A stretch of 64,000 nt of DNA, taken from assembly GCA_947462535.1 (NCBI GenBank), contig CANHPN010000001.1:62001-126000 (forward strand), written 5' to 3'. The position numbers were made by a program, and so were the translations under genes. Numbering within the stretch: position 1 is the stretch's first letter; the number at the start of each line of letters is the position of its first letter. The notes under the pieces were generated by a model, which ran no database searches, was not told the DNA's origin, and was given only the letters and a program-made list of their open reading frames with translations. This DNA is from Akkermansiaceae bacterium (GTDB taxonomy: Bacteria; Verrucomicrobiota; Verrucomicrobiia; Verrucomicrobiales; Akkermansiaceae). This document shows, in pieces, positions 1 through 64,000 of this stretch.

Positions 1-1
1 G

Positions 2-652
2 AACTGCTCCTACTGCCACGCCGGCGCTGCGGGCACCGCTCCCCCGGCCTGGGATGGCCGTCACGAACTGACGCTGGATCAAACCGGCCTCATCAACGGC
101 GCCACCAACCAAGCCGGCGACCCGTTCCGACTCATCGTCCCCGGTGACACCACACACTCGGTGGCGCTGCAACGGATGGCAGGCACAGGCGGCTTCACCC
201 GGATGCCGCCGCTGGGGAGCCATGAAATCGATCCTGTGAACATCCAGTTGGTCACGGATTGGATCAACCAATCGCTGCCCGGTCGCGTCACCTACGACCA
301 GTGGAGATTGGAGACGTTCGCTTCCGCAAGCTCCCCGGAAGGAGAGCCGGGCGAGGATCCGGACAGTGACGGCTTTTCCAACCACGCTGAATTCCTCGCT
401 GGCACGCTCGCATGGAACGGCAGCAGTTTCCTGATTCCGGGTGTGAGCTTGTCGGACTCGAACGTGTTCCTCAATTTCACCATTCCCGCGAACCGTTCCG
501 TGCAAGTCGAGTCATCGGGAAACCTTGCCGACTGGTCGTTGTGGGATATTCCCGCGAACAACGGCATAGCGCTGCCCGGCGGCAACACCACCTTCAGCGG
601 CCCCGGCACCTATTCTAACCAATTCTACCGTCTCCTAATCCGGGAGCGCTGA
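2..652 (+). CDS. secreted c-type cytochrome domain protein, 3' part
   Basis: The frame is open from base 2 and its start lies outside the window; 216 residues are visible. It opens with a heme-binding CSYCH motif (C-x2-C-H), followed by the segment GDPFRLIVPGDTTHSV and then RMPPLG, the usual arrangement of a small c-type cytochrome domain in which the Met may be the distal ligand. Around residues 115-125 there is an acidic DPDSDGFSNHAEFLAGT stretch resembling calcium-binding EF-hand/thrombospondin-3 repeats, then a C-terminal beta-rich domain ending in FYRLLIRER, a tail common in secreted verrucomicrobial proteins. It resembles the C-terminal cytochrome of SO2930-like or PQQ-dehydrogenase-linked proteins. 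Export and electron transfer in the periplasm are inferred. The upstream domain cannot be seen. Confidence 0.75.
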   Translation, partial: NCSYCHAGAAGTAPPAWDGRHELTLDQTGLINGATNQAGDPFRLIVPGDTTHSVALQRMAGTGGFTRMPPLGSHEIDPVNIQLVTDWINQSLPGRVTYDQWRLETFASASSPEGEPGEDPDSDGFSNHAEFLAGTLAWNGSSFLIPGVSLSDSNVFLNFTIPANRSVQVESSGNLADWSLWDIPANNGIALPGGNTTFSGPGTYSNQFYRLLIRER

Positions 653-692
653 GAACAGGATCGTCGCAGGTCTAGCCAGTGCTTGAAATACG

Positions 693-1751
693 ATGCCCCC
701 GCTGAATTTCGTGACCCACCGTAGCAACATGCTCATGCAAACAAATGTTCCAAAGCTCGTCACCATCGCGCTTCCTATCTACAAGCGGCTTGAATACCTA
801 CCGCATGTCCTCGGAATCGTGGCGTCACAGGACTACCCGAATATCGAGTTGATTGTTTCCGATAACGGAACCAACGGAACCCGCGTCCGCGAAATTGTCG
901 AGACCTGCTATCCGCAGCCATGCCGGTTCCGCCAGAACCCCGAGACCGTGAACATCTCCTATCATTTCAATCAGTTGATAGGTGAGGCGACGGGTGAATA
1001 CTTCGTGATTCTCTGTGACGACGATGAAATCAGTTCCAACTACGTATCGGAATTGGTCGCCTCACTGGAAGTGTATCCCGACGCATCCGTGGCGATCGCA
1101 AGGCAGGAAATGCTGGCGACCAACGGGGCCGTTGTCCGGAAATCGAGTGCAACCATGCCACCCGTGATTTCCGGTGAGGATTTCATTTCGGCCACATGGC
1201 GTGACTATGCCTATGGCATGGAGATGGTCGGGACATTCCTCGCGCGAACGGAGAAGCTCAGAGGCTGTGGCGGATACCCTGATTTCTGCCGTGGCACGGG
1301 CATCGACAACGCATTGCTTCTCAAGCTCGTCCTGGGCGGAAGCGTCGGGTTGAATTCCCGGTGCGCGTTCCGCTGGCGGCTGGATGACGCCAGCTTCGGC
1401 TGGTCTGTCAGCGCTGCGGAACTGGCCCTGGCGAGCCGGGAGTTTTTGAACTTCCTAGATACCGATCCAGCGATCCGGGAATATGCAGTGGCGCGTCCGG
1501 AGCAATGGCTGAGGATCAAGGCCAGCCTGGTAAAGATGACTTGGCAGACTTATTTGGGACGGTGGGATGAGATCTACCGAGGGAGATTGTCGTGGCTGCC
1601 ATGGGTGAAATCCGCGTTCGCGATACCGTTTATCGCGGACTATTACAAGATGATCGCCCGCCATTTTTATGCCGATGCGAAAAGCCTGTTCAAGAAGCGG
1701 ACGCTGTATGAAAGGACTCCGCCCTGTGCCAATGAATTTCCTCGGATTTGA
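693..1751 (+). CDS. glycosyltransferase family 2 (GT-A fold)
   Basis: A 352-residue GT2 enzyme. The N-terminal nucleotide-binding strand reads VTIALPIYKRLEYL, followed by LIVSDNG and, near residue 108, the acidic LCDDDE motif that holds the metal and sugar nucleotide in GT-A folds. The later FCRGTGIDNALLLKLVL region matches the usual acceptor half. No membrane segment is evident, so it probably works at the cytoplasmic face on a lipid-linked glycan. It is the first gene of the forward polysaccharide cluster, 40 bases after the cytochrome gene. Alternative in-frame ATGs at 729 and 735 are plausible because homology begins only at about residue 20; no Shine-Dalgarno sequence decides between them. 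The donor sugar cannot be inferred. Confidence 0.85.
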   Translation: MPPLNFVTHRSNMLMQTNVPKLVTIALPIYKRLEYLPHVLGIVASQDYPNIELIVSDNGTNGTRVREIVETCYPQPCRFRQNPETVNISYHFNQLIGEATGEYFVILCDDDEISSNYVSELVASLEVYPDASVAIARQEMLATNGAVVRKSSATMPPVISGEDFISATWRDYAYGMEMVGTFLARTEKLRGCGGYPDFCRGTGIDNALLLKLVLGGSVGLNSRCAFRWRLDDASFGWSVSAAELALASREFLNFLDTDPAIREYAVARPEQWLRIKASLVKMTWQTYLGRWDEIYRGRLSWLPWVKSAFAIPFIADYYKMIARHFYADAKSLFKKRTLYERTPPCANEFPRI

Positions 1752-1756
1752 GGAGG
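1751..1756 (+). promoter_or_regulatory. strong Shine-Dalgarno sequence selecting a TTG start
   Basis: AGGAGG, continued by TGA, lies 9 bases before TTG at 1766 and overlaps the last base of the preceding stop codon. This is one of the few near-perfect ribosome binding sites in the window and supports a TTG start for the downstream glycosyltransferase, with coupling to the upstream gene. Confidence 0.7.
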
Positions 1757-1765
1757 TGAAGCGCG

Positions 1766-3085
1766 TTGGGCCCAAAGAAAGCCGGAATCACTCAACATGA
1801 AGGCGAACAAGCGGTGAAAATCGTCCACGTTAACACTTTTGACACCCTCGGAGGCGCGGCGCGTTCCGCGTATCGGCTGCACCAGGGACTCCGGGCGATG
1901 GGCGAGGATTCCACGATGTTCGTCCGCCAGGCAGACAGCGACGATCCCAACGTGACCGAAATGCGTTCCTCGCGGCGCATCCTCGACCGGGTGCGCCGGC
2001 GGATTCGCAAGGAGTGGATCGCGCGGGATTTTCGAGGTTACCGGTCCACCCGCCCGCCCGGTCTTGAGCCTTTTCATGATAGCCGGTCAGTCGTCTGGTT
2101 CGATTTCCTGCGTGACTTGCCCAAGTGCGACATTCTGAATCTTCACTGGGTTGCGAACTCGTTTCTCGATTATGAGAGCTTCTTTGCGAAAATGCCGACG
2201 GCCACCCGGGTCGTTTGGACGCTGCACGACATGAACGCCTTCACCGGCGGTTGTCATTATGACGCTGGATGCCGCCGTTTCGCCGACTGTTGCGGCCGCT
2301 GTCCCCAACTCGGCTCCAACGATCCCAAGGATCTCTCCCACCGGATTTGGGAACGCAAGGCGAAGGCGTTTTCACGACTCGATTCGGCGCGCTTGCAGTT
2401 CGTCACCCCCAGCCGCTGGCTGGCGGAGGAAATCAGGCGCAGCCCGCTGGCCGGTCGTTTCCCTGTATCGGTGATTCCGTATGGTCTCGATCTCCACGAT
2501 TTTGCGCCACGGGACCGCGCGGCATGTCGTGATATTCTCGGCCTGCCGCCCGACGTGAAGGTGCTCCTGTTCGTGGCCGATGGCTTGGACAACTCACGCA
2601 AAGGGTTTGCACTGCTGACCGCCGCCTTGGCCGCCCTGCCTCGCGATGTGCCTATCGCGATACTATCCGTGGGCCGCAACAAACCGGACGTGGCAATTGA
2701 TATGCCGTGGACTCACGTCGGCGAGGTGAAAAACGATTACCATCTATCCGTCGTTTATAGTGCCGCGGACATTTTTATCATTCCTTCGTTGGAAGACAAT
2801 CTTCCTAACACTGTATTGGAAGCGATGGCGTGCGGCACGCCGGTGTTAGGGTTTGCCGCCGGGGGGGTTCCGGACATGGTCCGCCCCGGGGTAACGGGAA
2901 TGCTGGTTCCGCCGGCGGATGTCGAGGCACTCGGCAGCGCGATCATGCAACTTCTGCGTGACCCGGAGCACTTGGGGGAAATGGGTTTGAACTGTCGGCG
3001 CGTTGCGACTGAGGAATACTCATTGGATCTACAGGCGAGCCGCTACTCCCAGCTCTACGCAGCGGCGTTGGATCTGCATCGATAA
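1766..3085 (+). CDS. glycosyltransferase family 4 (GT-B fold)
   Basis: A 439-residue GT4 enzyme. The N-terminal Rossmann half contains IVHVNTFDTLGGAARSAYRL (a glycine-rich acceptor loop) and WTLHDMNAFTGGCHYDAGC, a motif with several cysteines typical of the WcaC-like branch of GT4. The C-terminal donor half has the E-x7-E type signature in VLEAMACGTPVLGFAAGGVP near residues 352-371. It is cytoplasmic and would add a nucleotide-activated sugar with retention of configuration. The TTG start at 1766 is supported by AGGAGG nine bases upstream; a GTG a few codons further in (AVKIVHVN) is the alternative. It sits 14 bases after the preceding GT2 gene, so the two are probably co-transcribed and coupled. 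Confidence 0.88.
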   Translation: MGPKKAGITQHEGEQAVKIVHVNTFDTLGGAARSAYRLHQGLRAMGEDSTMFVRQADSDDPNVTEMRSSRRILDRVRRRIRKEWIARDFRGYRSTRPPGLEPFHDSRSVVWFDFLRDLPKCDILNLHWVANSFLDYESFFAKMPTATRVVWTLHDMNAFTGGCHYDAGCRRFADCCGRCPQLGSNDPKDLSHRIWERKAKAFSRLDSARLQFVTPSRWLAEEIRRSPLAGRFPVSVIPYGLDLHDFAPRDRAACRDILGLPPDVKVLLFVADGLDNSRKGFALLTAALAALPRDVPIAILSVGRNKPDVAIDMPWTHVGEVKNDYHLSVVYSAADIFIIPSLEDNLPNTVLEAMACGTPVLGFAAGGVPDMVRPGVTGMLVPPADVEALGSAIMQLLRDPEHLGEMGLNCRRVATEEYSLDLQASRYSQLYAAALDLHR

Positions 3086-3224
3086 ATTCATATTCCACGG
3101 CCTGGGGCTTCGTGATGACTTGGTCAAGGTCTGCCACCCCTACTCTTCATCTGAAAAGCTGTTCGCCCGGCTTGGGGTTGCCATCGAAACGCCTTGATGG
3201 TGTGTCTCTATCAAATCTGATTCC

Positions 3225-4418
3225 ATGAACATGAAGCCATACGACTACCTGGTGATTGGTGGAGGGATCGTGGGGATTTCCACAGCGTTCCATCTCTGCG
3301 AAGCGTTTCCCGGCGCGCGGGTGCTGCTGCTCGAAAAGGAGTCCGGTCCCGCCCGCCACCAGACCGGCCGGAACTCGGGGGTTATCCATTCGGGCATCTA
3401 TTACAAGCCGGGCAGTTCCAAGGCTAGGTTTGCCAGGTCGGGAGCCCTGAGCATGGCCGGGTTCTGCCAGAAACACGACATCCCCCACGACATTTGCGGG
3501 AAGGTCATCGTCGCGAGCAAGGAAAGCGAGATCTATTCGTTAGAGCAGCTCTATCAGCGAGGCCTGCTGAATGACGTTCCTGTTGAAAAAGTGTCTGCGG
3601 AGCGCGTGCGTGAAATCGAGCCGCATGTCAGGTGCGTCGCGGGGCTTCTGGTGAAGTCCACCGGGATCACCAGCTACACGGAGGTTTGCCGGAAGCTCCT
3701 CGAATTGATCGAGGCGGCGGGCGGCGAGGTGAGGTTCGGGCAGTCCGTCCGGAGTATCCAGGACTGCGGCAGCTTGAAGATCATCGGCACGGAAACCGGC
3801 GAGTTCGAGGCGAGGTTTGTCATCAATTGCGCCGGCCTCCACAGCGATCGCGTGGCCCGCATGACCGGAGCGGATCCCGGCGCGCGGATCGTTCCCTTCC
3901 GCGGTGAGTATTTCGAACTGGTGCCGGAAAAGCGGCATCTGGTGAACACCCTGATCTATCCGGTGCCCAATCCGGACTTCCCGTTTCTCGGCGTGCATTT
4001 CACCAAGATGATAGACGGGTCCGTCCACGCCGGTCCGAACGCCGTGCTGGCCTTAAAGCGCGAGGGCTACTTCAAGACCGATTTCAACCTGCGCGATTTC
4101 AGCGAGACAATGGCGTTTGGAGGATTTTGGAAACTCATCAGCAAGAATCTGGGCGAGGGGCTCAAGGAAATGCACCGCTCGTTTTTCAAATCCGCCTTCG
4201 TGCGCAGTTTGCAGCAATTGATTCCCGAGGTCCGGGCCGAGGATCTCGTGCCGTGCAAGGCCGGCGTGAGGGCCCAGGCCCTGTTGGATGACGGCAGGCT
4301 GGTGGATGATTTCCTGATGGTGGAAGGAAACGGTACCTTGCACGTCTGCAATGCTCCATCCCCCGCCGCCACGGCCGCGCTCGAGATCGGAAAATCCATC
4401 GTCGCCCAGGTCGTCTGA
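3225..4418 (+). CDS. lhgO: FAD-dependent L-2-hydroxyglutarate oxidase-like protein
   Basis: A 397-residue member of the DAO/LhgO flavoprotein family. It begins with the dinucleotide-binding motif VIGGGIVGISTAF, then ARHQTGRNSGVIHSGIYY, the substrate-channel signature of LhgO, and ends with a second FAD contact near GNGTLHVCNAPSPAATA. Known LhgO oxidises L-2-hydroxyglutarate to 2-oxoglutarate at the membrane. Here it sits inside a polysaccharide cluster, 139 bases after a GT4 gene and 33 bases before an SDR sugar enzyme. An alternative role oxidising a hydroxy acid or uronate made by the cluster is possible but is inference. Start at 3225 or 3231. Family assignment is firm; the substrate is not. 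Confidence 0.82.
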   Translation: MNMKPYDYLVIGGGIVGISTAFHLCEAFPGARVLLLEKESGPARHQTGRNSGVIHSGIYYKPGSSKARFARSGALSMAGFCQKHDIPHDICGKVIVASKESEIYSLEQLYQRGLLNDVPVEKVSAERVREIEPHVRCVAGLLVKSTGITSYTEVCRKLLELIEAAGGEVRFGQSVRSIQDCGSLKIIGTETGEFEARFVINCAGLHSDRVARMTGADPGARIVPFRGEYFELVPEKRHLVNTLIYPVPNPDFPFLGVHFTKMIDGSVHAGPNAVLALKREGYFKTDFNLRDFSETMAFGGFWKLISKNLGEGLKEMHRSFFKSAFVRSLQQLIPEVRAEDLVPCKAGVRAQALLDDGRLVDDFLMVEGNGTLHVCNAPSPAATAALEIGKSIVAQVV

Positions 4419-4451
4419 AAAAATGCCTCTAACTCACAACGCCCCACAAAC

Positions 4452-5486
4452 ATGAAAATACTGGTTACAGGAACAGAAGGATATCTCGGCTCGCTGCTCG
4501 CTCCCATCTTGCTCGGGCGCGGCCACGAAGTCACCGGCGTCGATGTTGGCTTTTACAAGTCCGGATACCTATACCACACCGAGGGCGATCAATCCAAGAC
4601 TCTCGTCAAGGACATACGCCGTCTGACGCCCGAGGATCTGCGGAGCCACGACGCGGTCGTCCACATGGCGGAGCTGTCGAACGATCCAACCGGCGAACTC
4701 GCCCCTCACATCACTTACGAGATCAACCACAAGGGCTCCGTCCGCCTGGCCCGAATCGCCAAAGAGGCGGGGGTCCGCAGATTCATCTACATGTCCTCCT
4801 GCTCGGTCTATGGGATTGCGGGCGGTGATGTGCCGGTGACGGAGGAAACTCCGGTGAATCCGCAAACCGCCTACGCGGTCTGCAAGACGCTTTGCGAGCG
4901 GGACATCATGCCGATGGCTGGCCCTAACTTCTCGCCGGTGTTCTTCCGGAATTCGACCGCGTTCGGGGCGTCCCCCCGCCAGCGATTCGACCTAGTTGTG
5001 AACAATCTCAGCGGCCTTGCCTGGAGCACTAGGGAAATCAAGATGACCAGCGATGGCAGCCCCTGGCGGCCGCTGATCCATGGCTTGGACATCGGGAAGG
5101 CAATCTGCCGCGCGCTTGAAGCGCCCGTCGATGCGATCCACGGCCAGATTTTCAACCTCGGTTCCAACGAACAGAACTACCGGGTCAGGGAGGTGGCGGA
5201 CATTGTCGCGGAATGCTTCCCGGGTTGCACGACGACATTCGGCACTCAAGGCGCTGACAACCGCAGCTACCGGGTGAGTTTCGACAAGCTCTCGAAGCAC
5301 CTGCCGGGCTTCTCCTGCGATTGGGACGTGGCCAAGGGTGCCCGGCAGTTCCATCAGCTTTTCCAACAGATCGACTTCACCCGCGAGGATTTCGAATTCC
5401 GGCCATATACCCGCTTGAAGCAGCTCCAATACCTGATCCGCACCGGCCAGCTCGACCAGGATTTCTTCTGGAGGACGGCGTCTTGA
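4452..5486 (+). CDS. NAD(P)-dependent epimerase/dehydratase (extended SDR)
   Basis: A 344-residue extended short-chain dehydrogenase. The cofactor loop is VTGTEGYLGSLL (G-x2-G-x2-G), the catalytic pair lies in YAVCK near residue 141 (Y-x3-K) after SSCSVYG, and the substrate half contains RNSTAFGASPRQRFDLVVNN. These are features of nucleotide-sugar 4-epimerases, 4,6-dehydratases and 4-ketoreductases. It opens a four-gene cassette with a C-methyltransferase, a DUF4910 protein and an RmlC-like epimerase, so it most likely acts on a keto-deoxysugar bound to a nucleotide. The exact reaction is not readable from sequence. Translation starts at ATG 4452, 33 bases after the oxidase gene. Confidence 0.85.
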   Translation: MKILVTGTEGYLGSLLAPILLGRGHEVTGVDVGFYKSGYLYHTEGDQSKTLVKDIRRLTPEDLRSHDAVVHMAELSNDPTGELAPHITYEINHKGSVRLARIAKEAGVRRFIYMSSCSVYGIAGGDVPVTEETPVNPQTAYAVCKTLCERDIMPMAGPNFSPVFFRNSTAFGASPRQRFDLVVNNLSGLAWSTREIKMTSDGSPWRPLIHGLDIGKAICRALEAPVDAIHGQIFNLGSNEQNYRVREVADIVAECFPGCTTTFGTQGADNRSYRVSFDKLSKHLPGFSCDWDVAKGARQFHQLFQQIDFTREDFEFRPYTRLKQLQYLIRTGQLDQDFFWRTAS

Positions 5487-5514
5487 GCGGAGCGTCCCAC
5501 TTTGCACCCCAATT

Positions 5515-6771
5515 ATGAATCTTGTGACACACTCCCCGAAATGCCGCTTTTGCTCCGCAGCGCTCATCCATGTGATGTGCGACCTCGGTATGTCCCCGCT
5601 TGCCAATTCCTATGTGAAATTCAAAAACTCCCGCAACGCCGAGAAGTCCTATCCGCTCAAGGTCTGGGTGTGCGGAGAATGCCTGCTCGCGCAGCTTGAA
5701 TCGTTCGAATCCCCCGACGCCATTTTCAGCGACTACCTGTATTTCAGCAGCTTTTCCACCAGTTGGGTCGAGCACGCCCGCCGCTATTGTGAGATGATGA
5801 CGGAGCGCTTCGGCCTCGATTCGGGGAGCCAGGTTATTGAGATCGCTAGCAACGACGGCTACCTGCTCCAGCACTTCAAGGCGAGGGGAATCCCGGTGCT
5901 CGGAGTCGAGCCGGCGGCGAACGTGGCCAAGGTCGCGTGGGAGGAGAAAAGGATTCCCAGCGTTGCGAAATTTTTCGGCGTGGACACCGCGAGGGAGTTG
6001 GTCGCAGCCGGAAAATATGCCGACCTGCTCATGGGCAACAACGTCCTCGCCCACGTACCGGACATCAACGACTTTGTCGGCGGTTTGAAGATCGCGCTCA
6101 AACCCGGAGGCGTCATCACATTCGAGTTTCCACACCTGCAGCGCTTGATAGAAAACAACCAGTTCGACACTATCTATCACGAGCATTTCTCCTACCTGTC
6201 TTTCCTCGCGGTGGAGAAGGTGTTCGCGTGCCACGGGCTCACGCTTTTCGATGTGGAGGAGCTCCCGACGCACGGTGGATCGCTTCGTATTTTCGCCGGC
6301 CACACCGGAAATGTTAGGCCCGCCTTGGCGGTGACGAACCGGGTGGACGTGATGAGAAGGCAGGAAACCGGTTTCGGCCTGACGGAGATGGAAACCTACA
6401 CGGCGTTCGGGGAAAAGGTCAGAGCCACCAAACGCAAGCTCTTGAAGTTCCTCATCGAGGCCAAGGAAGCCCACAAGTCTGTCGTGTGTTACGGCGCGGC
6501 GGCGAAGGGAGTCACACTGGTGAACTACTGTGGAGTCCGGGACGACCTGGTGGACTACGTCGTGGACAAGAGCCCCCACAAGCAGAACCACTTCATGCCC
6601 GGCGTGCGCATCCCGATCCACGGCCCGGAACGGATCTTCGATACCAAGCCGGATTACGTGCTGATTCTCCCGTGGAATTTACGGAAGGAAATCAGCGCCG
6701 AGATGGCGGCAATCAAGGAATGGGGCGGTCGCTTCGTGGTGCCGATTCCTGAGGTGATCGTTTTTGATTAG
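5515..6771 (+). CDS. SAM-dependent sugar C-methyltransferase
   Basis: A 418-residue protein of the TylCIII/NovU-like C-methyltransferase family. An N-terminal zinc-binding domain (CRFC near residue 9 and CGEC near 54) precedes a Rossmann methyltransferase domain with VIEIASNDGYLL as SAM motif I and GNNVLAHVPD as motif II/III. YHEHFSYLS carries the conserved His-Glu-His thought to act as base in C-3 methylation. A C-terminal Rossmann-like domain (VCYGAAAKGVTLVNYCG) completes the architecture. Known relatives methylate C-3 of dTDP- or CDP-linked 4-keto-deoxysugars to make branched sugars. Its flanks, an SDR and an RmlC-like epimerase, agree with that role. Confidence 0.88.
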   Translation: MNLVTHSPKCRFCSAALIHVMCDLGMSPLANSYVKFKNSRNAEKSYPLKVWVCGECLLAQLESFESPDAIFSDYLYFSSFSTSWVEHARRYCEMMTERFGLDSGSQVIEIASNDGYLLQHFKARGIPVLGVEPAANVAKVAWEEKRIPSVAKFFGVDTARELVAAGKYADLLMGNNVLAHVPDINDFVGGLKIALKPGGVITFEFPHLQRLIENNQFDTIYHEHFSYLSFLAVEKVFACHGLTLFDVEELPTHGGSLRIFAGHTGNVRPALAVTNRVDVMRRQETGFGLTEMETYTAFGEKVRATKRKLLKFLIEAKEAHKSVVCYGAAAKGVTLVNYCGVRDDLVDYVVDKSPHKQNHFMPGVRIPIHGPERIFDTKPDYVLILPWNLRKEISAEMAAIKEWGGRFVVPIPEVIVFD

Positions 6772-6817
6772 TCTCGGCGCGCGGGAATCGATTTCAGCTG
6801 CTAGCGTTATATTGGAA

Positions 6818-8122
6818 ATGAACAACCTTGATTTGCAGGCTACCGGCCGGGAAATGCACGCCTTGGCCGCGGAGTTGTATCCGCTTTGCAGGAGCATCAC
6901 CGGCAATGGCGTGCGTTCGACCTTGCAGCGCTTGGCGCAAGACATCCCCCTCGCAGTGCGGGAAGTTCCCAGCGGCACCCAAGTGTTTGATTGGACCGTT
7001 CCCGAGGAATGGAACATCAGGGAAGGATGGATCAAGGACCCGCATGGCCGGGTAGTCGTTAGTTTCGCGAACCAAAACCTGCACGTCGTCGGCTACAGCA
7101 CACCGGTGCGGGGAAAAATGACGCTGTCCGAGCTCAAACTGAGACTCTTTAGTCTCCCGGACCAGCCGGACCTCATTCCCTACCGCACGAGTTATTACAA
7201 GAAGACCTGGGGCTTTTGTCTGCCGCATCGCGACTTGGAGCGCCTGGAAGACGGGGAATACGAAGTCTGCATCGACTCCCGTCTAACGAATGGAAGTCTC
7301 ACCTACGGCGAATGTTTTATCTCCGGTGCCACGGACGAGGAGGTTCTGGTTTCCTGCCATACCTGCCATCCCTCGCTGGCGAACGACAATCTCGCCGGCA
7401 TTGCCGTAGCGGTGGCCCTCGCCCGCCAACTTGCGAGCTGTCCGCAGCGCTTGTCCTATCGCTTTTTGTTCATACCGGGCACGATCGGCTCCATCGCCTG
7501 GCTCGCGCTCAACGAAGCGGGAATTCACCGCATCCAACACGGCCTTGTCCTCACCTGTGCGGGCGACGCCGGACCGATTACCTACAAGAAATCCCGGCGG
7601 GGGAATGCCATCATCGACCGCGCGATGCAGCATGTTCTCAGGACCAGCGGCGCGGAACACCGGGTGGTCGATTTCCATCCTTACGGTTATGATGAGAGGC
7701 AGTATTGTTCGCCCGGCATCAATCTGCCGATCGGCTGCCTGATGCGCTCTCCCCACGGGACCTTCCCGGAATATCATACGAGCGCCGACAACCTTGACTT
7801 CATCCAGCCCGAATCCCTGGCGGACACTCTGGTCAAGGCTCTTGAAGCATTCGAAGTGCTCGAGCACAACGCGCGGTTCGTGAATCTCAAGCCGATGTGC
7901 GAACCGAGGCTCGGCAAATACGGCCTCTACGGCGGTGGCGGTGGCCAGCGGACCGGGGGGTTCGACGAGCTCGCGCTGCTCTGGGTGCTCAATCTATCAG
8001 ACGGCGGCAATGACCTTCTGGCAATCGCCGAGCGGTCCGGGATGCGCTTCCACAAAATCCTCGCCGCCGCCGTGGCGCTCGAGCAGGCTGGACTGCTGCA
8101 TAAAGAGAATCTGACCTGCTAG
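6818..8122 (+). CDS. DUF4910 M28-like metallopeptidase-fold protein
   Basis: A 434-residue protein of the DUF4910 (formerly DUF2172) family. The central M28-type zinc core has SCHTCHPSLANDNLAG near residues 185-200, with conserved His and Asp-Asn, and a later His in FPEYHTSADNLDF; a winged-helix-like segment (LALLWVLNLSDGGNDLLAIAERSG) closes the protein. Family members are common in glycan and antibiotic-sugar clusters, where they are suspected of aminopeptidase or amide hydrolase activity, but no reaction is established. ATG 6818 is preferred because homology begins at LYPLCRSITGNG; a TTG at 6764 would overlap the methyltransferase gene. It is 18 bases from the epimerase gene, so co-transcription is likely. 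Confidence 0.82.
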   Translation: MNNLDLQATGREMHALAAELYPLCRSITGNGVRSTLQRLAQDIPLAVREVPSGTQVFDWTVPEEWNIREGWIKDPHGRVVVSFANQNLHVVGYSTPVRGKMTLSELKLRLFSLPDQPDLIPYRTSYYKKTWGFCLPHRDLERLEDGEYEVCIDSRLTNGSLTYGECFISGATDEEVLVSCHTCHPSLANDNLAGIAVAVALARQLASCPQRLSYRFLFIPGTIGSIAWLALNEAGIHRIQHGLVLTCAGDAGPITYKKSRRGNAIIDRAMQHVLRTSGAEHRVVDFHPYGYDERQYCSPGINLPIGCLMRSPHGTFPEYHTSADNLDFIQPESLADTLVKALEAFEVLEHNARFVNLKPMCEPRLGKYGLYGGGGGQRTGGFDELALLWVLNLSDGGNDLLAIAERSGMRFHKILAAAVALEQAGLLHKENLTC

Positions 8123-8140
8123 AAAAGACCGGATAAACCC

Positions 8141-8689
8141 ATGATTTTTCGCGAAACCAAACTTGCCGGCGCTTACATCGTCGAGATTGAGAAACAGGAA
8201 GACGCCCGCGGCTTTTTCGCGCGGACGTTCTGCGCCGTGGAACTGCGGCGGCACGGTGTGGATTTCCAAGTCGTGCAGGCGAACATCTCCCACAATCACC
8301 GGAAGGGCACTCTCCGCGGGATGCACTATCAGGCACCACCCGCCAGAGAACCGAAATTCATCCGTTGCATCCGCGGCGCGGTTTGGGACGTGATCGTCGA
8401 CCTGCGCCCCGGATCGGCGACCTACTTGCAGCACATCGGGGTGGAGCTTAGCGCCGATAACGGCCGGGCGATCTATGTCCCGGACATGTTCGCGCACGGC
8501 AACCAGGCTCTCGCTGACGGGGCGGAATTATTGTATCTGATGGGCGGGCCCTACTCGCCCGATCACGCGCTCGGGCTCCGCCATGACGATCCCGCGATCG
8601 GAATCGAGTGGCCGCTACCCGTGAGCGTGATTCACGAGAAGGATCGCGGGTGGTCGCTTCTTCAGGTAAACTCACCGCGCTTGGAATAA
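8141..8689 (+). CDS. RmlC-like dTDP-4-keto-sugar 3,5-epimerase family protein
   Basis: A 182-residue cupin of the RmlC/RfbC family, the usual length. Conserved features are ARGFFARTF near residue 22, NISHNHRKGTLRGMHYQ, which contains the catalytic His in GMHYQ, KFIRCIRGAVWDVIVDLR, and VPDMFAHGNQAL in place of the classic FAHGF. The enzyme would epimerise C-3 and/or C-5 of a 4-keto nucleotide sugar. Pairing with an SDR and a C-methyltransferase suggests a branched or 3-epimerised deoxysugar rather than plain L-rhamnose, since rmlA, rmlB and rmlD are not nearby. Its TAA shares a base with the next ATG, which implies translational coupling. Confidence 0.87.
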   Translation: MIFRETKLAGAYIVEIEKQEDARGFFARTFCAVELRRHGVDFQVVQANISHNHRKGTLRGMHYQAPPAREPKFIRCIRGAVWDVIVDLRPGSATYLQHIGVELSADNGRAIYVPDMFAHGNQALADGAELLYLMGGPYSPDHALGLRHDDPAIGIEWPLPVSVIHEKDRGWSLLQVNSPRLE

Positions 8690-9918
8690 TGAAATGTATC
8701 GCATTAGTAGAGTGGAATTGGACGGGACACCATCCGACCTATTTCAATCATTTCATATTGGCTATGGAAGAGATCGGTGTGGAGGTTCTCGCACTTTGTC
8801 CGAATCCTTGTGAGGCGGAGGAACTCGCCAACAAAACCCGGCATGAGGCGGATGAAAACATGCTGCATCGCGGCCGGACCCGATTCAAAAGGCTAGAGAT
8901 TCCGGCACGAAGATTCCGCCACTTCCGTCCGCGCCGGATCGGTGCCATCGATTGGACTATTCGTCACTTCGGGGGGATCGAGGATCAGGTCCGGAAATGG
9001 ACACGGGAGTCCGGATACGAGGTGGATGCAATCGTGTATGCCTGTATTTACGATCGGGATTTTGAGTGGGTTCATTTGGCCAGGCCGTTTCTGCGGACGC
9101 CATGGATGGGCCTCTATCTCCATGCCATGACTTATCGCATGCCCGGAAGCTTTATTCCGCACACCAAAAGACTGCCTTGTCCTGAAAAGATGTTCAGCGG
9201 CAGTTTATGCAAAAGTATCGGCACTTTGGATGAGGGAATCGTGGGAAGATTCTCCAATGCGGTAGGCAAGCCGGTGGTGGCGCTGCCGGATTTGGCGGAC
9301 GACCGGTCGGCGATGAATGCGGAGGATCAAATGTTAGGAGAACGGTTGAAGCAATTTGCCGCCGGGAGGCCGGTTGTCGGTCTGTTTGGCCATTTGCAGA
9401 AATCAAAAGGCTTGCTGACGTTTATCGAGGCGGCACGATCGCCCGGTGCCTCCGGGATTTGTTTCGCATTGGGTGGAGAAATGCTCTGGCCGTCCGACGA
9501 AGGCGAGGACAACCAAATCCAACTTGCTTTGGCGCAGTGTCCTAACCTGTGGACGCATTTGGAGCGCATTCCCACCGAGCCATGTCTGGGTCATCTTATG
9601 CAGGCGTGTGATGTGCTGTCAGCGGCCTATATTGATTTCCCACATAGCAGCGGAATCCAGGCGAAGGCCGCTGCGTTTGGAAAGCCGCTGATCGTGAGTG
9701 ACGGCTATCTGATGGCAGAGCGGACGAGACGCTTCAGGTTGGGAGAGGTTGTTCCCCAGGGAAATGCCTCGGCATTGCTGGAAGCCATTTTGAAAATAAC
9801 CAACGACCCCGTTGCATGGATTGAAGGCCATAACCCGCTGTGGGATGATTATGGTCGCGAACATTCATTTGACCGGCTCAAGACCAGTCTCAGGGAACTG
9901 CTTGCTCCCGTTTCTTGA
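8689..9918 (+). CDS. glycosyltransferase, GT4-like
   Basis: A 409-residue GT-B fold transferase. The start ATG 8689 overlaps the preceding TAA by one base, so the longer frame upstream is rejected. The N-terminal half starts with IALVEWNWTGHHPTYFNHFI; the C-terminal half has RPVVGLFGHLQKSKGLLTFI, ALGGEMLW, CDVLSAAYIDFPHSSGIQAKAAAFGKP and VVPQGNASALLEAI, the standard donor-binding series with a Ser/Gly-rich loop instead of the usual E-x7-E. It belongs to the polysaccharide cluster and would act in the cytoplasm. The sugar specificity is unknown. Confidence 0.8.
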   Translation: MKCIALVEWNWTGHHPTYFNHFILAMEEIGVEVLALCPNPCEAEELANKTRHEADENMLHRGRTRFKRLEIPARRFRHFRPRRIGAIDWTIRHFGGIEDQVRKWTRESGYEVDAIVYACIYDRDFEWVHLARPFLRTPWMGLYLHAMTYRMPGSFIPHTKRLPCPEKMFSGSLCKSIGTLDEGIVGRFSNAVGKPVVALPDLADDRSAMNAEDQMLGERLKQFAAGRPVVGLFGHLQKSKGLLTFIEAARSPGASGICFALGGEMLWPSDEGEDNQIQLALAQCPNLWTHLERIPTEPCLGHLMQACDVLSAAYIDFPHSSGIQAKAAAFGKPLIVSDGYLMAERTRRFRLGEVVPQGNASALLEAILKITNDPVAWIEGHNPLWDDYGREHSFDRLKTSLRELLAPVS

Positions 9919-9948
9919 CGATTTTGTCTTGGAGGCTTTTCTATCACT

Positions 9949-10944
9949 GTGAAGATGGACTGTTCCATTATCATCTGCACGCGCAACCGAGCTCCAATGC
10001 TTGAAAAAACCCTAAGGGCGTTTCAGAGCGTGAAAGTTCCCGGGGGGTGGCAGGTGGAACTGATCGTGGCGGACAACGGCTCTGAGGACTGCACCGCGGA
10101 AGTGGTGAATTCCGCGAACCATGCGTCCATCGAGATCCGTAGTGTTCACGAGCCTCGCCCGGGAAAGAGCCGTGCCCAGAACACGGCCATGGCTCACGCC
10201 AGAGGCGAGGTTCTGTTATTTACCGACGATGATGTGGAACCCGCGGACAACTGGGTGGAGAACATGGCTCGGCCGCTACTGGAGAAGCGCTGCGAGGCGG
10301 TGGCCGGACGCATCCTGCTGGCTGAGGATCTCCGCCGTCCCTGGTTCACCCATCTGCACGAGATGTGGCTGGCCGAAGTGCGGGAGCCGGCGGCCGAATC
10401 ACCAGAACTGGTTGGAGCAAGCATGGGTATTCATCGGTCGGTGTTCGAAATGATAAAAAATTTTGACGAGGAACTTGGTCCCGGTGCCACCGGGTTCGGT
10501 GAGGAAACGCTGGTCTGGATGCAAATGATGAAAGCCGGCTTACGGATCCACCCCGTGAATGACACATTCTTGATCCATCGTCCCGATCCATCGCGGCTCT
10601 TGCGGTGCGCCTGGCTATCAGCGGCAGCACGATATGGCCGGACCAACGCGTATTTGATGTACCACTGGCAGCATTCCCAGGTGGCCTGTCCCGCGCTACG
10701 CGTCTTTGTGCTACGGATGAAGCTCTTGCTGCGGCGCCTCCCGCGCCGGTCCGCGCACCTGGACGCGGAGGGGTGCCCCGCCTGGGAAATGAGCTATCTA
10801 TCACGGATCGAGGAATTAAAACGGTTCATCGAGACATCGGGGAAATCCAGAAATTATGGATCAGGGGCATTGCGCGGCTCCTCTAATCTAACAAAACGGT
10901 CAAATTGCAACCGGGTGGAAGCCCGCGACAAAAATTTCTACTAG
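9949..10944 (+). CDS. glycosyltransferase family 2
   Basis: A 331-residue GT2 enzyme with SIIICTRNRAPMLEKTL, VADNGSEDCT, the acceptor signature PRPGKSRAQNTAMAHARGE and FTDDDVEP near residue 90 as the metal-binding DxD equivalent. The later GFGEETLVWMQMMKAG matches the ED-x motif that supplies the catalytic base. GTG 9949 is preferred because GGAGG lies about 13 bases upstream; ATG 9955 is the alternative. The last 40 residues are basic and low in homology, perhaps a membrane-peripheral tail. It lies 30 bases after the preceding GT4 gene within the polysaccharide operon. Confidence 0.85.
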   Translation: MKMDCSIIICTRNRAPMLEKTLRAFQSVKVPGGWQVELIVADNGSEDCTAEVVNSANHASIEIRSVHEPRPGKSRAQNTAMAHARGEVLLFTDDDVEPADNWVENMARPLLEKRCEAVAGRILLAEDLRRPWFTHLHEMWLAEVREPAAESPELVGASMGIHRSVFEMIKNFDEELGPGATGFGEETLVWMQMMKAGLRIHPVNDTFLIHRPDPSRLLRCAWLSAAARYGRTNAYLMYHWQHSQVACPALRVFVLRMKLLLRRLPRRSAHLDAEGCPAWEMSYLSRIEELKRFIETSGKSRNYGSGALRGSSNLTKRSNCNRVEARDKNFY

Positions 10945-11011
10945 CCCAAATCATAAACAATCATTTTCCATTTGGAACACTTGCAGACGAGGAAAAACTT
11001 TATCTCGCCCG

Positions 11012-12067
11012 ATGAATACAGCACCAGTCGTTTCCGTGATCGTTCCGGCGTTCAATGCTAGCCGTTGGATCGGCGTGTCGCTCGATTCCGCGCGGGCCCA
11101 GACACTGCGCGACATCGAGATCATCGTTGTGGATGACGGGTCGGTAGATGATACCCCCGAGGTGGTGGCAGAGTTAGCGAAGCGTGACCCGCGCGTCAGG
11201 ATCATCCGTCAGGAAAATGCGGGAGTGGGTGCCGCCCGAAACACCGGAATCTTGGCCGCGCGCGGAGAGTTCATCGCCACTCTTGATGCCGATGATCTCT
11301 GGAATCCGACAAAGTTGGAGCGGCAAGTCCAGCGCATCGGCCAGTGCGGCGAGAGGACGGCCATGGTTTACTGCTGGTATAAGACTGTCGATGAGGACGG
11401 CGATGAACTTGCCTCCCATTTCCCCTTCACCGTCGAAGGTGAGGCCCGCCGGGCGATCATCCTGCGGAACTTCCTCGGAAATGCGAGTGTGCCCTTGTTC
11501 CGCGCCAAAGCTCTCCAGCAAACGGGCCTTTATCTAACAAGAAAAGAGCAGGGCGGAGTACAGGGCTGCGAGGACTGGGACTTGTCTATCAGAATATCCG
11601 AGGCTTGGGAAATCGGCGTGGTGCCGGAAGTTCTCGTGAGCTATCGCCAGAGCGATTCGTGCATGAGTATGGGCGCTGCGAGCATGACGGAGTCGTTCCG
11701 ACTCGTCATGGACCGTGCCCGCCGACGCAACTCCGATCTTCCGCTGGTGCTTTTCCGATGGGCGGAGGGTCATTTCCAGAGTTATCTTGTATCAAAAAGC
11801 TATGGAAGTCGTGACTACCGCTCATGCCTTGCCGCGGTTGCCCGGGCGATCGGGTGTGATCCGGTTATGATACTCAACTGGAGTCTCCACAGGATGACGA
11901 TCAAGAGTCTCATGTGGCTGGTCTCCGGCAAGCGGCGGTCACATCCGCGCCGGGAGCGGCGGCGGGCGGAACCCAACGCCGCAGGTAACCCACTGCCACC
12001 TGACAAATCATTGCTTGGACGGGTCCAGGAACGGCGATGGATGCGGGTCGTCGAAGAAAAGAACTGA
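11012..12067 (+). CDS. glycosyltransferase family 2
   Basis: A 351-residue GT2 enzyme. VSVIVPAFNASRWIG forms the first strand, IIVVDDGSVDDTPEV the nucleotide-binding loop, ENAGVGAARNTGI the conserved helix and TLDADDLWNP near residue 94 the DxD metal site. GCEDWDLSIRISE near residue 192 provides the ED motif of the acceptor site. The C-terminal 60 residues are rich in Arg and Pro and probably not part of the fold. The sequence before the gene (10945-11011) is A+T-rich compared with its surroundings. The enzyme is cytoplasmic and would act on a lipid-linked glycan; sugar and linkage are unknown. Confidence 0.88.
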   Translation: MNTAPVVSVIVPAFNASRWIGVSLDSARAQTLRDIEIIVVDDGSVDDTPEVVAELAKRDPRVRIIRQENAGVGAARNTGILAARGEFIATLDADDLWNPTKLERQVQRIGQCGERTAMVYCWYKTVDEDGDELASHFPFTVEGEARRAIILRNFLGNASVPLFRAKALQQTGLYLTRKEQGGVQGCEDWDLSIRISEAWEIGVVPEVLVSYRQSDSCMSMGAASMTESFRLVMDRARRRNSDLPLVLFRWAEGHFQSYLVSKSYGSRDYRSCLAAVARAIGCDPVMILNWSLHRMTIKSLMWLVSGKRRSHPRRERRRAEPNAAGNPLPPDKSLLGRVQERRWMRVVEEKN

Positions 12068-12194
12068 AAAGTTGCGTCGGCATTCAAATGGAATTCCTCC
12101 ATTCGGTGTGTTCCTGAAAGCCGATCTGTCAGAATTCACAATCGCATCGAAGGGTCGAGATCTCGACATCCCGGGGTGCCAAATTACGCTGGCC

Positions 12195-14948
12195 ATGTAT
12201 AGACCCATTAAGATCGCTGACCTGGAATTATCCGAACCGATTCCGGAATTCAACGGGCTGAGCGAGTATGCCTTCCTGCAACTGCTTCTCCGCTGGCACA
12301 GTCAGCCATTTGGTTCCATTAGGGTTCCAGTCCGTGGAGATCGCTGTGTCATCGCAGATATTGTTGCGAAAGTAATGGAAGACCAATCCGACGGTTTGAT
12401 ATATAAAATCCTTCATCTGGCAGTGGAGAATTTGGTTCCAGGAGATCATTGGAACGTCAAACATTTACTCACGCTTCTTCCATCGGTGCCTCTGGTTCCG
12501 CCGCCTACCGTGTCGGTTGCTGTGTGCACCCGTGACCGCACGGAAGATCTGGCGCTTTGCCTGACAGCTTTGGGGGAACTGGACCATGCGCCTTTGGAGA
12601 TTCTGGTCATCGATAACGCGCCCGGAACCAACGCCACCCGGGATCTCGTCGAGACTTCGTTTCCAGAAGTGCGCTACATCCTCGAACCGCGGCCGGGGCT
12701 TGACCACGCGCGCAATCGCGCCATCACGGAGGCTCGGGGTGAAATCCTAGCTTATACCGATGACGACGTGATTGTTGACGCGCGATGGACAGGGTCGATC
12801 GTTACGCTTTTCGGATCGGATAGTGATATCATGGCGGTAACGGGTTTGGTGGTTCCGTATGAATTGGAAACAGAACCGCAGCAATTATTTGAACAATATG
12901 GCGGATTTGGCCGTGGCTTTGTCCGGAAATGGTATCGGGCCGACGAAGCGGGACGCCGTCATCTTGCCCGTCAACACGCTGGATCCGGGAAGTACGGCAC
13001 CGGCGCGAATATGGCATATCGTCGGGCGGTCTTCCCGGAAATCGGCGTCTTCGATCCAGCACTGGACGTCGGTACCGTGACTAACGGAGGAGGAGATCTC
13101 GACATGTTCTTCCGTGTTCTAAAATACGGACACACGCTGGTGTATGAGCCAGCGGCGATCGTGAGGCATCGGCACCGCCGGGACTACGCCCACCTTCGGG
13201 CGCAAATCACTAACAATGGAATCGGATTTTTTTCCCACCTCGTCCGAAATTCGTTAGAATTTCCTGAAGAGAGAAAGGGTCTTGCATGGCTCGGGCTGTG
13301 GTGGTTTTGGGAGTGGAATTTCCGCCGTGGTCTGAAGTCACTGTTTAAACCGGGCGATATCCCCCGAGAGTTAATTTTCGCGGAACTGCGAGGTTCCTTC
13401 ACGGGGTTATTCCGTTACGGGAACGCGAGGGCGAACGCGAAGGTTTGGTCCGCCGAATATGAAGCCGGAGTAAAGCTGATAGAATGTATGCCTAATAGGA
13501 AGCTGCCTGTTAAAGAGCCGGATCACGGTGTCGCGGTTCGCAGGGTCGAGGTCACCGATCCAGCCGGACCAATCGACGACGTGACGAATTACTTTGCCAC
13601 CCGGGTTTATGTCACGCGACACGGAAAGGCGGTTGGCGTGGTAAACATCATCAATCGTTACCGGGCCATTTCGGCGGTCCGGGCCGCGGATGAAATAGTT
13701 CAAGCGCTTGGACTGGAGTTGCTCAGGCCCGTTGGCGCGGAAGGCTTCGTGGCGACCTGGGTGGAAGCGATGACAGAAATCAAACAATGCATAGACGGAC
13801 GCGAAAGCGGCGGTAAGGAGCAATCGCCTGTGAGGTTCTCCGCTTCAATTGTCGTGGCTACCTTCGATCGTCCGGACTCGTTGCGCGAATGTCTGGGTTC
13901 CCTCTGCCGGCAGCAGACCTCCCGGTCATTTGAAATCGTGGTAGTGGACAATCGGCCGCAGTCAGGGAAGACGCCACCGGTGGTCGCCGAATTTCCGGGC
14001 GTTCGTCTGGTCAGTGAGCCGCGTGGAGGGCTTTCCTATGCCCGTAACACTGGATTTGCCGCGAGCACGGGAGACATTTTCGTCTGCACCGATGACGATG
14101 TCATTGCTCCGCAGGATTGGTTGGAGAATTTGCTTGCTCCGTTCTCACGGAACGATGTGATGCTGGTAACCGGAAATGTTCTTCCTGCAGAACTTGAATC
14201 TCCATCACAGGTGGAGTTCGAAAACTACGGCGGACTAGGGAAAGGGTTTCAGCGGCGCGAGTTCAATCGGAAATGGTTCGATTCCTTTCGGCGCAAGGCG
14301 GTTCCCACTTGGACCATTGGTGCAACCGCAAATGCAGCCGTGAGAGCCACCATCTTGCAAGATCCCGCGGTGGGGCTGCTCGACGAAGTACTGGGTGCCG
14401 GGACGCCCGCCGGTTGCAGCGAAGACACCTACCTTTTTTATAAAACACTCAAAGCCGGGCATACTATCATTTACGAGCCAACTGCCTTCGTCTGGCACAA
14501 ACACCGCGCGAACGAGCAGGCGCTCCATAAGCAAATCTATAGTTACAGCACGGGGCATGCAGCGTATAACCTCACTACATTCTTGCGGGATCAAGATGGC
14601 CGAGGCCTGGTCCGCATCTGGGTGGAGATCCCGAGTTATCAGATCAAGCAGCTTTTGCGTTGGCTGCGCGGCTCACGGGAACGTTCCCTGCGAACCATTC
14701 TGTTGGAAATCCGAGGTAACGCATTCGGTCCGATTTCGCTGTGGAAATCACGGCGTCGCGTAAAACGGCTTGGTGCGGGCCCGCCTCATTTGCCTGCGGA
14801 ACCACAGTTGACACATCAACCAGCATCTGCAGGAAGCCCGGAAGGTAGTGCCGATGAAGATGAGCGGCTGACAAGGCGCGTGGAAGCCATGAGGACTTTA
14901 ACTGTTTCCAACCAAAACTTGAAGGTAGCCAATGACCACCAGCACTAA
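12195..14948 (+). CDS. tandem two-domain GT2 glycosyltransferase
   Basis: A 917-residue protein built from two copies of one unit: a small alpha/beta segment followed by a GT2 domain. Unit 1 starts at YRPIKIADLELSEPIPE and has VAVCTRDRTEDLALCL, PRPGLDHARNRAI and YTDDDVIV; unit 2 starts near VAVRRVEVTDPAGPI and has SIVVATFDRPDSLREC, PRGGLSYARNTGF and CTDDDVIA. Both contain a YGG[FL]G[RK]GF signature and a [GN]GGD/CSED acidic motif before a Y-x-P. Such duplication suggests a processive enzyme or one adding two residues in turn. ATG 12195 is chosen because relatives begin at this point; GTG 12108 and ATG 12015 (overlapping the upstream gene) are alternatives. The final 60 residues look disordered. 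Confidence 0.82.
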   Translation: MYRPIKIADLELSEPIPEFNGLSEYAFLQLLLRWHSQPFGSIRVPVRGDRCVIADIVAKVMEDQSDGLIYKILHLAVENLVPGDHWNVKHLLTLLPSVPLVPPPTVSVAVCTRDRTEDLALCLTALGELDHAPLEILVIDNAPGTNATRDLVETSFPEVRYILEPRPGLDHARNRAITEARGEILAYTDDDVIVDARWTGSIVTLFGSDSDIMAVTGLVVPYELETEPQQLFEQYGGFGRGFVRKWYRADEAGRRHLARQHAGSGKYGTGANMAYRRAVFPEIGVFDPALDVGTVTNGGGDLDMFFRVLKYGHTLVYEPAAIVRHRHRRDYAHLRAQITNNGIGFFSHLVRNSLEFPEERKGLAWLGLWWFWEWNFRRGLKSLFKPGDIPRELIFAELRGSFTGLFRYGNARANAKVWSAEYEAGVKLIECMPNRKLPVKEPDHGVAVRRVEVTDPAGPIDDVTNYFATRVYVTRHGKAVGVVNIINRYRAISAVRAADEIVQALGLELLRPVGAEGFVATWVEAMTEIKQCIDGRESGGKEQSPVRFSASIVVATFDRPDSLRECLGSLCRQQTSRSFEIVVVDNRPQSGKTPPVVAEFPGVRLVSEPRGGLSYARNTGFAASTGDIFVCTDDDVIAPQDWLENLLAPFSRNDVMLVTGNVLPAELESPSQVEFENYGGLGKGFQRREFNRKWFDSFRRKAVPTWTIGATANAAVRATILQDPAVGLLDEVLGAGTPAGCSEDTYLFYKTLKAGHTIIYEPTAFVWHKHRANEQALHKQIYSYSTGHAAYNLTTFLRDQDGRGLVRIWVEIPSYQIKQLLRWLRGSRERSLRTILLEIRGNAFGPISLWKSRRRVKRLGAGPPHLPAEPQLTHQPASAGSPEGSADEDERLTRRVEAMRTLTVSNQNLKVANDHQH

Positions 14949-15729
14949 CTCTAAAAGGAACGAACACCACCGCTGGCAACACGCGAGAGACCTGTTCGCG
15001 GTGATGGTTGATCGCGATCTCAAGATTCTTTACAAACGCTCTTCCCTAGGTTTCGGCTGGGCTTTGGTGACGCCGCTGCTCCAGCTCTTCATTTTTCTGT
15101 TTGTCTTTCGGCAGGTCTTGGGAACGCAGATAGAAAACTATGCTTCATTTGTTTTCATCGGCGTCCTGGTGTTCGGTTGGTTCCAGGGCGCGTTGGGCAT
15201 GAGCGGCGGGCTGATTACCGGCAGCAAGGCGCTCGTCACCCAGCCCGGCTTCCCGCTGACGCTGCTGCCTCACGTGATGGTGGGAGTACGGCTGTTCCAC
15301 TTTGTGATCGCGCTGCCGATCTTGTTCGGGCTGCTGTGGTGGCAGGGCATCCGCCCGAGTTTACCCTGGATTTCGTTGCCGGTGCTGTTGGTCGTGCAAT
15401 ATCTTCTGATCGTAGGGCTCGCCTATCCACTGGCGTCGATCAACGTCATTTTCCGCGATACCCAGCATATCGTCGGTGTGCTTTTGCAGTTGATGATGTT
15501 CTTGACGCCAGTTTTCTACAGTCTGGAGACGGTCCCGCCGCCGCTTCGGCCCTGGTTCTATCTTAATCCGATGGTCGGAGTGGTTCAGTCGTGGCGGGCC
15601 GTTCTGTTGGATGGGGCCTGGCCGGATCTGCGGGTGGTGGCCAGCCTGCTGGTGGTCGGGATCGTGCTACTGATCGCGGGCCGCAGGATTTTCGTGAGTC
15701 AAAGCTTCCGCTTCGCCGAGGAAATGTGA
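14932..15729 (+). CDS. wzm: ABC-2 type polysaccharide export permease (Wzm-like)
   Basis: A 265-residue inner-membrane permease with about six predicted helices, for example LLQLFIFLFVFRQVLG, FVFIGVLVFGWFQGAL, LFHFVIALPILFGLLWW and ASLLVVGIVLLIAG. The pre-helix DRDLKILYKRSSLGFGWALVTPL is the family signature (the R-Y-x2-S-x-LG-x-LW type). It forms the channel of an ABC exporter for O-antigen or capsule made fully on the cytoplasmic side. Its start overlaps the tandem GT2 gene by 17 bases and its TGA overlaps the ATG of the ATPase gene by one base, so the three are translationally coupled. Confidence 0.9.
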   Translation: MTTSTNSKRNEHHRWQHARDLFAVMVDRDLKILYKRSSLGFGWALVTPLLQLFIFLFVFRQVLGTQIENYASFVFIGVLVFGWFQGALGMSGGLITGSKALVTQPGFPLTLLPHVMVGVRLFHFVIALPILFGLLWWQGIRPSLPWISLPVLLVVQYLLIVGLAYPLASINVIFRDTQHIVGVLLQLMMFLTPVFYSLETVPPPLRPWFYLNPMVGVVQSWRAVLLDGAWPDLRVVASLLVVGIVLLIAGRRIFVSQSFRFAEEM

Positions 15730-16985
15730 TGAAAGTATTAGTCAAAGCCGACAACGTCGGAAAAACCTTCATCCGTCGATCCGACGCCGGAAGATGGCGG
15801 GATCTGGCAGCGGGAGTCTGGAGACGATCCGCGCAAAAGCCTTTATGGGCGTTGCGCGGCGTCTCGTTCGAGGTAGCAGCCGGAGAAATGTTGGGAATTG
15901 TCGGGGCCAACGGCGCGGGAAAGTCAACCTTGCTGCGTCTGCTGGGCGGCATCGGCAAGCCCACCACCGGCAGCGTGGAGATTCAAGGCCGGATCGGCGC
16001 GCTGCTGGAACTGGGCGGTGGATTCCAGGGCGATCTGACAGGAAGGGAGAACGCGACCCTCGCCGCGGTGGTGGCGGGACTTTTAAAGCGCGAGGCCGTC
16101 GAACGTCTGCCGGAAATCGTCCGGTTTGCCGAGCTGGAGGATTTCATCGACGTCCCGGTGCGGACCTACAGCACCGGGATGATCATGCGGCTGGCCTTCG
16201 CGGTGGCGGTGCATACGGATCCGGAAATCATGTTAGTCGATGAATACCTGTCCGTCGGCGATCTGGCATTTCAGGCGAAGTGCGCCGCCCGTATCGCGGA
16301 TTTGCGCGGGCGCGGCTGTGCGATCGTGTTCGTTTCCCACGGCATGGACCAAGTCAGGGAGTTATGTGACCGGGCCCTGTGGTTGCGGCGAGGGGAAGTG
16401 GTTGCTTGCGATTCGGCGCGGTCGGTCGCTGCGGCATACGAACAGGAGGTAAGGGAGGAGTCCCTCCGTCGCACGCCCGTCGCTCCGGCCCGCCCCACGG
16501 ATATGGGCACGGACCTAAGGCCTAGGGAAAACCGGTTTGGCTCTCTGGAGATGGAAATCACCAGGGTAGTCCTGCGTCCGGGACCGGCGCTGACCACCGG
16601 CGGCACACTTGGAATTGAAATCGGGTATCGCGCGGAAAGTTCCCTCCCGGCTCCCGTTTTCACGGTGTCCATCAGCAGGCCGGACGGCACGGTCTGCTTC
16701 GACACGAACACGCTCTCGGCGCGCGCCGCCGTGGTGCAAGTCAAAGGGAGCGGCACCATCCGGCTGGTCATTGATCGTCTGGACCTCGCAACGGGCTCCT
16801 ATTTTGTGGATGTCGGAGTTTTTGAATCCAGCTGGAGCCACGCCTACGATTATCATTGGCATGTCTATCAATTGACTGTCGAGGGAGGTTCCACACACAA
16901 GGGGGTCCTTGCGCCTCCATGCCGCTGGTCGGTTGTGGAAACCACGGGCCCGGCCCGCGTAAAGGAGCGGCTGACTGCAAGCTGA
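15729..16985 (+). CDS. wzt: ABC polysaccharide exporter ATPase with Wzt C-terminal domain
   Basis: A 418-residue ATPase that pairs with the preceding permease. The Walker A is GANGAGKSTLL near residue 62, the signature is YSTGMIMRL, the Walker B is IMLVDEYLS and the switch is VFVSHG. Residues from about 265 (LEMEITRVVLRPG) to the end form a beta-sandwich of the Wzt_C type, which in E. coli O8/O9a and Raoultella O12 binds the modified non-reducing end of the chain and couples capping to export. Its presence implies that this glycan carries a terminal modification. ATG 15729 overlaps the wzm stop (TGATG); the longer upstream frame is an artefact. Confidence 0.9.
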   Translation: MKVLVKADNVGKTFIRRSDAGRWRDLAAGVWRRSAQKPLWALRGVSFEVAAGEMLGIVGANGAGKSTLLRLLGGIGKPTTGSVEIQGRIGALLELGGGFQGDLTGRENATLAAVVAGLLKREAVERLPEIVRFAELEDFIDVPVRTYSTGMIMRLAFAVAVHTDPEIMLVDEYLSVGDLAFQAKCAARIADLRGRGCAIVFVSHGMDQVRELCDRALWLRRGEVVACDSARSVAAAYEQEVREESLRRTPVAPARPTDMGTDLRPRENRFGSLEMEITRVVLRPGPALTTGGTLGIEIGYRAESSLPAPVFTVSISRPDGTVCFDTNTLSARAAVVQVKGSGTIRLVIDRLDLATGSYFVDVGVFESSWSHAYDYHWHVYQLTVEGGSTHKGVLAPPCRWSVVETTGPARVKERLTAS

Positions 16986-17168
16986 CCTGCATTCTGGCGG
17001 AGCAGAGCGGATTACCGGAGAGAGTGAGAGAATTCGTGACAGATGAGATCAATTGGATCAAGATTCCATGGTTGCTTGCAAAGCTTGACCGCGCCTTGGG
17101 ATTTAAATGATACGGTTAAAAAGTATTGCTAGAAATCAACCGATAAACAAAACAACAGAACATATATT

Positions 17169-17894
17169 ATGAATACTGTCCTTAAAACAGAAATCGGCAT
17201 AGGAAAAAAATCAAGTGACATTTCTCGGTGGGATTCCACTGGTCAGAGATTGTTAAAAATTCCGGGCCAAGCATGGCACCGCTGCCGAACTGGTATCCAA
17301 TGCGGCCTGGCCGGCGCGATGTCGCTTTTCATTGTCATTGTGACCACGGGTTGTGGTGACATGAATTTCGCTTCACCGGTGCCTGCCGAGGCATATAGAT
17401 CGAAACCTAACGCGACTCTCGCGGCGGGTGACGAAATCAAAGTCGCATTCTCGGGAGCACCTGAATTGAACGTGCAGCAGAAGATCCAGGCGAACGGGAG
17501 CGTCAGTCTGCCGACCATCGGGGATGTCAGCGCAGTCGGGAAAAGCATCACGAGCTTCCAGTCGGAACTGACATCACGCTATCAGCCGCATTTACAGGAT
17601 CCTGGGGTGACCGTTTCGGTTGAGACGGCGGCGGCGGGTGTCTATGTTTCGGGGGAAGTGCTCCGTCCGGGAAAAATCCCGCTGGATCGTCCGATGACGG
17701 CTCTCGAAGCGGTGATGGAATGCGGAGGCTTCACAAAATTCGCGAACTCTAAACAGGTAATCGTTGTCAGAAACCAGGGCAGCAAGAGCCAGCGTTATGT
17801 TTTGAACATGAACGAAACCCTATACGGCACCAATAGCAGTCCGTTCTACGTGAGGACTTACGACGTTATTTATGTGAAGCAGAGCAACTGGTGA
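17169..17894 (+). CDS. polysaccharide export lipoprotein (Wza/poly_export family)
   Basis: A 241-residue exporter subunit. Around residues 51-62, MSLFIVIVTTGCG forms a hydrophobic segment with a lipobox-like TTGC, so the mature protein should be an outer-membrane lipoprotein. The poly_export domain follows (LAAGDEIKVAFSGAPELN to DPGVTVSVE), then one SLBB repeat (VYVSGEVLRPGKIPLDRPMT). It is short: full Wza has two SLBB repeats and a C-terminal helix. ATG 17169 gives an unusually long 60-residue leader, so a later start such as ATG 17319 is possible. The upstream 55 bases are A+T-rich and could hold a separate promoter, since 183 bases separate it from wzt. It would carry glycan across the outer membrane. 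Confidence 0.85.
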   Translation: MNTVLKTEIGIGKKSSDISRWDSTGQRLLKIPGQAWHRCRTGIQCGLAGAMSLFIVIVTTGCGDMNFASPVPAEAYRSKPNATLAAGDEIKVAFSGAPELNVQQKIQANGSVSLPTIGDVSAVGKSITSFQSELTSRYQPHLQDPGVTVSVETAAAGVYVSGEVLRPGKIPLDRPMTALEAVMECGGFTKFANSKQVIVVRNQGSKSQRYVLNMNETLYGTNSSPFYVRTYDVIYVKQSNW

Positions 17895-17904
17895 TTAGAT
17901 CCGC

Positions 17905-18498
17905 TCATTCCGCCAGAGCCTGTTCGATCAGCTTGAGAATAGCGACCCGGCCGGTCCGGTTTTTTGAAGAGCTGGTGATTACTTGCGGAATTCCGGAGAC
18001 GTGCTCGGGCAGGGTCTCGAGAAACGCCTTCACGGTTGCCTGGGTCTTGGTGGGGGTTTGCTTGTCCGCTTTCGTGAAGATCAGGGCGAACGGCACCCTG
18101 CAGTCCAACAGCCAACTGACGAATGAGATATCGATGGGCTGGGGAGTCAGGCGGGAGTCGATCAGGACGAACACCAGCCGGAGATTTTCGCGCTGTTCCA
18201 GATAGTCGCCGACCGATTCGTTGAAATTGATTTTCTCGCTTTTGGTGACTTTGGCGTAGCCGTATCCGGGCAAGTCCACGAGACACCAGGATTCGTTCAT
18301 TACGAAGAAATTGAGGAGCTGGGTTTTCCCCGGAGTGGCGGACACTTTCGCGAGCGCGTCCTTATTGGAGAGCATGTTGATCATCGATGACTTGCCGACG
18401 TTTGACCTGCCGATGAAGGCGAATTCAGGGCGGTTCCAATCTGGTGCCGATTGAAGGTCGCGGGCGCTCATGTTGAAGACGGCGGACTTGAGTTGCAT
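17905..18498 (-). CDS. engB: ribosome biogenesis GTPase EngB/YsxC/YihA
   Basis: A TRAFAC GTPase of 197 residues with all G motifs: GRSNVGKSS (G1), TPGKTQLLNFF (G2 region), DLPGYGYAKV (G3) and FTKADK (G4). EngB takes part in late assembly of the 50S subunit. The start MQLKSAVFNMSARDL at 18498 is preferred; a start at 18528 would lie inside a strong hairpin with a following T-run. It is convergent with the polysaccharide export gene, with only 10 bases between stops. Confidence 0.93.
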   Translation of the reverse strand: MQLKSAVFNMSARDLQSAPDWNRPEFAFIGRSNVGKSSMINMLSNKDALAKVSATPGKTQLLNFFVMNESWCLVDLPGYGYAKVTKSEKINFNESVGDYLEQRENLRLVFVLIDSRLTPQPIDISFVSWLLDCRVPFALIFTKADKQTPTKTQATVKAFLETLPEHVSGIPQVITSSSKNRTGRVAILKLIEQALAE

Positions 18499-18516
18499 GG
18501 ATTTGAATACGAGAAG

Positions 18517-18547
18517 AGGAGCTCCCACGGGAGCTCCTTTTTTGTTT
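18517..18547 (+). terminator. perfect 10-bp hairpin plus T-run, forward orientation
   Basis: AGGAGCTCCC, AC, GGGAGCTCCT followed by six T and then GTTTT reads as a strong intrinsic terminator on the plus strand. It lies just upstream of engB, which runs the other way, so the only plus-strand RNA it could stop is read-through from the polysaccharide operon passing antisense through engB. Confidence 0.7.
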
Positions 18548-18655
18548 TACGGGATGGAGACGGAAGTTGCTGGCCTGGTGCCGATCTTTACGGGATCCGA
18601 GAATCACGTCGAGCCTCAGATTTGGTGCCCCAAAGTTGAATAATTCATGCGTTTT

Positions 18656-18990
18656 TCATTTTCTCAGGAGTTCATGAGAATGCCGGGAGGCCACGGCCTC
18701 GTCATCCTGCAGTCGACGCCCATGCGCGAAACGCGTGCCGCCGATCAGGCAGTTGAGGGAAAAGGCTTTGAGGGCGTCGGCCACCGGCGTGGCGTTAGGG
18801 CTGGTGCGTGGCCTGGGGCAGCTTGCGGCAAGCTCGGTGATCACCCCGCAGTGGTCCAGAATATGATCCCACGCTACCAATCCGCGATACGGGGTGAGCG
18901 CCTCGTCGCTGCCTCGCAGATGAAATTGTCCGCCCGCAGGCAGGAATTTGAAATCCAGTTCTCTACATGTCTCGGTGCTTTTGGGGCCTG
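18656..18990 (-). pseudogene. IS1380/IS4-type transposase, N-terminal remnant
   Basis: The reverse-strand frame entering at about 18990 encodes LDFKFLPAGGQFHLRG, then YRGLVAWDHILDHCG, RPRTSPNATPVADAL and GTRFAHGRRLQDDEAVA, the order and wording of the N-terminus of IS1380-type DDE transposases (GGL, SPNATPV and RFAH-x-RL are typical). The homology stops after about 105 residues, with a stop codon at 18656; the catalytic DDE domain is missing. No start codon remains, because the fragment runs directly from the stop of the ABC ATPase gene at 18991. It is a dead insertion-sequence scar. Confidence 0.75.
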
Positions 18991-19887
18991 TTAATTTGGA
19001 CTTCCCGCGCCGTTGAGGATTTCCATGTAGAGGTCCTCGAGCGAGCGACGGACCGGCGAGAAGGCGCGGACGCGGACGCCGGCGCGGACGAGGGTTTCCA
19101 CCAGCACCGACGGATCGGCTGCGTGGGGCAGGCTGATCCGACCGGTAGAGAGGATTTCGCCGCCCGCGCTGTGGACGATGCCGCAGGCGATGCCCCAGGG
19201 TTCGAGATCGACCTTGAAGACGGGCGTGTCGTCCTGCAAGCCGCCGACGCTGCCTTCGAAAACGCGCTTGCCCTCGCGGAGGATGGCGACGCGATCGCAC
19301 ATGAGCTCCACCTCGGCTAGCAGATGAGAGTTGAACAGGACGGTCATACCTCGCTCGTCGCGGAGCTTGAGGATGAAGTCGCGGAACCACTTGATGCCTT
19401 CCGGGTCGAGTCCGTCTGTGGGCTCGTCGAGCAGCAGGACCTCAGGTTCGGGGAGAAGCGCCTGGGCGAGGGCGAGGCGCTGGCGCATGCCGTGGCTGTA
19501 GGTTCTAACCTTCGAGTGGATCCGCTGGGAGAGACCGACGCGCTCGATCACGGCAAGCGCGGCGGCGGAGTTGAATCCGGCGGAATAGCCCATCAGGATT
19601 TTCAAATTGTCCCAGCCGCTGAGGTAGTCGTAAAACGCGGGCGCTTCGAAGATCGCGCCGACTTTGCGCAAGGCTGGCGAGCGGTCCTTGAGCACGGAAA
19701 CACCGTCGATGGTGACGTCGCCGCGATCGGGCATGACCATGCCGAGAATGATGCCGAGCGAGGTGCTTTTCCCCGCGCCGTTGTGGCCGAGGAGGCCGTA
19801 GATTTCGCCGCGATTGACTTGGAAGGAGACGTCCTCGAGCGCGGGCTTTCCGCTGAATTTCTTGAAAAGTCCGTTGGCGAAAAGCAT
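18991..19887 (-). CDS. ABC transporter ATP-binding protein (NatA/CcmA-like)
   Basis: A 298-residue ATPase for an ABC-2 type transporter. Walker A GHNGAGKST near residue 34, Q-loop region VGAIFEAPAFYDYLSGWDN, signature YSHGMRQRLALA, Walker B VLLLDEPTDGLDP and switch FNSHLL are all intact. The C-terminal 80 residues (PVFKVDLEPWGIACG and following) are the regulatory extension found in NatA/GldA-like ATPases. It sits 13 bases after the prepilin-like gene and its 3' end abuts a transposase remnant, so a permease gene that once followed may have been lost. Confidence 0.85.
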   Translation of the reverse strand: MLFANGLFKKFSGKPALEDVSFQVNRGEIYGLLGHNGAGKSTSLGIILGMVMPDRGDVTIDGVSVLKDRSPALRKVGAIFEAPAFYDYLSGWDNLKILMGYSAGFNSAAALAVIERVGLSQRIHSKVRTYSHGMRQRLALAQALLPEPEVLLLDEPTDGLDPEGIKWFRDFILKLRDERGMTVLFNSHLLAEVELMCDRVAILREGKRVFEGSVGGLQDDTPVFKVDLEPWGIACGIVHSAGGEILSTGRISLPHAADPSVLVETLVRAGVRVRAFSPVRRSLEDLYMEILNGAGSPN

Positions 19888-19900
19888 GGTTAGGAATGAA

Positions 19901-20413
19901 TCAGTTGCCGGCGGCGAAGCGGGGTTTGTTCGAGCTACTAGAGTCGGCGTAGAGGAAATTGGTGCCGCCGGGATGCCAGGATTCCTTGTCGGCGATCAAT
20001 GGAATCTTGTCGGGTTGGTCCTTGATTCCGAAGAAGGAGAGTTGCGAAACATGCAGTCCGTTCTGGGTGGAATTCCACAGGTAGCTGGAGCCGGATTTCT
20101 CGAACTGCGCTTTGTCGGCCGGGCACCGGAAGGCGTCGGGCGCTTCGAGATACGGCAGCAGGACGGTTTCCAAAACTGGCAGGTCTTCCATCTTCGACGC
20201 ACGGCTGGCCGCGAGTTCCGGCATCTTGTCGTTGTGCTCCTGCAGGTAGGTTTGCAGCGCCACTCCGAGCGAGCGGAGCTGGGTGAGGCAGGCCGCTTCG
20301 CGGGATTTCGCGATGAACGACAGGGTCACCGGATAGCCGAAGCCGACGAGCGTGCCGATGATGGCGAGCACGACGAGCATCTCGGTCAGGGTGAATCCGC
20401 GGGTTTTGATCAT
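19901..20413 (-). CDS. type II secretion/type IV pilin-like protein
   Basis: A 170-residue protein with a prepilin leader: MIKTRG then FTLTEMLVVLAIIGTLVGFG, where a prepilin peptidase would cut after Gly and the Phe is methylated; Glu5 is present. The rest is a soluble domain with Cys in FRCPADK and a C-terminal PGGTNFLYADSSS resembling the H-x9-DG tail of the abundant planctomycete/verrucomicrobial pseudopilins. ATG overlaps the stop of the upstream membrane protein by 4 bases. No pilus assembly genes lie nearby. Confidence 0.85.
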   Translation of the reverse strand: MIKTRGFTLTEMLVVLAIIGTLVGFGYPVTLSFIAKSREAACLTQLRSLGVALQTYLQEHNDKMPELAASRASKMEDLPVLETVLLPYLEAPDAFRCPADKAQFEKSGSSYLWNSTQNGLHVSQLSFFGIKDQPDKIPLIADKESWHPGGTNFLYADSSSSNKPRFAAGN

Positions 20414-21039
20414 TGGCGTGGGCCGAATTCGTTGCCGCGGAGACCTTGCATCGTCTCGTTCATCGCTTCCATCAGCGGGGCGAGGTCGAGCTTGGTGTCG
20501 GCGCTGGATTTGTCGAAATAGGCGCGCATGCCTTGCTGGCTGATTTTGTCGAGCAGGTCGGTGCCGAGCTCGTCGGTGCGCGCCATTTCCTCTTCCGTTC
20601 GTCCGCTTTGGATTTCCTTCATGCCTTGCTCGACGAATTTCCTACGCTGCTCGGGCTTCATCGCGTCGAGCGATTCCATAAAGCGGTTCATGGATTCCAC
20701 AATGGTTAGTTCGACGAAGAGGCTCTTTTCGTCCGGGGCGAGCTTGCGGAAAAAATTCTCGCCGGCGCGGTTTTTGCGGTTTTTTTCGCGTTCTTGGAAA
20801 TCGAGGCGGTTGACTAATCCGGCGATGTTGCGGAGTTCCTTCTCGCGGCGCGCGGCCTCGGCGCGGTCCGGAGGGGACGCCTGATCAGACCAGTCGGCGA
20901 AGCCAGCGGCGGCGACCTCGCGGTCGAGCCTTTCCGCAGTGATTTTCTTGGATCCCGCATACGCGCGAACGCCCCAGACGGCTGCCCAGACGACCAGAAG
21001 AACCAGTGCCGCTTTGAAAATCACATCCCGACGTGCCAT
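20410..21039 (-). CDS. single-pass membrane protein of unknown function
   Basis: A 209-residue protein not recognised as any named family. Residues 8-27 (FKAALVLLVVWAAVWGVRAY) form one N-terminal membrane helix; the rest is highly charged and helical, with many Lys/Arg/Glu (REKELRNIAGLVNR, QEREKNRKNRAGENFF) and methionine-rich segments such as MKPEQRRKFVEQGM. It has no cysteines. The stop overlaps the ATG of the pilin-like gene by 4 bases (ATGA), so the two are coupled and probably function together, with the ABC ATPase next. A role as a membrane partner of the pilin or the transporter is only a guess. Confidence 0.7.
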   Translation of the reverse strand: MARRDVIFKAALVLLVVWAAVWGVRAYAGSKKITAERLDREVAAAGFADWSDQASPPDRAEAARREKELRNIAGLVNRLDFQEREKNRKNRAGENFFRKLAPDEKSLFVELTIVESMNRFMESLDAMKPEQRRKFVEQGMKEIQSGRTEEEMARTDELGTDLLDKISQQGMRAYFDKSSADTKLDLAPLMEAMNETMQGLRGNEFGPRQ

Positions 21040-21203
21040 ATGTGCCTGATCCTAGGCCAAGATGAGTCGCGCGCAAGGGGGCAAAGCCGGATCGGCACCA
21101 ACTGGGAGAAATCCACAGGTGGATCCGCATGAGACTTCGCTCCATCTTGAGAAAGCGGCGCTACCTGGGAGGCCGTGGCCGTGGGAAGGATCACCGTAAG
21201 GGG

Positions 21204-21269
21204 TCGAGACCTTCTTTCTTGGAAGCGTAGATGTGGACGGTGTCGTCATCCTCGATGTTGATCTCGGCG
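21204..21269 (-). pseudogene. duplicated fragment of the pnp KH-domain coding region
   Basis: Sixty-six bases match 21774-21839 inside pnp at a constant offset of 570 bases, with about seven mismatches. On the reverse strand the piece still reads EINIEDDDTVHIYASKKEG, against EINIEDDGTVHIYASKQEG in the intact gene. Neither flank is homologous, so this is an isolated 22-codon scrap lying downstream of the pnp terminator. Confidence 0.8.
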
Positions 21270-21380
21270 CATTGTTGTTATTCCAAGGAATGTCATCATG
21301 GTCGAGAAATGTTTGGCAAAGCGACGCGGAGTGTCGCCTTGCCTTGTTGATCGGCTTGGCGGTTGGAGACCGCCGCCACG

Positions 21381-21415
21381 AAAAAGCCGACGCCCCCTTG
21401 TGAGGACGCCGGCTT
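21381..21415 (-). terminator. intrinsic terminator after pnp
   Basis: On the reverse strand GCCGGCGTCC, loop TCACAAGG, GGGCGTCGGC is followed by TTTTT. The ten-base stem contains two G-U-type pairs. It lies 43 bases past the pnp stop codon and would end the rpsO-pnp transcript. Confidence 0.8.
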
Positions 21416-21435
21416 GATGATGGATGAAGAAAGAG

Positions 21436-21457
21436 GCGACAGGAATGTCGCTACTCC
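21436..21457 (-). repeat. REP-like palindromic element directly after the pnp stop
   Basis: The reverse strand reads TAA (pnp stop), then GGAGTAGCGACATTCCTGTC and GC. GCGACA and TGTCGC form a perfect six-base stem around TTCC, preceded by a GTAG/GGAG foot. It matches the element after rimO at 43203-43226 in both foot and stem and in its zero distance from a TAA stop. Confidence 0.6.
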
Positions 21458-23605
21458 TTATTCCGCTGCGACGGGCTGCTGGGCGTCGTGCTCAGCGGCT
21501 TTTTGGTCGCGGAGCCAGGCGCGGCGGGACATTTTCACGCGGCCTTTTTCGTCCACTCCGAGGCACTTGGCGGTGATGACGTCGCCTTTTTTGACGATGT
21601 CTTCAACGTTCTCGGTGCGGCCTTCGGCGAGTTCGGAGACGTGGACGAGTCCGTCTTTGCCAGGGAGCACTTCCATGAAGGCGCCGAACTGGGTGATGGA
21701 AACAACCTTGCCGGTGTAAACCTTGCCCACTTCGATTTCCTGGAACATGCGGTCGATCATCGCCTTGGCGCGATCGAGGCCTTCTTGTTTGGAAGCGTAG
21801 ATGTGCACGGTGCCGTCGTCCTCGATGTTGATCTCGGCACCGGACTCGGCCTGGATGCCCTTGATGTTCTTGCCGCCTGGTCCAATCAGCTCGCCGATGC
21901 GGTCTGCCGGGATCTTGACGGAAACGATGCGCGGGGCGTGCGGGCTGAGCGGCTTGGGCTCGATGATCGACTCGGCCATTTTCTCAAGGATGGCGGTGCG
22001 ACCGGCCTTGGCGATGTGGATCGCTTCTTCAAGCATGGCGAGCGGGAGGCCGGCGAGCTTGAGGTCGAGCTGATAGCCGGTGACACCTTCGCTGGTGCCG
22101 CAGAGCTTGAAGTCCATGTCGCCGTAGAAGTCTTCGGAGCCGATGATGTCCAACAGCATCTTGTGTGACTTCATGGAACCGTCTTCGTTGTTCTCGGTGA
22201 CGAGTCCGACGGAGATGCCGCCGACCGGGCGGATGAGCGGGACACCGGCGTCGAGCAGGGCCATGACGCCCGCACAAACGGAGGCCATCGAGGTGGAACC
22301 GTTCGATTCCATGACTTCCGAGGAAACGCGGATGGCGTAGGGGAAGACGGTTTCGTCAGGGATGACTGGCTCGATGGAGCGCTCAGCGAGCGAACCGTGG
22401 CCGATTTCGCGGCGGTTGATGCCACCCATGCGTCCGCATTCGCCGACGGAGAATGGAGGGAAGTTGTAGTGGAGGATAAAGCGCTTCTCGTCTTCGCCAC
22501 CGGCGTAGTTGTCGAAGTGTTGCTTCTCGTCGGCGGGTGCCAACGTGGTGATGGCGAGCGCTTGGGTTTCTCCGCGGGAGAAAATGGCGGAACCGTGAAC
22601 GCGTGGCAGGGTGCCGACTTCTCCGTAGAGAGTGCGGAGGTCGCCGATGCTGCGGCCGTCGGCGCGGACACCTTTTTCCATGATGGAAATGCGGAACGCC
22701 TTCTTCTGAAGGTATTCGAAGGCTTGCTCGACGTCGAAGTCGGTCGCTTCCGGAGCGCGCTCCTTGATGGCCTTTTCAACTTCGTCGCGGAGGGCGCCGA
22801 CTTTCTTGGCACGCTCGGTTTTTGATGGCGCGTAGATGGCGGCTTCGATGCGGGCGCCGGCGATTTCATAAGCGATCTCGAGCAGGTTTTCCTTGGCGAG
22901 GGTGAGTTCGTAGGAACGCTTTTCCTTGCCGGCGAGTTTCGCGAGTTCTTCCTGGGCGGCGACGAGTTTGACGACGGCGGCCTGGGCGAAGTGAAGAGCC
23001 TTGATGAATTCGTCTTCCGGGAGCTCGTCGGCTTGGCCTTCGATCATGATGACGTTGGTCTTGTCGCCGACGTAAATGAGGTCGAGATCGCTGTCAGCGC
23101 GCTCGTCGTGGGTCGGGTTGATGACGAATTGTCCGTCCACTCGGCCAACGCGCACCGCACCGATCGGGCCGGCGAATGGGATGTCGGAAAGGCAGAGGGC
23201 GGCGGAGGCACCGTTCATCGCGAGGATGTCGGAGTCGTTCACGCCATCGGCGCTGAGCAGGATGGCGACGATCTGGGTTTCGTAGAGGTAACCTTTCGGG
23301 AACAACGGGCGCAGTGGGCGGTCCGTCATGCGGCAGGTGAGGATTTCCTTTTCGGTCGGGCGGCCTTCGCGCTTGAAGTAGCCGCCTGGGAAGACGCCGG
23401 CAGCGGTGGCTTTTTCCTTATATTCCACGGAAAGTGGGAACCAAGTCTGGCCGGGCTTCACTTTCGTGGAGGAAACGGCGGTGACGAGGATGATGGTGTC
23501 GCCGCAGCGGACGGTGACGGCGCCATCGGCGAGTTTGGCGATTTTGCCGGTTTCGAACGTCATCGGGTTGGTTCCGACATCGGTCGTGATAGTGTGGATA
23601 TTCAT
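21458..23605 (-). CDS. pnp: polyribonucleotide nucleotidyltransferase
   Basis: A 715-residue PNPase of usual length. It contains two RNase PH domains (the second around RGETQALAITTLAPADEKQ and SMASVCAGVMALLDAGVP) separated by a helical domain, then KH (RIGELIGPGGKNIKGIQ) and S1 (VYTGKVVSITQFGAFMEV). The start is ATG 23605 (MNIHTITTDVG); the frame continues upstream without homology. PNPase degrades RNA 3' to 5' by phosphorolysis and belongs to the RNA degradosome in many bacteria. It follows rpsO on the same strand with 209 bases between, the classic rpsO-pnp order. The leader holds a strong hairpin that could serve RNase-dependent autoregulation, as known in E. coli. Confidence 0.96.
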   Translation of the reverse strand: MNIHTITTDVGTNPMTFETGKIAKLADGAVTVRCGDTIILVTAVSSTKVKPGQTWFPLSVEYKEKATAAGVFPGGYFKREGRPTEKEILTCRMTDRPLRPLFPKGYLYETQIVAILLSADGVNDSDILAMNGASAALCLSDIPFAGPIGAVRVGRVDGQFVINPTHDERADSDLDLIYVGDKTNVIMIEGQADELPEDEFIKALHFAQAAVVKLVAAQEELAKLAGKEKRSYELTLAKENLLEIAYEIAGARIEAAIYAPSKTERAKKVGALRDEVEKAIKERAPEATDFDVEQAFEYLQKKAFRISIMEKGVRADGRSIGDLRTLYGEVGTLPRVHGSAIFSRGETQALAITTLAPADEKQHFDNYAGGEDEKRFILHYNFPPFSVGECGRMGGINRREIGHGSLAERSIEPVIPDETVFPYAIRVSSEVMESNGSTSMASVCAGVMALLDAGVPLIRPVGGISVGLVTENNEDGSMKSHKMLLDIIGSEDFYGDMDFKLCGTSEGVTGYQLDLKLAGLPLAMLEEAIHIAKAGRTAILEKMAESIIEPKPLSPHAPRIVSVKIPADRIGELIGPGGKNIKGIQAESGAEINIEDDGTVHIYASKQEGLDRAKAMIDRMFQEIEVGKVYTGKVVSITQFGAFMEVLPGKDGLVHVSELAEGRTENVEDIVKKGDVITAKCLGVDEKGRVKMSRRAWLRDQKAAEHDAQQPVAAE

Positions 23606-23639
23606 AGTCAGTATTTGTTTTCTTTTTTCAGTGCGTACG

Positions 23640-23666
23640 GCCCGTTCAGCGGGATGCGGAACGGGC
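23640..23666 (-). promoter_or_regulatory. pnp leader hairpin
   Basis: GCCCGTTC and GAACGGGC form a perfect eight-base stem with an 11-base loop, 35 bases upstream of the pnp start. The position is like that of the RNase III-processed stem in the E. coli pnp leader; function here is inferred. Confidence 0.5.
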
Positions 23667-23772
23667 ATTCATCGTTTTCGGACAAAAATCCGCGCCTCGC
23701 ATATTGGCGGGCGGCGGAGGTTTTTTGGCCGGCGACCCAAGCGGAATTTTGGTGCCCGGGCCGTTTCGCGAA

Positions 23773-23800
23773 ACAGCCACTGGGTTTGTCCAGTGGCTGT
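23773..23800 (-). terminator. rpsO-pnp intergenic hairpin, terminator-like
   Basis: ACAGCCACTG and CAGTGGCTGT form a perfect ten-base stem with an eight-base loop, 14 bases after the rpsO stop. Only three T follow on the reverse strand, so it may attenuate or protect the rpsO 3' end rather than fully terminate. Confidence 0.6.
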
Positions 23801-23814
23801 CTTGCGGAGAGTGG

Positions 23815-24072
23815 TTAGCGGCGGAGTCCGAGGCTGGCAATGATCTGCTGATACTTCTCTTCGGAACCCTTCTTGATGTAATCCAGCAACTTGCGGCGCT
23901 GGGAAACGAGGGTCAAAAGGCCACGGCGGGACGAGAAGTCCTTCTTGTGGATGTTCAGGTGATCCGTCAGATGGAAAATCCGCGCGGTGAGGAGGGCCAC
24001 TTGATAAGGGGCGCTGCCGGTGTCACCTTCGTGGAGTTGATATGCTTTGAGGTCGATTTCTTTAGTGCTCAT
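23815..24072 (-). CDS. rpsO: 30S ribosomal protein S15
   Basis: An 85-residue S15, close to the usual 89. [34 protein letters not shown] and [14 protein letters not shown] are the conserved rRNA-binding and helical segments, including the HxxD-type H-KKD-SSRRGL motif. S15 binds the central domain of 16S rRNA early in 30S assembly. It heads the rpsO-pnp unit on the reverse strand; 391 bases without a gene lie upstream and should hold its promoter. Confidence 0.97.
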
Positions 24073-24217
24073 GGTCGTAGGGGATGGATCCAGCGATTGC
24101 CAGATCGTCCTAAGTTGATGGTTGAGGGCGGAAGAAAGCGTCAGGGCAGGGGATTTGCAAGATAATTGCTGAATGTTCAGGAAGTTTTTAAAAATTCCTG
24201 CGAAGCGCCCAAGTTTA

Positions 24218-24234
24218 CCCGCCCGAAGGGCTAC
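24218..24234 (-). repeat. small GTAG-footed palindrome
   Basis: Reverse strand GTAGCCCTTCGGGCGGG: a GTAG foot followed by GCCC-TTC-GGGC. It resembles the other REP-like elements here but is short enough to be chance. Confidence 0.3.
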
Positions 24235-24428
24235 GCCGGGACGCTCTTTCAGTTAAATCCGCGCTCCAATCTCGATCAATATTGAGAAGATCCACAGCAG
24301 GATCCAGAACTCGACTCCCCAACGGAATCGCCGCCCGCGAAACAGCCTCAAGAGCCATGAGGGCTTGCGGTCAGCCCAGACTCATGCATGCACCATGTCC
24401 ATCCAACAGACCTACGACGGGCAAGGTG

Positions 24429-24456
24429 GTAGTAATGGACTTCAGTCTTGGACTAC
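24429..24456 (-). repeat. REP-like element seven bases after the dapL stop
   Basis: On the reverse strand the dapL TGA is followed by TGCGAAA and then GTAGTCCAAGACTGAAGTCC, ending ATTACTAC so that the outer GTAG pairs with CTAC. The copy after typA (59302-59321) reads GTAGTCCAGGACTTCAGTCC and is also seven bases from its stop codon, after CGAAAAA. Confidence 0.65.
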
Positions 24457-24463
24457 TTTCGCA

Positions 24464-25696
24464 TCACGCCACCAGCGCTTTCAGTCTGCGGCAGACTTCC
24501 TCGACGTTGGCGCGCGAGTTGAAGGCGGAGATCCGGAAGTAACCCTCACCGGCGGAACCGAAGCCGGAGCCGGGGGTGATGACGACCTGCGCCTCACCCA
24601 ACATTTTGTCGAACATGTCCCACGAGCTGAGTCCGGCCGGGCAGCCGACCCAGACGTAGGGCGCGTTCTCACCGCCGAAAACCGGGAGCCCGGCGGCGGC
24701 GGCAGCTTCGCGGAGCAGCTTGGCGTTGCCCATGTAGTGCTCGATGAGGGCGCTGACCTGTTGTGTGCCTTCGGGGGAAAACACGGCGGCGGCGGCTTTT
24801 TGGACCGGGTAGCTGGCACCGTTGAACTTGGTGCTGTGGCGGCGGCTCCAGAGCTGGTGGAGCGGGACGCGCTCGCCGGTGTCGGACTTGCCGCTGACGG
24901 TTTTCGGGATGACGATGTAGGCGCAGCGGACGCCGGTGAAGCCGCCGTTTTTCGAGAAGCTGCGGAACTCGATGGCGCAATCACGCGCACCTTCGATTTC
25001 GAAGATGGAGCGCGGGATTTCCGGGTCCTGGATGAAGGCCTCGTAGGCGGCGTCGAAGAGGATGATCGCGTCGTTTGCGATCGCGTATTTCACCCAGGCT
25101 TCGAGCTGCGCACGGGTAGCCACGGCTCCGGTCGGGTTGTTCGGGAAGCAGAGATAAATTAGGTCGGCGTGCTCTTTGGGAACGTCGGCGACGAACTTGT
25201 TCGCGGCGTTGCACGGCAAATAGAGCAGGCCGGAGTAGGCACCTTTTTCATCCGCGTCGCCGGTGTTGCCGGCCATCACGTTGGTATCGACGTAAACCGG
25301 ATAGACGGGATCGGTGATGGCGATGACATTGCCCTTGCCGAAGATGTCGAGGATGTTGCCGGTGTCGCACTTCGAGCCGTCCGAGATGAAAACCTCGTCG
25401 GCGGAGATGCCGAGATTGGCGAACTGGTTGTCCACGATCGCCTGGCGGAGAAACTCGTAACCCTGCTCCGGACCGTAGCCCTTGAAGGTCTCGCGGCTGG
25501 CCATTTCATCCACGCCTTCGTGCATCGCTTTCACTACGGCGGCGGGCAGCGGCTCGGTCACGTCGCCGATGCCGCAACGGATGATGCGGGCGGCTTTGTC
25601 GGGGTTTTGCTCGGTGTAAACCCGCACCCGGCGGGCGATTTCAGGAAACAGGTAACCGGCTTTGAGCTTGAGGAAATTGGAATTAATCGTGGCCAT
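24464..25696 (-). CDS. dapL: LL-diaminopimelate aminotransferase
   Basis: A 410-residue class I/II PLP aminotransferase, the length of characterised DapL. Signature segments are [68 protein letters not shown] and the PLP lysine in [13 protein letters not shown]. DapL converts L-tetrahydrodipicolinate directly to LL-diaminopimelate with glutamate, giving lysine and peptidoglycan precursors in one step; it is found in plants, Chlamydiae and Verrucomicrobia. The gene is preceded by the decayed isomerase locus and followed by a REP-like element; no other lys/dap gene is nearby. Confidence 0.96.
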
Positions 25697-25757
25697 GCGG
25701 GCGGACGTTTAACGGTCAAAGCGCAACCGCGCAAGGCCGGAGGTGGCTCCTCCCGGA

Positions 25758-26269
25758 CATCACATGGGTGACGCGGGCGGCGTCGATCCACGCGTCCACC
25801 TCGTCCCAGCACTCCGGATCGTCGTGCAGCATGCCGGTGATCTGCTCGAAGGGAATGCGCGCGTTTGAAGACATTCGCGATCTCCGGCACCGGACACGCC
25901 GAGCAATGCGCGAGCCACTCGCCGGTCATCGCCGTGCGGTCGCCCATCTTGTTGAACTTCGCGTAATCGATCGCCGCCTCGGGGGCCAGGTTGAGGATGA
26001 TGACAGGAATTTTCGCCCGGCGGACGACCGGCAGCACCGTGGAGGAAAGTGATGTCCACGTCCTCGCGGCGGAACTGGTGACCCGCGTCCATCGCTTTTT
26101 CCGGCGAATCGATGAGCCCGAGGTTGACGATTTCCACGCCCGGGCGGTCGAGCTTCGCGCTGACTTCTCCCAGGTAGCCTTCCAGCCGTTCTTTTAAACC
26201 GGCGAACTGCGGCCAATAGGTGTCCAAGCCGATACCAAAAAGCCCAACGCGAACCGGAGTGTTTTTCAT
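25758..26269 (-). pseudogene. L-fucose/L-arabinose isomerase-family protein, broken
   Basis: Starting at ATG 26269 the reverse strand encodes RVGLFGIGLDTYWPQFAGL and IVNLGLIDSPEKAMDAG, the N-terminus of the arabinose/fucose isomerase-like family. After DVDITFLH the frame breaks with an apparent loss of about eight codons and continues in another frame as TVLPVVRRAKIPVIILNLAP and MTGEWLAHCSACPVPEIANV. After FKRA a second frameshift restores RIPFEQITGMLHDDPECW and VDAWIDAARVTHVM in a third frame, then homology ends. Only about 170 of the expected 450-plus residues remain, so no active enzyme is possible. It is divergent from the broken AraC regulator, 64 bases away. Confidence 0.8.
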
Positions 26270-26333
26270 TTCGCGAAACTATAGGATCGCCAGCGCTTTG
26301 GAAATGGAAGCAATGATCATTTGCATACGGAAA

Positions 26334-26924
26334 ATGACCTCATCCGAAACCGACTATTTCCGCTACTTCCCCGCGACTCCGGACATGGCGCCCTAGGGCC
26401 TCGGCGTGACGGCGGCCGGGCATACCCGCATCAAGGCGGGAACCTCTTATCCGCCCGATCTTCACCCGGAAGATCATGAACTGAACTGGTCTCACGGACG
26501 AGTGCTCGACGCGCTCCAAATCGTGCTCGTTTCAAAAGGCGGAGGCTGGTTGGAAACCCGCGCGACCGGCCGCCGTCGTGTCCGCGCGGGCATGGTGTTT
26601 CTGCTCCTACCTGAAACATGGCATCGATACCGTCCCGATCCGCGGACGGGTTGGACGGAGAACTGGATTGAGGTCCAAGGCCCGGTGGTGGACGGACTGC
26701 TGACGGCCGGGACGTTTCCACCGGCCTCCATTCTCTATCTGGGCGCGATCGATGCCGGACTGGAGGAAGCTCTGGACGCCATCCATCGCCAAGTTTCGAT
26801 AGAATCCGGTTCACAACCCGACCTATCCGCCGCTGCGCTGCGGGTCCTCTCGCTCTGCACGCGGGCCGCCAAGAGCGGCGTGCGGCCGTCACGCATCCAG
26901 CGCGCGGTGAACGAGGCGGAATGA
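26334..26924 (+). pseudogene. AraC-family transcriptional regulator, broken
   Basis: ATG 26334 opens TDYFRYFPATPDMAP, then codon 21 is TAG where family members have Trp (tgg to tag), then reading continues GLGVTAAGHTRIKAGTSYPP with HPEDHELNWSHGRVLD and FLLLPETWHRYRPDP. This is the cupin-like effector domain of AraC regulators of sugar genes. The protein ends at RIQRAVNEAE, exactly where the two DNA-binding helix-turn-helix motifs should begin, so even read-through of the TAG would give no DNA-binding domain. It is divergent from the broken isomerase gene and would have controlled it. Confidence 0.8.
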
Positions 26925-26930
26925 ATCCGC

Positions 26931-27935
26931 TCACGGCATGAACAGCACCTTCCCCGAGCGCTCCGGCGCTTCCAGCCGGGCAAGCGCGTCGCGATAAGCT
27001 TCTAGCGGATAAGTGGAATCCACGTGTTGGACGAGTTTTCCGGCGGCCACGCGAGCGGCTAGATTTTCATAAACCCCATGCACCTCGTCCCGCGGCGCGT
27101 TCTCGATCCAGCGGCTCACCCACAGCCCGCGGACTTGGATGTCGCGGAAAATCAGCAGTCCGTTAGAAATCGTCACCGGCTTGCGGCCCATCGCGCCGTA
27201 GGTGATGTGGCTTCCGCTTTCGCGCAGCAGTTTCATCAGGCGCAGCGCGCTGTCCCCGCCCACGGCGTTGAAGGCGAGCGCGGCGTTCGCGCCGCCGAGA
27301 ACCTCCCGGGCGGAGGCGTGACCGGCATCGTCATCGATGAAAACATGGTCCGCGCCGAGCGCGCGGAGCTCCGCGAACAACTCGGACCGCCGGACGAAGG
27401 AAATCGTGCGGATGCCGAGATCGCGCGCCAGTTGGATGACGCAGCGGCAGACCGCGGAGTTGCCCGCGTTCTGGACGATCCAAGCGCCCTTCTCCAGCGC
27501 ACCGAAGCCGTGAAGTAGTTGCCAGGCCGTCGCCGGATTCACCTTGAGCATCGCGGCCTGGAGCGGATCGATCCCCGCTGGCAATTTGAAAAGACTCTCA
27601 CCGGGAACCGTCGTGTGCGAGGCCCAGGTCGATGCCCGGCGCAGGAAAATCACGCGGTCGCCCTCCTCGAAATCCGCGGAATTGCTCAGCTCCACCACCC
27701 CGCAGCCTTCGATGCCAGGCGTCGCAGGCAGCGGCGGTTTCACCCCGTAAGTGCCCTCGATGGTGTTCAGATCGGCCGGATTCACCGGTGCCGCGAGGAT
27801 GCGGACGAGGACATCGCCGGGATCCAGTGTTTGGGAAATCAGGCACTCACCCTCGAATTCGAGAACATCCCGGGGATTCCCAAATTGCCTGAAAACAAGC
27901 TCCTTGCCGAAGGCCGCTGAATCGTCGTCTTCCAT
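26931..27935 (-). CDS. zinc-independent MDR oxidoreductase (enoyl reductase/MECR-like)
   Basis: A 334-residue medium-chain reductase. The GroES-like half contains VLVRILAAPVNPADLNTIEG and TPGIEGCGVVE; the cofactor half has WIVQNAGNSAVCRCVIQLAR (the NADP loop with A/G-x-S-A-V) and YGAMGRKPVTI. NPADLN and GxEGxG, together with absence of zinc-ligand cysteines, place it with mitochondrial 2-enoyl-thioester reductase (MECR/ETR1) and quinone reductases, reducing an enoyl or quinone substrate with NADPH. Start 27935 (MEDDDSAAF) is preferred over 27953. Its stop lies 6 bases from the broken AraC gene, convergent. Confidence 0.82.
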   Translation of the reverse strand: MEDDDSAAFGKELVFRQFGNPRDVLEFEGECLISQTLDPGDVLVRILAAPVNPADLNTIEGTYGVKPPLPATPGIEGCGVVELSNSADFEEGDRVIFLRRASTWASHTTVPGESLFKLPAGIDPLQAAMLKVNPATAWQLLHGFGALEKGAWIVQNAGNSAVCRCVIQLARDLGIRTISFVRRSELFAELRALGADHVFIDDDAGHASAREVLGGANAALAFNAVGGDSALRLMKLLRESGSHITYGAMGRKPVTISNGLLIFRDIQVRGLWVSRWIENAPRDEVHGVYENLAARVAAGKLVQHVDSTYPLEAYRDALARLEAPERSGKVLFMP

Positions 27936-28124
27936 GAAGGTAATCTGCCACAAGAACGCGCCAGGCCAAGCGGGAAGAATCCGGAGCCAGCAAAAACGCG
28001 CCCGGTCCGCCGTTCTAACACGTCAAGGGTTGTATGGCTCCCGATCAAACCGCCGCCAACCGAAGGCCGCCACCCGGATTTTTCCTTGAGTTCGCCCGGG
28101 ACCTCGTCAAGCCTCCACCCGTTG

Positions 28125-28478
28125 ATGAGACCGCTACTGAAATGGCTGATGGTGATTTGCGCGCTGGCCGGGCTGAATACCCGCGTCCTCGCTGCCGATG
28201 CCAGCCAGGTCGCAGTCTGCGTCAAATCGGCCGACACTTGCTGCCTTGACCATCACGACGCGCCCGCGCCGGAGGAGCATCACCACGATGGCGACGAATG
28301 CCCGACAGATCACCACCACCACTTTGGCTGCTGCTCTCTGGCGCAGCCTTTGACTGTTGAAAACAACCTCAACGGCAGGCTCGGGATCCCCGGCTCGTCT
28401 TTGTTAGGCGTCCTCCATGAGAGCGAGGTTCCGCCCGAGGCACCGGTTCTCGGTTCGGAAAAGCCGCCGTTGATCTGA
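28125..28478 (+). CDS. small secreted His/Cys-rich protein
   Basis: A 117-residue protein with an N-terminal export signal (MRPLLKWLMVICALAGLNTRVLA). The mature part is packed with metal-ligand residues: TCCLDHHDAP, EEHHHDGDEC, DHHHHFGCC; the last 40 residues lack them. It is not a recognised family. It is the first gene of the forward metal-export island, 125 bases before the TolC-like gene, so a periplasmic metal-binding or metal-sensing role is likely by composition and position. ATG 28125 is chosen because it begins a normal signal peptide; the frame is open further upstream. Confidence 0.7.
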   Translation: MRPLLKWLMVICALAGLNTRVLAADASQVAVCVKSADTCCLDHHDAPAPEEHHHDGDECPTDHHHHFGCCSLAQPLTVENNLNGRLGIPGSSLLGVLHESEVPPEAPVLGSEKPPLI

Positions 28479-28603
28479 GCGCCGCTTGATCGCGCTCCGG
28501 CGTGCCCATGAGGCTCGCCGTCATTTCCCGCCTGGCACCAATCCGCCGGCCCGGGTCCCGTTTCAAATCCGCTATTTCAATGCGGGCCTTCATCTCAACA
28601 AAC

Positions 28604-29833
28604 ATGTCAAAATTCTATCCATTGGCCGTGCTCGCGCTTGCCGGCATGACCCTCCCGCTCCGCGCGGAACCTAACGTGATCGTCTCGCTGGCGAGCGTCG
28701 GCGACCGCATTCGCGCCCAAAATCCCGATCTCGCCGCCGCCCGTCTCCGCATCCAGGAAGCGCTCGGCCGGGTGAACCAGTCCGGCCGCCTCGCGAATCC
28801 GGGACTCGAGACCGCCCTCGATCAAAGCTCCGGCTTCCGCGAGGGGAAATTTGAAATCGGAATTTCCCAGCGCTTCCCGCTCACCAACCGGCTGAAACTG
28901 GAGGAAGACGTCTCGCTCACCGAGCTCAAATCCGCCGAGGCCGAAGTCCGCGAAGTCGAGCGCCAACTCACCGGCCAGGCACGCGAGGCGGTGGTTAAAG
29001 TGCTGGCCACCCGCCAGCGCCGTGAACTGCTGCGCGAGCAAATCGGTGTCTCGAAGGAGTTCGCCGAATTCCTATCCGAAATCGCTGCGAAGGGCGAAGG
29101 CTCGCCGCTCGACGTCGGCCAGGCGAAACTCGAAGCCGCCAGCCTCGCCCTGGAAATACGCCAGCTCGACGCGGGGGAAGCCGCCCTCCTCGGCGAACTC
29201 AAGCCGTTGTTAGGAATGCGCCCCGGTGAAACGCTTAGCGTCAGCGGAACCCTGCCGCCACCGATGCCGCCACCCGCCGAAACTGACCCGTCGCACCGTC
29301 CAGATTTCCAAGCCGCCAAGCTCGCCGCGCTCGCCGCCAAGCAGGGCGTCGCGCTCGAACAATCCCGCCGCTACGACGACGTGGAAGGCGGGATTTTCGC
29401 CGCAGCGGAACGCACTGAAGACGCGCCCGAGGGTTATCAAAATGAAGCGATCATCGGCTTGCGGTTCAAGATCGCCCTGCCGTTCTGGAACAAGAACGAA
29501 GGCGCGATTCAGGAGGCCGCAGCAAAAAAAGAACGCAAGGAAATGGAAGCCGTCGCCCTTGGTCGCAATATCCAGTTAGAAGCCGAAGCTGCGCGCGCCG
29601 AGATGCAGGAATGGGCGAAGATGATCGCTGAGATCAACGACACCCTGCTTCCGCTCGCCGCCGAACAATCCGCATTCGCCGAAACCACCTACCGCAACGG
29701 CCAGGGCGAAATCCAATCCGTGCTCCGATCCCGCGAAAAGCGCCTGCAACTCGCCGCCGCCCGGATCGCCGCGCTGCGCGAATTCCACCTTGCCCGCGTC
29801 CGCCATGAAACCGCCCGTGGCGGCGGTTTCTAA
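28604..29833 (+). CDS. czcC: CzcC-like outer membrane factor (TolC family)
   Basis: A 409-residue TolC-family protein with signal peptide MSKFYPLAVLALAGMTLPLRA. Two OEP repeats are present: one around ARLRIQEALGRVNQSGRLANPG and one around PDFQAAKLAALAAKQG, each with long amphipathic helices, and beta strands such as AIIGLRFKIALPFWNKN. It would form the outer-membrane/periplasmic duct of the RND pump encoded next. It ends 34 bases before the adaptor gene. Sub-family (Czc/Cus/Ncc) cannot be settled, so the symbol reflects position. Confidence 0.87.
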   Translation: MSKFYPLAVLALAGMTLPLRAEPNVIVSLASVGDRIRAQNPDLAAARLRIQEALGRVNQSGRLANPGLETALDQSSGFREGKFEIGISQRFPLTNRLKLEEDVSLTELKSAEAEVREVERQLTGQAREAVVKVLATRQRRELLREQIGVSKEFAEFLSEIAAKGEGSPLDVGQAKLEAASLALEIRQLDAGEAALLGELKPLLGMRPGETLSVSGTLPPPMPPPAETDPSHRPDFQAAKLAALAAKQGVALEQSRRYDDVEGGIFAAAERTEDAPEGYQNEAIIGLRFKIALPFWNKNEGAIQEAAAKKERKEMEAVALGRNIQLEAEAARAEMQEWAKMIAEINDTLLPLAAEQSAFAETTYRNGQGEIQSVLRSREKRLQLAAARIAALREFHLARVRHETARGGGF

Positions 29834-29867
29834 CCGCCTTACCAAACCATCCCACCACTCTCAAACC

Positions 29868-30989
29868 ATGAATTTCCGATCATCCATTTTCCTCGCACTG
29901 CTCACCACCTCCGCCCTCGCGGCCGAAGCGCCGCCACGTAACGAAAACACCGTCGTGCTTGATGCCGCCGGCGTGCAAAATCTCGGCATCGAAACCGTCA
30001 CTGTCGAGGAATCCACTTTCGAACGTACTATCACCGTGCTCGGCAAAATTGAACATATCTGTGAGAGCCATTCCGTGCTCTCCAGCCGCATCGCCGGCAG
30101 GATTATCGAGGTCGGAATCCACAAAGGTGAGTTTGCTAAAAAGGGCGATGTCCTCCTCCGCATCGAAAGCCGCCAGCCCGGCGACCCGCCACCGGTCATC
30201 GAGCTGAAAGCACCCGCCGACGGCCTCGTCACCCGATCCGAAGGCCACCTCGGCGCACCCGTCGAACCCGACAAAGAGCTGATGGAAATCGTCGACCTAA
30301 CGAACGTATGGGCCGTCGCCCGCGTGCCACAACACCAGGCCGACCTACTCAAGGAGGGTCTCACTGCCAGAGTCCGGATCCCCGCGCTCGGCAAGGAAGA
30401 GCATCAGTCGGCATTCCTCCGGCTCGGCACCGGCGGGGAATTCAGCCCATCCACCGTGGACGCGATTTTCGAGCTGCCGAATCCCGGCTCAAAACTGCGC
30501 CCCGGCATGCGCGCGGAGATTTCACTCATCGCCGCGAAACGCGAAGGCGTTTTCAGCATCCCGCGCGATGCCCTTCAGGGAGACCGCTCTAACCGCTTCG
30601 TCTTCATCAAGGACTACGAGCTGGCAAACGCCTTCGTCCGTGTCCCCGTCACGGTCGGTGAAATCGGCACCGAACGCGTGGAAATCACCGCCGGCCTTTT
30701 ACCGGGTGATGAAGTCGTCACCCGCGGTTCCTACGCCCTGTCGTTCGCCGGAAAAGGCAGCGCCTCGCTCAAGGAAGCGCTCGATGCCGCCCACGGCCAC
30801 CCTCACAACGAGGACGGCACCGAGATGTCGAAGGAGGAAATTGCCGCCGCCGCTGCAGGTGGCGGAGACCACGATCACGCCCATGGTGGCGGCGGACCAC
30901 TCGTCATCTTCCTCGCCATCGCCTGCGGCGTGCTTTTCGTGCTGCTGCTCGCCTCGCCCTTCGTTTTCCGCACCCGCACCAAATTCTAA
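29868..30989 (+). CDS. czcB: RND efflux adaptor with C-terminal His linker and membrane anchor
   Basis: A 373-residue periplasmic adaptor. A signal peptide (FLALLTTSALA) is followed by barrel-sandwich/lipoyl segments (SSRIAGRIIEVGIHKGEFAKKGDV, APADGLVTRSEGHLGAPV), a beta barrel, and GLLPGDEVVTRGSYAL. Unusually, residues from about 315 form a His-rich linker (AAHGHPHNEDGTEM, then GGGDHDHAHGGGG), and about residues 345-367 are a hydrophobic helix (PLVIFLAIACGVLFVLLLAS) with a basic tail RTRTKF. This topology would tether the adaptor to the inner membrane by its C-terminus. It is 6 bases from the pump gene and must be its partner. Confidence 0.87.
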   Translation: MNFRSSIFLALLTTSALAAEAPPRNENTVVLDAAGVQNLGIETVTVEESTFERTITVLGKIEHICESHSVLSSRIAGRIIEVGIHKGEFAKKGDVLLRIESRQPGDPPPVIELKAPADGLVTRSEGHLGAPVEPDKELMEIVDLTNVWAVARVPQHQADLLKEGLTARVRIPALGKEEHQSAFLRLGTGGEFSPSTVDAIFELPNPGSKLRPGMRAEISLIAAKREGVFSIPRDALQGDRSNRFVFIKDYELANAFVRVPVTVGEIGTERVEITAGLLPGDEVVTRGSYALSFAGKGSASLKEALDAAHGHPHNEDGTEMSKEEIAAAAAGGGDHDHAHGGGGPLVIFLAIACGVLFVLLLASPFVFRTRTKF

Positions 30990-30995
30990 CCGATC

Positions 30996-33900
30996 ATGCT
31001 CAATCACCTGATCCGCTTTTCGCTCAAGAACCGGGCGCTCGTCATTGCCGCAGCGGTGCTCGTTCTTTTGTTAGGTCTTCGCGCCGCCACGGAACTCCCC
31101 GTCGAGGTTCTTCCGGACATGACCAAGCCCACCGTCACGGTGCTGACGGAAGCTCCCGGCCTGGCTCCCGAGGAGGTCGAAACCCTCGTCACCCGCCCGC
31201 TGGAAAACGCCCTGCTAGGCGTCGGCGGACTCGACCGCCTGCGCTCGAATTCCGACGTCGGCCTCTCGCTCGTTTTCATCGAGTTCGGCTGGGGCACCGA
31301 TATTTACAAGGCCCGCCAGCTAGTCCAGGAGCGCCTGCAAGCCGCCCCGTTGCCGGAAAACACCCGCTCCGGCATGACGCCAGTTTCCTCGCTGATGGGG
31401 GAAATCCTGCTCGTCGGCCTGCGCTGCAAGGAAGACTCCATCGCCCCGATGGACCTCCGCACCCTCGCCGAGTGGACCGTCGCACGTCGGCTGCAAAGCA
31501 TCCCCGGCGTCGCCGAGGTCCTCGCCATCGGCGGCGGCGTCAAGGAAGTCCACGTCGAGCCGGACCCGCTGAAAATGCAGGCCGAGGGCGTATCGTTAGA
31601 AGAACTGGAAACCGCCGTCTCGCTCTCTGCGGGCAATGCCACCAGCGGTTACCTCCAGTCCGGCCCGCGCGAAATCATGGTCCGCAACCTCGCCATGACC
31701 GCCGATCCCGAAGACATCTCCGCCGCCATCATCAAGCGCGACGGCGAGCGCATCGTCACTATCGCCGACGTCGCCACCGTGAAGTTCGGGGTCGCCACCA
31801 TGCGCGGCGACGCGGCCATCGCCTTCGAGGGCGACAAACAGGAAACTGCTGGCGTCGTGCTCAGCATCGACAAGGCTCCCGGCTTCGACACCCTCAAGCT
31901 AACCGCCGAGATCGAAAAAGCCCTCGAAGAACTCCGCCCCGGCCTGCCGGGCGGAGTCGAAGTCGGAATCCTTTTCCGGCAGGGGGATTTCATCGAACAC
32001 GCCGTCGGCAACCTGAAGGAAGCCATCCGCGACGGTGCCATCATGGTCACCATTGTCCTGTTCCTCTTCCTGCTGAATCTCCGCACCACCTTCATCACTT
32101 TAACAGCCATTCCGCTGTCTTTCGCGATCACGTTGCTTACCTTCAAATGGTTCGGCACCAGCGTGAACAGCATGACCCTCGGCGGCATCGCCGTCGCCAT
32201 CGGCATGGTCGTGGATGATGCCATCGTCGATGTGGAAAACGTCTTCCGCCGTCTGCGGGAAAACGCCGCCCTACCCGAGCCTAAGCCGCGTCTCGAAGTC
32301 ATCGCCGCCGCCTCCAGCGAGGTCCGCTCCAGCATCTTCTACGCGACGATCCTCATCGTGCTCGTCTTCGTTCCGCTGCTCGGTCTGGCAGGATTGGAAG
32401 GGCGGCTGTTCCGCCCGATCGCAATCGCCACCATCGTCAGCATGATGGCGTCCTTCGTCGTCTCACTGACGGTGATCCCGGTGCTCTGCTCGTTCCTTTT
32501 GAAGCCGAAAGAAGGCAGGGAGCACCGCGACGGGCCTTTGGTCAGAGCCCTCAAGGCCTTCACCCGCGCCACGTTCCTGCGCGCGGCTTTCGGAGCGCCG
32601 CTCGCCGTCATCGGAGCGGTTATACTGTTAGTTTTTGGTGCGGGCATGCTCTATCCGGGTATGGGCAAGGAGTTCCTGCCGACCTTCAACGAGGGCAGCG
32701 CCACCATTTCCTTCGCCAGCGCGCCGGGCACCTCGTTGAAGCAATCGAATGAAGTCGGCAAAAGAGCCGTCGAGCTGTTGTTGCAGATTCCCGAAGTCAA
32801 ATCCGTCGGCCGTCGCGCCGGACGTGCCGAGCGCGACGACCATGTCATGCCTGTTTCCGTCAACGAGTTTGACGTCGAATTCCACGAAGGCGGCCGCCAT
32901 CGCGAGGAGGTTTTCGATGAGATCCGCGAAACGCTCAAAGGCATCCCCGGCACCTTCGTCAACGTCGGCCAACCCATCGGCCACCGCCTTAGCCACATGC
33001 TCAGCGGCGTTTCCGCGAAAATCGCCGTGAAGATCCACGGCCCGGATCTCGACACACTCCGTCGCCTCGGCAGCCAGGTGAAAGATGTCGGGAAAAGCAT
33101 CCCCGGCCTCACCGACGTTAACCTCGAAGCCCAGGTGCCCATTCCCCAGATCCGCATCGAGGTGGACCGTGCCCGTGCCCGCCTCGAAGGACTCGCGCCC
33201 GGTGCCATCAACAGCCATGTCTCTCGGTTGTTAGGCGGCTCCATGCTTGGTGAGCTCCGCGAGGGAGAGGCCACCGTGGACCTCGTCATGCGCCTGCCCG
33301 AAAGCTGGCGCACCTGGCCGGAGAAAATCGGCGATCTCCTCATCCAGGCACCCGATGGCCGCCACCTCCCGCTTTCGCTCGTCGCCGACGTGCATGAGGT
33401 CAACGGCCCTAACGTCATCAACCGCGAGAACGGCCAGCGCCGCATCGTCATCGGCGCGAACACCGGCGAGCGGGACCTCGAATCATTGGTGAAAAACTGG
33501 CAGCGCGCCGTTTCCGAACAGGTGAAACTTCCCGACGGCTACTCCCTGCGTTTCGAGGGCGAATACCTTGCCCGCGAGCAGGCGTCGGAGCGGATTCTCA
33601 CCCTCTTCGCCATCATCGCCGGAGTCATCGCCGTGCTGCTGACCGGCTATTTCCGTAGCCTTTCACTCGCTCTTCAGGTTATGCTCAATCTTCCGCTCGC
33701 CCTCGCCGGAGCGCTCGCCTTCACCTGGTGGAAAATCGACAACATTAGCATCGCCACCCTCGTCGGCTTCATCGCCGTCGGCGGCGTGGCTGCTAGAAAC
33801 GGCATCATGATGATTTCCCACTACCTCCACCTCATGCGTCACGAGGGCGAGGTTTTCGGCATCGGGCTCATCACCCGTGGCACATTGGAGCGGCTCGTTC

Positions 33901-34124
33901 CCGTGCTCATGACCGCGCTCGCCGCTGGCATCGCGCTCATCCCTCTGGTCCTCGCGCCCGGAGAGCCCGGCAAGGAAATCCTACATCCCGTCGCCGTCGC
34001 CATCGTCGGCGGATTGATTTCCTCCACCCTCCTCGACCTCGTCGTCACCCCCGCCGTTTTCTTCCTCATCGGCAGAAAAGCTGCGGAAAAAGCTCTCAGG
34101 CTGGATGCTCCGGCCGCCCGCTAG
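30996..34124 (+). CDS. czcA: heavy-metal RND efflux pump (CzcA/CusA family)
   Basis: A 1042-residue inner-membrane antiporter with the twelve-helix RND layout and two large periplasmic loops. Key features are the N-terminal FSLKNRALVIAAAVLVLLLGL, PVEVLPDMTKPTVTV, and in helix 4 GGIAVAIGMVVDDAIVDVEN, whose acidic residues (Asp-Asp, Asp, Glu) relay protons in HME pumps. MGKEFLPTFNEGSATI and VGGVAARNGIMMISHY are also typical. It pumps metal cations using the proton gradient through CzcB and CzcC. The VVDDAIVDVEN form is not exactly that of CzcA or CusA, so the metal (Zn/Co/Cd/Ni or Cu/Ag) stays open. Confidence 0.93.
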   Translation: MLNHLIRFSLKNRALVIAAAVLVLLLGLRAATELPVEVLPDMTKPTVTVLTEAPGLAPEEVETLVTRPLENALLGVGGLDRLRSNSDVGLSLVFIEFGWGTDIYKARQLVQERLQAAPLPENTRSGMTPVSSLMGEILLVGLRCKEDSIAPMDLRTLAEWTVARRLQSIPGVAEVLAIGGGVKEVHVEPDPLKMQAEGVSLEELETAVSLSAGNATSGYLQSGPREIMVRNLAMTADPEDISAAIIKRDGERIVTIADVATVKFGVATMRGDAAIAFEGDKQETAGVVLSIDKAPGFDTLKLTAEIEKALEELRPGLPGGVEVGILFRQGDFIEHAVGNLKEAIRDGAIMVTIVLFLFLLNLRTTFITLTAIPLSFAITLLTFKWFGTSVNSMTLGGIAVAIGMVVDDAIVDVENVFRRLRENAALPEPKPRLEVIAAASSEVRSSIFYATILIVLVFVPLLGLAGLEGRLFRPIAIATIVSMMASFVVSLTVIPVLCSFLLKPKEGREHRDGPLVRALKAFTRATFLRAAFGAPLAVIGAVILLVFGAGMLYPGMGKEFLPTFNEGSATISFASAPGTSLKQSNEVGKRAVELLLQIPEVKSVGRRAGRAERDDHVMPVSVNEFDVEFHEGGRHREEVFDEIRETLKGIPGTFVNVGQPIGHRLSHMLSGVSAKIAVKIHGPDLDTLRRLGSQVKDVGKSIPGLTDVNLEAQVPIPQIRIEVDRARARLEGLAPGAINSHVSRLLGGSMLGELREGEATVDLVMRLPESWRTWPEKIGDLLIQAPDGRHLPLSLVADVHEVNGPNVINRENGQRRIVIGANTGERDLESLVKNWQRAVSEQVKLPDGYSLRFEGEYLAREQASERILTLFAIIAGVIAVLLTGYFRSLSLALQVMLNLPLALAGALAFTWWKIDNISIATLVGFIAVGGVAARNGIMMISHYLHLMRHEGEVFGIGLITRGTLERLVPVLMTALAAGIALIPLVLAPGEPGKEILHPVAVAIVGGLISSTLLDLVVTPAVFFLIGRKAAEKALRLDAPAAR

Positions 34125-34143
34125 AAATAAACACAACCATCCC

Positions 34144-34578
34144 ATGAAAACCAAACTGACCACCATCCTGCTCGTCCTTACCGCCGGCCTCGCCTTCGCT
34201 CACGAAGGGATCGAACTTGGACCTAACAAAGGCCGCGTCGTTGAATTCAGCACCAACGAAACCATGCATGGCGAAGTCACCGCCAAGGAGGGCAAGCTCC
34301 AAATCGCCTTACTCGACAAGGATATGAAGCCCGTGAAGGTCGAGGCCCAGTCCGTGACCGCCACCGCCGGAACCCGTGAGAAACCCGTCAAACTCGAAGT
34401 CAGTAAAAACGAGACCAGTTTCACCATTCCTGCCCCGAAAGATGGAGAATGGCTGATCTTGCAATACAAAGACAGTGCCTCCGCCAAGCCCATCACCGCG
34501 CGCCTGCACTTCAATGAGGAAAATTGTGAGCCTTGCGGCAATCCCGAATGGCGCTGCGCCTGCGCGGAGAAGAAGTGA
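34144..34578 (+). CDS. small secreted protein of the metal-efflux operon
   Basis: A 144-residue exported protein with signal peptide KLTTILLVLTAGLAFA. The mature part begins HEGIELGPNKGRVVEFSTNE, has a beta-rich middle (VTATAGTREKPVKLEV, FTIPAPKDGEWLIL), and ends in CEPCGNPEWRCACAEKK with four cysteines. The family is not named, but similar proteins occur next to Czc-type pumps in this phylum. It follows czcA by 19 bases, so it belongs to the same transcript and may hand metal to the pump. That function is inferred from position and the Cys-rich tail only. Confidence 0.7.
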   Translation: MKTKLTTILLVLTAGLAFAHEGIELGPNKGRVVEFSTNETMHGEVTAKEGKLQIALLDKDMKPVKVEAQSVTATAGTREKPVKLEVSKNETSFTIPAPKDGEWLILQYKDSASAKPITARLHFNEENCEPCGNPEWRCACAEKK

Positions 34579-34655
34579 AAGCGCGCCACCGAAAGGCCGG
34601 ATCAGGCGGAATACTTGCCTTGACCCCGGCCTCTCATCCGTGAAACTTCAGACTT

Positions 34656-35048
34656 ATGCGAAAGGTGATTGCAGCGTTCTTGCTGGCCTGCCTCGGGATG
34701 ATGCTCCCGACAGCGGCGTCGCCCCTTCGCGTCTGTTTCCTTGAGCCACAAATCCTCATGGCCGATGGCGGCCCGGATTCCAAGTGCTGCCCGGACTGCA
34801 CGCGGGAAAGCGATGAAAGCGCTGAGAGCGATCCCTGCTGCGTAGATCTCGAGGCGATGCCCGACGCTCCCGCGCCCCAGCCTTCGATCGAACTGCCGCC
34901 GGCCATCATCACCCTCATCTGTGAGAACGCCATTTTGGCACCGTCGAGAACCGAACGCGACCGCAAGGTTTTCGCACGGCCGGAACGGATCCGGGGCCCG
35001 ACCTCTCCGGCGGCGCATCGAGCGGTGTTGGGAATCTGGAGACTTTAA
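34656..35048 (+). CDS. small secreted Cys-rich protein
   Basis: A 130-residue protein with signal peptide MRKVIAAFLLACLGMMLPTAAS. The mature part has Cys pairs in SKCCPDCTRESDE and SDPCCVDLEAMP, then a Pro-rich stretch (DAPAPQPSIELPPAIITL) and a basic tail. It resembles the first small protein of the island in layout (signal, CC cluster, acidic-Pro region) but has almost no His. No named family. It lies 77 bases after the previous gene and 98 before the ABC adaptor gene, so it could belong to either module. The Cys pairs suggest a disulfide-rich or thiol-metal protein. Confidence 0.65.
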   Translation: MRKVIAAFLLACLGMMLPTAASPLRVCFLEPQILMADGGPDSKCCPDCTRESDESAESDPCCVDLEAMPDAPAPQPSIELPPAIITLICENAILAPSRTERDRKVFARPERIRGPTSPAAHRAVLGIWRL

Positions 35049-35072
35049 GAGCTGAAGCTAAGAGCCGCTCGT

Positions 35073-35095
35073 GACCCCGCTCGTCCAGCGGGGTC
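35073..35095. repeat. strong nine-base hairpin between metal modules
   Basis: GACCCCGCT, loop CGTCC, AGCGGGGTC is a perfect stem, preceded by GT and followed by GTAT on the plus strand. There is no T-run, so it is not a normal terminator; it may be a palindromic repeat or an RNA-processing site between the RND and ABC modules. Confidence 0.5.
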
Positions 35096-35146
35096 GTATC
35101 GCATGCCCGTGTCAGGGCCTTGCCGTCTCCAAAATTTCCGATTCCC

Positions 35147-36526
35147 ATGAACCCCGCTCCATCCCTCGATTCCCTTTCCCGCCCGGCCGCAGGGCTTCCT
35201 TCCGCGCGTCGTGTTCCCGCGTGGGCCATCCCGCTGACCATCGCCGTGGGATTTGCCGTCCTGTTTCTCGCGCTCTTCCGCGACCGCTTGCTGCCCGCTC
35301 CGGACGTGGATGTCGCCGTGGTGATGGCCACTTCTCCGGACCCGACTGCTGTCAGCGCTGCGCCCGTAGCGGGCAACTTGCTGTTCCAAGCCAGCGGCTG
35401 GATCGAGCCCGACCCGCTGCCGATCAAGGCGACCGCGCTCATCGACGGCGTCGTCGATATCGTGCACGTGCTGGAAGGCCAGGCGGTCGCTAAAAATGAA
35501 CCGTTAGCCACGCTGGTCGACGCCGACGCCCGCCTAGCCCTCGCCGCCGCCGAGCAAAAGCACCAGATTTTGATTGCCACGCGCGCGGCCCAGATCGCCT
35601 CCATTGCAGCGGCGCGCAAGAAACTTGAATCCGCCCGCGCAACCGAGCAGGCAGCCCTAACACTAAAGGAGGAGGCGGCGGACCAGCACTCGCGCATGTC
35701 CGGCATGCGGCAAGGCACAGTGTCGGAATCCGACGTCGTCTCCGCCCGCCTGCGCCTCGATCGCGAGCGTTTGCAAAGCACCGCCGCCGAAGCCGATAGC
35801 GCGGCCGCCGAAGCGGAAATCACCCGCATGGAACTCGAAACGAAAGTCCGCGAGGCCGAGGTGGCCGCCGCCGCCGTGGAGGTCGATCAGGCGAAACTCT
35901 CGCTCGTCCGCACCCGCATCGTTTCTCCCGTCGATGGCCGCGTGTTGCGCCTGCTCGCTGCGCCGGGGCAGAAGAAGAGGCTCGGCATGGACGATCCCGA
36001 CAGCTCGACCATCGCCATCGTCTATCAGCCGGACAAGCTCCAGGTCCGTGTCGATGTTCCGCTCGCCGATGCCGCCGGATTAAGCGTCAGCCAACAGGCG
36101 AAAATCCGCTGCAGTCTGCTTCCAGACAAGGTGTTCATCGGCGAGGTCACGCGCATCACCGGCGAGGCCGACGTCCAGCGCAACACCCTGCAGGCGAAAG
36201 TCCGCATCCTCGATCCGATCGACACGCTTCGCCCGGAAATGCTTTGCCGCGTCGAGTTTCTCGGCACCGCCGCTGGATCTGCATCCGGTTCATCCATCGC
36301 CTCACTCGCGTTGTGGATTCCTCAGGCAGCACTGGCAGACGGCGTCGTGTGGGTTTGCGATCCCGAATCAAAACGGGTGACAAAACGATCTTTGAGTTTA
36401 ACCACCGAACAACGCGACGGCTTCATCCGCATTTCCGAGGGCCTGCGCCCCGGCGAGCAAGTCGTCCTTTCCCCCAACAGCCTGCGCGACGGCCAGCGAG
36501 TCAATCCCACTCTCAAACAACCATGA
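35147..36526 (+). CDS. HlyD/MacA-like adaptor of ABC export module
   Basis: A 459-residue periplasmic adaptor with one N-terminal membrane helix (WAIPLTIAVGFAVLFLALF). The lipoyl half (ASGWIEPDPLPIKATALIDG, VLEGQAVAKNEPLATL), a long coiled coil (residues about 125-275, rich in Ala/Glu/Arg) and the second half (VRTRIVSPVDGRVLRLLAAPG) are clear, followed by a C-terminal barrel. ATG 35147 is chosen over the TTG at 35120. It overlaps the ATPase gene by 4 bases (ATGA). It should link the ABC permeases to the outer membrane or to a periplasmic partner. Confidence 0.85.
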   Translation: MNPAPSLDSLSRPAAGLPSARRVPAWAIPLTIAVGFAVLFLALFRDRLLPAPDVDVAVVMATSPDPTAVSAAPVAGNLLFQASGWIEPDPLPIKATALIDGVVDIVHVLEGQAVAKNEPLATLVDADARLALAAAEQKHQILIATRAAQIASIAAARKKLESARATEQAALTLKEEAADQHSRMSGMRQGTVSESDVVSARLRLDRERLQSTAAEADSAAAEAEITRMELETKVREAEVAAAAVEVDQAKLSLVRTRIVSPVDGRVLRLLAAPGQKKRLGMDDPDSSTIAIVYQPDKLQVRVDVPLADAAGLSVSQQAKIRCSLLPDKVFIGEVTRITGEADVQRNTLQAKVRILDPIDTLRPEMLCRVEFLGTAAGSASGSSIASLALWIPQAALADGVVWVCDPESKRVTKRSLSLTTEQRDGFIRISEGLRPGEQVVLSPNSLRDGQRVNPTLKQP

Positions 36527-37206
36527 ATCTCCCGATGATCCAATGCCGCGGCGTTTCGAAAAGCTACCACAAGGGCAGCACCATCGTGACGCCTCTCGAA
36601 GCTCTCGACCTCGATGTGCCGAAGGGCGAATTCCTCGCGCTGATGGGACCGTCCGGCTCGGGAAAAACCACGCTGCTCAACCTGCTTGCAGGCATCGATT
36701 CGCCTACCGCGGGCTCGTTGGTGATCGCCGGCACGGAGCTTGCCAAGCTCTCCCGGCGCGACCTCACGAAATGGCGGGCCCACCACGTCGGCTATATTTT
36801 CCAACTCTATCACCTCGTGCCGGTGCTTACGGCTTTTGAAAACGTGGAGCTGCCCTTGTTGCTCTCGCCTCTATCAAAAAGTGAGCGCCACGCCCGGGTG
36901 GAAACCGCATTGGCTCTCGTCGGCCTAGGCGACCGCATCCATCACACGCCATCCGAGCTATCTGGTGGCCAGGAACAACGCGTCGCCATCGCCCGCGCCA
37001 TGGTCGCGGATCCTCCGCTGCTCGTCGCGGACGAACCCACCGGCGACCTTGACCGCGAGTCCGCCACCCGGATTCTCGATCTGCTGCGCCAGCTCGCCGC
37101 AGAGTTTGGCAAGACCATCGTCATGGTCACGCACGACGCCAAGGCCGCCGCCGCCGCCGATCGCATCCTGCATTTGGAAAAAGGCCAGCTTCTCGAAAAC
37201 ACATGA
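36523..37206 (+). CDS. MacB/LolD-type ABC ATPase
   Basis: A 227-residue ATPase of the MacB/LolD/FtsE family. Walker A GPSGSGKTTLLNLLAGID near residue 43, signature LSGGQEQRVAIARA, Walker B LLVADEPTGDLD and switch VMVTHD are all intact; the normal SGGQ(Q/E)QR is present. It overlaps the adaptor gene before and the FtsX gene after by 4 bases each, a tightly coupled operon. It powers two FtsX-type permeases encoded next. MacB-type exporters work without moving substrate through the membrane, pulling periplasmic cargo by mechanotransmission. Confidence 0.92.
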   Translation: MNLPMIQCRGVSKSYHKGSTIVTPLEALDLDVPKGEFLALMGPSGSGKTTLLNLLAGIDSPTAGSLVIAGTELAKLSRRDLTKWRAHHVGYIFQLYHLVPVLTAFENVELPLLLSPLSKSERHARVETALALVGLGDRIHHTPSELSGGQEQRVAIARAMVADPPLLVADEPTGDLDRESATRILDLLRQLAAEFGKTIVMVTHDAKAAAAADRILHLEKGQLLENT

Positions 37207-38351
37207 ATCCCGCGCACAATCTGCTCAAGCTCGCTTGGATCCAGCTCGTCCGCCACCGTGTGCGCTCGCTGCTGACGATCCTCGGCGTCGCATCCGGAAT
37301 GTTTCTCTTCACCGCCGTGGAAACCCTCCAGCGATCCTTGGCAAAGGCCACTGCCGCTTCCGCCGCCGACACCACGCTGGTGGTCTATCGACAGAACCGC
37401 TTCTGCCCCTCCGCAAGCCGCCTGCCCGAACATTATGCCGATGAAATCCGACGCATCGACGGCGTCCGCGAAGTCGTGCCGGTCCAGATCGTCGTCAACA
37501 ACTGCGGCGCGTCGCTCGATGTCGTCACCTTCCGTGGCGTCCCTGGCGAACTGTTAAAAAAATTCGCTCCGGAAATCACCATCATCGATGGCAGCGAGGA
37601 CGCTTGGCAACGCCGCGACGACGGAGCGCTGCTAGGCGAAATTTTCGCCCGCCGCCGCGGACTCAAGCCCGGCGATCGCTTCGATGCGGCGGGCGTCACT
37701 GTCACCGTTTCCGGCATCCTCCGCTCGCCCTTCGCGCAGGACAACAACGTCGCCTATGTGAAACTCCCGTTTCTCCAACAGGCGTCGCGCGCCGGGCTCG
37801 GCGTGGTTACCCAGTTCAACGTGCGGGTGAATGACTCGAAGCAACTCGAACCCGTGGCCAAGGCGATCGATGAAATTTTCCGCTCCGGCCAGGAACCCAC
37901 CGATACCCGCCCGGAGAAAGCCTTTTTCGCCGAGACCGCCTCCGAACTCATCGAGCTGATCGGATTTACCCGTTGGCTCGGTGTCGGCGCGGTGCTTGCC
38001 GTGGGCGGTCTGGTTGCCAACGCGCTTCTGTTAGTCGTGCGCGGCCGGGTGAAGGAAAACGCGGTTTTACGGACCCTTGGATTTCCCGGCCGCGCCATCG
38101 CCTGGCTCGTCCTCAGCGAAGGCGGCATGCTCGGCCTCGCTGGCGGTGTGGTGGGCGTCGGGCTGGCCGCCGTTTTCCTGCGTTGGCAGAGTTTTACGAT
38201 GGGCAATGAAGGACAAACCCTCGCCATCCAGCCGGACGTCACCGTCATCGCAATCGGCGTGGGCGCCGCATTGTTGTTGGGGATTTTCGCCTCCTTGTGG
38301 CCCGCATTCCAAGCGATGACCCAGCCGATCGTCAAAAACCTCCGCAGCTAA
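37203..38351 (+). CDS. FtsX-like ABC permease
   Basis: A 382-residue permease with the four-helix FtsX/MacB layout: an N-terminal helix (VRSLLTILGVASGMFLFTAV), a large periplasmic domain (about residues 45-255) and three C-terminal helices (LGVGAVLAVGGLVANALLLV, IAWLVLSEGGMLGLAGGVVG, VTVIAIGVGAALLLGIFASL). The periplasmic domain has two Cys (RFCPSAS and NNCGASL). It follows the ATPase with a 4-base overlap and precedes a second, divergent FtsX gene by one base, suggesting a heterodimeric permease. Confidence 0.88.
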   Translation: MNPAHNLLKLAWIQLVRHRVRSLLTILGVASGMFLFTAVETLQRSLAKATAASAADTTLVVYRQNRFCPSASRLPEHYADEIRRIDGVREVVPVQIVVNNCGASLDVVTFRGVPGELLKKFAPEITIIDGSEDAWQRRDDGALLGEIFARRRGLKPGDRFDAAGVTVTVSGILRSPFAQDNNVAYVKLPFLQQASRAGLGVVTQFNVRVNDSKQLEPVAKAIDEIFRSGQEPTDTRPEKAFFAETASELIELIGFTRWLGVGAVLAVGGLVANALLLVVRGRVKENAVLRTLGFPGRAIAWLVLSEGGMLGLAGGVVGVGLAAVFLRWQSFTMGNEGQTLAIQPDVTVIAIGVGAALLLGIFASLWPAFQAMTQPIVKNLRS

Positions 38352-38352
38352 C

Positions 38353-39504
38353 ATGCTCCCATTCACCTATGCCGTGCGGAATCTGTTCCGCTCCAAATCC
38401 AGACTGCTCCAGACCATCGGCGGCAGCGCGGTGGTGGTGCTGTTGGTCATGGCCTCGGTCGCCATCAACCATGGCATGAAGCGCGTGCTTTCCGCCTCCG
38501 GATCGGAGCGGAATATCATCCTCGTCGGTGCGGGTTCGGAAGAAAGCATCCAGCGCAGCGAGGTCGCCGAGCGGACCGCCGGAATCGCCGAGGCCGGGAT
38601 CATCGGTATCTCGGAATCCCTCGGGGTGCGCGCTGTTTCCAGCGAGATCCATTACATGAATTTCCTCAATCTGCCAGACGGCCGCCGCAGCCAGGGAGTG
38701 CTCCGCGGAGTCACAGCGCGGGCGCTGCGGGTGCATCCGGGGGTTCGTTTGATAGAAGGAGCTTTCCCGGGAGCGGGCGAGGTGATGCCCGGACGTCTCG
38801 CATGGCGGAAACTCGGTTGGAAAGAAAGCGACCTCAAGCTCGGCGCAACCATCATTCTCGACCACCAACCACTCAGGATTTCCGGTACCTTCGCTGCTCC
38901 CGGAACCGTCCTTGAGTCGGAAATCTGGGCCAATCTCGGCGATCTGCGGGTGCTCGCAAAACGGGAAACGCTCTCATGCGTGGTGATCCGTCTCGATGAT
39001 CCCGCCGACTTCGCGGAAGCCGATCTTTTCGCGAAACAACGGCTCGATCTCGAACTCAGCGCCCTGCGGGAGAGCGATTACTACGACCGTCTCAGCGCCT
39101 TTTTCAAACCACTGCGGGCCATGACTTGGATCACCGCGGGGCTGATCGCCGCAGGTGCTTTATTCGGCGGCGTCAACACGCTGTATGCCGCCTTCGCCTC
39201 GCGCGTCCGCGAGATGGCCACCTTGCAAGCCATCGGCTTTGGACGCGGTGCGCTGGTAGTGAGCCTGATTCAGGAAAGCACGCTCGCCTGTCTGACCGGC
39301 GCGCTGCTCGCATCCGTCTTCGCGGTCACCTTGCTCGACGGCAGGACCATTCCATTTTCCATTGGCGCATTCACCTTGGAAATCACTCCTGTCGTCGCCA
39401 TCACCGGCATTCTAACCGGGCTATTTCTCGGCCTGCTCGGCGCCCTTCCCCCGGCCTTCCGCTGCCTCAAGCCACCGCTTCCCACCGCTCTCCGAATGTC
39501 CTAG
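38353..39504 (+). CDS. FtsX-like ABC permease, second subunit
   Basis: A 383-residue permease with the same topology as its neighbour: an N-terminal helix (IGGSAVVVLLVMASVAI), a periplasmic domain and three C-terminal helices (TWITAGLIAAGALFGGVNTL, ACLTGALLASVFAVTLL, VVAITGILTGLFLGLLGAL). REMATLQAIGFGRGALV is the conserved coupling segment of FtsX permeases. Sequence identity with the first permease seems low, so they probably form a heterodimer driven by the MacB-like ATPase. The stop lies 15 bases before the lipoprotein gene. Confidence 0.88.
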   Translation: MLPFTYAVRNLFRSKSRLLQTIGGSAVVVLLVMASVAINHGMKRVLSASGSERNIILVGAGSEESIQRSEVAERTAGIAEAGIIGISESLGVRAVSSEIHYMNFLNLPDGRRSQGVLRGVTARALRVHPGVRLIEGAFPGAGEVMPGRLAWRKLGWKESDLKLGATIILDHQPLRISGTFAAPGTVLESEIWANLGDLRVLAKRETLSCVVIRLDDPADFAEADLFAKQRLDLELSALRESDYYDRLSAFFKPLRAMTWITAGLIAAGALFGGVNTLYAAFASRVREMATLQAIGFGRGALVVSLIQESTLACLTGALLASVFAVTLLDGRTIPFSIGAFTLEITPVVAITGILTGLFLGLLGALPPAFRCLKPPLPTALRMS

Positions 39505-39519
39505 CATCAACAAAAAAAC

Positions 39520-40047
39520 ATGAAAACCACCTGCCTGCTCATCGCCGCCGCCCTTCTCGCCTCTTGCAAAGAGAAGCCAACCCAAGCCGCCGCCCCACCC
39601 GCCAAGGCGGCCAGCGCCGCCCTAACCGCCGTGCTCGCCACTCCTCCCACGGGAGAACCGCAATCCATCCATCTCGTCCGCTCGTCCGCCAAGCCCGGCG
39701 ACGTGGTCACTCTGAGCGGCCGGATCATGGGCAATGCCACGCCATTCGTGGAGGGGCGCGCCGCTTTCATCCTCGGCGATCCCGATATTCTAACGGCCTG
39801 TAATGACACGCCCGGCGACAAATGCGAAACCCCGTGGGATGTTTGCTGCGATTCGCCGGAAGACAAAAAACGTGGCATCGCCACCATCCAGATCGTCGAT
39901 GCCGAAGGCCGCGTCCTCAAGGAGTCCGTCGAGGGCGTCGGCGGGTTGGAAAAACTCGCCACCCTCACCGTCACCGGCAAGGTCGCCGAAGGTTCCTCGG
40001 CGGACCTGCTGATCGTCAACGCGCGGGCTATCCGTTCCGGCAAATGA
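39520..40047 (+). CDS. Cys-rich lipoprotein of the ABC export module
   Basis: A 175-residue lipoprotein: signal MKTTCLLIAAALLASC with lipobox LASC, so the mature chain starts at Cys16. The body has VVTLSGRIMGNATPFVEGRA, then a Cys cluster CNDTPGDKCETPWDVCC, then a beta-rich end (TIQIVDAEGRVLKESVEGVG, LTVTGKVAEGS) that looks like an OB-fold. The PWD-CC motif looks conserved in related hypothetical lipoproteins of Planctomycetes and Verrucomicrobia, as far as I recall, but no function is known. As the last gene of the adaptor-ATPase-FtsX-FtsX operon, it is probably the module's periplasmic cargo-binding or redox partner, perhaps for a metal. Confidence 0.75.
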   Translation: MKTTCLLIAAALLASCKEKPTQAAAPPAKAASAALTAVLATPPTGEPQSIHLVRSSAKPGDVVTLSGRIMGNATPFVEGRAAFILGDPDILTACNDTPGDKCETPWDVCCDSPEDKKRGIATIQIVDAEGRVLKESVEGVGGLEKLATLTVTGKVAEGSSADLLIVNARAIRSGK

Positions 40048-40189
40048 ATCCGGCAAGTCCGCGCGGACTGGATGCACGATAGAAGTGTAGATAGAAGTTG
40101 TCTGAAATAGATTTTCATGAGATTGTGTTCAAATCGTCGAGTGGCGCGAATCACGCGCGATCCGACTCCCTGTGAAGCAGGAAGACGCT

Positions 40190-40813
40190 ATGAACACACA
40201 AATGGAACAAGATTCGAACCTTGGAGAGATCCGTCGGGTCGCGGTCGTGGTGGCCCATCCGGATGATGAAACCCTGTGGGCGGGGGGACTTCTCCTGAGT
40301 CATCCCGAGTGGTCGCCTTTCGTCGTGACGCTCTGCCGCGGAAGCGATCCGGAGCGCGCGCCGAAATTTCTATCCGCCGTCGAGCGGCTCAACGCGCAAG
40401 GAATCATGGGCGATTTGGACGATAGCCCCTATCAAGCTCCGCTCTCTGCCACGCTGGTGCGGGACACCATTCTGTCACTGCTGCCGGGGCGTGATTTCGA
40501 CCTTATCATCACCCATGCCCCGCGCGGCGAATACACCCGGCACCGGCGGCACGAGGAGGTTTCGCGGGCGGTCCGGGTGTTATGGAAGAGGGGCGATCTC
40601 CGCGCAGGAAAACTCTGGCAGTTCGCTTACGAGGATGAGGGCGGAGCCGGCTCACCCCGGCCGATTGAGAGCGCCGATCTCCACTTCCTGCTATCAGAGG
40701 AAATGTGGAATCGGAAGCTCGCGGTCATCACCGATGTCTATGGATTCGGAGCGGATACTTGGGAAGCACGCGCGGCGACGCGCGCCGAGGCGTTCCATTG
40801 TTTCAGCGCGTAG
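40190..40813 (+). CDS. PIG-L family deacetylase (LmbE-like)
   Basis: A 207-residue zinc-dependent deacetylase. AVVVAHPDDETLWAGG carries the AHPDDE zinc-binding motif near residue 25, and THAPRGEYTRHRRHEEV the second H-x2-H ligand set. The family removes acetyl groups from GlcNAc-type sugars in glycolipid or thiol biosynthesis (MshB, BshB, PIG-L). ATG 40190 is preferred because AGGAAG lies a few bases upstream; GTG 40172 is the alternative. It precedes a GT4 gene by 26 bases, an arrangement that recalls bacillithiol or mycothiol-type pathways, but the cysteine ligase gene is absent. Confidence 0.87.
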   Translation: MNTQMEQDSNLGEIRRVAVVVAHPDDETLWAGGLLLSHPEWSPFVVTLCRGSDPERAPKFLSAVERLNAQGIMGDLDDSPYQAPLSATLVRDTILSLLPGRDFDLIITHAPRGEYTRHRRHEEVSRAVRVLWKRGDLRAGKLWQFAYEDEGGAGSPRPIESADLHFLLSEEMWNRKLAVITDVYGFGADTWEARAATRAEAFHCFSA

Positions 40814-40839
40814 GAGCCGGTTTTGGATAACTCCCCCAC

Positions 40840-41976
40840 ATGAAAATCCTGGTTCTCTATCACTACCCTCCCGCCCCCGGCGGACTGGCGACCCAAGGGG
40901 ATCTCCTCTACAGGGGGCTGCTGGAGATCGGCGTGGACGCGCGGCCCGCCCACCTACAGTCGGATCTCGAAAAGGAATGGTATTACCGATCGTTCAAGCC
41001 GGACGTGGTGGTGGGCGTCGGCTTCTGGGGCGATGTGCCGGACATCGTGCTCCATCCCCAACGCTTCGGCATCCGCGCGGTGCCATGGATTCTGGCAGAC
41101 GGTTATGTCGCGAACTACCGCGACGTCCTCGACGAAATGCCTCTCATCCTCGTGCCGTCGGACTGGGTCCGGGAAACCTTTGTCAGGGACGGTATTCGGG
41201 GCGACCACGCGGTGACCTTGCCTGTCGGATGCGACACGGATAGCTTCATTCCCCGGATGGCGGATGATTCGAAGGTCTTTGCCATCCGGGAAGCGCTCGG
41301 AGTTTCCCCGGAGGAGCTGCTGATTCTAACCGTCGGTGGCGACGCCGCCTCCAAAGGCGGCCGCGAAGTGATGCAAGCCGTTGCCAGCCTGGGCGACGAC
41401 GTGCCGCCGTGGCGCTATGTCTGCAAGGTCTGGCCGCAGGACAGGACGACCTTGCAGAATGATCTCGATGCCCAATTGGCTCGCAGCCTCGGGATCGAGG
41501 ACCGGGTGAGTTTCGAAACTCATCTGGTTTCGAGGAATCTCATGCCCTACCTCATCGCCGCGTGTGACGTCTATGCGGGTCCATCCCGGCTGGAAGGATT
41601 CGGGATGCCGCAGGTGGAGGCGGGGGCTTGTGGCAAGCCCGTCATCGGCATCCGCGCGATGGCCATGCTCGACACGCTGGTGCACGGGGAAACCGCTTTT
41701 CTCGCTGGCGTGGAGCGGGAAATCCGCATCACTGAAAGCGTGTTAGGACCCGAATCCGGCTTCGAGCCGAATCACCGGGTGGTCTTCGACAAGCCGCGCG
41801 TCTCGGACTATCGCGCCAGCCCGGAGGACATCGCCGGGTATTTGAAACAACTCCTCAACGACTCCGGACTCCGGCGGCGGATGGGCGAGGCAGGACGGCG
41901 AAGGGTGGTGGAACGCTTCGATTACCGGGTCGTCGCCCGCCGCCTGATGGAAATTCTCGACCAACATCCCCCCTGA
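40840..41976 (+). CDS. glycosyltransferase family 4
   Basis: A 378-residue GT-B enzyme. The N-terminal segment is ILVLYHYPPAPGGLATQGDL; the C-terminal half has LTVGGDAASKGGREVMQAV, YAGPSRLEGFGMPQVEAGAC with the E-x7-E motif and GKPVIGIRAMAMLDTLVHGE. It ends 1 base before the glycosidase gene and starts 26 bases after the PIG-L gene, so the three form one unit. It differs from BshA and MshA in its acceptor half, so the product is not obviously a thiol cofactor. Cytoplasmic. Confidence 0.87.
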   Translation: MKILVLYHYPPAPGGLATQGDLLYRGLLEIGVDARPAHLQSDLEKEWYYRSFKPDVVVGVGFWGDVPDIVLHPQRFGIRAVPWILADGYVANYRDVLDEMPLILVPSDWVRETFVRDGIRGDHAVTLPVGCDTDSFIPRMADDSKVFAIREALGVSPEELLILTVGGDAASKGGREVMQAVASLGDDVPPWRYVCKVWPQDRTTLQNDLDAQLARSLGIEDRVSFETHLVSRNLMPYLIAACDVYAGPSRLEGFGMPQVEAGACGKPVIGIRAMAMLDTLVHGETAFLAGVEREIRITESVLGPESGFEPNHRVVFDKPRVSDYRASPEDIAGYLKQLLNDSGLRRRMGEAGRRRVVERFDYRVVARRLMEILDQHPP

Positions 41977-41977
41977 A

Positions 41978-43093
41978 ATGAACGCGTCAATTCAAGAAGC
42001 CAAATCCGCCGCGCTCGAAGTGCTCCTACACAATTCCTGCGGCCCCTATGACAATCTTCCGCGCACGGCGGGCTGGGGTTATCCCGAGCCCTACACCCGG
42101 GACCTGCTCATTTGCGCTCTCGGCATTTTTGCTTCCGGAAACGAGGTGCTGCTCCACTCGCTGCGGCGGGTGCTGGCGACACTCGCCCTGAACCAGAGTC
42201 CGCGCGGGATGATTTCCTCGCTCGTGCATGATCCCGAGGACCGCGGAGCCAGCGACACCACCCCGCTGTTCCTTCTGGTGTTAGGAATGTTCCGGAGTTT
42301 CACCGGGGACGAGGATTTCCTGGAGGACGCGGCGACAAAGGCACTCCGGTGGATGGACTTTCAGACCATCGACGACCGGGAGCTGATCGGCCAGCAGCCG
42401 ACCAGCGACTGGCGGGACGAGCAATGGGTTCTCGGCCACGGCCTTTATGTCAACGCGCTCGTGCATGGCTACCGGAAAGCCCTGGGGATGGGCGAGCGCG
42501 CGGAAGCGCTGCGGATCGCCGCGAACCTCGCGGACGGCAGGGGCTTCGTCACTGGGGGCCGGGCCACCTATGCCGCATGGTTCTACAAGGTGCTGCGGGA
42601 CAAGCGCTGCGATTTGCTAGGAAACAGCCTCGCCATCCTCACCGGACTGGCGGATCGCGAGCGGGCTTGCGAGATGCTGGCGTGGATCGAAGCGCGTTGC
42701 GACGCGATGCGCGACAGTGGCGAGCTAGCCTTGGATTTGTCACCTTGTTATTTCCCCTTCATGCAGCCCTCGGACCCCGACTGGCACCCCCGCTATGAAA
42801 TCTACAATCAGCCCGGCCACTATCACAACGGTGGCGTCTGGCCCTTTGTGTGCGGTTTCCATATCGCCGCGATGGTGGCCGCCGGCGAGCAGGACGTGGC
42901 GGAAACAAAACTCCAATCTCTCACCAAGCTCGTATGGATCTCCCGAAAGCTGCCGCCCGCATCCTTCGGCTTCAACGAGTGGTTCCGCGCCCAGGACGGC
43001 AGCCCCGCCGGCGAGGACTGGCAGACCTGGTCCGCATCCATGTATCTCTACGCCGCCGCCTGTGTGGAGACGGGGAGGGCTTTGTATTTCTAG
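41978..43093 (+). CDS. (alpha/alpha)6-barrel glycosidase-like protein
   Basis: A 371-residue protein without signal peptide, so cytoplasmic. It repeats helices with the motifs WGYPEPYTRDLLI, RGMISSLVHDPEDRG, TSDWRDEQWVLGHG, NQPGHYHNGGVWPFVCGFHI and WSASMYLYAAAC, the pattern of the six-hairpin glycosidases (GH15, GH63, GH100/neutral invertase-like). Candidate acids are Asp/Glu in TRD, DWRDEQ and the QPGHYHNGG region. The position 1 base after the GT4 gene suggests that it processes or recycles the glycan made by that enzyme. The substrate is unknown and the family assignment is approximate. Confidence 0.7.
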   Translation: MNASIQEAKSAALEVLLHNSCGPYDNLPRTAGWGYPEPYTRDLLICALGIFASGNEVLLHSLRRVLATLALNQSPRGMISSLVHDPEDRGASDTTPLFLLVLGMFRSFTGDEDFLEDAATKALRWMDFQTIDDRELIGQQPTSDWRDEQWVLGHGLYVNALVHGYRKALGMGERAEALRIAANLADGRGFVTGGRATYAAWFYKVLRDKRCDLLGNSLAILTGLADRERACEMLAWIEARCDAMRDSGELALDLSPCYFPFMQPSDPDWHPRYEIYNQPGHYHNGGVWPFVCGFHIAAMVAAGEQDVAETKLQSLTKLVWISRKLPPASFGFNEWFRAQDGSPAGEDWQTWSASMYLYAAACVETGRALYF

Positions 43094-43133
43094 CGGAACC
43101 CCATGAAGAAACTCCGCGCATCCCATCGGCATC

Positions 43134-43154
43134 GACGCTCGCAGAGCGCCGCTA
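43134..43154 (-). repeat. GTAG-footed palindrome
   Basis: Reverse strand GTAGCGGCGCTCTGCGAGCGTC: a GTAG foot then GCGCTC-TGC-GAGCGT, an imperfect palindrome typical of REP sequences. It lies between the glycosidase and rimO stops, 72 bases from rimO. Confidence 0.5.
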
Positions 43155-43202
43155 CAAGCACCTCATTTATCTCCCGCGCATCATCCCGGCGGCAAGGCGG
43201 GG

Positions 43203-43226
43203 GAACGACAATAAGGTCGTTGCTCC
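43203..43226 (-). repeat. REP-like palindromic element directly after the rimO stop
   Basis: The reverse strand reads TAA (rimO stop), then GGAGCAACGACCTTATTGTC and GTTC. AACGAC and GTCGTT form a six-base stem. The foot, stem order and zero distance from TAA are the same as in the element after pnp. Confidence 0.6.
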
Positions 43227-44627
43227 TTACCTCGCCGCAACCAGATCATACCCGCGCCAGTCGCCGATGGTGATGTCGGCGAATTCGCCGACGGGGATGC
43301 TTTCGTCCACCATCACGGAGCCGTCGATTTCCGGGGCGTCCCACTGGGTGCGGGCGACGCCGGGTTGCTCGACTAACACGCGGACGGCTTTGCCGACTTG
43401 GGCTTGGTTGGTTTCTCCGGCGATGCGCTGGAGCTCGACCATCGCGCGAGACCAACGGCTTTTGCGGGTGGCGTGGTGGATGTGGCCGTCCATCTTGTTA
43501 GCGCGGGTGCCTTCTTCTTTCGAGTATTGGAAAACGCCGGCGCGCTCGAAGCGGAACTCGCGGATGAATTCCAACAGTTCTTGGAAATCCTCCTCGGTCT
43601 CGCCGGGGAAACCGACGATGAAAGTGGTGCGGATGCCGAGGCCGGGGATGCCAGCGCGCATGCGGCGGAGCAGGTCGCGGATGTAGCCGCCGCTGGTCAC
43701 CCGCTTCATCGCGGTGAGCATGCGATCGGAAATGTGTTGAAGCGGGATATCGACGTATTTCGCGACCTTGTCGCACTCGGCGATGGTGGTGATGAGCTCG
43801 TCCGACCAATGCGCCGGGTGGGTGTAGAGCAGGCGGACCCAGAAATCGCCTTCGATCTTGTTAATCTCGCGGAGCAGGGTGGAGAGCGATTCGCCGCGGG
43901 TGGAATCGACCGGCGAGCTCGGGGTCGGGCGTTTGCCTTCCCACTGGTCCATGCCGAAGTAGGTGGTGTCCTGAGAGATGAGGTTGATCTCCTTCACGCC
44001 GGATGCGACGAGCGCCTGGACTTCTCTAACGACCGAGTCCTGCGTGCGCGAGCGGTGTTTGCCGCGGATGGTAGGAATGATGCAGAAGGTGCAGGTGTGG
44101 TTGCAGCCCTCGGCGATTTTGACGTAGGCGAAGTGGTCCGGCGTGAGGCGGATGCGCGGCGTCGAGTAGTCCGGGACGTATTGCGGCTTGAGGGTGACGA
44201 AATCGCGTGGGTCCTCGGTAGCGGACGGGCCTTCGGTTTTCTGGACTTCCGCGTCGTTTCTCTTTCCCAGCAGGTTCTCGATGATCGGCGCGACCTTGGT
44301 GATCTGGTCGAGGCCGATGAAGGCGTCCACTTCCGGCATGATGCCGGGAAGGTCCTTGGCGAAACGTTGTGACAGGCAACCGGCGACGATGATCTTCTGG
44401 CGCGCGCGGTCCGGGTCATCGGTGCGGTCCTTCACCGCGCCGAAAATGGCGTCGATGGATTCCTGCTTGGCCATGTCGATGAACGAGCAGGTGTTGATGA
44501 TGAGGACGTCCGCGAGTTCGGGATCTGGTGTGAGGGACATGCCGGCTTGGGCGAGGTGGCCGATCATGACTTCCGAGTCGATGAGGTTTTTGGCGCAGCC
44601 GAGTGAGATGAGACCAACTGTTGTCAT
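43227..44627 (-). CDS. rimO: ribosomal protein S12 methylthiotransferase
   Basis: A 466-residue radical-SAM methylthiotransferase. UPF0004 domain: SLGCAKNLIDSEVM, NTCSFIDMAKQESID, AGCLSQR (three Cys for the auxiliary cluster). Radical SAM core: EGCNHTCTFCIIP with C-x3-C-x2-C near residue 164, then RGKHRSR. TRAM domain at the C-terminus (about VLVEQPGVARTQWDAPEIDG to the end). These match RimO, which thiomethylates Asp89 of ribosomal protein S12, rather than MiaB (SFIDMAKQES and LYTHPAHW are RimO-type). Start ATG 44627; the longer upstream frame is not homologous. A small membrane coiled-coil gene lies 85 bases upstream. Confidence 0.93.
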   Translation of the reverse strand: MTTVGLISLGCAKNLIDSEVMIGHLAQAGMSLTPDPELADVLIINTCSFIDMAKQESIDAIFGAVKDRTDDPDRARQKIIVAGCLSQRFAKDLPGIMPEVDAFIGLDQITKVAPIIENLLGKRNDAEVQKTEGPSATEDPRDFVTLKPQYVPDYSTPRIRLTPDHFAYVKIAEGCNHTCTFCIIPTIRGKHRSRTQDSVVREVQALVASGVKEINLISQDTTYFGMDQWEGKRPTPSSPVDSTRGESLSTLLREINKIEGDFWVRLLYTHPAHWSDELITTIAECDKVAKYVDIPLQHISDRMLTAMKRVTSGGYIRDLLRRMRAGIPGLGIRTTFIVGFPGETEEDFQELLEFIREFRFERAGVFQYSKEEGTRANKMDGHIHHATRKSRWSRAMVELQRIAGETNQAQVGKAVRVLVEQPGVARTQWDAPEIDGSVMVDESIPVGEFADITIGDWRGYDLVAAR

Positions 44628-44712
44628 GGTAAATTCTGAAATGCGGAAAAACTGAAATGCTGAGATAAGAGAAAAAGGCGAGCGAAGCAATTTCAGCTTC
44701 TCAGCTTTTACT

Positions 44713-45369
44713 TCAATACTGCGGTGGCAGGATGAGTTCGTCGCCGACTTGGGGCTTGACCGGGCCGAAGCCGGGTAGGGGGGTCGCAATCGCGCCCTCG
44801 GCGGTGATGTCAGAAACCTTGAGCTGGCCGAGAATGCCGGTCTTGCGACGGATGGCGACAATGACGCCTGCCTGGATTTGCTCGGGCAGCAGCACGTCGA
44901 AGGTGACGAAGCCGCCGTATTGCGCGTCTTCGACATATTCCTTGATGCGGCCTATGAGTAGGGCGTCGCTGATCATGCGGGCGCGGCGGAGTTCGCTGTC
45001 CTTCGATTCGAGACCGCGCTTGTCCATTTCGACTTCTTCGAGATCGGCGACTTTCTTGTCACGGGCTTCGGCTTCCTTGCGGAGCTCGATTTCCTCGAGG
45101 GCGCGCTTGTTTTGCTCGAGCTGGTGCTTCATCGCCTCGAGTTCGGAGTTGGCGGGAGTCTGGACGGGCTGGCTGCGGAGCAGTTGCAACTCGCGCTGCA
45201 TCTTGAGGTTGTCCTGCTCGGCGCGGAGTTCCTTCACTTGTTTTTGAAGGCGGGCGATTTCATCCTGCGGAGTGTTTTTCACGCCCTGCTTCATGCCTTG
45301 CCAGGAAACGGCCAGCGCGCCGAGCAGCAGCGCAATCGTCGCGCCGAGGAGAAGTTTCATCGTGTCCAT
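44713..45369 (-). CDS. membrane-anchored coiled-coil protein, unknown
   Basis: A 218-residue protein with an N-terminal membrane helix (MKLLLGATIALLLGALAVSW), a long heptad-rich coiled coil (about residues 30-130; for example LQKQVKELRAEQDNLKM and LEEIELRKEAEARDKK), and a C-terminal beta domain (GFVTFDVLLPEQIQAGVIVA, VKPQVGDELILPPQY). No named family. The start may be ATG 45369 or 45360; both precede the helix. The stop lies 85 bases before rimO and the next gene starts 32 bases upstream. It is probably a lineage-specific envelope protein; topology suggests the coiled coil is periplasmic. Confidence 0.7.
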   Translation of the reverse strand: MDTMKLLLGATIALLLGALAVSWQGMKQGVKNTPQDEIARLQKQVKELRAEQDNLKMQRELQLLRSQPVQTPANSELEAMKHQLEQNKRALEEIELRKEAEARDKKVADLEEVEMDKRGLESKDSELRRARMISDALLIGRIKEYVEDAQYGGFVTFDVLLPEQIQAGVIVAIRRKTGILGQLKVSDITAEGAIATPLPGFGPVKPQVGDELILPPQY

Positions 45370-45401
45370 GGGCGGGACGTTGGACGGGCCGGAACCGGAT
45401 G

Positions 45402-46643
45402 TCAACGCGGGGTGAAAACTGCGGACGATCCGGAGTTCTGGCGCAGCCAGGCATCGGCGGAGGTCGGGTCCTGCTCCTTCCATGCTTCAAAAGTGCGGCG
45501 ATACATGGCATCGCGTCGCTGCTGGTCGCCCATCCGTGCGATTGCGTTGATGGAGGTGAGGGGATCGCTGTCAAAGGAGCGCCATACGAAATGCTGCACC
45601 AGCCGGTCGTTCACGTCGTTCGGGAAGCGGTCCATCAGTGAGACTGCGGCCTTCGGATCGTCTCCGGCGACGCCGTTGATGATGCCGCGGAGCGCATTGC
45701 TGCGGGCATCACCGGCGGGAAGGGTGCTGAAGGAACTCCAGGCGGCTTGTTCGTCTTTTTTCGACCAGACGTTATACACATCATCCATGCGGCGCTGGGC
45801 GGCTTCGCCGGGGTTGGCGAGAAGCCAGGAGGCGGTCCCCGCAGGATCCGAGGCGGCGAGCGGTTCTGCGGCGCGCATCATGGCACCGTTGCGGAGGGCG
45901 TCATCGGTGATGGCGGTGATCCAGGAGCGGGCGGCTTCGGTGCCTTGCTGCAAGAGATGAGGCAGCATGAAGTCGAGGGCGATGCCGCGTTCCACGCTTT
46001 TGGGCATGCCGGTGAGGAGCTCGGTGGCCCGCGCGGGATCGGATGCGGCGATGCCGCGGATGATTCCCGGCATGAAGGGGTTGGCCTCTTCTCCCTCATA
46101 GTTCGCTGTTGCCCAGCGGATGGCGGCTTCCGGATCGGTCGATGCCCACGAGGTGAGAATGGTGCCTGTAGCGAATCCGTTAGTGGTGTTCTCCTTGGCG
46201 TAAGCAAGGGCGGACAAGGGGTCGGCCTGAGCCCATGCAGTCAGCAGCAGGGAATATTCGCCCATGCGGCCTTCGGTGAGGCCGAGGCTGCGGAAATGGG
46301 CGACGGTTTGCTCGAAATCGCCGGGTGCGAGCTGATCGATGAAAGCGAGCAAGGCGCGGTTCCGGTCCAACGGATTTTCGCCACGGATGATCGATTCCAG
46401 ACGTGCCAAGCGGCCTTGGGTGGTTGATTTCGCGTCACGCTCCGGGCGGGTGGTGTGCGAGGAATTTTTGGGTTGCCCGCTATTTCCCGCAGAATCCCTC
46501 GATGACGAGCGGGTTGACCGGGTTTCGGCCGGGCCGACTTGATCTTTCTCCGACGAGCCCGGAGACGAGGCGCGACCCGCCATGAAGCCTCCAACTCCGA
46601 TGAGAACAAGGGCGGCGAGGGCGGTGAGTGGCGTGAGTTTCAT
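45402..46643 (-). CDS. repeat-containing secreted or membrane-anchored protein
   Basis: A 413-residue protein. After an N-terminal hydrophobic segment (TALAALVLIGVGGFMAG) and a Ser/Thr-rich low-complexity linker, it carries about nine helical repeats of the form W-x(3)-DP-x-A-A, for example TAWAQADPLSALAYA, TSWASTDPEAAIRWA, VWSKKDEQAAW and EAWKEQDPTSADAW, spaced 30-40 residues. Proteins with this repeat are frequent in Verrucomicrobiaceae and lack a known function; the repeats should form an alpha-solenoid for protein binding. It is on the reverse strand, 32 bases upstream of the coiled-coil gene. No catalytic residues are evident. Confidence 0.75.
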   Translation of the reverse strand: MKLTPLTALAALVLIGVGGFMAGRASSPGSSEKDQVGPAETRSTRSSSRDSAGNSGQPKNSSHTTRPERDAKSTTQGRLARLESIIRGENPLDRNRALLAFIDQLAPGDFEQTVAHFRSLGLTEGRMGEYSLLLTAWAQADPLSALAYAKENTTNGFATGTILTSWASTDPEAAIRWATANYEGEEANPFMPGIIRGIAASDPARATELLTGMPKSVERGIALDFMLPHLLQQGTEAARSWITAITDDALRNGAMMRAAEPLAASDPAGTASWLLANPGEAAQRRMDDVYNVWSKKDEQAAWSSFSTLPAGDARSNALRGIINGVAGDDPKAAVSLMDRFPNDVNDRLVQHFVWRSFDSDPLTSINAIARMGDQQRRDAMYRRTFEAWKEQDPTSADAWLRQNSGSSAVFTPR

Positions 46644-46719
46644 GAAGTTTAAGCAATGGACATTTTTACATCACGATAACGATCCGCGCTCCCGGTTTTT
46701 TCCAAAAACCGCCTGAGCC

Positions 46720-47571
46720 TCATCCTGCGAAGGCGTTCGCGGGCAGTCCCTGGACGCCTAGCCCGCGGATCACGAACAAGCGCCCGGCGTGCTCCTCCGC
46801 CACGGATTTGTGGACGCCGGTGGTCACGTAGAGGTCCGTCAGATCCGGCCCGCCGAACGCGCAGGCGGTCGTTTCCAGACACGGCAGCTCGACGCGCCGC
46901 AGCTCCGCGCCCGACTGTGGATTGAAGCAAACCACGCAAGCGCCGTGGCAAAACGCGATCCATAAATTCTCGTCCGCATCGATCGTCATCCCGTCCGGCG
47001 AGGCGTCGAGATGTGCGGTGGAAACCACGCCGCGCATGTTCCGCAAGTGGCCGTCCTCGTAGTCAAAGGCGAGCACTTCCTGGCGCGGCGTATCGATATA
47101 AAAAACCGTTTTCCCGTCGGCGGACCAGGCGATGCCGTTGGAGTTGGTGACCGGACCGAAGGCTTCGTGGAGCGTGAGATCCGGGTCGAGCCGGTAGAGC
47201 CGGGCGTCACCGGTTTTTTTTGCAAGGCTGATGGTACCGGCGAAAAAGCGGCCGTCGGGCGAGCATTTGCCATCGTTGAAGCGGTTGTCCGGCTTGTCCG
47301 GTTCCGGGTCGGCGATCGGGGTGAGGTGGCCGCTTTCCTCATCGAGAAAAAACAGCCCGTGATCGCCGGCGATGACCAGCCCGCCGCTCTCGCGCGGAAC
47401 TACGGTGCCCACGCGCTGGCCAACGTCCCAAGATTTTTCACTCCCGTCCGCCGGGTCGAAGCGATGGACGCGGTGGCCCTCGATATCGACAAAATAGAGC
47501 GCGTCACGCCACCAGACGGGGCCTTCGCCCCATTGGCTGCGGATATTTCCGATCGCTTCGATGCTGACCAT
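46720..47571 (-). CDS. SMP-30/gluconolactonase-like beta-propeller
   Basis: A 283-residue six-bladed beta-propeller of the SMP-30/GNL/LRE family. Metal-site features are WGEGPVWWRDALYFVDIEG (Glu), RFNDGKCSPDGRFFAGT, SNGIAWSADGKTVFYIDT (Asn) and LDASPDGMTIDADENLWIAF (Asp), the usual calcium/zinc lactonase ligands. It would hydrolyse an aldono-lactone in the cytoplasm in sugar catabolism. ATG 47571 is preferred over 47619, which would add 16 residues with no homology. No sugar genes are adjacent, so the lactone is unknown. Confidence 0.87.
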   Translation of the reverse strand: MVSIEAIGNIRSQWGEGPVWWRDALYFVDIEGHRVHRFDPADGSEKSWDVGQRVGTVVPRESGGLVIAGDHGLFFLDEESGHLTPIADPEPDKPDNRFNDGKCSPDGRFFAGTISLAKKTGDARLYRLDPDLTLHEAFGPVTNSNGIAWSADGKTVFYIDTPRQEVLAFDYEDGHLRNMRGVVSTAHLDASPDGMTIDADENLWIAFCHGACVVCFNPQSGAELRRVELPCLETTACAFGGPDLTDLYVTTGVHKSVAEEHAGRLFVIRGLGVQGLPANAFAG

Positions 47572-47657
47572 GCCCGGAATCCTAAAAGCCGGGGGAAACG
47601 CGCGCCATCGTAAAATCACCGATCCCGGGCTTTCATTCCATCTAACTTCCTGACAAG

Positions 47658-47973
47658 ATGCCGCCCATGCGCAGCGAGGCTTCCAGCGATGTCTTCAAAG
47701 TATGGCTCTACGCCGCAGCCTCGGTTGCTGTTGGGCGCGAGGACTTCCCCGCTGCTTTATGGTACCGGAAAGGCGATCCCGGAAATCTGTTCCACCAAGC
47801 AAACCAACGGCCCGCTGGAGTGGCTGGCGGGGATTTGCCTGACTCACTCATGTGGGTGATTTCCGGCGCGGCGCTGAAACAAGGCTTGGCTCCGCTCACC
47901 GGCATCCTCCTCGCGAGGATTCCTCGTCAACTACCTCACCGCGCCCGCCGATGACACCGACACCCCGGCTTGA
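47658..47973 (+). pseudogene. CPBP intramembrane protease paralogue, degenerate
   Basis: ATG 47658 encodes MRSEASSDVFKVWLYAAASV after three residues; then a frameshift leads to LGARTSPLLYGTGKAIPEIC and TNGPLEWLAGIC, which match in order the N-terminus of the intact CPBP protein at 48712 (SEAGAVILW, ISPWLYQAGKWF, ALAEWLGNAC). The middle, including the catalytic EExxxR region, is missing; GALKQGLAPLTGILL and then, in another frame, GFLVNYLTAPADDTDTPA with a TGA at 47971 look like the old C-terminus. It overlaps the comF start at 47951, as an intact neighbour gene would. Inferred from translation in three frames. Confidence 0.7.
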
Positions 47974-48715
47974 AATCCGCGGCTGGCGCAAGCTTTTGTC
48001 CTGCGGCCTGGACCTGCTCTATCCGCCGGTCTGCGTGCTCTGCCTGGAAAATCTATCCGACGGCCGGGCCTTGTGTGACGCCTGTGACGCGGACCTGCCG
48101 CGGCTCGCCGAGCCGTTTTGCCAAAGCTGCGGCGAGCCGTTTCCGGGAGAAATCGAAGGTCCGTTCGCCTGCCCGAATTGCAGTAAACTCAAGTTCGCCT
48201 TCGAGTTCGCGCGCCCGGCGATGGTGCGCGACGAGCGCACGCTGGAAATCGTCCACCGCCTGAAATACGGCCGAGAGCTCCACTTGGCGAAGGACCTCGG
48301 CCGCCTCGCCGCGGGGGCGTTTGGCGATCCCCGGCTGGCTCGTGCTCTCGCGGAAAACTGGCCGCTGGTCCCCGTGCCGCTCCACCGCAAGCGTTTCCAG
48401 CACCGCCATTTCAACCAAGCCGAGGAAATCTCCCGAGCGCTATCCGCGCACACCGGCTTGCCCGTCGTCCGCGCGCTGTCAAGGATCCGCGCCACCGAGC
48501 ACCAGACCGCGCTCACCCGTTCGCAGCGCCTGGAAAACCTCCGCGGGGCCTTCGTCATCACCGCCGCCGGCCGCCGCCGGATGGAACAATTCCCGGCGGG
48601 CGCGGTGCTCGTCGATGACGTGCTGACCACCGGCTCGACCGTGGACGAGTGCGCGAAAATCCTCCGCCGCGCGGGCTTTCAAAAAGTCGTCGCCGTCACC
48701 GTGATGCGTGGCTAA
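47951..48715 (+). CDS. comF: ComF-like phosphoribosyltransferase-fold protein
   Basis: A 254-residue ComF/GntX family protein. N-terminal zinc ribbon: CVLCLENL, CDACDADL, CQSCGEPF, CPNCSK. C-terminal phosphoribosyltransferase fold: VHRLKYGRELHLAKDLGRL, LVPVPLHRKRFQHRHFNQAE, and the PRPP motif VLVDDVLTTGSTVDEC. In transformable bacteria ComF is needed for DNA uptake and binds single-stranded DNA-processing factors. ATG 47951 (MTPTPRLEIRGW) is used; the frame is open upstream. The stop overlaps the convergent CPBP gene by 4 bases. Natural competence is plausible but no other com genes are in the window. Confidence 0.9.
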   Translation: MTPTPRLEIRGWRKLLSCGLDLLYPPVCVLCLENLSDGRALCDACDADLPRLAEPFCQSCGEPFPGEIEGPFACPNCSKLKFAFEFARPAMVRDERTLEIVHRLKYGRELHLAKDLGRLAAGAFGDPRLARALAENWPLVPVPLHRKRFQHRHFNQAEEISRALSAHTGLPVVRALSRIRATEHQTALTRSQRLENLRGAFVITAAGRRRMEQFPAGAVLVDDVLTTGSTVDECAKILRRAGFQKVVAVTVMRG

Positions 48716-49680
48716 CGGATCACCCGCGCGGAATCAAACCGCCGCAAAACGAAGTGACAAATCACCGCGGTCAGCGCGAGACCGAGGAGCGGAAAAACTC
48801 CGGATCGCAGCGACCCGCCCAAGCCCCACGGATGCAGCGGATGAACGGGCACGGATTGGTAAATCATGTTGAATCCCTTGAACGCGAGAATCCAACCGGC
48901 GTGGAGGCCAATCGAAAACCACAGTGCCCCGGTCCGCACGCGCGCCCTCGCAAGCACCATCCCGACGACGAACAAGATCGCGAAATCCGTGATGAAAAAC
49001 TGCGGATCGGCGAAATGAAGCAGGATTTTCCCCAACAACTCGAAGCCCGCCAGCGGAGCTCCCGGCGCGGCGATGACCGCCCCGGCCGGCGGTTGCAGGA
49101 AATGGACGAAGGCGAAGCAAAGCGATGTGCCGAGACAGGCGGTGAGCGGCCTGGCGAACTTCAGCCAGAGACCTAACAAAACACCCCGGAACAGCCATTC
49201 CTCCAGCAGGGCGGCACCGATGGCGGGTGCCAAGATCCCGCCCGCCAGCTTTCCGATGCCAAGCACTCGGGGACTTCTCGGAGCGTAAGCCCCGCAAGCT
49301 TCCAGAACCGCGCCCGTCGCCCACAGCATGCCGCCCGCGATGACGCATCCGGCCGCCACCTGGATCAGCGCGGATTGCCTAGGAATCCGCAGCGTGACCA
49401 ATCCCGCACCGTAGCGGATCCGCCGTAAAAGCAGCGGCAACAGGACCACTGCGGAAATCACCAGCGAGCGGCTGAAATACCGGTTGAAGCTCGCCCGGCG
49501 GCACGCATTTCCCAACCACTCGGCGAGCGCGTTCAAATCGCCGGCCGCGGAAACTCCTCCGAACCATTTTCCCGCTTGGTAAAGCCACGGCGAAATGGTC
49601 GCGGCCAGCAGGATCGCCGAGACGACCCACAGGATGACCGCGCCGGCTTCGGATTGGAAAAATCGTTTCAAGTGCGTCAA
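48712..49680 (-). CDS. CPBP family intramembrane metalloprotease
   Basis: A 322-residue multipass membrane protein with the CPBP (CAAX protease/bacteriocin-processing) motifs: ALLEEWLFRGVLLG (EExxxR) and LCFAFVHFLQPPAG (FxxxH), plus a later helix with FSIGLHAGWILAF (H-x3). About eight hydrophobic helices span the chain. Members process prenylated or signal-peptide-like substrates or confer bacteriocin immunity. Its N-terminus (FFQSEAGAVILWVVSAILLA) matches the degenerate copy on the other side of comF. It is convergent with comF (4-base overlap). Confidence 0.85.
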   Translation of the reverse strand: MTHLKRFFQSEAGAVILWVVSAILLAATISPWLYQAGKWFGGVSAAGDLNALAEWLGNACRRASFNRYFSRSLVISAVVLLPLLLRRIRYGAGLVTLRIPRQSALIQVAAGCVIAGGMLWATGAVLEACGAYAPRSPRVLGIGKLAGGILAPAIGAALLEEWLFRGVLLGLWLKFARPLTACLGTSLCFAFVHFLQPPAGAVIAAPGAPLAGFELLGKILLHFADPQFFITDFAILFVVGMVLARARVRTGALWFSIGLHAGWILAFKGFNMIYQSVPVHPLHPWGLGGSLRSGVFPLLGLALTAVICHFVLRRFDSARVIR

Positions 49681-49718
49681 TCTGGGATGTTCCCGTGCCT
49701 CTTGTCGAGACGAGCATG

Positions 49719-49755
49719 AAAAAAGCCGCCGGGAAAATCCCCCGACGGCTTTTTG
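49719..49755 (-). terminator. bidirectional intrinsic terminator
   Basis: AGCCGCCGGG, loop AAAATCC, CCCGACGGCT with a single c-a mismatch, flanked by six A on one side and five T on the other. It lies 21 bases past the peroxiredoxin stop (reverse strand) and upstream of the CPBP gene start, so it ends the peroxiredoxin transcript. Confidence 0.8.
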
Positions 49756-49775
49756 AAATTAGAAACGCGGATTTA

Positions 49776-50267
49776 TCAGAGCCCGCGCAGGGTCGCCTTG
49801 ATCGCTTCGAAGTTCGGCTGGTCGCCGGGATTTTCGAGCACCTCGGCGTATTGGACCACGCCGGATTTATCCACCACAAAGGCCGAACGCTTCGGCACAC
49901 CGCCCATGATCAGGTTCTTCGCGGGCAGGAATTGCTCGTAAGCCACGCCGTAAGCCTCGGTCACCTTATGCTCGTAATCGCTGAGCAGCGAGATCGTGAT
50001 GCCTTCCTTTTGCGCCCAAGCTTCCTGCGCGAACGGATTGTCGCCGGAAATGCCGAGCACCTTCGCGTCGAGCGCGTCATACTCGGAAATCCCTTGGGAA
50101 ATCGCGCAAAACTCCGCCGTGCAGCCGCCGGTGAAGGCCATCGGCACGAACAGCAGGACGATGTTGGATTTCCCAACAAGCTCGCTCAGCGTGACCAGCT
50201 CGGGTCCGTTGGCGGTTTTGCTGACGAGGGTGAAATCTGGGGCTTGGTCGCCGACTTTAATGGACAT
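49776..50267 (-). CDS. peroxiredoxin (AhpE/AhpC-TSA family)
   Basis: A 163-residue peroxiredoxin. KVGDQAPDFTL starts the fold; VPMAFTGGCTAEFC contains the peroxidatic Cys in the P-x3-T-x2-C context with Thr and Pro in place, and a second Cys three residues after the first that may be a resolving partner. ISGDNPFAQEAWAQ and SAFVVDKSGVV complete the thioredoxin fold. It reduces peroxides using thioredoxin or another thiol; length and motif fit the AhpE-like branch. ATG 50267 is used; the long upstream frame overlaps avtA antisense. Cytoplasmic. Confidence 0.92.
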   Translation of the reverse strand: MSIKVGDQAPDFTLVSKTANGPELVTLSELVGKSNIVLLFVPMAFTGGCTAEFCAISQGISEYDALDAKVLGISGDNPFAQEAWAQKEGITISLLSDYEHKVTEAYGVAYEQFLPAKNLIMGGVPKRSAFVVDKSGVVQYAEVLENPGDQPNFEAIKATLRGL

Positions 50268-50322
50268 GGTGGTTTGTTGGTTGTTTGAAGTTCGTCGGCA
50301 TCCTAGAACGCGGTATCCGGAT

Positions 50323-51588
50323 ATGTCATACCAATTCTCACAATTTGGCCAACACCTCGGCTGCGGCAGCGGAATCGGCGAGCTGATGGACGACCTCGGC
50401 CACGCCCTCGCCAGCGGCGGACCCGACCTGAAAATGCTCGGCGGCGGCCAACCCGCCCGCATCCCCGAGATCAACGCCATCTGGCGGCGGCGGCTCGAAG
50501 AAATCATGGAGGAAATGGGCGGACTCGAGCGCGCGCTCACGACCTACGACCCGCCGGGCGGAAATCCGCATTTCATCCAAGCCATCGCCACCCTCTTCCG
50601 CGAGACCCTCGGCTGGGAGCTCGGCCCGGAAAACGTCGGTGTCACCAGTGGCGGCCAGACCGCCTTCTATTTCCTCTTCAATCTCCTCGCTGGACCGATG
50701 CCTGGCGGCAGCCGCCGGAAAATTTTACTTCCGCTCGTCCCGGAATACATCGGCTACGCGAACCAAGGTGCCAGCGGCGATCTTTTCCGCGCCGTCACCC
50801 CGCTCATCGAAAAAACCGGCCCGCACGAGTTCAAATACCGCGTCGATTTCAGCCAGCTCGAAGTCACCCCCGACATCGCCGCAATCTGCGCCTCACGCCC
50901 GACCAACCCCACCGGCAACGTCCTCACCGACGAGGAAATCGCCCGCCTCTCCGCCATCGCGAAAGAGCACAATATCCCGCTCATCATCGACAACGCGTAT
51001 GGCGCGCCCTTCCCTGGCATCATCTTCGCCGACGCCACGCCGTTCTGGGAGCCGCACGTGATTTTGACGCTCAGCCTCTCGAAACTCGGCCTGCCCGGCA
51101 CCCGCACCGGCATCGTCATCGGCCCGCCGGAAATCATCCGCGCGCTCGGCTCGATGAGCGCCATCGCCGGACTGTCCAACCCGAACATCGGCCAGCAAAT
51201 CACCCTGCCGCTCATCAAGTCCGGCGAGATCCTGCGCCTCAGCCGCGAGGTGGTGCGCCCGTTCTACCAAGAAAAATGCCAGCTCGCCCGCCGCGCCGCG
51301 GTGGAAGCGTTCGGCGACGACATCGACTGGTTCATGCACCGCAGCGAGGGTGCGCTATTCCTCTGGTTCTGGTTTCCCGGCCTGCCGATCACTTCCCAGG
51401 AACTCTACGAACGCCTGAAAAAACGCGAAGTCCTCGTCATACCCGGCCAGCACTTCTTCTTCGGCCACGATGATCCTAACTGGTCCCACCGCCACGAGTG
51501 CGTCCGCGTTTCCTACGCCATGGACGAAGCGGTGGTCAGAGACGGGCTGAAGATCATCGCGGAAGAAGTGCGCCGCGCCTCAAAATAA
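50323..51588 (+). CDS. avtA: valine-pyruvate aminotransferase
   Basis: A 421-residue PLP aminotransferase, close to the 417 of E. coli AvtA. MSYQFSQFGQHLGCGSGI, LGGGQPARIPEINAIWR, TTYDPPGGNPHFIQAIA, VTSGGQTAFYFLFN, SRPTNPTGNVLTDEE and the PLP lysine in LTLSLSKLGLPGTRTG are the AvtA signature. It transfers amino groups between valine and pyruvate to form alanine and 2-ketoisovalerate. It starts at ATG 50323, divergent from the peroxiredoxin gene with 55 bases between them. Confidence 0.94.
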   Translation: MSYQFSQFGQHLGCGSGIGELMDDLGHALASGGPDLKMLGGGQPARIPEINAIWRRRLEEIMEEMGGLERALTTYDPPGGNPHFIQAIATLFRETLGWELGPENVGVTSGGQTAFYFLFNLLAGPMPGGSRRKILLPLVPEYIGYANQGASGDLFRAVTPLIEKTGPHEFKYRVDFSQLEVTPDIAAICASRPTNPTGNVLTDEEIARLSAIAKEHNIPLIIDNAYGAPFPGIIFADATPFWEPHVILTLSLSKLGLPGTRTGIVIGPPEIIRALGSMSAIAGLSNPNIGQQITLPLIKSGEILRLSREVVRPFYQEKCQLARRAAVEAFGDDIDWFMHRSEGALFLWFWFPGLPITSQELYERLKKREVLVIPGQHFFFGHDDPNWSHRHECVRVSYAMDEAVVRDGLKIIAEEVRRASK

Positions 51589-51595
51589 GGGGAAT

Positions 51596-51643
51596 GGACG
51601 TCTCGTCCCTTTGCATGTGTGGGCGAGACGTCCCCGCTCCCAC
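51596..51643. repeat. palindromic element after avtA
   Basis: GGACGTCTCGTCCC, an 11-base loop, then GGGCGAGACGTCC form a stem of about 13 pairs. On the reverse strand it is preceded by GTGGGAGCGG. It begins 7 bases after the avtA TAA. No T-run follows, so it is likely a REP-type or paired-REP element, possibly serving as 3'-end structure. Confidence 0.55.
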
Positions 51644-51719
51644 GGACCCATCCCCTTCCACCGGCCCCGCCGTCTAAGGAGTGGACGGCCTGCCGCCGGC
51701 GAAATGAGGTGCCTGCGGG

Positions 51720-53603
51720 CTACTCGCCGGTGCCGTCCGGCGGCAGGATCTCGTCGGTGAGGCGCTTGGCACCGGCGTCCGCGAGGTTACTTTGCGGATA
51801 GATGCTGCGGGCCTTGAGATACCACGAGAGCGCGGAGCCGATCTGCTTGGGCGTGCGGCTCTCGAACTGCCGCGCCTTGTCGAGCGCGCGGGTGAAGTCG
51901 GCGACCTTGGGGGCCAGTAGTTCCAGCTCGCGGCCGAGTTTCGGGTCGTCCGGGAAATCCTCGCGCAGCTTGGCGAGCTGTTCCCACGCCGCGTAGTCCT
52001 GGCCCATCTTGCTGAATTCCGAAGCCTTGCCGAGCGCGGTTTCGATCTTCGTGAGATTGGTCATGATCTGTTTGAAGGCGTCCTCGCGCGCCGGGTCGCC
52101 CTGGATCGCCGGGGCGATTTCATACTGGCGGCGGGCGACTTCACGGAAGTTCCCCTCGCTCAGCAAGCGGTCGAAATCGTTGCGGATCAGGATCAGCCCG
52201 CCGGAGTTGCTCACGAGATTGCGGAATTCCTTGAGCTTCGGATTGGTCGGCCAGATCTCGGCGGCGGCCTTGATTTTCTCAGCGGCCTTGTCGCTTTCCT
52301 TGGCGAGCAGGTGGCCCTTGGCCTCCTCGATCGCGAGGTCCGAGGCAAGGGTGTAGGCGGCGATGGCGCTGTCCACCTTGGACGACGGGAAATCCTTGGA
52401 TGCGCTTTTCAAGCGTTCTGCCAGTTCCATGGTCTTGGTATAGTCGCGCGCCTGGAGAGTGCCGTAGAGCTCGTGCAAATCGCGGACGTATTCGGCGATG
52501 CGGCGCTTTTTCTCTAACGAGAGAGTCGCCACCGGCGCGAGGTATTCGCCGAACGCGAAGGCTTCCATCAGGCGCTGGGAGGCGTTGTGCAGTTCGCCGC
52601 GCGAGAGCATGAGGTCGAAGGCTTCGATGTATTTGCCGGTCTCGCGGATGACCTCGTTAGAAAGCGAGTCGAGCGAGGCGACCGTCGGGCTTACGCCGAC
52701 GGATTCGGAGAACAGCTTGGAGACGTCCGAGTCCTTGTCCACGCGGAGGGTGGCGTCGCCGTCTTTCCAGATCTGGTTGTAGAAGCGGGCGGCCATCAGC
52801 ACGTGCTCGTAGCGGCGCTGGACGAACCACTGGATCATGCTGACCTGGTATTGCGCCTTGGTGCGGATGGTTCCGGCTTCGGTGCGGACGATGTTGGCTT
52901 TCTTGAGCGCCTCGATTTCCGCGATGCGGCGGAGCGTGTCGGCGTATTTGAGCGAGTTGACGCCGGCACCGGGATTGGTCGCGGGCTGGGACTTGTCCTT
53001 CTTGTCTTTGACATCACTGGAATTCCCCAGCTCCTTGTCACGTTCGTGGCGGGCTTTCCAATCGCCCTCCAGGATGATGGTCTTCTTCTCCTCCTCGATG
53101 GATAGATTGAGTTTCTTGAGGCCGTTGACGTCCTGCTTGGCGAGCATGGCCATATAAATGGACTCGGCCAGCGAGCCGCAGAGGTTGGCGTCTCCCGGAT
53201 AGGCGGACGCGCCGGGAAGCTGGGTGAAAGCGGCGTAGAGATCGGGGCCGCCGCTGCGGAAGGGGGAAATGGTCGCGAGGATCTGGGCGATCGTCTCGCG
53301 GTATTTCTCGGCGGCCTCGCCGTTCTCGGGCGGTTGGCTGAGGTATTTCTCGAAGCGCGCCTTGAGCAGGCGGTTGTCGCCGAGGGGGATGGCCACGCCG
53401 CCGACGGTGATGGTTTCGGCGGACGGGTCGAGCATCGGGATTTCCTGGCCGAGCGGGCCGACGGCGGGTGGCTTTTTCTGTGCGGGCGGCGCGGTGTCGG
53501 TGGGTGTCGCGGCCGGGGCGGGTTTCTCGGCGGGCGGCGGTGTGTAAACCTGGGCGTGGGCCAGACCGGTGAGGCAGAGCGGAAGCAAAAGGCAGAATTT
53601 CAT
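51720..53603 (-). CDS. large secreted helical protein, unknown function
   Basis: A 627-residue exported protein with signal peptide FCLLLPLCLTGLAHA, then a Pro-rich linker (TPPPAEKPAPAATPTDTAPP) and a long helical region without known motifs. Segments such as AERLKSASKDFPSSKVDSAI, AAAEIWPTNPKLKEFRNLV and KLREDFPDDPKLGRELELL resemble TPR-like helical repeats toward the C-terminus. Two cysteines only. Proteins of this kind appear to be restricted to Verrucomicrobia. It is followed on the reverse strand by a 134-residue membrane protein gene upstream (18 bases) and the ABCG-like transporter, so it could belong to one operon with them. Confidence 0.7.
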   Translation of the reverse strand: MKFCLLLPLCLTGLAHAQVYTPPPAEKPAPAATPTDTAPPAQKKPPAVGPLGQEIPMLDPSAETITVGGVAIPLGDNRLLKARFEKYLSQPPENGEAAEKYRETIAQILATISPFRSGGPDLYAAFTQLPGASAYPGDANLCGSLAESIYMAMLAKQDVNGLKKLNLSIEEEKKTIILEGDWKARHERDKELGNSSDVKDKKDKSQPATNPGAGVNSLKYADTLRRIAEIEALKKANIVRTEAGTIRTKAQYQVSMIQWFVQRRYEHVLMAARFYNQIWKDGDATLRVDKDSDVSKLFSESVGVSPTVASLDSLSNEVIRETGKYIEAFDLMLSRGELHNASQRLMEAFAFGEYLAPVATLSLEKKRRIAEYVRDLHELYGTLQARDYTKTMELAERLKSASKDFPSSKVDSAIAAYTLASDLAIEEAKGHLLAKESDKAAEKIKAAAEIWPTNPKLKEFRNLVSNSGGLILIRNDFDRLLSEGNFREVARRQYEIAPAIQGDPAREDAFKQIMTNLTKIETALGKASEFSKMGQDYAAWEQLAKLREDFPDDPKLGRELELLAPKVADFTRALDKARQFESRTPKQIGSALSWYLKARSIYPQSNLADAGAKRLTDEILPPDGTGE

Positions 53604-53621
53604 GGGATGGCAAATTGCAAG

Positions 53622-54026
53622 TTAGAGGCGGTTCACGCCTGTGGCCACGGGGATGCCGCCTTGCCGAAATTTCACGCGGAACGCGTATTTCTGCTTGGTG
53701 TCGATGTTGAGCTTGTGGAAGTCCTGTGGAATCTCGATGCCGACGAATTCAGCGCCGCCGGGCGCTTCCATCTTCACGCTGACGAACTGCCCGCGGCCGG
53801 TCGTCCACTGGAGTTTCTCGTCGATCTGGCCCTCGATGACATACTCGTTGCCGCGCAGGCTGTTGCCGTTCTCTAGCAACTCGTCCACGCTGAGCTTGGC
53901 GACGTCGCCAAAGGTCGCGGTTTTTTTCCCGATGAGGGATTTGCCGGCGACCACCGCGACGACGATGGCGGCGATGGCACCGATGATGATTCCGGGATGA
54001 AGATGTGAGCTAGCGCGACGTGCCAT
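53622..54026 (-). CDS. single-pass membrane protein with OB-like domain
   Basis: A 134-residue protein. Residues 10-30 form one membrane helix (HPGIIIGAIAAIVVAVVAG); the remainder is a small beta domain (GNEYVIEGQIDEKLQW, GQFVSVKMEAPGGAEFVGIE, KYAFRVKFRQGGIPVA) compatible with an OB fold. Domain name not assigned with certainty. ATG 54026 is preferred (MARRASSHLH); the longer frame overlaps the transporter gene antisense. It lies 18 bases upstream of the large secreted protein gene and 67 bases downstream of the transporter, so the three may be co-transcribed. Function unknown. Confidence 0.65.
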   Translation of the reverse strand: MARRASSHLHPGIIIGAIAAIVVAVVAGKSLIGKKTATFGDVAKLSVDELLENGNSLRGNEYVIEGQIDEKLQWTTGRGQFVSVKMEAPGGAEFVGIEIPQDFHKLNIDTKQKYAFRVKFRQGGIPVATGVNRL

Positions 54027-54093
54027 GATTCGTGAGTGGGTTTCAGAGGAGAATCTAAACGGGAAATCCCTGAAATCGAGGGCGAAAATCCGC

Positions 54094-55818
54094 TCAGTCC
54101 CATTGTGGCCTGCGGGCACCGGCCCAGGTGGCGATGAGCGCCACCGCGATGTGCGCGCCGAGGGCGTAAAAGCAGATTTCGCGGGCAGACAGGCTGGTGT
54201 CGATGACCGACTTGACGGCGTTGTAAACCTGCGGTTGGAGGGCTTCCACCGAGCCGGACCACGCCCAGTAAGCGGAAATGAACGGGCGGGTGAAGGCCTC
54301 GATGTTTTCCGGCAGCGCCAGCACCGCACCGGACAGCGGGAGCTGGAAGCCGACGAGGTAGATCGAAAGCAGGGACGCCTGCTCCGCCGTCCGCATGAGC
54401 GAGGAAATGGCCAGGCACACGGCCGTCATCGCGGCGTTGACCAGTAACAGGAACCCCGCGTGCTGAATGAAATCCCCGCGGAAGGCACCGAAGAAGTTCA
54501 CGAAAAACGCCATCCACAGCGATTGTCCGATGACCAGGCAGGCGAGGAACGCCACCTTGGATGCGAGGTAAGCCGTGGGCCGCAGCCCGCCGAATTTCTC
54601 CTTCTCGTAAATCGGCCGCTCGCCGGCGATCTCGCGAGCGGAGTTGTTAGATCCCATCAGCGACAGCAGCACCACCTGGAACATGATGATCCCGGAGATG
54701 GCCGAGCCGACCTTCGCCTGGTCCGAGGACACCAGGATTTTCTCCTCGATCTCCGCCCGCTCGCTTTGCCGCGTGTCGGAAAAACGGCGGATGTTGCCGG
54801 AGGCCTTGTCGCTGAAAATCGTGACGAGGATGGGAAAGCAGACGATGATGGCGAGCTGGAGAAACACCTGCCCGCGGTCGCGGAAAAAGATCCGCCAACG
54901 GCGCGACAGCAGGGTGGCGAACTGGCTGAGAAATCCGGGCAGCCGCAGGGTTTCGCTTTCCTCGACCGCCTCGACCGGCGGGGTGGGGAAATCCCCGCTG
55001 GCGACGAGTAGCGCGCGTTTTTTCCCCATCATTTTCTGATAGGACTCGCGGTGCTTCTGCCACGAGCCGTGCCAGCGCTCGGATGGCTGGGTGGCCAGCC
55101 GCGGATAAACCTCCTCGGTGTCGCTCACGGAGAAATAGTGGGTCAGTTGCTCCGGCGGGCCGTGGAACGCGACCCGGCCCTCGTGCAGGACGAGGATGGA
55201 ATCATACAGCTCGAGATGCGCCAGCGAGTGGGTCACCGAGAGCACGATCCGGCCGTCCTTGCGCGAGAGATCATGGAGCAGGCGGACGATTTCGCGCTCC
55301 GAGCGCGGGTCGAGGCCGGAGGTGACTTCGTCGCAGAGCAGGAGCTTCGGGTCGGAAACGAGCTCCATCGCCAGCCCGAGGCGGCGCTTCTGGCCGCCGG
55401 AAAGCACCTTCACCTGGCGGTCGCTGATCGGGCCGAGTCCGGTTTCCTCGAGCACCTGGTCGATCCGGTGATCCAGCTCCGCAGTGTCGCGGCAGCGGAC
55501 GCGAAGGCGAGTCGCGGCCTCGACGGATTCGTCCACGGTCAGCGGGTCGTAAGCGATGGAAAACTGCGGCACGTAGCCGATTTCCGAGGGCGAGAAGTCG
55601 CCATCTTCCGATAGATTCCGGGAGTCCCAGAACAACGCGCCGGCCGACTCCGGATTGAGGCCGGCGATGGTTTTGAGCAGGGTCGTTTTGCCGCATCCGG
55701 ACGGGCCGACGATGGCCATGAAGTGGCCTTTGGGCACGCGGATCGAGACGCGGTCCACGAGCGGGACGTCCTCGCCGTCTTTGCGGATGGTGAAACTGAC
55801 TTCTTGGAGCTTGAGCAC
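54094..55818 (-). CDS. ABCG-like half-transporter (ATPase plus ABC-2 permease)
   Basis: A 574-residue fusion of an N-terminal ATPase and a C-terminal six-helix ABC-2 permease, the ABCG/White arrangement. Walker A GPSGCGKTTLL near residue 38, signature LSGGQKRRLGLA, Walker B LLLCDEVTSGLDP and switch SVTHS are present. The permease half has RRWRIFFRDRGQVFLQLAII, FQVVLLSLMGSNNSAREIAG, YLASKVAFLACLVIGQ and the final helix ICFYALGAHIAVALI. Such bacterial proteins export lipids or small molecules as dimers. GTG 55818 (VLKLQEVSF) is the likelier start; TTG 55839 is the alternative. Substrate unknown. Confidence 0.88.
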   Translation of the reverse strand: MLKLQEVSFTIRKDGEDVPLVDRVSIRVPKGHFMAIVGPSGCGKTTLLKTIAGLNPESAGALFWDSRNLSEDGDFSPSEIGYVPQFSIAYDPLTVDESVEAATRLRVRCRDTAELDHRIDQVLEETGLGPISDRQVKVLSGGQKRRLGLAMELVSDPKLLLCDEVTSGLDPRSEREIVRLLHDLSRKDGRIVLSVTHSLAHLELYDSILVLHEGRVAFHGPPEQLTHYFSVSDTEEVYPRLATQPSERWHGSWQKHRESYQKMMGKKRALLVASGDFPTPPVEAVEESETLRLPGFLSQFATLLSRRWRIFFRDRGQVFLQLAIIVCFPILVTIFSDKASGNIRRFSDTRQSERAEIEEKILVSSDQAKVGSAISGIIMFQVVLLSLMGSNNSAREIAGERPIYEKEKFGGLRPTAYLASKVAFLACLVIGQSLWMAFFVNFFGAFRGDFIQHAGFLLLVNAAMTAVCLAISSLMRTAEQASLLSIYLVGFQLPLSGAVLALPENIEAFTRPFISAYWAWSGSVEALQPQVYNAVKSVIDTSLSAREICFYALGAHIAVALIATWAGARRPQWD

Positions 55819-55899
55819 GGAATAAAGGGTTCTGGACAAGTAGCAAACGGCGGGGATTCGGGATCTCTATCGTCGGCGGGAAAATAAAATCCAGACCGG

Positions 55900-56373
55900 T
55901 CATTCGATCGGCACGATCCGGAAGGTGCCGCCCGCTTTCTGGTGGAGCGAGGAGGCGAGAGTCGAGGCCATGTTTGCGGCTTCCGCAGGGGCAGCGGCGG
56001 GCGAGTCGTGGTCGAGGGCATTTCGCAACGCGCCTTCCACCAGCTGGCCGCAATGGATCTTCATCGGCGGCAAGGGGCCGAGGTCGCCGGTCAACTCGCT
56101 GGCGGTGAGGTGCTTGGCCTCCTCCGCCGTTTTCCCGCGGAGAAGTTCGGTGGCCATCGACGCCACCGCGATCGCCGTCTGGCAGCCGAAAGCCTGGAAC
56201 GACGCGCGGTCGATGACGCGCTTGCCGTCTTTTTCGGTGAATTTCAGCCACATCCGCAGCATGTCGCCGCACTCGGGCGAGCCGACGGTGCCTATGGCGT
56301 CGGCGTCCGGGATTTCGCCTTGGTTTTGCGGATTGGCGAGGGCGGCGCGCACTTTGCTTTCGAATGAACTCAT
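55900..56373 (-). CDS. NifU/IscU-like Fe-S cluster scaffold
   Basis: A 157-residue protein with the three scaffold cysteines: GSPECGDMLRMW, FGCQTAIAVASM and KIHCGQLVEGALRNAL, in the order and spacing of the IscU/NifU N-terminal domain, and an Asp before the first motif (Asp in CGD). It would assemble [2Fe-2S] clusters with a cysteine desulfurase. The start is ATG 56373 (MSSFESKVRAAL); the upstream frame is without homology. No iscS, iscA or ferredoxin genes are adjacent. It lies 82 bases upstream of the transporter gene start and could be an independent unit. Confidence 0.85.
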   Translation of the reverse strand: MSSFESKVRAALANPQNQGEIPDADAIGTVGSPECGDMLRMWLKFTEKDGKRVIDRASFQAFGCQTAIAVASMATELLRGKTAEEAKHLTASELTGDLGPLPPMKIHCGQLVEGALRNALDHDSPAAAPAEAANMASTLASSLHQKAGGTFRIVPIE

Positions 56374-56493
56374 GAAGGCGCGGAAGGTAGGCCAGGATGG
56401 CGGGCAGTTCAAGCGCGGGTCTGCCATGGTGGCCTTGTAATTTCCGGGATCTGCGGCTTATAGGGGAACATATGGAAATCCGGCCGTGAGCTT

Positions 56494-57024
56494 CTACTTC
56501 GCGCCGAACTGCCGGCCGCGCCCGGTTTCCCAGGCGCTGCGGACGCTGGCATGGAGTGCGCTGAGATCCGCCGCCGAGAGAATGCGGTATTCGATCGTCC
56601 GGGCATGGCTGGTTTCCGGGTATTTCTTGATGACCATGTTCTGGACATCGTTACCGGCGCGATCGGCGGCTTTTTCGACGATTTCGCGCCCGCGTTTCGC
56701 GAGGTCGGCCACCGCGTTTCCCGGCGCGGCGTCCGTCACCGGCGAGATGTGGTAAAAGCGGGCGAGCGCTTGGCCGAGCGCGTCCACCGTGACTTCATCC
56801 ACGATGACCGCTCCGTCGAGCAGATACTTGTGCCGGCTGACCGAGGAAATCCGGTCGAGGGCCACCATGTAGTGCCCGCCGTTGAGAGTCGCCTGCCAGA
56901 AACGGTTAGGCCCGGGCGAGTCACCCGCCTTGCCGACGTCGGGAGTGGTCTCGTCTTGGGCGCTGAGTTGCACCGAGCAAATGAGAAATCCGGTGAGCCA
57001 AAGCAGCAGAGTTTTTCGGAACAT
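56494..57024 (-). CDS. secreted protein of unknown function
   Basis: A 176-residue protein with signal peptide FRKTLLLWLTGFLICSVQLSA. The mature chain has WQATLNGGHYMVALDRISSVSR, VIVDEVTVDALGQALARFYHI and an alpha-helical C-terminus. No cysteines in the mature part and no recognised family; probably restricted to this lineage. It is transcribed toward the NifU-like gene but 120 bases away, so linkage is uncertain. Confidence 0.6.
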   Translation of the reverse strand: MFRKTLLLWLTGFLICSVQLSAQDETTPDVGKAGDSPGPNRFWQATLNGGHYMVALDRISSVSRHKYLLDGAVIVDEVTVDALGQALARFYHISPVTDAAPGNAVADLAKRGREIVEKAADRAGNDVQNMVIKKYPETSHARTIEYRILSAADLSALHASVRSAWETGRGRQFGAK

Positions 57025-57458
57025 GCGGACAGCGTGGCACGCTCATTTCCATTTGACCAGCATCAGGCTGCGGAAATCTTGAAATCGTTTGGCAACGCGC
57101 GGCGGCAGGTTTGATTTCAAACGTGGGAACAACCGGAATCTTCTTCGAGGCCATCGGTGAATCCGGCTTCCACCCCGCTTATGAAATCATCGGCAGGGAT
57201 GATGTCACGGACACGCCACCGCGTCTCGCCTCACTAATGGCCCGGTCACCCTTGGGCCGCGTGCAGCCCGCTGCCGCTTGCAACAGCCAGCCTGCTGGCC
57301 GGGGTGTGGAAGGCCGCCAGACCCCGAAAACCTAATTTCTGATGCAGGAGCACGCATCCGCGCGGTATTTATCCCGAATCCCGCCTTGCCATCCCGGCAA
57401 AAACCGTGCATAGCCCGCCCCCCTTCGCACGGAGGTCGTCCATTATCCAATCGTTCCC
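57025..57458. other. 434-bp gene-poor region upstream of typA
   Basis: It must contain the typA promoter and that of the divergent secreted protein, but no convincing promoter motif was found. A small GC-rich hairpin (GGGGT...ACCCC) lies at about 57300-57326. The short frame 57111-57335 (GTTGIFFEAIGESGFHPA) has no support as a gene. Confidence 0.5.
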
Positions 57459-59294
57459 ATGTCTCTGAAAATTCGTAATCTCGCCATTATTGCCCACGTT
57501 GACCATGGGAAAACCACCCTCGTCGACCAGCTTCTCCAAGCGGGCGGCACCTACCGTGAAAACCAAGCCACCACTGAGCGCGCGATGGACTCCATGGACC
57601 TCGAGCGCGAAAAGGGCATCACTATCAAGGCGAAAAACACCGCCATTCTCTGGGAAGGCTATACCATCAACATCGTGGACACCCCGGGCCACGCCGACTT
57701 CGGCGCCGAGGTGGAACGCGTCATGAAAATGGTCGATGGCGTGCTGCTCGTCGTCGATGCATCCGGCGGCCCGCAGGCCCAAACCCGCTTCGTTTTGCGG
57801 AAAGCCATGCAGGAAGGCCTCAAGCCGATCGTCGTCATCAACAAGATCGACCGCCCACTCGCCACTCCGGAAAAAGTCCACGACCAAGTCCTCGAACTCT
57901 TCCTCGACCTCGACGCCGACGAAGAGCAATTCAACGCCCCTTTCGTCTATGGCTCCGCCCGCGACGGCTATTTCATGGACCATCCCGGCGACGAGCGGAA
58001 GGACTGCATTCCTCTCCTGCGCAAGATCATCGAGCACATCCCCGAGCCGAAAGCCGATCCGGAAGCTCCCTTCCTCATGCTCGTTTCCAACATCGAGTGG
58101 GATGAATACGTCGGCCGCGTCGCTGTCGGCAAGGTTCTCGGCGGTAGCGTTAAAAAGGGCGACACCGTCTTCCTTCTCCGCCAGGACGGCTCGAAAGTGC
58201 AGTCCAAAGTTCTCAAAACCTTCACCTACTCCGGTCTTGCCACCGCCGACTCCGACGGTTGCGGCGCGGGCGGCATCGTCGGCATTGCCGCCGGTATTGA
58301 AAACATCGACATCGGCGAAACCATCGCCGGCAGCGCCGATCAGGAGCCGCTTCCATTCGTCGCCATCGACCCGCCGACCGTTTCGATGCAGTTCTCGATC
58401 AACGACGGCCCGCTCGCCGGCAAGGAAGGCAAACACGTCACCTCCCGCGCCATCCGCGAGCGTCTGATGCGCGAGTTGAAGACCAACATCTCCATCACCG
58501 TCGAGGACACCGACATGTCCGGCGTCTTCAACGTCTCCGCCCGCGGAGCGATGCAGATCGCCGTGCTCGTCGAGCAAATGCGCCGCGAGGGATTCGAAGT
58601 GCTCGTCTCCCGTCCGGTCGTGATCTATCGCCGCGACGACAACGGCAAGCTGCTCGAACCTTACGAAACGCTCTACGTCGAAGCGCCGGGCGACTACACC
58701 CAAGGCATCCTCAAGATCCTCATGAACCGCAAGGGCCTGATGGAGCACATGGACACCGAGGCTTCCGGCCGCGTTTTCATCCAAGCGACCATCCCGACCC
58801 GCGGCCTGATCGGTTTCGAAACCGAGCTCGTCAACCTGACCTCCGGCCACGGCATCATGTCCCACTTGTTCAAGGAATACGCGCCGCACGCCGGCGACAT
58901 CCAGAACCGCACCACCGGGACGCTCGTTTCCATGGATTCCGGCACCGCCACCCCGTTCTCCCTGCAAACGCTCGAAGACCGCGGCATCCTCTTCGTCGCT
59001 CCCGGCGATGCGGTTTACGGCGGCATGCTCGTCGGAGAAAACCCTCGCGTCGGCGACCTTCCGGTGAATCCTGTTAAAGAGAAACACCTCGACAACATGC
59101 GTTCGTCCGGCAAGGACAAGACCTCCAAGCTGACTCCGGCCCTGCGATTCTCGCTGGAGCGCGCCATCGAATACATCGATGCCGACGAACTCGTGGAAGC
59201 CACCCCGCTCAACATCCGTCTGCGCAAGCGTATCCTCGACGCCAACGTCCGCAAGCGGGCAGCCAAAGGCACCGAAGACCGCGCCGCGCGCTAA
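57459..59294 (+). CDS. typA: ribosome-associated GTPase TypA/BipA
   Basis: A 611-residue translational GTPase of usual length. G1 [15 protein letters not shown]2 region [18 protein letters not shown]3 [15 protein letters not shown] and G4 NKIDRP are intact; elongation-factor domain 2, the C-terminal G-domain-like fold and the BipA-specific C-terminal domain ([31 protein letters not shown]) follow. It binds the 70S ribosome and helps stress adaptation and 50S assembly. Translation starts at ATG 57459. A GTAG-footed element and a bidirectional terminator follow the stop. Confidence 0.96.
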
Positions 59295-59301
59295 CGAAAA
59301 A

Positions 59302-59321
59302 GTAGTCCAGGACTTCAGTCC
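59302..59321 (+). repeat. REP-like element seven bases after the typA stop
   Basis: The typA TAA is followed by CGAAAAA and then GTAGTCCAGGACTTCAGTCC, with GGACT-TC-AGTCC as stem. It is the same element as after dapL (24429-24456), in the same position relative to the stop. Confidence 0.65.
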
Positions 59322-59340
59322 GTTCTTCCGTCTTCCGAAA

Positions 59341-59369
59341 AGCCTCTCGTGCGAACGAGAGGCTTTTTT
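59341..59369. terminator. bidirectional intrinsic terminator between typA and SOUL gene
   Basis: AGCCTCTCGT, loop GCGA, ACGAGAGGCT then TTTTT on the plus strand; on the reverse strand the hairpin is followed by TTTT. The T-run overlaps the last two bases of the SOUL gene stop. The perfect ten-base stem ends both convergent transcripts. Confidence 0.9.
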
Positions 59370-59988
59370 ATTCCCCCTCCTCCAGCACCGCCTGCAGCTC
59401 GTAAGTCTGCTTCTTCCGCGGCACCGACGGGCTGTTGTAGCCGAACAACCGGTAGCCCGCCGCCTTAAGCTTCTTCTCCGCAAGCACCGCGTCGATCGCC
59501 GCGCGCGCCTTGGCGACCTCCGCATCGCCGCGCGGTCCCTGCCAGGTGTAGCTGAGCACGCTCAGCGCCGGGACATCGCGGACGTTGACCGTTTCGCCAT
59601 CCGCGCCGGTTTTGCCGACTTCGGGGGATTGATAGAGAAAGCCCATCCGCTCCATCTTCATCCCGCCGCCGGACTCGTCCTTCATGGTCATCTCCACGGG
59701 CGAGGTCATGGGAATGCCATTGCGTTTGATGTGTTTGAAAAGCGTCCAGAAGCCGCCATTAGGGCTGGAGCCGGTGGTGAACGCCGCGCGATAGGCGGGG
59801 TATTTCTTCCGCGTGACCTGGTTGAACGGCCCCGGAGCCGGCCAGCCTTTCGGCAGCGCGGACTCGCTCAGATAGACCGGTTCGGACGCCGGCTCGGCGG
59901 GCTTCGCGAAATGCTTCGAGGCGGGTTGCGCGGTCACAGGAAGGATGGCCGTCGCAAGCAGTGGGATTCGCATGAGAAAATTTTTCAT
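59368..59988 (-). CDS. secreted SOUL heme-binding protein
   Basis: A 206-residue protein with signal peptide FLMRIPLLATAILPVTA. The SOUL/HEBP fold is seen in YPAYRAAFTTGSSPNGGFWTLFKHI, MTSPVEMTM, TVNVRDVPALSVLSYTWQG, GDAEVAKARAAIDAVL, KAAGYRLFGYNSP and PRKKQTYELQAVLEE. SOUL proteins bind heme or related tetrapyrroles; bacterial members are often periplasmic. It converges with typA across a shared terminator and is upstream-separated from trxA by 124 bases with its own terminator. Confidence 0.87.
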   Translation of the reverse strand: MKNFLMRIPLLATAILPVTAQPASKHFAKPAEPASEPVYLSESALPKGWPAPGPFNQVTRKKYPAYRAAFTTGSSPNGGFWTLFKHIKRNGIPMTSPVEMTMKDESGGGMKMERMGFLYQSPEVGKTGADGETVNVRDVPALSVLSYTWQGPRGDAEVAKARAAIDAVLAEKKLKAAGYRLFGYNSPSVPRKKQTYELQAVLEEGE

Positions 59989-60056
59989 CGGTTCAGGATC
60001 GCGCGGAGATGAGTCGGGGCAAGGTGTTTCTGAGGCTCACCCATGTTTCCGATCGC

Positions 60057-60089
60057 AAAAAAACCGCCCCGGATCGCTCCGGGACGGTT
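60057..60089 (-). terminator. intrinsic terminator after trxA
   Basis: On the reverse strand AACCGTCCCGGA, loop GCGA, TCCGGGGCGGTT then five more T. One mismatch (a-c) in an 11-base stem. It lies 23 bases after the trxA stop. Confidence 0.85.
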
Positions 60090-60112
60090 ATTGGAAATTT
60101 CAGCGGAGCGGT

Positions 60113-60433
60113 TTACGCGAGTGCTTGGAGTTTCGCCTTGAGCTGGTCCTTGGTCACGCTCGCGCCGACGATCTGGTCCTTGACCTCGCCGTTTTTGAAG
60201 AACAGGAGTAACGGGATCGAGCGCACGTTGTATTTCACGGCGAGTTCGCGGGCTTCGTCCACGTTCACCTTGCCGACCTTGGCCACGCCTTCCAGATCGG
60301 TGGCGACCTGGTCGATCACCGGGCCGATCATTTTGCACGGGCCGCACCATTCCGCCCAGAAGTCCACGAGGACGGGCAGGTTGGAGTTGATTACTTCGGA
60401 TTGGAAATTCGCATCGGTAAGGTTCAGAGCCAT
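60113..60433 (-). CDS. trxA: thioredoxin
   Basis: A 106-residue thioredoxin with VDFWAEWCGPCKMIGPVI (WCGPCK active site), KVGKVNVDEARELAVKYNV, IPLLLFFKNGE (cis-Pro), and GASVTKDQLKAKL. It reduces disulfides in the cytoplasm and could supply the peroxiredoxin encoded 10 kb away. The start is ATG 60433. A strong hairpin lies upstream. Confidence 0.97.
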   Translation of the reverse strand: MALNLTDANFQSEVINSNLPVLVDFWAEWCGPCKMIGPVIDQVATDLEGVAKVGKVNVDEARELAVKYNVRSIPLLLFFKNGEVKDQIVGASVTKDQLKAKLQALA

Positions 60434-60465
60434 GCGCGGAATCTGTATCCAGAATCCCGATACGT

Positions 60466-60500
60466 CAAGAGCCGCCCTGCGGATCGCGAGGCGGCTCTTG
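60466..60500 (-). promoter_or_regulatory. 11-base-pair hairpin upstream of trxA
   Basis: CAAGAGCCGCC, a 13-base loop, GGCGGCTCTTG. It lies between the membrane protein gene at 60607 and trxA, 33 bases before the trxA start. No T-run, so it may be a processing site, a REP-type repeat or a weak terminator. Confidence 0.4.
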
Positions 60501-60606
60501 GTGATGGGTCGCTGAAACCGGCTTTCCTCAGCCAGTCGTAAATTTCACAGCCCGGAGGGCGGGAGAAATAACAGCTGCGCGGGAACGATGTCTGGGGTAA
60601 ATGCGC

Positions 60607-61206
60607 TCAGAGCGGTGAAAGCTGGGTCCAATCGCCCTTATTGTCGTTGTCTTCCGCGTTGATCCAGGTGCTGGCGGTCATCACTTGGAAGACCAGAACG
60701 ACGATCGCTGCCGCGAGACCGACACCGGAGAGAATGGTCACGAGGCCTTGGCCGGCCGCTTCTTCCTCTTCTTCGTCCGCTTGAACGGTCATCGCCTGCG
60801 ACGGCGAAAAGGTCGTGCCTAACGCTTTCGTCGGAGGCTGAAGCTGGACCGTGGCTTTCGGCAGAGCCATGGTCGGCAGGCCTCCGGTGCCGGGCGGCCT
60901 CATTGCTCCGGTCGGCACGGCGGAAGTCGCCAGACGGATCGTCGGTGCCGGTGCCATGGCGGGAGCACCAGCCGGACGGAGCGGAATGGTCGGAGCCGGA
61001 GCGGTGGGTCGCGGCGGGCCGCCGCTTGCGGTTGGTGGAGCACCCGGCACCGGCGGTCTCACGGGCGGCACCATCGGCACGGTGGCCGAGGGAATGGCGC
61101 GAGGCGCGTCGGCCGCCTTCAAGGTGATGCGAACGGTTTCCTTTTTAAGGGGCACGCTCGACGTCTGCTTGGACGGAGCTGGTGGTTGGTTTTCGTTTTC
61201 GCTCAT
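60607..61206 (-). CDS. Pro-rich membrane protein, unknown
   Basis: A 199-residue protein. Residues 1-140 are low-complexity, rich in Pro/Ala/Thr with repeated APTI-type segments (PTAPAPTIPLRP, AMAPAPTIRLAT), then an acidic run DEEEEEAAG, a membrane helix (LVTILSGVGLAAAIVVLVFQV) and a short tail. It has no signal peptide, so the long N-terminal part is cytoplasmic if the helix is a type II anchor, or is exported if the chain inverts. No family recognised. Such architecture is common in verrucomicrobial envelope proteins. The neighbours trxA and proS give no clue. Confidence 0.6.
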   Translation of the reverse strand: MSENENQPPAPSKQTSSVPLKKETVRITLKAADAPRAIPSATVPMVPPVRPPVPGAPPTASGGPPRPTAPAPTIPLRPAGAPAMAPAPTIRLATSAVPTGAMRPPGTGGLPTMALPKATVQLQPPTKALGTTFSPSQAMTVQADEEEEEAAGQGLVTILSGVGLAAAIVVLVFQVMTASTWINAEDNDNKGDWTQLSPL

Positions 61207-61375
61207 TCACTCTAGGGTTTTTGGTTCCTTGGGACTGACTAAGACAACTTGCCCCCGGCCTGTCAAACCCCCAGCTCGCGATTTTTCGGAAATTTTCCCG
61301 CAGCCAAAGTCGCGATCCGGGAGAAATTTTTGATGCTCTTTGCCGCGTGCCGTGATTCCAATGGGTCCAGCCACC

Positions 61376-62911
61376 ATGTCCTCAGAAAAGACCGCCATCA
61401 CCCCGACCCGCTCCCAGGATTTCCCTGAGTGGTATCAGCAAGTCATCAAGGCCGCCGATCTCGCGGAAAACTCCGAGACTCGCGGCTGCATGGTGATCAA
61501 GCCATGGGGTTACGGCATCTGGGAACTCATCCAGCAGCAGCTCGACCGCCGCTTCAAGGCGACCGGTCACCAGAACGCCTATTTCCCGCTGCTCATCCCG
61601 CTTTCCTATTTGGAAAAAGAGGCGGAACACGCGGAAGGATTCGCCACCGAGTGCGCGGTGGTCACGCACCACCGCCTTGAGGCGGTGAAAGACCCGCTCA
61701 CCGGCAAAACCAAGATGGTTCCCTCCGGCGAACTCGCCGAGCCTTACGTCATCCGGCCGACTTCCGAGACCATCATCGGCGCGGCCTTCGCCCGTTGGAT
61801 CGAATCCTACCGCGACCTGCCGTTGCTCATCAACCAGTGGGCGAACGTGATGCGCTGGGAAATGCGTCCGCGGCTTTTCCTCCGCACCGCCGAGTTCCTC
61901 TGGCAGGAAGGCCACACCGCCCACGAGACGAAGGAGGAAGCCATCGTGGAAACGAAAATGATCCACGGCCAATACGAGGAGTTTCTCCGCGACCACCTCG
62001 CCATCCCCGTCATCCCCGGCGAAAAAACCGAGAACGAACGCTTTCCCGGCGCTGAAATGACCTTCACCGTCGAGGCGATGGTCCAGGATTGCAAAGCCAT
62101 CCAGGCCGGCACCTCCCACTACCTCGGCCAGAATTTCTCCAAGGCCCAGAACATCTCGTTCACCGGCCGTGACGGCACCATCCAACACGCGCACACCACT
62201 TCGTGGGGCGTTTCCACCCGCCTTATCGGCACGCTCATCATGGCGCATTCCGACGACGACGGCCTGGTCCTACCGCCGCGCGTCGCCACCCAGCAGATCG
62301 TCATTCTCCCGATCACCCCCAAGGAGGACAGCCGCCAAGCCGTGCTCGACGCCTGCCAGGCGCTTGCCGAAACCCTCCGCCACCAGACGTTCCATGGCGA
62401 TCCGGTCCGCGTCCACGTCGATACCCGCGACCTCAGCGGCGGCGTGAAAAAGTGGGATTGGATCAAAAAAGGCGTGCCCATCCGCATCGAGATCGGCCCG
62501 CGCGACATCGAGACCCGCAAGATTTGCGTTCAACGCCGCGACCAGCCGATTTCCGAAAAGGACTTCGCCGACAAGGAATCCTTCATCCAGCGCGCGCCGG
62601 AGATTCTCGGCGAGATCCACCAGTCCCTGCTCGCCAGCGCCACCGCATTCCGCAACGCTAACATCACTTTCTGCACCCGCCTCGACGTGTTCCACGGCCA
62701 CTGGGCCACGGACAACCCCGGCTGGCTCTATGCCCCGTGGGCCGGCACCCGCGAGCAGGAGGAAGAACTCTCCAAGCAGCATAAAATCACCATCCGCTGT
62801 CTGCCCATTGCTGAAGCCCGGCTGCCGGACACTCTCCGCGCCACCAGCGGCAAGTGCATCCTCACCGGCGAGGAAACCACCACCTTCGCCATCTGGGGCC
62901 GGAGTTACTGA
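61376..62911 (+). CDS. proS: prolyl-tRNA synthetase, archaeal/eukaryotic-type
   Basis: A 511-residue class II synthetase of the short ProS type 3 form, without the editing domain of the usual bacterial enzyme. Features are FPEWYQQVIKAADLAENSET, RGCMVIKPWGYGIWELIQ, FPLLIPLSYLEKE, VIRPTSETIIG (motif 2 region) and RWEMRPRLFLRTAEFLWQEGH, class II motif 3 (GVSTRLIGTLIMAHSDDDGL), and the typical end FAIWGRSY with terminal Tyr. ATG 61376 (MSSEKTAITPTR) is preferred to 61340. It attaches proline to tRNA-Pro in the cytoplasm. Confidence 0.95.
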   Translation: MSSEKTAITPTRSQDFPEWYQQVIKAADLAENSETRGCMVIKPWGYGIWELIQQQLDRRFKATGHQNAYFPLLIPLSYLEKEAEHAEGFATECAVVTHHRLEAVKDPLTGKTKMVPSGELAEPYVIRPTSETIIGAAFARWIESYRDLPLLINQWANVMRWEMRPRLFLRTAEFLWQEGHTAHETKEEAIVETKMIHGQYEEFLRDHLAIPVIPGEKTENERFPGAEMTFTVEAMVQDCKAIQAGTSHYLGQNFSKAQNISFTGRDGTIQHAHTTSWGVSTRLIGTLIMAHSDDDGLVLPPRVATQQIVILPITPKEDSRQAVLDACQALAETLRHQTFHGDPVRVHVDTRDLSGGVKKWDWIKKGVPIRIEIGPRDIETRKICVQRRDQPISEKDFADKESFIQRAPEILGEIHQSLLASATAFRNANITFCTRLDVFHGHWATDNPGWLYAPWAGTREQEEELSKQHKITIRCLPIAEARLPDTLRATSGKCILTGEETTTFAIWGRSY

Positions 62912-63004
62912 TCTCCGGAGGGTTCATGGACAAAGAGGAACATGTTTCCTGTTAGCCCCGCTTGGGAAATTTCCGGCCGCTTGTTGATATTGCCCGCAGT
63001 CCGT

Positions 63005-64000
63005 TCAGAAATCCGCGAAGAGGTCCATTTGCGGGGCGTTCGGACGGGGAAGGGCGTCCTGGACGGTGTTCTTCGCCTTCGGGCCTTGGGTCTTGGCCTC
63101 GGGTTTCACGGAGTGAAGTTCGAGGTGGCTCAAGATGGACTTGGCGCGCTCGACGACGACTTTGGGCAGACCTGCAAGGCGGGCGACCTGGATGCCGTAA
63201 CTCTTGTCGGCGGCTCCGGGGAGGATCTTGTGTAGGAAGATGATCTCCTCGTTCCACTCTCTAACGGCGACGTTGTAGTTGGCGACGGCGGACTTGGTGT
63301 TCGCGAGGTCGGTGAGCTCGTGGTAGTGGGTGGCGAAGAGGGTGCGGCAGCCGATGGTGTCGTGCAGGTGCTCGGCGACGGCCCAGGCGATGGAGAGGCC
63401 GTCGAAGGTGGCGGTGCCGCGGCCGATCTCGTCGAGGATGACCAGCGAGCGGTCGGTGGCGTGGTTGAGGATGAGGGCGGTCTCGCTCATCTCGACCATG
63501 AAGGTGGACTGGCCGCGCGAGAGGTCGTCGGACGCGCCGACGCGGCAGAAGATGCGATCTACCAACCCGAGGGTGGCGGATTCGGCCGGGACGAAGGCAC
63601 CGATCTGGGCCATCACGGCGATGAGCGCGATCTGGCGGATGTAGGTGGACTTACCGGCCATGTTGGGCCCGGTTAGAATTTGCAGGCGGGCGGTGTCGGG
63701 ATCGAGCTCGGTGTCGTTGGGGACGAACTTGACGTCGGTGAGCGTTTGTTCGAGGACGGGGTGGCGGCCGGTGGTGACGAAGAAGCCGTTGCCGGTGTTG
63801 AGGATCGGACGGCAGTGGCGGTGGTATTGGGCGACTTCGGATAGAGCGCAGAGCACGTCGATTTCGGCGACGGCTGCGGCGGTTTCCTGGAGCGCGGGCA
63901 GGTGGGTGACGACGCGGGCGCGGAGTTCGAGGAAAAGCTCGTTTTCCAGCTGTTTGGAGCGCTCCTCGGCACCGAGCACTTTGTTTTCCATCTCCTTGAG
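63005..64000 (-). CDS. mutS: DNA mismatch repair protein MutS, C-terminal part
   Basis: The gene runs off the window end; 331 residues are seen from [20 protein letters not shown], the clamp/core. The ATPase domain is complete: Walker [20 protein letters not shown], the [20 protein letters not shown] segment, [13 protein letters not shown], Walker [18 protein letters not shown] and [14 protein letters not shown]. The C-terminus (PQMDLFADF) is the family ending MDLF. MutS recognises mispairs and starts methyl-directed repair. It is convergent with proS across 93 bases. Confidence 0.95.

Follow-up and report, generated by a model that had tools for sequence, protein, structure and literature searches.

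A hairpin-less adaptor of a heavy-metal RND pump with a near-invariant histidine block and a predicted C-terminal membrane anchor in Akkermansiaceae

Adaptors of RND pumps are described as held in the membrane by an N-terminal helix or a lipid in the available text of two papers (PMC4446572, PMC8277102). The accessible literature, from which subscription papers are mostly missing, gave no description of C-terminal transmembrane adaptors, and this includes the accessible part of PMC12292863; for IhpABC it offered unrelated papers. Two further papers, as far as their text was available, do not mention a C-terminal helix of CopB (PMC4335983, PMC4284471). In BesA, a nine-residue loop replaces the alpha-hairpin, and its authors report that sequences without a hairpin occur in spirochaetes and, in rare cases, in Legionella (PMC3807786, available part). 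SilB of Cupriavidus metallidurans carries a C-terminal metallochaperone domain, according to the part of PMC4446572 at hand. On the pump side, the HME classes and their substrates are given in PMC3637150, and NieA is treated as a putative nickel pump, either of HME5 or of a proposed sixth class, with the motifs HAEGVH and HRLDH (PMC7060636); both papers were available in part. The adaptor reported here belongs to a known protein family and combines an unusual yet conserved anchor with a conserved motif; the silence of the literature on such anchors is no proof of novelty.

The DNA analyzed is a stretch of 64,000 nucleotides from an Akkermansiaceae bacterium (assembly GCA_947462535.1, contig CANHPN010000001.1, positions 62,001 to 126,000), referred to as the window. 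The relevant features, numbered from its first letter, are the following.

28125 to 28478, + strand: His/Cys-rich exported small protein upstream of the operon (homologues in 22 loci)
28604 to 29833, + strand: TolC-family outer-membrane factor (OMF) (PF02321, E=2e-22; start codon chosen by signal peptide)
29868 to 30989, + strand: periplasmic adaptor of an RND pump (membrane fusion protein), 373 aa, predicted to be anchored at its C-terminus (PF16576, PF13437, TIGR01730)
29868 to 29924, + strand: presumed Sec signal peptide of the adaptor, about residues 1-19, ALA/A type (read from the sequence)
30171 to 30194, + strand: short loop RQPGDPPP between the lipoyl halves, at the place of the alpha-hairpin (AlphaFold2 strands, alignment)
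30765 to 30827, + strand: near-invariant block SLKEALDAAHGHPHNEDGTEM, residues 300-320, presumed metal site (lowest-entropy 21-residue window)
30828 to 30896, + strand: variable linker, residues 321-343, with an optional second His cluster (entropy 2.44-2.52 bits)
30897 to 30980, + strand: predicted transmembrane helix at the C-terminus, residues 344-371, continuing into the basic RTRTKF (AlphaFold2, Kyte-Doolittle, octanol)
30996 to 34124, + strand: CusA/CzcA-type RND pump, NieA/HME5-like (TIGR00914, 739.4 bits, cut-off 701.45)
34144 to 34578, + strand: conserved exported accessory protein after the pump, 144 aa (homologues in 67 of 80 motif-fetched loci)

The open reading frame of the adaptor runs from an ATG at 29868 to a stop at 30989 and translates into 373 residues. 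It was matched by PF16576 (76.5 bits, cut-off 30), PF13437 (52.6 bits) and TIGR01730 (118.2 bits, above the curated cut-off of 94.9). Its scores with the CzcB/NccB model TIGR00999 (93.2 bits) and the IhpB model NF045680 (77 bits) were far below the respective cut-offs of 319.3 and 450. The closest named records come from Verrucomicrobiota genomes, mostly metagenome-assembled ones. Along the chain, a signal peptide is followed by the body, a His region with HGHPHNEDG and then DHDHAHGG, and, at the C-terminus, a hydrophobic helix that ends in basic residues. The adaptor adjoins both the OMF upstream and the RND pump downstream. An earlier note on this DNA had singled out both His clusters and a strong C-terminal hydrophobic helix just before the pump gene. 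All of these were confirmed in the sequence, with the pump starting at 30996, 6 bases after the adaptor stop.

At the other end of the protein, an AxA-type cleavage site can be read in the leader, and the lipobox pattern was found in none of the 52 non-redundant family members (no Cys lipobox, unlike BesA). Where other adaptors have an N-terminal anchor, whether lipid or helix, this one has no lipobox, a leader whose cleavage is presumed, and a C-terminal helix instead. Sequence and model are consistent with a type I single-pass layout consisting of a signal peptide, an outer body, a stop-transfer helix and a basic cytosolic end.

The C-terminal hydrophobic segment, PLVIFLAIACGVLFVLLLASPFVFRTRTKF, reaches a best 19-residue Kyte-Doolittle (KD) mean of 2.98 and an octanol sum of -11.8, the thresholds used for a helix being 1.6 and -5. 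AlphaFold2 placed a helix at residues 344-371 in a single-chain model (mean pLDDT 84.8, pTM 0.62), with pLDDT values of 71-94 over 341-370. Whole-protein searches yielded 55 best-match loci with 54 complete adaptors. The earlier note would have been contradicted by homologues that lack both extensions as a rule; within the family, HGHxH and the C-terminal helix occur together in all 48 complete homologues of at least 40% identity, with the helix of one (L021) passing on the octanol scale only and failing on KD. Among the more distant best-match loci, L050 and L051 have the helix without HGHxH, so helix and motif are not strictly coupled. Four others (L052-L055) lack the helix, and L052, L054 and L055 keep the His end.

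The helix was also present in 52 of 52 non-redundant members that had not been fetched by the motif pattern. Lys and Arg were more numerous after the helix than before it in 48 of these and equal in the remaining 4. Its letters are poorly kept, with a mean entropy of 2.34 bits versus 1.41 for the body, and the basic C-terminal end averages 2.96 bits in the same set. The tails beyond the 19-residue hydrophobic window span 3 to 36 residues in the best-match loci. As judged from these sequences, the helix is kept as hydrophobicity, not as letters.

The seven other adaptors encoded in this genome all lack such a helix. A control sample from the phylum gave the same picture: among 18 resolved adaptors none passed the octanol threshold of -5 and one passed KD alone, while 11 of the 29 loci sampled (L219-L221, L229, L234-L240) gave no resolved adaptor ORF. 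In one control, L231, a KD value of 1.69 stands against an octanol sum of +1.6. Three adaptor loci (L030, L072, L077) are cut by contig ends. These two scales separate imperfectly, as cyanobacterial stretches (see below) overlap with helix-less adaptors on both. The biological scale does separate the sequences scored, with values of at most 4.7 in the family (58 distinct sequences), 0.8-3.7 in the cyanobacteria and at least 7.4 in 31 helix-less adaptors. One candidate, L140, was rejected as helix-bearing: its KD pass is due to a strand in the last 70 residues, its biological-scale value is 7.4, and its end past the residue-288 position is only 17 aa long. The sequence comparisons indicate that the C-terminal extension, His block and helix together, is the rule within its family and not chance. 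The inner-membrane tether that the earlier note had drawn from this helix is supported, as a prediction, by hydrophobicity, positive-inside charge (48/52), the AlphaFold2 helix and conservation.

The most conserved 21-residue window of the adaptor lies just ahead of the spacer. Residues 300-320, with the consensus SLKEALDAAHGHxHxxDGxE, have an entropy of 0.41 bits versus 1.41 for the body in the 52 non-redundant members, a set made without motif-fetched sequences and requiring tblastn bits >200. HGHxHxxDG is intact in 51 of the 52, the exception being L146 with HDHEH. Conservation in a larger set (126 members, 79 non-redundant sequences) is partly circular because 78 of the 126 were fetched by motif. 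The spacer, at 2.44-2.52 bits, holds anywhere from 0 to 10 His in the 79 sequences. On this comparison the His region has two parts, a near-invariant block with the first cluster and a variable spacer, and only the first cluster is conserved. The entropies of block, spacer and helix describe a conserved set made of a precise His block, a free-sequence tether and a generic helix. The "His-rich linker" proposed at first therefore holds for the first cluster, which lies in the near-invariant block, and fails for the second, which is variable and leaves 19 of the 79 sequences with no spacer His. Likewise, flexibility suits the spacer of this supposed metal-binding segment but not the first His cluster, which sits in the most conserved block. 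The block is presumed to be a divalent-metal site; as a counterpoint, His-rich ends can be mere buffers.

The body is not the ordinary adaptor body that had been assumed. In the AlphaFold2 model and the alignment, the alpha-hairpin is absent and a short loop takes its place. The lipoyl halves are joined only by ESRQPGDPPP, and predicted strands 95-101 and 110-114 flank the loop. Residues E100, S101, R102, G105 and P107-109 are invariant in 28 relatives, and a strict hairpin-less loop pattern was found in 45 of the 54 complete best-match adaptors, the other 9 being more distant. Stretch 96-117 measures 22 aa here versus 64 and 98 in the hairpin adaptors L139 and L140. Similarly short stretches (19-22 residues) were seen at the hairpin's place in 22 of 24 adaptors aligned with the query, the very divergent L179 among them, a share that is biased upward because most of these were found with a profile made from sequences that lack the hairpin. 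The IhpB adaptor examined (L137) is hairpin-less too, and hairpin-less adaptors do not appear to be rare around metal pumps. The best fold matches over residues 34-295 were CusB (3ne5, Z 18.4) and then BesA (4kku, Z 17.1). CusB, the top match, is itself not hairpin-less, and the fold search is thus evidence for the shared domains rather than for the absence of the hairpin.

The family occurs across the phylum. A match at E<=0.001 was found in 58 of 59 related genomes; 47 were better than 1e-30, and the other 11 look like other adaptors. A profile search of 387 phylum genomes, with up to five candidates scored per genome, gave at least 40 places with 360 bits or more, in 33 genomes. In all 40 listed places the alignment extends to position 367-376 of the 378 in the model and so includes the helix. 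The tier below (140-264 bits) stops at model positions 290-347, except for two fragments of one split gene in G269; on full reading, three of its members (L171, L172, L180) have the helix. The spacer before the helix of L171 is extremely His-rich (KEHKHEHAKETNEHKHSEKEH...). One genome, G432, has four copies of the C-terminally anchored adaptor.

The gene neighborhood is that of a tripartite exporter. In the motif-fetched set, an OMF was located upstream of 73 of 79 adaptors, and a pump directly downstream of 63 of the 77 with room for one; it was not found there in 14. TMH4 of the window pump is AIGMVVDDAIVDVENV. The pump also has DDHVMPV and GHRLSH, and HAEGVH is not exact; HAEGVH and HRLDH are both exact in the relatives L172, L180, L182 and L183. 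Among solved structures, CusA is nearest to the window pump in sequence (464 bits). Our best guess is that the substrate is a divalent metal, perhaps nickel. The 144-aa accessory protein has no Pfam family above cut-off; weaker matches to it were seen in Azospirillum, Cupriavidus and Methylorubrum loci (E 6e-9 to 1e-4) and at an Afipia IhpB locus (2e-7). The small protein at 28125-28478 carries HHHDGDECPTDHHHHFGCC and ends in KPPLI, and its match to DUF2946 is weak and below cut-off. Elsewhere, the adaptors of L189, L193 and L196, which adjoin NieA-like pumps, are about 547-569 aa long and may include the 'cep' gene in fused form; in L190 and L192 a separate protein of about 187-208 aa lies between OMF and adaptor. 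The next operon of the window (35120-39504) encodes an HlyD-like adaptor, an ABC ATPase and two permeases, which we take to be a MacB/DevBCA-like exporter.

Relatives without the helix bear on how the extension arose. Of 19 helix-less adaptors, 18 stop 16-30 residues past the residue-288 position; the exception, L139, has 104 residues there. This plasmid-borne Pseudomonas adaptor has an end that looks to us like a CusF-type metal domain, as in SilB. A terminal HxH (GGHHH, SHDH, GDGHGH, GHGHTH, EHGHSH and similar) was found in 14 of the 19, and it matches the AAHGHxH position of the window adaptor in a gapped alignment. The His motif may predate the helix, with spacer and helix added after it. 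Among adaptors beside NieA-like pumps of other phyla, only 2 of 12 (L199, L201) have a terminal HxH, so these pumps can do without it. In L182 and L183 the His end is kept, the helix is absent and the pump is still close, which suggests that the helix is dispensable in some. A C-terminal helix was absent from the adaptors that adjoin related pumps in Hymenobacter (2), Haliscomenobacter, Magnetospirillum, Variovorax, Cupriavidus, Methylorubrum, Azospirillum, Tabrizicola, Thiothrix, Salinibacter and Phocaeicola. Plasmid pump matches were fetched as 10 of the 40 listed and, in a second search, 8 of the 60 listed.

Homologues within the family carry the extension as a rule, and beyond the family the helix is exceptional. 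It is not confined to this group: the four cyanobacterial HME5-type adaptors that could be read seem to have one as well. Six cyanobacterial loci were fetched, and no complete adaptor came from two of them (L202, L203). All four others, from Synechocystis (CopB), Chroococcidiopsis, Nostoc and Pseudanabaena, end in a hydrophobic stretch followed by basic residues, with octanol sums of -6.4, -3.2, -4.2 and -2.0 and KD values of 1.46, 1.53, 1.45 and 2.11. Only L200 passes the octanol threshold and only L206 that of KD. A C-terminal helix is probable in these adaptors; the stretch is weaker than in the window family on these two scales and lies inside the range of that family on the biological scale. 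L206 is a 230-aa Pseudanabaena 'cobalt transporter' (L206:2791-3480) before an HME5-like pump and, by inspection, appears reduced to the C-terminal helix and the membrane-proximal portion of an adaptor. It matches 37 plasmid records, 2 of them over at least 80% of its length. A plasmid search with the C-terminal 74 residues alone gave no match, a result that says little because low-complexity filtering was on.

Among the motif-fetched loci, every second non-redundant one that had a complete pump and an adjacent adaptor entered the pump trees, and the 52-row tree left out the long-branch pumps L179 and L187. In that tree the helix needs three changes, two of them forced by starred branches. One falls in the cyanobacteria, and the Verrucomicrobiota need a gain and a loss, or two gains; a single gain would be enough there if one unsupported fork were resolved otherwise. 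Helix-less branches lie between the cyanobacterial and the verrucomicrobial helices. The cyanobacterial helix was probably gained separately; both may also share descent, with loss in between or with adaptors swapped between pumps.

Taken together, we give a probability of roughly 0.6 to the following reading: the protein is the hairpin-less adaptor of a NieA/HME5-like tripartite exporter of divalent metals, tethered by a C-terminal stop-transfer helix and bearing the His block as a metal site at its foot. A Sec-type leader would export the adaptor, with no lipid anchor, and the C-terminal helix would keep it in the inner membrane, N-terminus out and C-terminus in, doing what a lipid or helix at the N-terminus does in other adaptors. 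It would sit beside the pump encoded next to it. The HGHxHxxDGxE block, between membrane-proximal domain and helix, may bind divalent metal and pass it on, or signal it, to the periplasmic entrance of the pump; the spacer past the block, variable in sequence and length, would serve as the tether. The lipoyl tip would dock to the outer channel together with the pump, as has been suggested for BesA. That the adaptor may feed metal to the pump, as the earlier note proposed, is plausible.

The helix might do more than anchor. It could be a subunit that binds the pump specifically, a transmembrane partner of the AcrZ kind joined to the adaptor, as small helical partners such as AcrZ bind their transporter within the membrane (PMC4446572, available part). 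The adaptor gene does lie mostly directly before the pump (63/77), and helix residues L356 and L360 are frequent (at least 90% in the 28 relatives, 87% and 82% in the larger set). However, the letters of the helix are poorly conserved (2.34 bits versus 1.41 for the body), and L182 and L183 have a close pump without it; we regard this idea as unlikely. Natural fusions of adaptor and pump, which would prove contact, were not found among the ORFs of the loci examined. The His block raises a similar question, in that it could serve for docking or folding, with the membrane-proximal domain or the pump as partner, and not be a metal site. Its flanks, SLKEALDAA and DGxE, vary about as little as the histidines do, a constancy that a simple metal buffer would not call for, and a terminal HxH is missing from 10 of the 12 adaptors that adjoin NieA-like pumps in other phyla. 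Yet three histidines at fixed spacing are intact in 51 of 52 members and a terminal HxH is found in 14 of 19 helix-less relatives of metal pumps, leaving docking an unlikely account, slightly more so than a pump-binding helix.

Two readings would remove the C-terminal anchor altogether. CTERM-type sorting signals resemble a spacer followed by a hydrophobic helix and a basic end, and the adaptor's end looks alike; as such a tripartite signal it would be cut off and the protein swapped to another anchor. This was rejected on the lack of conserved residues before the helix (the top residue reaches 18-46% at 340-344) and on the long tails (3 to 36 residues past the 19-residue window), and we consider it very improbable. 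The signal peptide might also stay uncut and anchor an ordinary adaptor at its N-terminus, with the C-terminal helix incidental, but this is hard to square with the AxA-type site or with a helix in 52 of 52 family members and in 0 of 7 other adaptors of the genome; we consider it just as improbable.

We return to the stop-transfer reading, in which the helix anchors the adaptor beside a metal-binding foot. The group occurs across the Verrucomicrobiota, with a predicted anchor at the opposite terminus, without a hairpin and with a His motif that hardly varies. A natural deletion here separates the two jobs of an adaptor, reaching the outer channel and acting on the pump. It makes testable how hairpin-less pumps join the outer channel and whether the membrane-proximal foot of the adaptor loads metal into the pump. 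A more speculative idea, which we hold only tentatively and rate well below the main reading, is that metal-RND adaptors shifted their anchor from the N- to the C-terminus at least twice. Membrane-proximal domain, metal-reading His motif and tether would then form a membrane-tied metal-gated valve at the pump's metal entrance, the hairpin being no longer needed for its action on the pump; if true, L206 of Pseudanabaena would be its minimal form.

Among known systems, BesA of Borrelia burgdorferi (PDB 4KKS-4KKU) shares lipoyl, barrel and membrane-proximal domains with the window adaptor (VIA-align Z 17.1 over 246 residues). In contrast to it, BesA is N-terminally lipidated and serves a drug pump, and the available part of its description holds no His motif or C-terminal helix (PMC3807786). 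The CusB, CzcB and IhpB adaptors of heavy-metal RND pumps have the same body and pump class, and many end in HxH. The helix-less adaptors of this type end 16-30 residues past the 288 position, except for L139, and none has a C-terminal helix. SilB resembles the window adaptor in its C-terminal metal-handling extension, which is a folded CusF-like domain and not a short His motif with a helix. The NieA operon has pump motifs close to those of the window pump and a related exported accessory protein, whereas 12 adaptors beside NieA-like pumps in Pseudomonadota, Bacteroidota and Salinibacter are without the C-terminal helix. The cyanobacterial HME5 adaptors differ from the window family in lacking the HGHxH block, and L200, L204 and L205 keep a long alpha-hairpin. 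Like the window family, CopB of Synechocystis sp. PCC 6803 and these adaptors have a hydrophobic stretch and a basic end after the membrane-proximal domain and an HME5-like pump adjoining, which makes CopB a genetically tractable counterpart with a probable C-terminal helix.
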